Shown in pieces: positions 1 to 22,251 of a DNA stretch of 22,251 nt. The stretch is taken from IMG/VR virus record IMGVR_UViG_3300033571_010372, positions 1 to 22,251 of that record. One strand, given 5' to 3'. The position numbers and the translations under genes were made by a program. Below the pieces are notes generated by a model. That model had not been told where the DNA came from. It worked only from the letters and a program-made list of their open reading frames with translations, and did not search any database. This DNA is from a virus. Position 1 is the first letter of the stretch, and each line of letters opens with the position of its first letter.

Positions 1-210
1 GGTGCTCAGGGTGCTCAAGGTGCCGCAGGTGCTCAGGGTGCTGCTGGTACAAGTGGTATCAGTGTACAAGGTGCTCAGGGTGCAGCAGGTGCTCAGGGTG
101 CCGCAGGTGCTCAGGGTGCTCAAGGTGCCGCAGGTGCTCAGGGTGCTGCTGGTACAAGTGGTATCAGTGTACAAGGTGCTCAAGGTGCCGCAGGTGCTCA
201 GGGTGCAGCA
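1..210 (+). repeat. 105-bp tandem repeat in the collagen-like stalk
   Basis: Bases 1-75 are repeated identically at 106-180. The rest of the unit (76-105 against 181-210) differs only by a few third-position changes. The 105-bp unit encodes 35 residues: collagen-like triplets plus one GISVQ interruption. A third GISVQ occurs 114 bp further on (from 274), in a diverged context. The near-identity suggests recent unequal exchange, which would let fibre length vary. Confidence 0.9.
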
Positions 211-732
211 GGTGCTCAGGGTGCTGGTGGTACAGGTGGTACAAGCGGTGCACGTGGTACAAGTGGTACAAGTGGTATCAGTGTACAAGGTGCTCAGGGT
301 GCTGCTGGTACAAGTGGTAAGAATGGTACAAGTGGTACGAGTGGTACGAGTGGTAAGAATGGTACGAGTGGTACTTCAGGAAGTACATCTGATAGACGAT
401 TGAAGAAAAACATCAAACCATTTACTAAGGGATTGAAAGATCTGTTAAAGATCAATCCTGTTGAGTTTGAGTTTAACTCGACACCTGGCAAAAAAGAAAC
501 GGGTGATATGATTAGTTATGGTGTTGTTGCACAGGATGTGATGAATATATTCCCAGAAATTGTGACTATGTTTGAAAGTAAGCCACATCCTGACAGTCCG
601 GGACCACAAAAGTTCTACTGGGTCAATCCTGAGAAACTACAGTGGGTAACAATCAATGCATTCAAGGAGTTGTATGTTCGGGTATTGATGTTGGAAGAAC
701 AGGTAAAAGAATTGACCGCCAAAATAAAATAA
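1..732 (+). CDS. Collagen-like fibre protein with C-terminal S74 chaperone domain (5' partial)
   Basis: The gene enters from the left edge in frame 1; 243 residues are visible. Residues 1 to about 128 are Gly-X-Y collagen-like repeats (GAQ, GAA, GTS), broken three times by the five-residue unit GISVQ at residues 19, 54 and 92. From residue 130 there is a peptidase S74 / intramolecular chaperone domain of the endosialidase type. It starts SDRRLKKNI and continues with GVVAQDV, FPEIV and a C-terminal coiled coil (LEEQVKELTAKI). Ser130 and Lys135 have the spacing of the Ser-Lys pair used for self-cleavage in that family. Known members trimerise fibres or spikes and then release the C-terminal domain. 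The protein is probably a trimeric tail fibre or virion fibre whose receptor-binding part could lie upstream. The stalk next to the S74 domain is rich in Thr-Ser-Gly, a plausible acceptor for the glycosyltransferases that follow. Confidence 0.88.
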   Translation, partial: GAQGAQGAAGAQGAAGTSGISVQGAQGAAGAQGAAGAQGAQGAAGAQGAAGTSGISVQGAQGAAGAQGAAGAQGAGGTGGTSGARGTSGTSGISVQGAQGAAGTSGKNGTSGTSGTSGKNGTSGTSGSTSDRRLKKNIKPFTKGLKDLLKINPVEFEFNSTPGKKETGDMISYGVVAQDVMNIFPEIVTMFESKPHPDSPGPQKFYWVNPEKLQWVTINAFKELYVRVLMLEEQVKELTAKIK

Positions 733-743
733 ATGAAACTAAA

Positions 744-799
744 TGTGGGGTGATATGATATAGTACAATGAGTTATCGAATACTATATATCACCCCACA
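744..799 (+). promoter_or_regulatory. Hairpin enclosing the start codon of the first glycosyltransferase
   Basis: Left arm 744-763 and right arm 783-799 form a 17-bp stem with a single 3-nt bulge (757-759). The outer 13 bp are perfect (TGTGGGGTGATAT against ATATCACCCCACA). The ATG at 768 sits in the 19-nt loop, and the only G-rich, Shine-Dalgarno-like stretch (GGGGTG, 747-752) is inside the stem. The right arm lies in the first codons of the gene. There is no T-tract, so this is not a normal terminator. It probably limits ribosome access to the gene. Confidence 0.6.
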
Positions 800-3236
800 C
801 CTTTCTACAGGTGGATGTCCTCAGTATCTTTTAAAGAAGATTCAGTTGTTGAACAATGACAATGAAATTTATTGTGTAGAATATCATGACTATGGTGAAT
901 GGTTTACCGTACAGAAAAACCAAGTTCGTGAACTGTTAAAAGATCGTTATTATGCTTTGAAAGAAGATAAACGTGAGATTTTAAACATAATAAACAAGAT
1001 TGATCCGCAGGTAATTCATATTGAAGAAATGCCTGAATATTTCATGGGTGACGATATTGCGGATGAAATCTATAAACCCGAACGAACGTACAATATTGTA
1101 GAAACTTCACACGATAGCAGTTTTAATCCGGCTACAAAACGTCATTTTCCTGACCGATTTGTATTTGTGAGTGAATATCAGCGACAAAATGTTGTTTCAT
1201 TGAAAATACCGTCTGAGGTTGTTGAGTATCCGATACCATTCAAATCCAGATTGAACAGAACTGAACAATTGACAGAGTTTGGTTTGGATCCAAATTTGTT
1301 TCATGTTGTTAATGTTGGGTTGTTTTCTCCACGGAAAAATCAATCGGAGATTATGGAATATGCTAGAAAGATGACACATCTTCCTATTCAGTTTCATTTT
1401 GTTGGAAATCTAGCAGGTAACTTTCAGCATTATTGGGATCCTTTGTTGAAAGATGTTCCATCCAACTGTAAAATCTGGGGTGAACGGTCAGATGTTGACA
1501 AGTTTTTTGGTTGTATGGATTTGTTTTTGTTTACCAGTAGAGGTCATGCAAACGACAAAGAAACCAGTCCTATTGTGATTCGTGAAGCCATCAGTTACAA
1601 TATACCTTCATTGATTTACAATCTTCCTGTGTATTTGGGTATGTACAACAAATACAAAAACGTAAAATATTTGACCGAGAATTTTGATGAAAATGTCAAA
1701 TTGATTGAATCGTACATTCCAAAGCAACACAAGTGTGAAAAGCCTTATTGTTATGTGGTGTCTTCATATCCATATACAGATTTGATGGAAAAGACAACGG
1801 TTAATTGTATTAGAAGTCTGACCAATTCACATACAATTTTGACTACACATTATAAGGATCATGAAAAGTTCAAGAGTATTGCGGGCGAAGTTGTTTTTGA
1901 CGAATCCAATCCTATTATAAAACACACATTTTATGAATGGTACTGGGCAAAATATCATGAATTTGATTTGGACCTAAGACTCAATTGTGCTGACAACGAC
2001 AATTATCACGGTCTTGCTGTTTGGACCAATTATCAAAATGGAATACGTAGATCCAAAGAACTTGGTTACAAATACAGTGTGTGTATGAACTATGATTTGG
2101 TCATCAATGAAAAAGACCTTTCGGTGATTGAAAATATAGTTTCATCTTTGGAGTCGTCCAAGAAAAAAGGATATTTCATGTATGAAAAGGCACAGGAAGG
2201 CGATACATTGAAAACCATCTTTTTTGTGATCGACAACGACTATTTTATTGAAAAATTCAAATCTGTTAGAACCGATCAAGAATATTCAGACGATCTTGAC
2301 AGAGTGGACAGTCCTTCAAATGGACTTGAGAACTATGTTTACAATGTTTTGAAAAACAACCTTGGTGATATTATTGTAGCCAATGAAAGTGAAAGAACAT
2401 TGTTTACAAACAGTGAAGTGAATTTGTTTTCGTGTGTAGAATATTCATCTGTTCTTCCAGTTGCCAATGAAAATAAGTTTGTTGTGTGGAAAAACAATGA
2501 ACATATTGTGGATAACAAACACGTCGTGGTTGATGTGTATGAAAATGGCACACTACTTTCTAAAATTGGGTTTTTGCAAACATGCAGAACTCATGTAAAT
2601 ACAATTTTTGACATCAAACCCGATTCAAAATACGATGTTATTTTTCAAGAGTACAATGTGAACTTGGAACGGGTGTCATCAAAAACAGTATCATTCAAGA
2701 ACAAATCTGATTTGATGTTGCATGGCGAATATAGAGTAGCAAACTTGTCAGTAAAAAATGACATCAAGAAAACGTCCAGACTGAATGTGCATCATTTCTC
2801 GACGGTTGAGCAATCTACTGATTTTGTGTCTTCTCTGCCTGGTGTCATTTATCGACAGTATAACACTTTGACTGATGTTGATGTTTTTTCATTGTTAAAG
2901 TATTCTCCAAATGAAACTCATTTGATTTTAAAAAATGTAACTTCTAATTTGTCCCCGGAAGAATTCATTAAGGTCGTAAAAGATGCACGTGATTACATGT
3001 ACGATAACAACCTACCCATTTACTCGTTTAGCACTTCTTTGGATGGTGCATTTTTTGGAAACGCAAAACATGCTACAGGATACAAATTGGCAGACACAGA
3101 TGCATATTTGATAAATAACGATTATTTACAATCACTGTCGGAGGTTAAAATTAGCGATTCGATGTCGTTGTTTAATAATTATCTGTCAAAACAAAAGAAA
3201 GGTTTTTCAACATCCTTTGATATTATAACGTTATGA
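768..3236 (+). CDS. Large glycosyltransferase, N-terminal GT4-like domain
   Basis: 822 residues. Residues 1 to about 325 look like a GT-B fold glycosyltransferase of family GT4. The N-terminus, ILYITPHLSTGG, is the usual first strand and glycine loop. NVGLFSPRKNQ begins near residue 182, and an EX7E motif (E265 to E273, ETSPIVIRE) would bind the nucleotide-sugar donor. A second region starts near residue 330 (CYVVSSYPY) and could be another sugar-transferase domain, but I see no decisive catalytic motif there. From about 560 to the end I recognise nothing. A typical GT4 enzyme has 350-400 residues, so this is a multi-domain protein. Its stop overlaps the next start (ATGA, 3233-3236), which implies translational coupling. 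The start at ATG 768 lies in a hairpin loop. Codons are mostly T- or A-ending, unlike the sheath gene. Donor and acceptor are unknown. Confidence 0.8.
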   Translation: MSYRILYITPHLSTGGCPQYLLKKIQLLNNDNEIYCVEYHDYGEWFTVQKNQVRELLKDRYYALKEDKREILNIINKIDPQVIHIEEMPEYFMGDDIADEIYKPERTYNIVETSHDSSFNPATKRHFPDRFVFVSEYQRQNVVSLKIPSEVVEYPIPFKSRLNRTEQLTEFGLDPNLFHVVNVGLFSPRKNQSEIMEYARKMTHLPIQFHFVGNLAGNFQHYWDPLLKDVPSNCKIWGERSDVDKFFGCMDLFLFTSRGHANDKETSPIVIREAISYNIPSLIYNLPVYLGMYNKYKNVKYLTENFDENVKLIESYIPKQHKCEKPYCYVVSSYPYTDLMEKTTVNCIRSLTNSHTILTTHYKDHEKFKSIAGEVVFDESNPIIKHTFYEWYWAKYHEFDLDLRLNCADNDNYHGLAVWTNYQNGIRRSKELGYKYSVCMNYDLVINEKDLSVIENIVSSLESSKKKGYFMYEKAQEGDTLKTIFFVIDNDYFIEKFKSVRTDQEYSDDLDRVDSPSNGLENYVYNVLKNNLGDIIVANESERTLFTNSEVNLFSCVEYSSVLPVANENKFVVWKNNEHIVDNKHVVVDVYENGTLLSKIGFLQTCRTHVNTIFDIKPDSKYDVIFQEYNVNLERVSSKTVSFKNKSDLMLHGEYRVANLSVKNDIKKTSRLNVHHFSTVEQSTDFVSSLPGVIYRQYNTLTDVDVFSLLKYSPNETHLILKNVTSNLSPEEFIKVVKDARDYMYDNNLPIYSFSTSLDGAFFGNAKHATGYKLADTDAYLINNDYLQSLSEVKISDSMSLFNNYLSKQKKGFSTSFDIITL

Positions 3237-5317
3237 GAATTTGTCAAGTTACGCCCGGTCTTATCGCAATTCCACCAAACGGGTGGGGTGCTATTGAAAA
3301 AATCATATGGGAATATAAATTGAACCTTGAGTCTCAGGGTCATACGTGTGATATCAAATATTTGGATGAAGTTCGTAAAGAAGATTATGACATTGTTCAC
3401 ATTCATGTTGCCAATCTGGCGTTGATTGCACATGAACGTGGAATACCTTATGTTTTTACAATGCATGATCATCATACGGAAGTGTATGGAAAAGATTCGT
3501 TATTATACAAAGAAAATAGAGAAGCAATGCAGAAATCTGTTGTGTCGTTTGTTCCTGCACGACATTTGGTTTCGTATTTTGATTGTCATAAGGTACATTA
3601 TTTGAGTCACGGTGTAAACACCAATTTTTTCAAACCATCAAGTTTTGATATACCGTGTCACACTTTGTTGTGTGTTGGAAACAACGGATTGGCAAACGAT
3701 GTCAATTTTGACAGAAAGGGATTTGCATATGCTATTGAAGCTGCACGTAAACTGAATATGCCAATTACAGTTGCGGGTCCAACTAAGAACAATAAGTCAT
3801 TTTTTGAAAACAATCCATCATATAAACCTTATGAAAAACTGACAATCTTGTATGATCTGAACGAAAATGAATTAGCAGAGTTGTATAGAAAATACACGAT
3901 TTTCTTACATCCATCATCCGTTGAGGCCGGTCATCCAAATTTGACATTGTTGGAAGCAATGGCTAGTGGTTTGCCTGTGGCATGTACATATGACAGTGAT
4001 CCGTTGCCAGGCACGGTTAAAATCGAAAGAGACGTTGATAGTGTAGTAAATGCAATCAAGACCATAATGGGTAATTATAGCAACTATTATACTCAGTCAC
4101 TTGATACCGCTTCCAAAAACACATGGTCAAGTGTGGTCAAAACAATGGTCGAAAAATATTACACACAGATTGATAGTTTCAGAATGAGAAACGAACTGTT
4201 GGATATTTACGAGTCAACCCTGACCGGTGTCAAACAGGAACAAAAAGCATCGTTTTATCTAAACTTTGTAGAGGGTGCTTATTTGTCTATTTCAGGAGGT
4301 CCAAAAAACACAGAGTACAATTTTCAGTTTATTGACTCTGATACAAATGAAAATTTGTATGGCGGCAATATGAAAACGCTACACTGGTCTAAGTGTTCGG
4401 TTCAAAGATACGTTCCGTATAGAATTTCCATATCTTCTGGTTCACAACTTTTGTTTGATTACAAATTGGATTTGACAAATAAAGAAGTGTTGATTGTATT
4501 AGATACCACTTCACTTGGAGATGCAATTGCGTGGTTTCCGTATGTAGAGGAATTTAGAAAAAAACACAATTGTCATATTACCTGTTCAACCAATTGGGAT
4601 GAACTTTTTAGATCTACATATCCACACGTTAAATTTACACCGTTGATGTGGTCAGGTGATTATTATGCGGTTTATAAAATTGGATGTTATAACGACAAGA
4701 GAATGTCTTTGTACAATTACAAAAATGTTTCTCTACAAAGATTGGCGTCGTCGATCTTGGGTCTTCCAAATTCTGAAATTAGACCTGTTATAGATGTCAA
4801 AGATCCTGTTCGAAAGATTCAAAACAAGTATGTGTGTTTTGCTACAGAGTCAACTGCTCAAGCAAAATACTGGAACAATCCTAATGGTTGGCAGGAAACT
4901 ATCAATTATCTTAACAGTGTTGGATTGGAACCGGTGTTGATTCAGTTGGGAGAAAACAACTCGTTTTCAAACATCAGAAATCTTTCGGGTAAAAAGAGTA
5001 TACACGAAACTATCAATTACTTGTATAATTGTGAATTCTTCATCGGCTTGGGTTCTGGTTTGTCATGGCTTTCATGGGCACTAAATAAGCCAACTGTGTT
5101 GATCAGTGGATTTAGTGCTCCGGAAAGTGAGTTTTATACACCATACAGAGTTATCAACAACAATGTTTGCAATAGCTGTTGGAACGAACATGAGTTTGAT
5201 AAGGGCGATTGGAACTGGTGTCCACGATTGAAAGGTACTGACCGACAGTTTGAGTGTTCTACGCAGATTAGTTCAAGTATGGTTATAGAAAAGATCAATC
5301 AAATCATACAAAAATGA
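3233..5317 (+). CDS. GT4 glycosyltransferase fused to TibC/AAH-like O-heptosyltransferase
   Basis: 694 residues with two enzymes in one chain. Residues 1 to about 330 are GT4-like: an N-terminal GWGAIEKI loop, HGVNTNFF, then E231 and E241 around PNLTLLEAMASGLPV. Residues from about 338 to 694 resemble the bacterial autotransporter heptosyltransferase (BAHT) family. They comprise a short beta domain (FVEGAYLSISGG to about residue 415) and a GT9-like catalytic part from about 417 (TTSLGDAIAWFPY, GLGSGLSWLSWALNKP). Near the C-terminus four cysteines, C646-X2-C649-X13-C663-X11-C675, match the metal-binding arrangement known in TibC. BAHT enzymes transfer heptose from ADP-heptose to Ser residues of surface proteins. 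I infer, but cannot show, that this protein builds an O-glycan in which one domain places the first sugar and the other extends it. The 4-nt overlaps at both ends put it in an operon with its neighbours. Confidence 0.85.
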   Translation: MRICQVTPGLIAIPPNGWGAIEKIIWEYKLNLESQGHTCDIKYLDEVRKEDYDIVHIHVANLALIAHERGIPYVFTMHDHHTEVYGKDSLLYKENREAMQKSVVSFVPARHLVSYFDCHKVHYLSHGVNTNFFKPSSFDIPCHTLLCVGNNGLANDVNFDRKGFAYAIEAARKLNMPITVAGPTKNNKSFFENNPSYKPYEKLTILYDLNENELAELYRKYTIFLHPSSVEAGHPNLTLLEAMASGLPVACTYDSDPLPGTVKIERDVDSVVNAIKTIMGNYSNYYTQSLDTASKNTWSSVVKTMVEKYYTQIDSFRMRNELLDIYESTLTGVKQEQKASFYLNFVEGAYLSISGGPKNTEYNFQFIDSDTNENLYGGNMKTLHWSKCSVQRYVPYRISISSGSQLLFDYKLDLTNKEVLIVLDTTSLGDAIAWFPYVEEFRKKHNCHITCSTNWDELFRSTYPHVKFTPLMWSGDYYAVYKIGCYNDKRMSLYNYKNVSLQRLASSILGLPNSEIRPVIDVKDPVRKIQNKYVCFATESTAQAKYWNNPNGWQETINYLNSVGLEPVLIQLGENNSFSNIRNLSGKKSIHETINYLYNCEFFIGLGSGLSWLSWALNKPTVLISGFSAPESEFYTPYRVINNNVCNSCWNEHEFDKGDWNWCPRLKGTDRQFECSTQISSSMVIEKINQIIQK

Positions 5318-6135
5318 AATCGGTTTATGTTCGATTTCAAAGTGAGGCACTGGGCGATAGTATTGCTTGGTTACCTTATCTGGAAGAATACGAACGAATC
5401 AACAATGTGTTGGTGTATTCCAATTGTTGTTATTCAAATTTATTTGGGGATGTTTATCCGGATAGATATTTTTCAAAAAATGATGGTATATGTGATGTCG
5501 TAGAAATTGGTATCACCAACAGAGAAATACCGTTGCAACGTGTTGCAGCTGATTGTTTGGGATTGACTTTTGCAGAAAGAAAGCCCCGATTCAATTTTTC
5601 AAAATTGAATAAGTCGGTTGATAAAACCATCACTTTTTCTGAATTTGGTAGCAATTATTGTAAATCGTGGAATAATCCTTATGGTTGGATCAAAGTGATT
5701 CAACACATTGTTTCCAAAGGATATACACCGATTTCGGTATCCAAAGAAAGTACCGGATTGAATAATGTCCGTGATTGTACTGGGCTAGATTTGTTGTCTG
5801 TGTGCAATTTGATATATTCTTCTCATGCGTTTGTCGGTGTCAGTTCTGGCCTTGCATGGTTGGCGTGGGTGTTGAATGTGCCTGTCGTAATGATAAGTGG
5901 TCATACACATTCTTACTTTGAATTTCAAAGTGGCAATGAACGTATTTCAATATCTGATTTCAACAAGAATATTTGTGTTGGGTGTTACAACAATAACAAC
6001 GTAAATGTGGACTGGGACGATATGTGGTGTCCTTTTCACAAAGGTACTATCAGAGAACATGAATGTACGTATTCTATAACTCCTTCGATGGTTGTATCAA
6101 AAATAGATAAAATTCTAGCCTTAAAATATAAATAG
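5314..6135 (+). CDS. Stand-alone GT9/BAHT-like heptosyltransferase domain protein
   Basis: 273 residues, overlapping the previous gene by 4 nt (ATGA). It is a paralogue of the C-terminal catalytic part of that gene, with the same landmarks in the same order: EALGDSIAWLPYLEEY at the N-terminus, WNNPYGW, GVSSGLAWLAWVLNVP, and a closing Cys4 motif, C221-X2-C224-X14-C239-X11-C251, with WCP and KGT between the last two cysteines. It lacks the GT4 domain and the N-terminal beta domain. Expected activity is transfer of heptose or a related sugar from an ADP-sugar; the acceptor is unknown. It may work with the fused enzyme as a hetero-oligomer, since BAHT enzymes such as TibC form large rings, or it may add a different sugar. 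The exact donor cannot be read from the sequence. Confidence 0.85.
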   Translation: MKSVYVRFQSEALGDSIAWLPYLEEYERINNVLVYSNCCYSNLFGDVYPDRYFSKNDGICDVVEIGITNREIPLQRVAADCLGLTFAERKPRFNFSKLNKSVDKTITFSEFGSNYCKSWNNPYGWIKVIQHIVSKGYTPISVSKESTGLNNVRDCTGLDLLSVCNLIYSSHAFVGVSSGLAWLAWVLNVPVVMISGHTHSYFEFQSGNERISISDFNKNICVGCYNNNNVNVDWDDMWCPFHKGTIREHECTYSITPSMVVSKIDKILALKYK

Positions 6136-6166
6136 TTGGTCTTTCAATTTTTTGGAAATATTTATA
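6127..6166 (+). promoter_or_regulatory. TATAAATA / TATTTATA inverted pair upstream of the sheath gene
   Basis: TATAAATA at 6127-6134, identical to the T4 late promoter consensus, overlaps the stop of the preceding gene. Its reverse complement TATTTATA is at 6159-6166. They lie about 90 and 58 nt before the sheath ATG. TATTTATA recurs before four other genes here. Either copy could be the promoter for the strongly expressed sheath gene. The sequence alone does not say which. Confidence 0.45.
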
Positions 6167-6210
6167 GTTAGAGTTTTTTGTATGAGTAGTACAAAACTTC
6201 AACCAATCGA

Positions 6211-6215
6211 AAGGA
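6211..6215 (+). promoter_or_regulatory. Ribosome binding site of the sheath gene
   Basis: AAGGA lies 9 nt before the ATG at 6225. It is the clearest Shine-Dalgarno match in the window and fixes the sheath start. Most other genes here have only AAGA- or AAG-like matches, which suits a gene needing very high output. Confidence 0.65.
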
Positions 6216-6224
6216 ATTTAGCAT

Positions 6225-9200
6225 ATGCCAATTACAGAAGGGGGTACATTTACTCCACACAATACTATAGTTAGTCCGGGCGTTTTCAGCCGTGAAAACG
6301 ACTTGTCGGGTCTAGCTCAAGGCGTTGCTGACATCGGTGGTGCCATTGTGGCTCCCTTCCCAAAGGGCCCTGGCTTCGCACCAACAGTTGTCACCAGCGT
6401 TTCTGAGTTAGAAGAAAAATTCGGTGTCGCAGATGGTCGTCTTTATGGACCATATACTGCCAAGGAATACCTCAATGAACAGGGTCTAGTGACCATCTGT
6501 CGTGTAGGTGCCTTGACTGGATACCAACAGAAAAATCCATTTGTTATCTACGCAATTCCAGGCACGTATAACCGTAATACCGAAAGCGGATCTTTTACGG
6601 CTCTAAATGAAGATTACTCTTCATATATTGCATTAGATCCAGATGACATTACGGTCAACATTCAATATGACAGTTCAAGTGCTGGTCCTTCACAGGATAC
6701 CTTGACTGTTACTGGTAGTTTGTACGCAAACTTCGAAACCAGTTCATTCTCTACTTACAATCCTCCGGGAAGTGTAGGTAATAAGACTTATACAACACGT
6801 TACATGGGTGATGTGTCATTTGTATTGACGGGCAATGCGGTTGGTGGTTCCGGTGATTTCTACTTGAGTTCAAGTTATCAAGGAGATGGTTCGGTAAGTT
6901 CAAAGAACAAGCTTTTGAGAGCACTTGCTGAAAGCAATGGTGTTGTATCAAGCAGTTTGTTTAATTCTACATTGGCTGCAAAGTCAGACGACTTCCCTGT
7001 TTCTGGTGCTGCATCAACTGTATATTTGAATAACATTCAAATCACAAAAGCACGTCCAGCAAATACCTGTGGTGTACAAATCCAATATACATCAGAAATC
7101 ACTGGTAGTTTCGGTAAGTTTGTAAACTTCCAATACAATCCAGTGTCAGGTGGCGATCCATGTAATCCAACAAACGTTGCAAGAGAAACAGTGGTTCTTG
7201 CTGTGTTGGCAAACACCCAAAATGCAACCATTCAATCAGACGCAAACAACAAGCTCGCTCAGGTTGTTTATGGTTTCGAAGGATCGGTATTGTCCAAGAA
7301 GTTGGCAACATCTGGTATCTACAGTGGTAGCGAAGATCCAAACAGCAACGAATTTGCACTAGATCTTCGTTATAACATTGGCGGTTCAAGTGGAAGTTAC
7401 GGAACCTATGATTTCTCATTGGATCCAGCAAGTTCACACTATATCACAAACGTCTTCGGTTCAGATCCTACCGCAGGTGATCCTGCTAAACAAGTGGCTG
7501 GACAAAAGATTGAAGCTGCTTACTTGTACAATATCTTCGAAGATACAATCGCTCGTGTTGTAAGTGAAGAAACTTCAACTGACAATGCATGGTTGATCGT
7601 TGGTAGTGAAGCTCCATATGTTCCAGTCGCAGCCGATTCCGGAAGCAAGTTGACTCTTTCTGGAAATCCAATGAAGTTCACCGATGACTACGGTTACGCA
7701 CCAACAACTGGTGACAGTGACTTTAGTTTGAAGTGGGCAACAACACCATGGGTTAACTCACAACGTGTTGCTCCATTCACTGGAACTGCAGACTTGACAG
7801 CACAACCACAACGTTTCCCATTGTTCCGTCTACACACTCGTAGTGACGGTGCAAACATGAACACTTCTTACAAGGTCGAAATCAGTGACGTTAAACTCGC
7901 TGGTACCGTTCCGGGAAGTGACTGGGGTTCATTCACATTGAGTGTACGTTCATTCAGTGATACAGATAAGAGTCCTAAGTATCTTGAACGTTTCACCAAC
8001 TTGAACTTGGATCCAGACAGTTCAAACTTCATTTCTCGTCGTATCGGTGATAGATACAACTACATCGCATACTCAGGCAAGATCATTGAGTTCGGTACTT
8101 ATTCTAACTTGAGCAAGTACGTTCGTGTCGAGATGAGCGAAAACAACTATCCAACCAGTGCTGTTCCATACGGTTTCCAAGCTCTTGCTACTCCGTTGGC
8201 AGGCAATGTTGGTGGATTCTTGCCACCAGTACAGTTCAGTAAGGCATCTACATATTCATTGTATCCGGGTAAATATCCATCTGGTGTTGTCTTCGGAGAA
8301 CCACCAGTTGGTGCTGACGATGAATTGTTGAGTCTATACCCAACATCAAGTGTAGGAGTATACAGTGTTCACAACGACAACCTACAATACTTCGCTCCTC
8401 TTCCAGCTTACGAAGGTTATCCTTCAACTGGTAACAACGTTGTATTCGACCTTGAAGAAGGTGATGCATACGTCGCAAGTGGTGCAAAACAACCAGATGT
8501 TCAAAACGACAGTGGTGGTGTTCCATCAACATACGACGCTGCATACGAATCAACCCGTGTGAAGATGCGTAAGTTTATCTTCGGATTCCAAGGTGGATTT
8601 GATGGTCAATCACCAGCAATTCCTTTGAACGTTGGTTCTGATATTATTCCAGGCAACACCCAAGGTTTGAATTGTACCAACATCAACACAGCAGGTAGTG
8701 TCGCTTACAGACAATGTATCGGCGCTCTTGGAAATGCTGATGAGTTCGATATCAACTTGGTCGTAACTCCGGGTATCTTCTATCAACACCACAGCTATGT
8801 GGCTCAATTGGTAATCGATATGTGTGAAACCCGTGGTGATTGTTTCTACATCATGGATAACGTGGTGTTCCCTAAGAGCAATCAAAGCACAGGTTTGATT
8901 GATGCAGCAGTCAATGTTGCGTCAACAATCGACACCAGCTACGCTGCTACATACTACCCATGGGTCAAGATTCTTGATACCAACTTGAACAAGATCGTTA
9001 GTGTACCTCCATCTGTTGTTCTTCCTGCCATCTACGCAGCAAACGACAAGGCTTCGGCTGAGTGGTTTGCTCCTGCTGGTTTGAACCGTGGTGGTATCAC
9101 TCAGGCTGTTCAAGTGTTGGATAGATTGACACACGATGAACGTGACACTCTATACGAGGGTCGTGTTAACCCAATCGCAGCATTCCCCGGTCAAGGTATT

Positions 9201-9563
9201 TGTGTTTGGGGTCAAAAGACGCTTCAAATCAAGTCAAGTGCTCTCGACCGTGTAAACGTTCGTCGCTTGTTGATCAACTTGAAGAAGTTCATCGCTGCAA
9301 GTTCAAGATTCTTGATCTTCGAACAAAACGTCGCAAGCACAAGAAACCGTTTCTTGAGCATTGTAAATCCTTACCTTGAACAGGTACAACAACGTAGTGG
9401 TTTGTACGCCTTCCAAGTGAAGATGGATGAAACCAACAATACACCTGACTTGATCGATAGAAACATCCTCTACGGACAAATCTATCTTCAACCAGCCAAG
9501 ACTGCTGAATTCATTGTTCTCGACTTCAATATTCTACCAACAGGCGCAAGCTTCGGTGCTTAA
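6225..9563 (+). CDS. Contractile tail sheath protein (gp18-like)
   Basis: 1112 residues. The N-terminus has the typical sheath opening (TIVSPGVFSRENDLSG). The last 180 or so residues carry the conserved core: WFAPAGLNRGG near 947, then LYEGRVNPI, FPGQGICVWGQKTLQ, SALDRVNVRRLL, NNTPDLIDRN and LQPAKTAEFIVLDF. Sheath subunits form the outer contractile tube around the tail tube and drive injection. T4 gp18 has 659 residues, so this one is far larger; the extra length lies in the middle, which is rich in Ser, Thr, Gly and Asp and poor in familiar motifs. Such insertions normally form surface domains. The gene has a good ribosome binding site and ends at a strong terminator. Codons favour C-ending forms (TTC, AAC, TAC), as expected for an abundant protein. 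The surface domains could be a target for the upstream glycosyltransferases, but that is only a guess. Confidence 0.96.
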   Translation: MPITEGGTFTPHNTIVSPGVFSRENDLSGLAQGVADIGGAIVAPFPKGPGFAPTVVTSVSELEEKFGVADGRLYGPYTAKEYLNEQGLVTICRVGALTGYQQKNPFVIYAIPGTYNRNTESGSFTALNEDYSSYIALDPDDITVNIQYDSSSAGPSQDTLTVTGSLYANFETSSFSTYNPPGSVGNKTYTTRYMGDVSFVLTGNAVGGSGDFYLSSSYQGDGSVSSKNKLLRALAESNGVVSSSLFNSTLAAKSDDFPVSGAASTVYLNNIQITKARPANTCGVQIQYTSEITGSFGKFVNFQYNPVSGGDPCNPTNVARETVVLAVLANTQNATIQSDANNKLAQVVYGFEGSVLSKKLATSGIYSGSEDPNSNEFALDLRYNIGGSSGSYGTYDFSLDPASSHYITNVFGSDPTAGDPAKQVAGQKIEAAYLYNIFEDTIARVVSEETSTDNAWLIVGSEAPYVPVAADSGSKLTLSGNPMKFTDDYGYAPTTGDSDFSLKWATTPWVNSQRVAPFTGTADLTAQPQRFPLFRLHTRSDGANMNTSYKVEISDVKLAGTVPGSDWGSFTLSVRSFSDTDKSPKYLERFTNLNLDPDSSNFISRRIGDRYNYIAYSGKIIEFGTYSNLSKYVRVEMSENNYPTSAVPYGFQALATPLAGNVGGFLPPVQFSKASTYSLYPGKYPSGVVFGEPPVGADDELLSLYPTSSVGVYSVHNDNLQYFAPLPAYEGYPSTGNNVVFDLEEGDAYVASGAKQPDVQNDSGGVPSTYDAAYESTRVKMRKFIFGFQGGFDGQSPAIPLNVGSDIIPGNTQGLNCTNINTAGSVAYRQCIGALGNADEFDINLVVTPGIFYQHHSYVAQLVIDMCETRGDCFYIMDNVVFPKSNQSTGLIDAAVNVASTIDTSYAATYYPWVKILDTNLNKIVSVPPSVVLPAIYAANDKASAEWFAPAGLNRGGITQAVQVLDRLTHDERDTLYEGRVNPIAAFPGQGICVWGQKTLQIKSSALDRVNVRRLLINLKKFIAASSRFLIFEQNVASTRNRFLSIVNPYLEQVQQRSGLYAFQVKMDETNNTPDLIDRNILYGQIYLQPAKTAEFIVLDFNILPTGASFGA

Positions 9564-9587
9564 TTGAGATAGAGAAACTACTCAACA

Positions 9588-9621
9588 CCCCGCTCAGAAA
9601 TGGGCGGGGTTTTTTGTTTTT
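9588..9621 (+). terminator. Rho-independent terminator after the sheath gene
   Basis: An 8-bp stem (9588-9595 with 9602-9609, one G-U pair, core CCCCGC/GCGGGG) with a 6-nt loop is followed by six T, G, five T. It lies 24 nt after the sheath stop and should insulate the sheath from the accessory cassette. It shares the 13-mer GGCGGGGTTTTTT with the terminator after the tube gene. Confidence 0.9.
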
Positions 9622-9634
9622 GATGGTCTGGATT

Positions 9635-9644
9635 TATATTTATT
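9635..9644 (+). promoter_or_regulatory. TATATTTATT promoter-like element
   Basis: A close variant of the recurrent TATATTTATA element, 4 nt before the GTG at 9649 and just after the sheath terminator, where a new promoter is expected. If it acts as a -10 element, the transcript would begin at or very near the start codon. Confidence 0.35.
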
Positions 9645-9648
9645 CTAT

Positions 9649-9846
9649 GTGAAAGACAACTCACCTTTGTTTGAGCCTTACGATGATGACAACATCGAAC
9701 ACGTCGAGGCGGGGCCAGACTACGGACAATCACACGAAAACAAAAAAACGTATTGGTCCCTTGAGTCTTCGCCAGAGTATCTTACGAAGATAAAACTAAA
9801 AAGAAATGGAAAAACGGATATTATAACGTACTATTACTTTATTTAA
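9649..9846 (+). CDS. Short acidic hypothetical protein
   Basis: 65 residues from a GTG start. I do not recognise it. The N-terminal half is acidic (EPYDDDNIEHVEAGPDYG) and the C-terminal half is basic and beta-prone, ending in the aromatic run TYYYFI. There is no signal peptide or clear membrane segment. It is the first ORF after the sheath terminator, with a promoter-like TATATTTATT directly upstream and no Shine-Dalgarno sequence. It is followed after 7 nt by a possible tiny ORF and then by the HAD gene, so it probably heads the accessory cassette. No ATG gives this frame near the promoter element, so the start is uncertain. Confidence 0.5.
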   Translation: MKDNSPLFEPYDDDNIEHVEAGPDYGQSHENKKTYWSLESSPEYLTKIKLKRNGKTDIITYYYFI

Positions 9847-9853
9847 TTGTTAC

Positions 9854-9958
9854 ATGCTTGCTTTCGCTTATTATACTTATTGTGCTTGTTTATGCTTAAA
9901 TGCTTGTTTTTGCTTGTTTGCGCTTAAGCTGCTTAATAGGTATCACTATAAAAAATGA
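9854..9958 (+). CDS. Possible 34-residue Cys-rich membrane peptide
   Basis: An ATG-initiated ORF filling the gap between the acidic protein and the HAD gene. The product starts MLAFAYYTYCACLCLNACFC, stays hydrophobic to about residue 27, and ends in a basic tail (RYHYKK). That is the layout of a single-pass membrane peptide with five cysteines. Its stop overlaps the next ATG as ATGA (9955-9958), the same junction seen at three other places in this window, which favours a real gene. Against it: the DNA is a low-complexity stretch with GCTT or ACTT every 8-10 nt, so the ORF could be a by-product of a DNA repeat. No Shine-Dalgarno sequence is visible. Confidence 0.3.
   Translation: MLAFAYYTYCACLCLNACFCLFALKLLNRYHYKK
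9856..9934 (+). repeat. Periodic GCTT array
   Basis: GCTT (once ACTT) starts at 9856, 9866, 9875, 9884, 9894, 9902, 9912, 9922 and 9931, a spacing of 8-10 nt, with an extra GCTT at 9860. The spacers are mostly T-rich. The period is near, but shorter than, one helical turn. It may be a protein-binding array, a remnant repeat, or the codon pattern of the small Cys/Leu-rich ORF on the same bases. Confidence 0.5.
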
Positions 9959-10632
9959 TTGTCAAGTTATTATGTTTGTATCCGCATATTTATATTGGTA
10001 TGTTAAGCTTAAAATCTATAATCCCTGAAGTATTTGACCACAATTTGCTGGAAAAAGAAAACGATTCAACCGCAATAATTTTTTGTGACATGGATGGTGT
10101 TATTGCTGATTTTGATGCTGGCTTTGTTAAAATTTCCGGCGGTAAAACTCCTGCTCAATTTGATGCTGAAAACAATAGTGAAGGAATGTGGAATATTATA
10201 AAACAGCAGCCTAATGATGGCATTGATTTCTGGGCAAATTTGCCTAAAATGGAAGGAGCGGATACACTTTGGAAGTTTATAAATTCATTGGGTTATACCG
10301 TCAAAATTTTGAGTAGCACTGGTTCAAGATATTCAAAAAGCAATTCAGCGCAAATAGGCAAGTTGAAGTGGTTACAAACACATGTTGTGCCTGTTCCATC
10401 TGAAGAAAATACTATTTTGGTGGATAGTTCAGATGCAAAACAACAATATGCGCATGGACCAAATTACATTTTGATTGATGATCTTGCATCAAACATTTCA
10501 CAGTGGAGAGCCGCAGGTGGAACCGCAATTGAACACAAAAACGTCAACAAAACAATAGCAGAATTGAAGTCGATTTTGGGTGTAGAGAACTCTACCAAAG
10601 AAAGTTATGGATATAGCTGGTCAAACGTATGA
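9955..10632 (+). CDS. HAD-superfamily phosphatase (5'-nucleotidase-like)
   Basis: 225 residues. The HAD motifs are in order: motif I DMDGV with nucleophile D45 and acid/base D47, motif II SST at 120-122, a lysine-containing stretch after it, and motif IV LIDD with D175 and D176. The FCDMDGVIADFDAGF opening resembles deoxyribonucleotidases of the NT5C kind, so removal of phosphate from a nucleotide is a fair guess. The real substrate is not shown. The start used here forms an ATGA overlap with the preceding small ORF. An alternative start at 10000, just after a TATTTATA element, removes 15 residues (MIVKLLCLYPHIYIG) without touching the catalytic domain. The stop overlaps the nucleotidyltransferase start (10629-10632), so the two are probably co-translated. 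Confidence 0.8.
   Translation: MIVKLLCLYPHIYIGMLSLKSIIPEVFDHNLLEKENDSTAIIFCDMDGVIADFDAGFVKISGGKTPAQFDAENNSEGMWNIIKQQPNDGIDFWANLPKMEGADTLWKFINSLGYTVKILSSTGSRYSKSNSAQIGKLKWLQTHVVPVPSEENTILVDSSDAKQQYAHGPNYILIDDLASNISQWRAAGGTAIEHKNVNKTIAELKSILGVENSTKESYGYSWSNV
9987..9994 (+). promoter_or_regulatory. TATTTATA element inside the 5' end of the HAD gene
   Basis: An exact TATTTATA copy, 5 nt before an in-frame ATG at 10000. The spacing to that ATG matches the element before the coiled-coil gene (4 nt). This supports 10000 as an alternative start used from a separate transcript. Confidence 0.35.
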
Positions 10633-11315
10633 AATATCGAATTTATAACGACACATTGAATCCAAATATCTGGAATCCAGACAATACATTAAAACCGGAA
10701 GTTCGAAGTGCTTTGATAAAAATTGCACAGGATTTCTATACTGATTCGGAACTAAAAGCACCAATTCAGGACATTTATATTTTGGGAAGCGTAGCTAATT
10801 ATAACTGGGGGCCGCATAGCGATATTGATCTTCATGTGCTTGTAGACTTTTCAAAAATTGGATCCGATAAAGAGCTGGTCAAAAAGTTGGCGGACAACAT
10901 AAAAGCCAACTGGAATAAAAAACACAACATAACCATAAAAGGATACAAAGTAGAAACATACATTCAGGATATCAACGAGACAAATAGAGCAATGGGTGTA
11001 TACAGTGTTTTAAACAATAAATGGATCAAAGTACCACAAAAACTCTCTCTAAACCTCGATAAATCAAACATTCAGAAACTTTATTCGACCATTGTTTTGC
11101 AAATACGAAATGCCGTTAAAACCAAAAACATTGAAGAATTGAAACGTATATTGAAATCGATCTACAATATGCGTGAAACCGGACTTAGCAAAGGTGGTGA
11201 ATTTAGCACCGAAAACATAGTGTTTAAACTGTTGAGATCCAAAAAACACATCGATGCTATCAAAGACACAATTTCCAAAACATACGATCAACAACATTCT
11301 TTGAAAGAATCATAA
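10629..11315 (+). CDS. Nucleotidyltransferase of the DNA polymerase beta / MNT superfamily
   Basis: 228 residues. The active-site signature is clear: ILGSVANYNWGPHSDIDLHV, with G53-S54 and carboxylates D65 and D67, and a probable third carboxylate at E109 in KVETYIQD. Family members transfer a nucleotide to a protein, antibiotic or RNA end. The C-terminal half (about 140-228) is helical and basic, a possible substrate-binding region. The gene overlaps the HAD gene by 4 nt, so the products may act on the same nucleotide-containing target, for example addition and removal of a nucleotidyl group. This is inference. The target could be host RNA, a host protein or a virion component. It is unlikely to be structural, despite lying between sheath and tube genes. 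Confidence 0.85.
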   Translation: MKYRIYNDTLNPNIWNPDNTLKPEVRSALIKIAQDFYTDSELKAPIQDIYILGSVANYNWGPHSDIDLHVLVDFSKIGSDKELVKKLADNIKANWNKKHNITIKGYKVETYIQDINETNRAMGVYSVLNNKWIKVPQKLSLNLDKSNIQKLYSTIVLQIRNAVKTKNIEELKRILKSIYNMRETGLSKGGEFSTENIVFKLLRSKKHIDAIKDTISKTYDQQHSLKES

Positions 11316-11333
11316 TCTTTTTTAGAAAAAAGC

Positions 11334-11353
11334 AAATTGTCACTATATTTATA
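11334..11353 (+). promoter_or_regulatory. Promoter-like element before the tail tube gene
   Basis: AAATTGTCACTATAT (11334-11348) runs into an exact TATTTATA (11346-11353). The tube ATG is 24 nt downstream. The same 15-mer, with one difference (AAATTGTTACTATAT), precedes the gp26-like gene at 12322-12336. Two similar sites at similar distances from tail genes suggest a shared promoter type. Confidence 0.5.
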
Positions 11354-11377
11354 TCCAAGACCTAATCAAGAAAAATT

Positions 11378-11869
11378 ATGGCAGACCTACTAAATCCAAA
11401 CGAAATGTTCTATACGGTTTTTGAACCAAAAATTCAAAATCGTTTTATCTTCTCAGTCGAAGGCGTTCCAGCCTTCTCAATCAAAAAGGCTGATAGACCA
11501 AAGCTTGTTCAAGAAAAGAAGACGATTGACTATATCAATATTCAACGTACTTACAAAGGCAAGTCTGTTTGGAATGATATCACTCTTGAATTGTACGATC
11601 CAATCGTTCCATCTGGCGCTCAGGCAGTCATGGAATGGATTCGTTTGGGACATGAAAGTGTAACCGGACGTGATGGTTACCTAGACTTCTACAAGAAAGA
11701 TTGTACGATGAACACTCTAGGCCCAGTCGGTGACAAGGTTGAAGAATGGTTGATCCGTGGCGCTTTCATTACCAATGCCGAGTTCGGTAGTGGTGACTGG
11801 AGCAACAGCGGTGATCCTCTCAACATCACCTTGACGTTGGCATACGACTACGCAATTTTGCAATACTAA
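11378..11869 (+). CDS. Tail tube protein (gp19-like)
   Basis: 163 residues, the length of T4 gp19. The fold landmarks fit a contractile-tail tube subunit: an N-terminal NRFIFSVEGVPAFSIKKADRPKL strand pair, TYKGKSVWNDITLELYDP, and a C-terminal strand NITLTLAYDYAILQY. Tube subunits stack as hexameric rings inside the sheath and form the DNA channel. Codons lean to C-ending forms, as in the sheath gene, consistent with high expression. The gene stands alone between a promoter-like element and a terminator. In T4 the tube gene directly follows the sheath gene, whereas here an accessory cassette separates them. Confidence 0.93.
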   Translation: MADLLNPNEMFYTVFEPKIQNRFIFSVEGVPAFSIKKADRPKLVQEKKTIDYINIQRTYKGKSVWNDITLELYDPIVPSGAQAVMEWIRLGHESVTGRDGYLDFYKKDCTMNTLGPVGDKVEEWLIRGAFITNAEFGSGDWSNSGDPLNITLTLAYDYAILQY

Positions 11870-11893
11870 CTTCGGTACGGTCACAGGTCTTAA

Positions 11894-11921
11894 CCCCGCC
11901 CCTAAAAAGGCGGGGTTTTTT
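11894..11921 (+). terminator. Rho-independent terminator after the tail tube gene
   Basis: A perfect 7-bp stem (CCCCGCC 11894-11900 with GGCGGGG 11909-11915), an 8-nt loop and six T, 24 nt after the tube stop. The 3' half is the same 13-mer as in the sheath terminator. Confidence 0.92.
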
Positions 11922-11933
11922 CTTATCCGGATC

Positions 11934-11941
11934 TATTTATA
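11934..11941 (+). promoter_or_regulatory. TATTTATA element before the coiled-coil gene
   Basis: An exact copy, 12 nt after the terminator T-tract and 4 nt before the ATG at 11946. No Shine-Dalgarno sequence fits in the gap, so a transcript from here would be nearly leaderless. Confidence 0.4.
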
Positions 11942-11945
11942 AGAT

Positions 11946-12305
11946 ATGAAGATTTCCAAAGCAGATTTATTGTCTCTAATCAACGAGGTTTTAGATGAAG
12001 TTATCCAAGAACAAGATGACAAATTCACCAATGCCACAAAGACGATTGACAAACAAATCACGGATTTAAACACAAAGGTTGGTAGATTGAAACTCCAAAA
12101 AGCCAAAATTAAACTTGCACAAGCATCTGATGTTAGAAAAAACGCTGAGGAAAGACTTGACGCTGAAGAACGTAGAGGCGGTGACACTGCAGCTGAAGAT
12201 GAATCATTAAACGCAGCAACATCCGCAGAGCAAAAAGCAAGAGATGGCGTCACCGCTGCAAACAACAATTTGAAAGCGGTTCAAAAAGGTGGGGCCACCA
12301 ATTAA
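11946..12305 (+). CDS. Coiled-coil hypothetical protein
   Basis: 119 residues, not recognised. The first 25 (MKISKADLLSLINEVLDEVI) form an amphipathic helix. The rest is almost all charged or Ala-rich helix (residues about 30-65 and 80-112) with a Gly-rich break near 78, so a coiled-coil hairpin is likely. No cysteine, signal peptide or membrane segment is seen. The short N-terminal helix resembles in style the capsid-targeting leaders of T4 internal proteins, and several [LI]xE triplets (INE, LDE, IQE) could be prohead-protease sites; this is speculative. It could instead be a tail assembly factor, given that it precedes the gp26-like and tape-measure genes. Confidence 0.7.
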   Translation: MKISKADLLSLINEVLDEVIQEQDDKFTNATKTIDKQITDLNTKVGRLKLQKAKIKLAQASDVRKNAEERLDAEERRGGDTAAEDESLNAATSAEQKARDGVTAANNNLKAVQKGGATN

Positions 12306-12321
12306 AAAATCTAAAAAACAT

Positions 12322-12336
12322 AAATTGTTACTATAT
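12322..12336 (+). promoter_or_regulatory. Promoter-like element before the gp26-like gene
   Basis: AAATTGTTACTATAT differs by one base from the element before the tail tube gene and ends 24 nt before the ATG at 12361. The downstream part, TATATATT, departs from TATTTATA, so it may be a weaker version. Confidence 0.4.
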
Positions 12337-12360
12337 ATTCAAAGAACCAAGTTATAACAT

Positions 12361-13224
12361 ATGGACGATCAGACTATTCCAATTACTCGACCAAATACCA
12401 TTGTTGGCGGACCACCTATTGCCAGAACATCGATTTCACAGCCAAATCCAATTGCGGTAAAGCCAAATTCTTATCCTACGGAAACAATAGAACTTCCAAG
12501 CGAGGGATATTTTTACGCTGAGGATCATCCTTTGAGCAACGGTCAAATTGAAATCAAGATGATGACCGCAAAAGAAGAAGATATTCTTACAAACCAGAAT
12601 CTCATCAAAAAGGGAATAGTTTTGGATAAACTTTTGGAGTCACTCATTGTAACTCCGGTTAAACTTGATGATTTGTTGGTTGGCGACAAAAACGCTGTGT
12701 TTTTTGCAGCAAGACGGTTGGCATATGGTGACACGTATGGACCTGTAAAAGTATCATGTCCAAAGTGTCAGTCAGAAAACGAAAAGCGTATCGACTTGTC
12801 GAAGATGAAGTCCAAGCCATTTGATTTTGGTAAGTTTACGCGGGGTACAAATGAATTTGAGTTTGTTCTTCCATATACAAAGAAAACCATCAAATACAAG
12901 CTTTTGACACATCGTGACGAAAATCAAATCGATGCTGAGTTGAAGGGATTGAACAAGATCAATAAAAACTCAAGCAACGAAATGACGGTTCGAATCAGAG
13001 CCATGATTATTGCTATCGATGGTGAAACTGATAGAAACTACATCAAGAGATTCGTTGAACAAGAACTTCCTTCCAGAGACAGTTTGGCTCTACGTTCACA
13101 TGTACGAGAAAATACTCCTGATCTGGATATGACTTTTGAATTTTCATGTGATGAATGTGGAAATGAAGAAAGGATAACGGTGCCATTGACGGCACAGTTT
13201 TTTTGGCCTGACGCCGGAAGATAA
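12361..13224 (+). CDS. Baseplate hub/assembly protein, gp26-like, with zinc-finger cysteines
   Basis: 287 residues. The N-terminal 35 or so are Pro/Thr-rich and probably disordered. The body resembles T4-type baseplate proteins of the gp26 family: LPSEGYFY, MTAKEEDIL, then a helical core. Two CxxC pairs, C133-PK-C136 and C263-DE-C266, can together bind a zinc ion. The ending, QFFWPDAGR, fits my memory of how proteins of this family end. In T4, gp26 takes part in baseplate hub assembly. The gene ends across a run of seven T (13198-13204). A second ORF, open in the +1 frame across this point, begins where this one ends, raising the possibility of a frameshifted longer product. A promoter-like element lies upstream. 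Confidence 0.75.
   Translation: MDDQTIPITRPNTIVGGPPIARTSISQPNPIAVKPNSYPTETIELPSEGYFYAEDHPLSNGQIEIKMMTAKEEDILTNQNLIKKGIVLDKLLESLIVTPVKLDDLLVGDKNAVFFAARRLAYGDTYGPVKVSCPKCQSENEKRIDLSKMKSKPFDFGKFTRGTNEFEFVLPYTKKTIKYKLLTHRDENQIDAELKGLNKINKNSSNEMTVRIRAMIIAIDGETDRNYIKRFVEQELPSRDSLALRSHVRENTPDLDMTFEFSCDECGNEERITVPLTAQFFWPDAGR
13198..13204 (+). other. T7 run, candidate programmed frameshift site
   Basis: Seven T at the end of the gp26-like gene, read in frame as TTT-TTT-TGG. A +1 slip of the P-site Phe tRNA from 13201-13203 to 13202-13204 keeps perfect TTT pairing and enters the open frame of the next small ORF. The shifted product would have 349 residues (281 + 68). A -1 slip gives no useful product. 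Confidence 0.35.
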
Positions 13225-13225
13225 G

Positions 13226-13411
13226 TTGGCCATTCACACACAAGTCTTTGACTTGTCGTATTATTCACAGGGTGCTTTTAACCAAGAAATTGCGTATAAC
13301 CTACCTACGCATCTACGCATTTTCTATCTCCGTAAACTAGCAGAAGTTCGTAAAAAAGAGAACGAACAAATGGAAAAAGCACAGAAAGATGCTGGCGGTA
13401 CAAAGAGGTAA
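13226..13411 (+). CDS. Small tail-assembly-chaperone-like protein, TTG start or frameshift extension
   Basis: 61 residues if it starts at TTG 13226, one base after the stop of the gp26-like gene; GGAAG at 13216-13220 could serve as a ribosome binding site. No ATG is available near the start. The sequence, FDLSYYSQGAF then AYNLPTHLRIFYLRKL and a Lys/Glu helix, resembles small proteins encoded just before tape measures, where tail assembly chaperones are often made by frameshifting. The same frame is open back to 13190, and the extra residues (FFGLTPEDK) look protein-like. It may therefore be the tail of a fusion with the gp26-like protein. Its position directly upstream of the tape measure supports an assembly role. 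Confidence 0.6.
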   Translation: MAIHTQVFDLSYYSQGAFNQEIAYNLPTHLRIFYLRKLAEVRKKENEQMEKAQKDAGGTKR

Positions 13412-13449
13412 ATAAAACCTAAAAAGTGTTGATAAACATGTTATTTCTA

Positions 13450-13457
13450 TATTTATA
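13450..13457 (+). promoter_or_regulatory. TATTTATA element before the tape measure gene
   Basis: An exact copy within TCTATATTTATAG, 15 nt before the ATG at 13473. The immediate context matches the tube-gene element (CTATATTTATA against ACTATATTTATA). It would start transcription of the tape measure and baseplate operon. Confidence 0.45.
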
Positions 13458-13472
13458 GTGAAGTAACAAAAT

Positions 13473-16400
13473 ATGGCCGACACAGATTTACCAAAAGACG
13501 CCGCAAAGATTTTACAACAATTGGCCGACGCATCCAGATATTCTGGAAAGTCGGTCGAATTGACCTCTGATAAAATCAAAACTCTTGCCAGAGCATTTAA
13601 TCAAATGCAAGACGCTGCTGCATCTGCTGGTAAGGATATGACGGATGTTGCTAAAAACATTCAAGATGCATTTAACGATGCAAGCGGCACTCTTGTTAAT
13701 TTCACCAAAACTGGTATATCCGAGGGATATCAGTTACAATCCATGTTTGCAGCAATTGCGGCCATGATGATTGATACACCCGTGAAGAAGTTGAATGATC
13801 AACTCAAAGAGGAACAAAAAATACTTGATGATTTGACCAAAAATCAAAACAAACTTTTGGACGACGCACAAAAGGAAAAGACACTCTCGGAAGATACAAT
13901 CAAAGGTCTTAAAGACAAAATTGCACAGGAAGAGAAGTATTGTAAGAAACGTACTTCATGTGATGAAAGTGCAATTTCTTCATTGAACACTCAATTGAAG
14001 AAAGAAGAAGATTTGTTGAAACACAAAGACGATGTTGTCGTGAAACTCAAAGATCAAGTTCACATCGATGAAGAGTCCATCAAACAACAAAAAGACAAAA
14101 TTAAGAAACTTCAAGATCAAGCTGGTAAGTTGGAAAATATAAAGAAGATTGCAAAAGATGTGTTGCTGGTCTTCACCGATGCATTTGATCGATTTGTTGA
14201 ATTGGATAAAGCAGCTGAGTCTTTTAGAAATAACACCAAGTTGATGCGTGATCAAATGGTTGAGATCGAAAAATCAGCACTCAACGTCAACCAAGAACTT
14301 GTAAGTCAGGGAGTCACAATTGACAAAGCATATCAGTCTGCACAATCTTTGGTAAACGCTTTTTCTAACGCATATACAGTAACACAATCACAAATCAAAG
14401 CTGTATCACAGTTGAACGCAAATCTTGGTGTAACCGAAGATAATGCGGCTGGGTTCCTACAGAAGATGGAAAGTGTAGGCGGACTGACTACGCAACAATC
14501 CATTGGAATGGCGGGACTTGCTGCTGGTGCGGCAAAAGCAGCTGGGGTTCCATTGGACAAAGTAATGCACGATGTAGCAAACGCATCTGACACTACTTTG
14601 GCAACAATGAAAGGCAATGTTCGTCAAATGACGATGGCCGCAATTCAGGCACAGAGACTTGGTGTCAACCTTGAGAAATCAGCAGCTGCTGCAAGAGGAT
14701 TGTTGAACTTCCAAGACAGTATTGATGCCGAAATGGAAGCCAGTGTGTTGTTGGGTAGAAGTTTGAATTTGAACTACGCACGTCAGCTTTCATTCGCTGG
14801 TGATGTTGCTGGTGCACAAAAGGAAATTTTGAACCAAGTTCGTTCAGTTGGTGACTTTACCAAGATGAACGTATTCCAACAGGAAGCCTTGGCAAAAGCT
14901 ACCGGATACAGTGTTTCCGAGTTGACAACAATGTTGAAGAACGAGGAACGGTTGTCAAAGTTGAAGCCTGAACAAAAGAAAGCATATGAAGATGCCACAA
15001 AATCTCTAAAAGAACAAAACGAAGAGACGGGTGAACAATTGCTTCAACAAGCACAAATGCAAAGTGCAATGAATCAGTTGAGTAACACTTTCAAATCGTT
15101 CAGACAAATTTTGGCAGACATATTGACCCCGGTTGTAAACGTTGCGGTAAAACTGTTGATACCAGTGTTGAAACTTGCATTGGTCATTTTCAACGCACTG
15201 TTGATTCCAGTAAAAATTCTATCAAAAGCGCTATATGCAATGTTTGAACCAATCGAACCAATTGTACAAAAAATTAGTGATGCGTTTGATGGAACAAACG
15301 CATATATTGAAAAAATCGTACAAGGCGCTATTGATTTGGGTGTCATACTCATAAAAATGTCTCTGCCTATAAAACTCGTATTTTCAATGTTTTCTTCGAT
15401 AGGAAATGTTGTGATGAGTATTGGTCGCTACGTAGCGATCATGGGCGCTGATTTTCAAAGATTCGGTGGTATACTAAAACCAATCGGCGATGTGTTTATT
15501 TTTATAGCCAGACAAATCAGAGAGTTTGGAAAAACCGGAGATATTCTGGTGCCAATTTTCAATACGACTGCAAAGATTTTTTCGAGAATTAACGCTTTTG
15601 CAACAGGACTTCTAAGACCTATATCCGGTATAATTTCTGCGTTCGGAAGCGCCAGCGGAATGGTTGGAAAATTTGCTGCTGGGTTCGGAAGCATAGGACG
15701 AGTAGTGGGTCTTCTTGGTGTTGCTGGAAGAGCAATTCCTTTTGTGGGACAACTATTAACAATTATCCAAGCTGTTTGGGGTTTCTTTTCACGTATTATG
15801 AAAGGAATGGGTATTTTTGAAGCTCTTGGCGAAACTCTATATGATGTGTTTATCGGACCATTTGAGATGTTGTTTGAATTGTTAGGAAAAATCCCAGTGA
15901 TAGGCGGCGTATTCCAACAAATTTCAAAGATCTTCCCAATCATAAAAACTGCAATAACTCAAGTATTTGCAATTTTCCAAACAGGATGGAATAGCATAAA
16001 AGATTTGTTTTCTGGAAAGAACATACTTCCAAGTCTTCTCAATATTGGAAAGGCATTTTTGGCACAAATGCTACTTGTTCCTACTTTGATTTTAAAGTTA
16101 ATTTCACTTGTTTTCCCAAAAGCATGGTCGGCAATTAAAGACTTTTTCTCTGGCGTTGTTGACAAAATAAAAGGACTGTTCAGCGGTGGAGGCGGAATTG
16201 GCGAATTCATAATCAACGCTGTAAAGAATGTATTTTCGGTTGTAACAATGATTCCTATGCTTATGATTCAGGGATTCATATGGTACATAAAAACCGTCCC
16301 AATGATGATTTGGGACGCCGTAACTGGTATTTTCTCCAAGATCAAAGAATGGCTTTCAACCTTCGATGTTTTTGGTGGAATATTCAAAGGATTGTCTTCT

Positions 16401-16661
16401 ATCGGAGGTGGATTGGTAAGTGGTGTGACCGATAAGATATCATCAATCGGAAACGTGGTCGGATCAGTGTTTTCTGAAACAGAAAAGGAAACTCCTAATA
16501 CAACGGTCACAAAAACCGAAACCAGCAGTGATGTTATCGCTGCAATTCAAGAAACAAACAGAAAAATGGATGCATTGATCACATTGATGTCCAATGGCGG
16601 AATCAGTGTTTATCTTGACGGTCGTAAAGTAAGTGAACAACTTGCTTATGCAAGTTCATAA
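13473..16661 (+). CDS. Tail tape measure protein
   Basis: 1062 residues. The N-terminal third is helical, with a long coiled coil at about 107-225 rich in Lys, Glu, Asp and Gln. An Ala/Gly-rich helical part follows (about 300-450), then extended hydrophobic stretches from about 550 (IPVLKLALVIFNALLIPV) to about 1000, typical of tape measures whose hydrophobic segments may enter the host membrane. Tape measure length sets tail length; at roughly 0.15 nm per residue this gives a tail near 160 nm, longer than that of T4 (gp29, 590 residues). The gene follows the small chaperone-like ORF and precedes the baseplate proteins by 9 nt, the expected order. A Cys pair (KYCKKRTSC) lies in the coiled coil. 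Confidence 0.88.
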   Translation: MADTDLPKDAAKILQQLADASRYSGKSVELTSDKIKTLARAFNQMQDAAASAGKDMTDVAKNIQDAFNDASGTLVNFTKTGISEGYQLQSMFAAIAAMMIDTPVKKLNDQLKEEQKILDDLTKNQNKLLDDAQKEKTLSEDTIKGLKDKIAQEEKYCKKRTSCDESAISSLNTQLKKEEDLLKHKDDVVVKLKDQVHIDEESIKQQKDKIKKLQDQAGKLENIKKIAKDVLLVFTDAFDRFVELDKAAESFRNNTKLMRDQMVEIEKSALNVNQELVSQGVTIDKAYQSAQSLVNAFSNAYTVTQSQIKAVSQLNANLGVTEDNAAGFLQKMESVGGLTTQQSIGMAGLAAGAAKAAGVPLDKVMHDVANASDTTLATMKGNVRQMTMAAIQAQRLGVNLEKSAAAARGLLNFQDSIDAEMEASVLLGRSLNLNYARQLSFAGDVAGAQKEILNQVRSVGDFTKMNVFQQEALAKATGYSVSELTTMLKNEERLSKLKPEQKKAYEDATKSLKEQNEETGEQLLQQAQMQSAMNQLSNTFKSFRQILADILTPVVNVAVKLLIPVLKLALVIFNALLIPVKILSKALYAMFEPIEPIVQKISDAFDGTNAYIEKIVQGAIDLGVILIKMSLPIKLVFSMFSSIGNVVMSIGRYVAIMGADFQRFGGILKPIGDVFIFIARQIREFGKTGDILVPIFNTTAKIFSRINAFATGLLRPISGIISAFGSASGMVGKFAAGFGSIGRVVGLLGVAGRAIPFVGQLLTIIQAVWGFFSRIMKGMGIFEALGETLYDVFIGPFEMLFELLGKIPVIGGVFQQISKIFPIIKTAITQVFAIFQTGWNSIKDLFSGKNILPSLLNIGKAFLAQMLLVPTLILKLISLVFPKAWSAIKDFFSGVVDKIKGLFSGGGGIGEFIINAVKNVFSVVTMIPMLMIQGFIWYIKTVPMMIWDAVTGIFSKIKEWLSTFDVFGGIFKGLSSIGGGLVSGVTDKISSIGNVVGSVFSETEKETPNTTVTKTETSSDVIAAIQETNRKMDALITLMSNGGISVYLDGRKVSEQLAYASS

Positions 16662-16670
16662 TTATAGAAT

Positions 16671-19562
16671 ATGGCAAACGTAGATTTACCAAACATAGTT
16701 CCACCGATCAATAAAGTACCGGAAGATTTTCCAAATATTCCTCAACCGGGAAAAATTGAAACCCTGTATATTGCGAATAATCGATCAATTATTGATCGAT
16801 ATAGCCCAAAAACAGGTTATAGCAACAGTTTGTTGAAGTTCGGTCCACGTCAACCTTTTGTATGGTATACTCCAAACGAAGGAAACAGTGGACTCAATGC
16901 GTTGAGAAAATACGACACTAGAGCATTTCCAATTGGATCTGCACTGCAAGATGTGGTGCGTATATCCAAGTATAGTGTATCTGGTCCCGGTGTAATTTTT
17001 GCTCTCAAACAGTTGTTGTTGCAAAATCTACAACCGCACAACGAAACTACACTGTACAATCCGGTTATGCCTATTGTCGGTGCAGCTCGTCCAGCCAGCT
17101 TGGGTTTGATTCCTAGACCACAAAGACACATCGACCTTGGAGGTGGGTTATTAGGCGCATTGGCAAGTGTTGTGGGGTTCAGTGTAGGTGATGGTGGTAA
17201 AAGTTCGCCAAAAGGGACTGTAGGATCTGGAATACAGGATACTGCGGATAACTCACCTTTGTCAAAGCAATCCGCTGGTGGCGGTAAAGGTTTGTTGAGA
17301 GGAAAAACCGCATCTTCTGGATATACATCACTTGCTTCACGATGGGGTGGAAATGCTGCTAAAAGCAGTTTTTTAAAGTCGATGGCAGCATCGGTGTTTC
17401 CTTCACTAATCAGTTCAAAACAACCAGAAGGAACTGGATATAGAGCCGACGAAGGTGCATATGGAATGATGATCAACGACTTGCGTGGTAAGTTCAAGTC
17501 ACACAATCCGGTTACCGGTGTTGAAATTCCAATGACACAACTGTGGATTGCGGGTAAATCATCAGGGGGTCCACAGAACATCCGCAAAAAGAACGAACTT
17601 CCACAAGACAGACAAATTTCATATGTCGATGGAACTCAAGAGAAGATCGGAACAAAGACATCTATTACTGGTCCGAATATCAACAATGCACCAACCGGTT
17701 TTACTTTTGAAAAAGATTCAGATGATGTAACAAAATATGGAAAGTCAATCGGTATTTCTGTTTCTCGACTTCATCCAGACGATGTGTTCAAGTATTCAAT
17801 TATGTTGATCAACTATAAAAAGTTTATCGACAAAACCAATACATTTCCTACAAAGATGGATGGGCCTCCGGTTGATGTGACCAATGCAGATGATAAAACG
17901 ATCATTCAACCACAGACAGATTTCTACAAGAAATATGGGTTCGACGAAACCCCTATCATTCTACGTGTAAAATCATTTAGTGATATTCCTACTAGAATGG
18001 GTAGTGGTGATCTAAAACGTCCCGCATATCAGGTTGATAACACCTATTCCAAACAGAGAAAAGATGATGGTGGCAATGGCAATTTGTCCAATTTCAAGAC
18101 CAACCTTGAAGATGGAAAATTCAAGGATATTCCATCATCTATAAACGACATTGGTGACAAAATCAATGCTACTCTTCAACAGAAGCAAGACGATCCAATT
18201 GTCAAACAAGTAACAGATGATCGTAAAAAGGTGTTCACCAATTTGGGACTGTCAGACACACCGGAGATTTCCAAAATCAAGACCATCGCTAATACACCAG
18301 AACGTGGCAACGATTCTGCAAAAGATGCTTACACCGTCGATGGTACCTATTCCAAAAACAGAAAAACGGCTATAGACGACGGTAAACCAAACGGTAATCT
18401 AGCGGACATATTGACGGCTGTAATGGATGGAAATTTTCAAAAACTTCCAACCGAGACAACGGACCTAAAGGGAAACAAAGAAGACAAGATCAATGCTACT
18501 CTACAGATTGACGCAAGTGATCGGTTGAACGTTGAAAGAAAACAAAATCTGGTCGATTTGATAAACAATATCAAGTCGAGCGGATACTCAGTTTCATTCA
18601 ATAATGCCGATACCAAAGTCTTTTCTAGTCCAGACGCAACTACATTTGGAATTCAACAACTGCAAGACGGTCATACAATCTATCAGGATGACTATGACGA
18701 AAACGATCAACTGTTGGATGGGTTCGACAAATCCGGAAGAAGAAGCACAAACAACAAGAAGTTCTCAGGAGCACACAAAGCCGATGAGTTGAACAGACTT
18801 ACCATTTTGGATAAAGACAGAAATATTACTGATGAAACGAGTGTAGATAACTGGACGGTATACGAACCATACAAAGATGACTTGGTTGCATTTTATTTTT
18901 ACGATATGGTCAATCAACGTCATATACCATTTAGAGCATCTGTGACGGGTATAAACGACAGTTTCCAATCAGAATGGAACAACTATGAGTACATTGGTCG
19001 TGCCGATAAATTGTACACATACAAAGGAGTAACACGTTCACTTAGTTTCAGTTTCAAGGTGATCGCTAACAGCATCAAAGAATTGTTGCCAATGTGGAAA
19101 CGTGTAAATTATCTGTGCGGTCTTACACTTCCAGCCGATTATACACAATCGACCAGTCAGGACAATTTGAGTCAAAATCAATTTATTGTACCGTCGTTTG
19201 TGTTGTTGACCATTGGTGATATGTATAAGGAACAACCAGTTGTAATCAACCGTGTTGGACTTACCATACCTGAAGGAGCAGCGTGGGAAACTTTAAATGA
19301 AACATATGGTGAAGATTGGAGTTATTTAAACAAGATAATTTCTTGGGAGGGATCAAAAGGAAAGTTTGCACAGTTTCCTAGAGAAGTTGAAATCTCACTC
19401 GACCTATCAGTGATATTCAAGGAACGTGCTATTGTTGGATCTGCATTGTTTGGTCACTCAGTCCGTGACTTGAACAACGAAGCTCAAATTGCTGGTAACG
19501 ACAATTACTTTTCAACACAATTGATGGTTCCTAGACCAAACGCTGGAGCATCAGTCCAATAA
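16671..19562 (+). CDS. Large baseplate / tube-associated structural protein with internal duplication
   Basis: 963 residues. The N-terminal 200 include Gly/Ser-rich linkers. Residues 422-503 and 524-612 are two copies of one module sharing TP near the start, AY-VD-TYSK-RK, NGNL and DKINATLQ. From about 725 to 940 there is a folded domain (FYFYDMVNQRHIPFRASVTGI, YKGVTRSLSFSF, LPMWKRVNYLCGLTLP) of a kind I associate with tube-like baseplate proteins such as those that nucleate the tail tube. I infer a role at the tube-baseplate junction, comparable to T4 gp48 or gp54, although it is about three times their size. It follows the tape measure after 9 nt and precedes the LysM protein after 3 nt, in one operon. 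Confidence 0.65.
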   Translation: MANVDLPNIVPPINKVPEDFPNIPQPGKIETLYIANNRSIIDRYSPKTGYSNSLLKFGPRQPFVWYTPNEGNSGLNALRKYDTRAFPIGSALQDVVRISKYSVSGPGVIFALKQLLLQNLQPHNETTLYNPVMPIVGAARPASLGLIPRPQRHIDLGGGLLGALASVVGFSVGDGGKSSPKGTVGSGIQDTADNSPLSKQSAGGGKGLLRGKTASSGYTSLASRWGGNAAKSSFLKSMAASVFPSLISSKQPEGTGYRADEGAYGMMINDLRGKFKSHNPVTGVEIPMTQLWIAGKSSGGPQNIRKKNELPQDRQISYVDGTQEKIGTKTSITGPNINNAPTGFTFEKDSDDVTKYGKSIGISVSRLHPDDVFKYSIMLINYKKFIDKTNTFPTKMDGPPVDVTNADDKTIIQPQTDFYKKYGFDETPIILRVKSFSDIPTRMGSGDLKRPAYQVDNTYSKQRKDDGGNGNLSNFKTNLEDGKFKDIPSSINDIGDKINATLQQKQDDPIVKQVTDDRKKVFTNLGLSDTPEISKIKTIANTPERGNDSAKDAYTVDGTYSKNRKTAIDDGKPNGNLADILTAVMDGNFQKLPTETTDLKGNKEDKINATLQIDASDRLNVERKQNLVDLINNIKSSGYSVSFNNADTKVFSSPDATTFGIQQLQDGHTIYQDDYDENDQLLDGFDKSGRRSTNNKKFSGAHKADELNRLTILDKDRNITDETSVDNWTVYEPYKDDLVAFYFYDMVNQRHIPFRASVTGINDSFQSEWNNYEYIGRADKLYTYKGVTRSLSFSFKVIANSIKELLPMWKRVNYLCGLTLPADYTQSTSQDNLSQNQFIVPSFVLLTIGDMYKEQPVVINRVGLTIPEGAAWETLNETYGEDWSYLNKIISWEGSKGKFAQFPREVEISLDLSVIFKERAIVGSALFGHSVRDLNNEAQIAGNDNYFSTQLMVPRPNAGASVQ
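16780..16800 (+). repeat. 21-nt perfect palindrome with two GATC sites
   Basis: Two 10-nt arms (ATCGATCAAT and its complement) flank a single central T, inside codons about 37-44 of the large baseplate gene. It contains GATC on each side, the Dam methylation site. It could be a protein-binding site or an RNA hairpin, although the loop is too short without opening the inner pairs. It may also be chance. Confidence 0.5.
17934..18179 (+). repeat. Protein-level repeat, copy 1, in the large baseplate protein
   Basis: Encodes residues 422-503: starts YGFDETPIILRVKSF, passes AYQVDNTYSKQRK and NGNL, and ends DKINATLQ. It matches copy 2 with several short insertions or deletions. The start-to-start period is 102 residues. 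Confidence 0.8.
18240..18506 (+). repeat. Protein-level repeat, copy 2, in the large baseplate protein
   Basis: Encodes residues 524-612: starts NLGLSDTPEISKIKTI, passes AYTVDGTYSKNRK and NGNL, and ends DKINATLQ. Divergence from copy 1 at the DNA level shows that the duplication is old. Confidence 0.8.
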
Positions 19563-19565
19563 AAT

Positions 19566-19862
19566 ATGAGATACGATACAACAGTTAACATAAAGAAACG
19601 ATGGGATGGTAAAAGATACTTCGGTTCAAGAATCTATCCACCAATACCAGTCAATCCCAACGACATATATGTTGTAACCAACGAAACAGATTACTTGGAC
19701 AATCTTGCTTTCAAGTATTACAAAGATCCTTCGTTATGGTGGATATTGGCACAAGCAAACAGTATCGGAAAAGGAAAAATGTCAATTCCGGCGGGAACTC
19801 AATTGAGAATACCTGCGAATGTAAACTCAATTGTCAATACATATAATTCATACAATAAGTAA
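19566..19862 (+). CDS. LysM-domain baseplate protein (gp53-like)
   Basis: 98 residues. A LysM domain fills residues about 32-83: DIYVVTNETDYLDNLAFKYYKD, then WWILAQANSI and the closing PAGTQLRIP. In contractile tails, small LysM proteins bind at the inner baseplate or the base of the tube; T4 gp53, a wedge protein, carries such a domain, though it is about twice as long. The gene starts 3 nt after the large baseplate gene and stops 5 nt before the hub-like gene, so all three are co-transcribed. A role in cell-wall binding is the alternative, but the setting and the lack of a catalytic domain favour a structural adaptor. Confidence 0.82.
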   Translation: MRYDTTVNIKKRWDGKRYFGSRIYPPIPVNPNDIYVVTNETDYLDNLAFKYYKDPSLWWILAQANSIGKGKMSIPAGTQLRIPANVNSIVNTYNSYNK

Positions 19863-19867
19863 GTGTT

Positions 19868-22251
19868 ATGGCAACAATTAAGGCACCGTTTGAAATACAA
19901 CCAATAAATCAGTTTATACGAAAGGAATTGGAACGACGTGAACAAGACATCGGTTTCAATTTTCTAAAATCGGATCAAGCTGGTTGGGATGTTGATGGAA
20001 ATTGGTCATCTTATAAAGGACCAATGCGTGCTTGGGTTCGTGTTTGTTCAAATGGTATTGGAGATCCAAAATATGGATCAAAAGAAGGTTTCGTATTGCA
20101 CGGGGTCAATGGTTTCTACAAGGATTACGGATTTGATCCTATTACAAAAGCTCGTACTCAAACTGTGTTGGGTTTTACTCCAACCGGCGACGAACACAAA
20201 ATTGATGGAGAATATGCAACCACTGGTGCTGCAATCAACAAACACGTTCCGCCACCGGGTATTGTATCAATTGATGCTATACTAAAAGGAAATCCGCCTG
20301 CTTCTTATCGAAGTGTAACCATCAAATGGAAGTGTCATTCCAAAGATCATCTCAATTATTTGACACCATATTTCATGACTCCGGGTGTGAGCATGTTTAT
20401 AGAATGGGGATGGAATCATTTCAATCCAAGTTGTCTTTTGGACCTGACAACCTTGGGGTCTCCATCATTGTTTAATCTATCTACCGATGCACCGGCTAGA
20501 CAAAACGCCGATCCTAGAACATATGAAGGAAGCGGATTGTTAGCAATGTACACCGATCCATGGAAACAAGAAGAACAAATCGAAAAGGGACGTTCTCTGT
20601 ATGAACTTACATGTGGAATTGTAACATCGTTTGAATATAGCGTGGAAGCAGATGGATCATATGATTGTACAACTGTAGTAAGTAGCAATGCTTCAATTTA
20701 TCAAGGTGCTGTAACCAAGTCTACCGCATTGGCAGCAACATCAAAAGCTGATGATAAGGGAAACAAACGACCAGAGCCGGTTCAGGATTTAAAGACCTAC
20801 ATCAATTCACAGTTCAAAAATATTCCTAGATCCATATTGAATGGATTGGACCCTAAACAAAAATTGTTCGACATTGATGGTTGGCCAGAACCAGAAACTC
20901 GGGTGTTCATACCAAGAAACATTGATACGGGTAAGGATCCTAGAACACGAATTGCTACACCATCTTCTTATAGTTTTGACAAGTCTGGAACCGATGACTT
21001 CTGGATTTCATTTGGATTGTTTGTTGACCTGATCAACAAGTTTGTAAGACTTGAATCTGCAAGAACAGGTGCAACTTTCAATCAAATTGATATTACTTCC
21101 TCATGGATAGGTGGTCACAAAAACCTTATGTCCACAAATGGAAAAGTGTTGTTGATACCAAATTCACAAGCACCAAACATTTCTCCGGACGCAGAAGTGC
21201 GTGGAAAGGCAAAAAACTATTCGTATCCACCTGATGATCAACGGGGTAATACAGCTAATCCAAAATCAGAGGCAGACAAAACACTTGAGTCTGTTATGAA
21301 TGGGAATGTCAGACAGGACTTGAACGAAATTGTAAACTATTTCAGACACTACACCGGACAGAAAACCAAGGCTCAAACAGAGTTTCCATCAAAACAGTAT
21401 GACTACTATTTGGGTAAACTGGAAAATCTGTACATTCACAAAAACGTAGTAATCGATGCGGTAAATAAATCGGAAACAGTAGGTGATATTCTCAATTTTG
21501 TATTGAGCAAAATGAGTGAATGTGTCAAGGGATTTTGGAAGTTCAATGTGATTCAATATGGTGGATCCAATTCGTTGGTTACCATTATTGATGTGGATGC
21601 TATCAACATACAACGAATAAAGGAACTGAGTGCGGATCAGTCACCTTACTTGTATTCATTCAAAAATCGAGCAGTCAAAAACACCATTCAAACAATGAGT
21701 TTCAGTGTCAAACTGAGTGATAAAGTGACTCAACAGGTGTTACAAAACTACAAGAACGATGATAAAGTGAGTGTTCCGATCAAAAATGTTTTTGGATTCA
21801 ATCCTACTGACCGTCTCTACAAAAAGACACAAGACGAATCATATTTGACACCAAAAGATTTGGAGACACTTAAACAAAAAGAACAAAATGTCGAACTTGA
21901 ACGCAAACGTGAAGACGAAGTTCGATCCGATTTGTTGAAAAAAGAAAAAGACAACAAAGCAGATGCGTTTATTTTTGGTGAAACATATGATGACGGATCA
22001 ACCTATGTTAGAAAGTTGGTATTGACGCAGTTGGATTTGCTCACTCTTTTGGTCAATGACAAGGATCCACGAAACGCATCTGTCAATAGTATATTGCAAC
22101 CGGGAATAAAAGCAGAAATTACGTTGCTTGGTATTGCTGGATTCAAGACAAATCATATATTTGCCATAGACAATTTGCCAAAGCCATATGACAAAGACAT
22201 TTTGTTTCAAGTTATCGACGTAAAACACGCTTTACAAAATGGTAACTGGAC
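19868..22251 (+). CDS. Baseplate hub-like protein (3' partial)
   Basis: The reading frame is open from ATG 19868 to the window edge, 794 residues without a stop; the 3' end is missing. Recognisable stretches are FIRKELERRE near the N-terminus, TPGVSMFIEWGWNHFNP near residue 175, ELTCGIVTSFEYSV near 245, a helical region GDILNFVLSKMSECVKGFW with strands around it, and a charged coiled coil at about 662-698 (LETLKQKEQNVELERKRE). The last visible part (TLLGIAGFKTNHIFAIDNLP) reads like a hub domain of the gp27 type. Position after the tape measure and LysM genes supports a central baseplate hub. The length exceeds T4 gp27 (about 390 residues), so further domains, perhaps the spike or a lysozyme, could follow outside the window. 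Confidence 0.68.
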   Translation, partial: MATIKAPFEIQPINQFIRKELERREQDIGFNFLKSDQAGWDVDGNWSSYKGPMRAWVRVCSNGIGDPKYGSKEGFVLHGVNGFYKDYGFDPITKARTQTVLGFTPTGDEHKIDGEYATTGAAINKHVPPPGIVSIDAILKGNPPASYRSVTIKWKCHSKDHLNYLTPYFMTPGVSMFIEWGWNHFNPSCLLDLTTLGSPSLFNLSTDAPARQNADPRTYEGSGLLAMYTDPWKQEEQIEKGRSLYELTCGIVTSFEYSVEADGSYDCTTVVSSNASIYQGAVTKSTALAATSKADDKGNKRPEPVQDLKTYINSQFKNIPRSILNGLDPKQKLFDIDGWPEPETRVFIPRNIDTGKDPRTRIATPSSYSFDKSGTDDFWISFGLFVDLINKFVRLESARTGATFNQIDITSSWIGGHKNLMSTNGKVLLIPNSQAPNISPDAEVRGKAKNYSYPPDDQRGNTANPKSEADKTLESVMNGNVRQDLNEIVNYFRHYTGQKTKAQTEFPSKQYDYYLGKLENLYIHKNVVIDAVNKSETVGDILNFVLSKMSECVKGFWKFNVIQYGGSNSLVTIIDVDAINIQRIKELSADQSPYLYSFKNRAVKNTIQTMSFSVKLSDKVTQQVLQNYKNDDKVSVPIKNVFGFNPTDRLYKKTQDESYLTPKDLETLKQKEQNVELERKREDEVRSDLLKKEKDNKADAFIFGETYDDGSTYVRKLVLTQLDLLTLLVNDKDPRNASVNSILQPGIKAEITLLGIAGFKTNHIFAIDNLPKPYDKDILFQVIDVKHALQNGNW

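Follow-up and report, generated by a model that had tools for sequence, protein, structure and literature searches.

The window analyzed here, a 22,251-base fragment of a virus record (IMG/VR IMGVR_UViG_3300033571_010372, positions 1 to 22,251), carries three glycosyltransferase genes that we interpret, with a probability of roughly 0.74, as a cassette for O-glycosylation of virion protein, its target being the phage's own tail fiber with its collagen-like stalk. Domain content, conserved residues, synteny, the co-occurrence of the enzymes with collagen repeats, and the absence of autotransporter repeats were observed directly. The stalk is the likely acceptor, and from the same features we infer the activity, the acceptor residue, the order of the steps, and the role.

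The gene content of the window suggests a tail module from a T4-like myophage. The cassette lies between a collagen-like fiber ORF and the tail sheath gene, and each junction between its genes overlaps by 4 nt, in agreement with the layout described in the earlier note (Table 1). Downstream of the sheath gene are a deoxyribonucleotidase-like and a nucleotidyltransferase-like gene, followed by genes for the tail tube (11378), a baseplate protein (12361), the tape measure protein (13473), and more baseplate proteins. The fiber ORF matched Collagen (E = 1.1e-13), Peptidase_S74 (E = 3.1e-14), and PHROG tail fiber entries, with both the Gly-X-Y repeats and the chaperone domain found within positions 1 to 729. 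The late-promoter-like motif seen upstream of the sheath gene had no counterpart before genes 1 to 3, and a hydropathy check found no membrane segments in the three gene products.

Table 1. Features of the fiber-cassette-sheath region, in window coordinates
Feature	Position	Strand	Basis or remark
Tail fiber gene, 3' end	1..732	+	Open at window edge; predicted acceptor
Fiber Gly-X-Y stalk	about 1-387	+	PF01391
Fiber S74 intramolecular chaperone	388-564	+	PF13884
Gene 1, 822 aa, GT4 plus further domains	768..3236	+	Domain searches, homologue alignment
Gene 2, 694 aa, fusion of GT4 and BAHT (TibC-like) domains	3233..5317	+	Profiles, fold match
Gene 2 N-terminal GT4 domain (residues 1-331)	3233..4225	+	PF00534, 1.6e-9; fold neighbors MshA, BshA, PimA
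Gene 2 TibC-like domain (residues 335-691)	4235..5305	+	TIGR04414, 8e-100; TibC, TM 0.87
Gene 2 beta domain	about 4244-4468	+	Inside TibC-like domain
Asp430 codon, equivalent of TibC catalytic base Asp110	4520..4522	+	Alignment; PMC4358343
Cys4 iron finger, C646, C649, C663, C675	5168..5257	+	All four unchanged across the 157-domain alignment
Gene 3, 273 aa, second TibC-like catalytic domain without beta domain	5314..6135	+	Profiles, alignment
TATTTATA, late-promoter-like motif upstream of sheath gene	6159..6166	+	Motif scan
Tail sheath gene	6225..9563	+	PF04984 and PF17482; conserved downstream neighbor of cassette in phage family

Gene 2 joins a GT4 domain to a TibC/AAH-like enzyme, as had been proposed. 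The GT4 part (to residue ~330) has the GT4 fold with EAGHPNLTLLE at the E-x7-E site, a non-canonical spacing. The remainder matched TIGR04414 (hepto_Aah_TibC) with 334 bits against a cut-off of 200, and TibC itself (4rap) with an E value of 6e-69. The comparison with TibC by structure, which the earlier note had put forward as a check, gave a clear match: the AlphaFold model of gene 2 (pLDDT 90) aligned to TibC (4rb4) with an E value of 4e-37 and a TM(target) of 0.87 over 376 columns, beta domain included, and the strands of the beta domain were predicted from residue 340 to about 411. Homology to TibC/AAH is close to certain.

TibC needs Asp110, the catalytic base; Lys230 and Trp305, which form the donor site together with Thr226; and the four iron-binding Cys. 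It also requires Arg286, which contacts the adenine of ADP-heptose, and a beta-hairpin thumb, with F265/V266, that closes the dodecamer ring (PMC4358343); Pro300 sets stereoselectivity, and the beta barrel cannot be lost. Gene 2 has the same architecture of beta domain, GT-B catalytic domain, and Cys4 finger, retains Asp, Thr, Lys, and Trp at the four active-site positions, and has a complete Cys4, and catalysis by this domain is likely on the basis of its residues. It differs in its fusion to GT4, in the replacement of Arg286 by Thr and of Pro300 by Gly, and in the thumb region, which is 21 residues long instead of 29 and is gapped at F265/V266. The description of a "complete" TibC/AAH-like enzyme therefore holds for the domain, its beta domain, and Cys4, but not for the thumb, on which the dodecamer depends.

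Gene 3 encodes another TibC-like domain (E = 3e-28), which scored 158 bits with TIGR04414, below the cut-off of 200, across profile positions 83 to 374. It starts where the TibC beta barrel ends. Asp110, Lys230, Trp305, and all four Cys are kept, Thr226 is replaced by Ser, Arg286 by Val, and Pro300 by Ser, and the thumb region is 20 residues long against 29, again with gapped tip residues. Because Arg286 is replaced and the thumb shortened, neither an ADP-heptose donor nor a dodecamer is supported by these features, and the donor may be heptose or another sugar. Among 40 related records, searches for ADP-heptose genes found no GmhA and, for HldE-II, only weak cytidylyltransferase-like matches, all below cut-off. 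The label "O-heptosyltransferase" given previously is accordingly not supported in that form.

In gene 1, a GT4 domain (residues 1 to 320) with E265-x7-E273 invariant in 23 homologues is followed by an alpha/beta domain (residues 327 to 545), a beta domain (residues 557 to 645), and an alpha/beta C-terminal domain. The domain at residues 327 to 545 is putatively GT-A-like and had no match among Pfam or PDB profiles. The beta domain was considered as a copy of the TibC beta domain and rejected, as shallow alignments gave no profile similarity.

Known BAHT enzymes modify Ser in the strand-loop-strand repeats (TIGR04415) of bacterial autotransporters, their adhesin partners. No match to these repeats over cut-off was obtained in 39 carrier records, and the phage-encoded enzymes instead occur beside or together with collagen-like stalks. 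Among 26 records of one sheath family, Gly-X-Y tracts of at least eight triplets, identified by ORF scan, were present in 13/13 carriers and 0/13 non-carriers (Fisher 2e-7, a value that overstates independence because the records are incomplete and related). On the sheath tree the enzyme label changes about three times, representing at least two to three independent changes, and weight was therefore placed on agreement across separate lineages. In the lineage of Microcystis phage Mel-JY01, collagen was found in 3/3 carriers against 4/22 non-carriers; all four of these non-carriers are contigs that break off within the collagen gene, and the missing part may hold the enzyme. Among more distant carriers, scored by PF01391, 21/24 had collagen and three had no match, bringing the overall frequency to 37 of 40 carriers. 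The jumbo phage LR756504 had no collagen match within 20 kb.

The composition of the tracts was also considered. Visible tracts were Ser/Thr-rich in 10 of the 13 sheath-family carriers; the other three (G004, G006, and G013) had tracts of GAQ or GPA type, in two cases within contig-end fragments. Pooled across the tracts of all 13 carriers, Ser or Thr occurred at 85% of the X and 84% of the Y positions, with Pro below 0.4%; these figures are dominated by a few long stalks. The window's own fiber, of which only the 3' end is present, shows 41 Gly-X-Y triplets in a mixture of GAQ/GAA and GTS/GKN with 23% Ser+Thr. Of this fiber, the GTS-rich end best fits the earlier note's "Ser/Thr-rich," but the visible stalk as a whole is mixed; that it is only partly Thr/Ser-rich is an observation against the stalk as acceptor.

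The position of the cassette varies. In sister phages without the cassette, a gene of 1061 to 1066 aa, which reads like an SbcCD/Mre11-Rad50 protein, sits directly against the sheath gene; carriers have the cassette between these two or, in the window's clade, between fiber and sheath. In sister phages that carry it, the cassette stays beside the sheath gene and the collagen genes lie 12 to 60 kb away; among more distant carriers, the cassette is found apart from any recognizable sheath and adjoining collagen genes. Fiber adjacency was abandoned as the main argument because it occurs only in the window clade, whereas co-occurrence is conserved. The collagen-like stalk as target, first suggested by that adjacency, is instead strongly supported by co-occurrence in two phage lineages and by bacterial neighborhoods. 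The sheath gene is a steadier neighbor of the cassette than the fiber gene is, and this counts against the stalk.

These arrangements also bear on the possibility that the target is the tail sheath, or some other protein of the virion, in place of the fiber stalk. In the window clade and in most carriers of the sister clade, the next gene downstream is the sheath gene, and mycobacteriophages are known to have glycosylated capsid and tail proteins, according to work cited in PMC12619734. Relatives without the cassette nevertheless have sheaths that belong to the same family and are similar in size, distant carriers have the cassette beside collagen genes and apart from a recognizable sheath, and it is with collagen repeats that the enzymes co-occur. 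A sheath or other virion target therefore seems improbable to us. Glycosyltransferases of aquatic phages, including jumbo phages and pelagimyophages (PMC7029224), are usually taken to remodel host surface glycans or a host surface protein, for example to block superinfection. TibC-like enzymes act on proteins, the three genes show no membrane segment and overlap one another within a virion module, and carrier genomes contain collagen repeats and none of the known acceptor repeats; we consider a host target similarly unlikely.

The alignment of 157 domains comprised 94 from bacteria and, from phages, 54 full-length and 9 short ones. No variation was seen at the positions of Lys230, Trp305, and the four Cys that bind iron, and the equivalent of Asp110 was present in all but one gapped sequence; within the 63 phage domains the catalytic residues were invariant. 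Arg286 was kept in 89/94 bacterial domains but in only 15/54 full-length phage domains. The thumb measured 29 residues in 85/94 bacterial domains and 19 to 21 in the window's clade. In the tree, the autotransporter BAHTs formed one clade of 43 bacterial rows with 100% support and no phage sequence inside.

The gene neighborhoods of bacterial BAHTs differed with the thumb. An ORF encoding (Gly-Thr/Ser/Ala-Ser/Thr/Ala)n was found within 1.1 kb in 8/8 loci with a short thumb (20 or 25 residues) and in 0/69 full-thumb loci. The product of the repeat ORF is usually small, begins with a signal- or lipobox-like sequence, and is not an autotransporter. One of the eight loci, L090, looks phage-derived. 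Strand-loop-strand proteins (TIGR04415) adjoined 21 of the 22 full-thumb BAHTs scanned, and whole-genome searches found many such repeats in 3/3 full-thumb genomes and none in the nine genomes of short-thumb or phage type. In 311 Methylococcales genomes, a GTS-type neighbor was present at 8/9 short-thumb loci (two of the nine, L119 and L152, from Methylomicrobium or Methylobacter, already belong to the first set of eight) versus 0/8 full-thumb loci; the ninth short-thumb locus has a poly-Ser protein as neighbor. These neighborhoods are the strongest argument that the short-thumb branch acts on (Gly-Thr/Ser-Ser)n chains.

That the TibC-like domains are inactive on protein, as decayed or scaffold domains, or serve a pathway of small-molecule or nucleic-acid modification, is very improbable: there are changes at Arg286 and in the thumb, neither of which TibC can do without (PMC4358343), but the catalytic and iron-binding positions are kept across the alignment, and bacterial short-thumb enzymes, some of which retain Arg286, have the same core beside a repeat protein.

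Taken with the phage data, the bacterial loci point, with somewhat better than even confidence, to a second BAHT branch shared by phages and bacteria, in which the ring-forming thumb has been lost and intrinsically repetitive (Gly-Thr/Ser-Ser)n sequences are glycosylated. The substrates would be the stalks of tail fibers on the phage side and, on the bacterial side, small secreted proteins or lipoproteins, and the phage product would be a glycosylated, proline-free collagen-like fiber whose sugar need not be heptose. A collagen-like fiber shaft would be an acceptor of a kind not described before for this enzyme family. A visible structural change, the loss of the thumb, would be linked to a change of acceptor, and the bacterial (GTS)n proteins next to their enzyme would provide an unusually simple acceptor for studying enzyme-acceptor specificity.

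For stalk glycosylation by the phage cassette, the following course is proposed. Late in infection, the soluble products of genes 1 to 3 would act in the cytosol, prior to assembly, on Ser/Thr hydroxyls of the Gly-X-Y (Gly-Thr/Ser-Ser) triplets of the phage's own fiber stalk. The TibC-like domain of gene 2 would transfer the first sugar by the TibC mechanism, as an inverting GT-B enzyme with Asp430 as base, and gene 3, which has no beta barrel, may work together with gene 2 or on different residues. Further sugars would be added or supplied by the GT4 domains and by the middle domain in gene 1, and the FkbM-type methyltransferases of related cassettes would, with the GT4 domains, extend or cap the glycan. 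The resulting sugar coat may stabilize and protect a stalk nearly devoid of proline.

Stabilization is a reasonable benefit by analogy, because the unglycosylated collagens of Escherichia coli prophages rely on proline and charged residues, which are absent here. The EPcl tail proteins of E. coli O157 prophages likewise have a Gly-X-Y stalk in a phage fiber, but those stalks are rich in GPK, GPQ, and GPA, and the recombinant protein was unglycosylated, whereas the carriers' triplets are GTS/GSS with nearly no proline; glycosylated threonine is mentioned as another way of stabilizing collagen (both from PMC3368898). Shielding from proteases, receptors, or defenses is an equally plausible role. 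Phage glycosyltransferases are also thought to decorate the virion in mycobacteriophages (Freeman et al. 2023, cited in PMC12619734), with other enzyme families, hosts, and acceptor proteins; the cited part mentions no BAHT or collagen stalk. If the stalk reading is true, glycosylated virions would be common among tailed phages of aquatic habitats, and glycosylation would account for the folding, solubility, and protease resistance of proline-free stalks of hundreds of Gly-Thr-Ser triplets.

The GT4-BAHT fusion is widespread in aquatic phages: relatives are encoded in at least 144 IMG/VR stretches, and most of the best 80 match over the full GT4-BAHT length. Among 50,697 deposited phage records, four had a match, namely Mel-JY01 and three huge-phage assemblies. 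The Mel-JY01 protein (WWT39291.1, 1226 aa), annotated "methyltransferase FkbM," shares the TibC-like domain in a different fusion. The domain also occurs in the automatically named records A0A6J5SVC1 ("Glycosyltransferase Aah/TibC," uncultured Caudovirales phage) and A0A7S9XE01 (Virus NIOZ-UU157), which are annotations proposing no acceptor or role. An open-access literature search found no paper on Mel-JY01 and none on phage BAHTs. Of the best 78 loci from bacteria and archaea, a single one had a full-length GT4-BAHT match, in a Chloroflexi MAG contig whose 1,144-aa BAHT ORF adjoins a gene 1-like ORF; this locus looks phage-derived. FkbM-type methyltransferases occur in many of the related cassettes.

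Small proteins encoded beside short-thumb BAHT genes (TibC/AAH-type enzymes with a shortened ring-forming thumb) at seven bacterial loci consisted in bulk of Gly-Thr-Ser (GTS), Gly-Thr-Ala or Gly-Ser-Ser triplets, and several of the seven carried a lipobox-like cysteine. The hosts were Gammaproteobacteria and Polaromonas. Enzyme and neighboring triplet protein apparently form a bacterial enzyme-acceptor pair. In a Methylococcales genome, the protein at the same position (L529:3027-3446) contained poly-Ser in place of GTS triplets. Tandem BAHT pairs were observed in Negativicutes and other Bacillota (L087, L089, L096, L103, L108, and L110). A phage-type cassette of gene 1 and the GT4-BAHT fusion was found on PAAV01000055.1 (L085); this contig had been assigned to a Chloroflexi MAG but is itself probably of phage origin.

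In two phages (G039 and G032), the BAHT gene was directly adjoined by, or close to, a cytidylyltransferase-like gene, whose product may synthesize an activated donor distinct from ADP-heptose. In the window, a gene for a nucleotidyltransferase-fold protein sits between tail genes.

The alpha/beta domain of gene 1 (residues 327 to 545), possibly GT-A-like, had no match among Pfam or PDB profiles and occurred as a separate ORF at three loci (L018, L019, and L021).

The motif TATTTATA was present in six copies over both strands of the window combined versus 1.0 expected, a count reached in 0 of 100 shuffles. None was found 5' of genes 1 to 3 in the window. The motif is late-promoter-like, and equivalent sites were present in the related phage G001.

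Coordinates of features in the window, related phages and bacterial loci
Feature	Location	Strand	Remarks
GTS-type small protein	L086:3596-3934		beside short-thumb BAHT gene
GTS-type small protein	L107:3730-4128		as L086
GTS-type small protein	L123:11234-11641		as L086
GTS-type small protein	L162:8578-9006		as L086
GTS-type small protein	L094:11124-11432		as L086
GTS-type small protein	L119:11211-11912		as L086
GTS-type small protein	L152:8923-9786		as L086
Cytidylyltransferase-like gene L163	G039:18052-18435		
Cytidylyltransferase-like gene L164	G032:78356-78736		
Nucleotidyltransferase-fold protein	window 10629-11315		PF01909, phrog_36119
Gene 1 alpha/beta domain	window 1746-2402		residues 327-545
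TATTTATA	window 6159	+	5' of sheath gene
TATTTATA	window 9987	+	5' of deoxyribonucleotidase-like gene
TATTTATA	window 11346	+	5' of tube gene
TATTTATA	window 11934	+	5' of gene at 11946
TATTTATA	window 13450	+	5' of tape-measure gene
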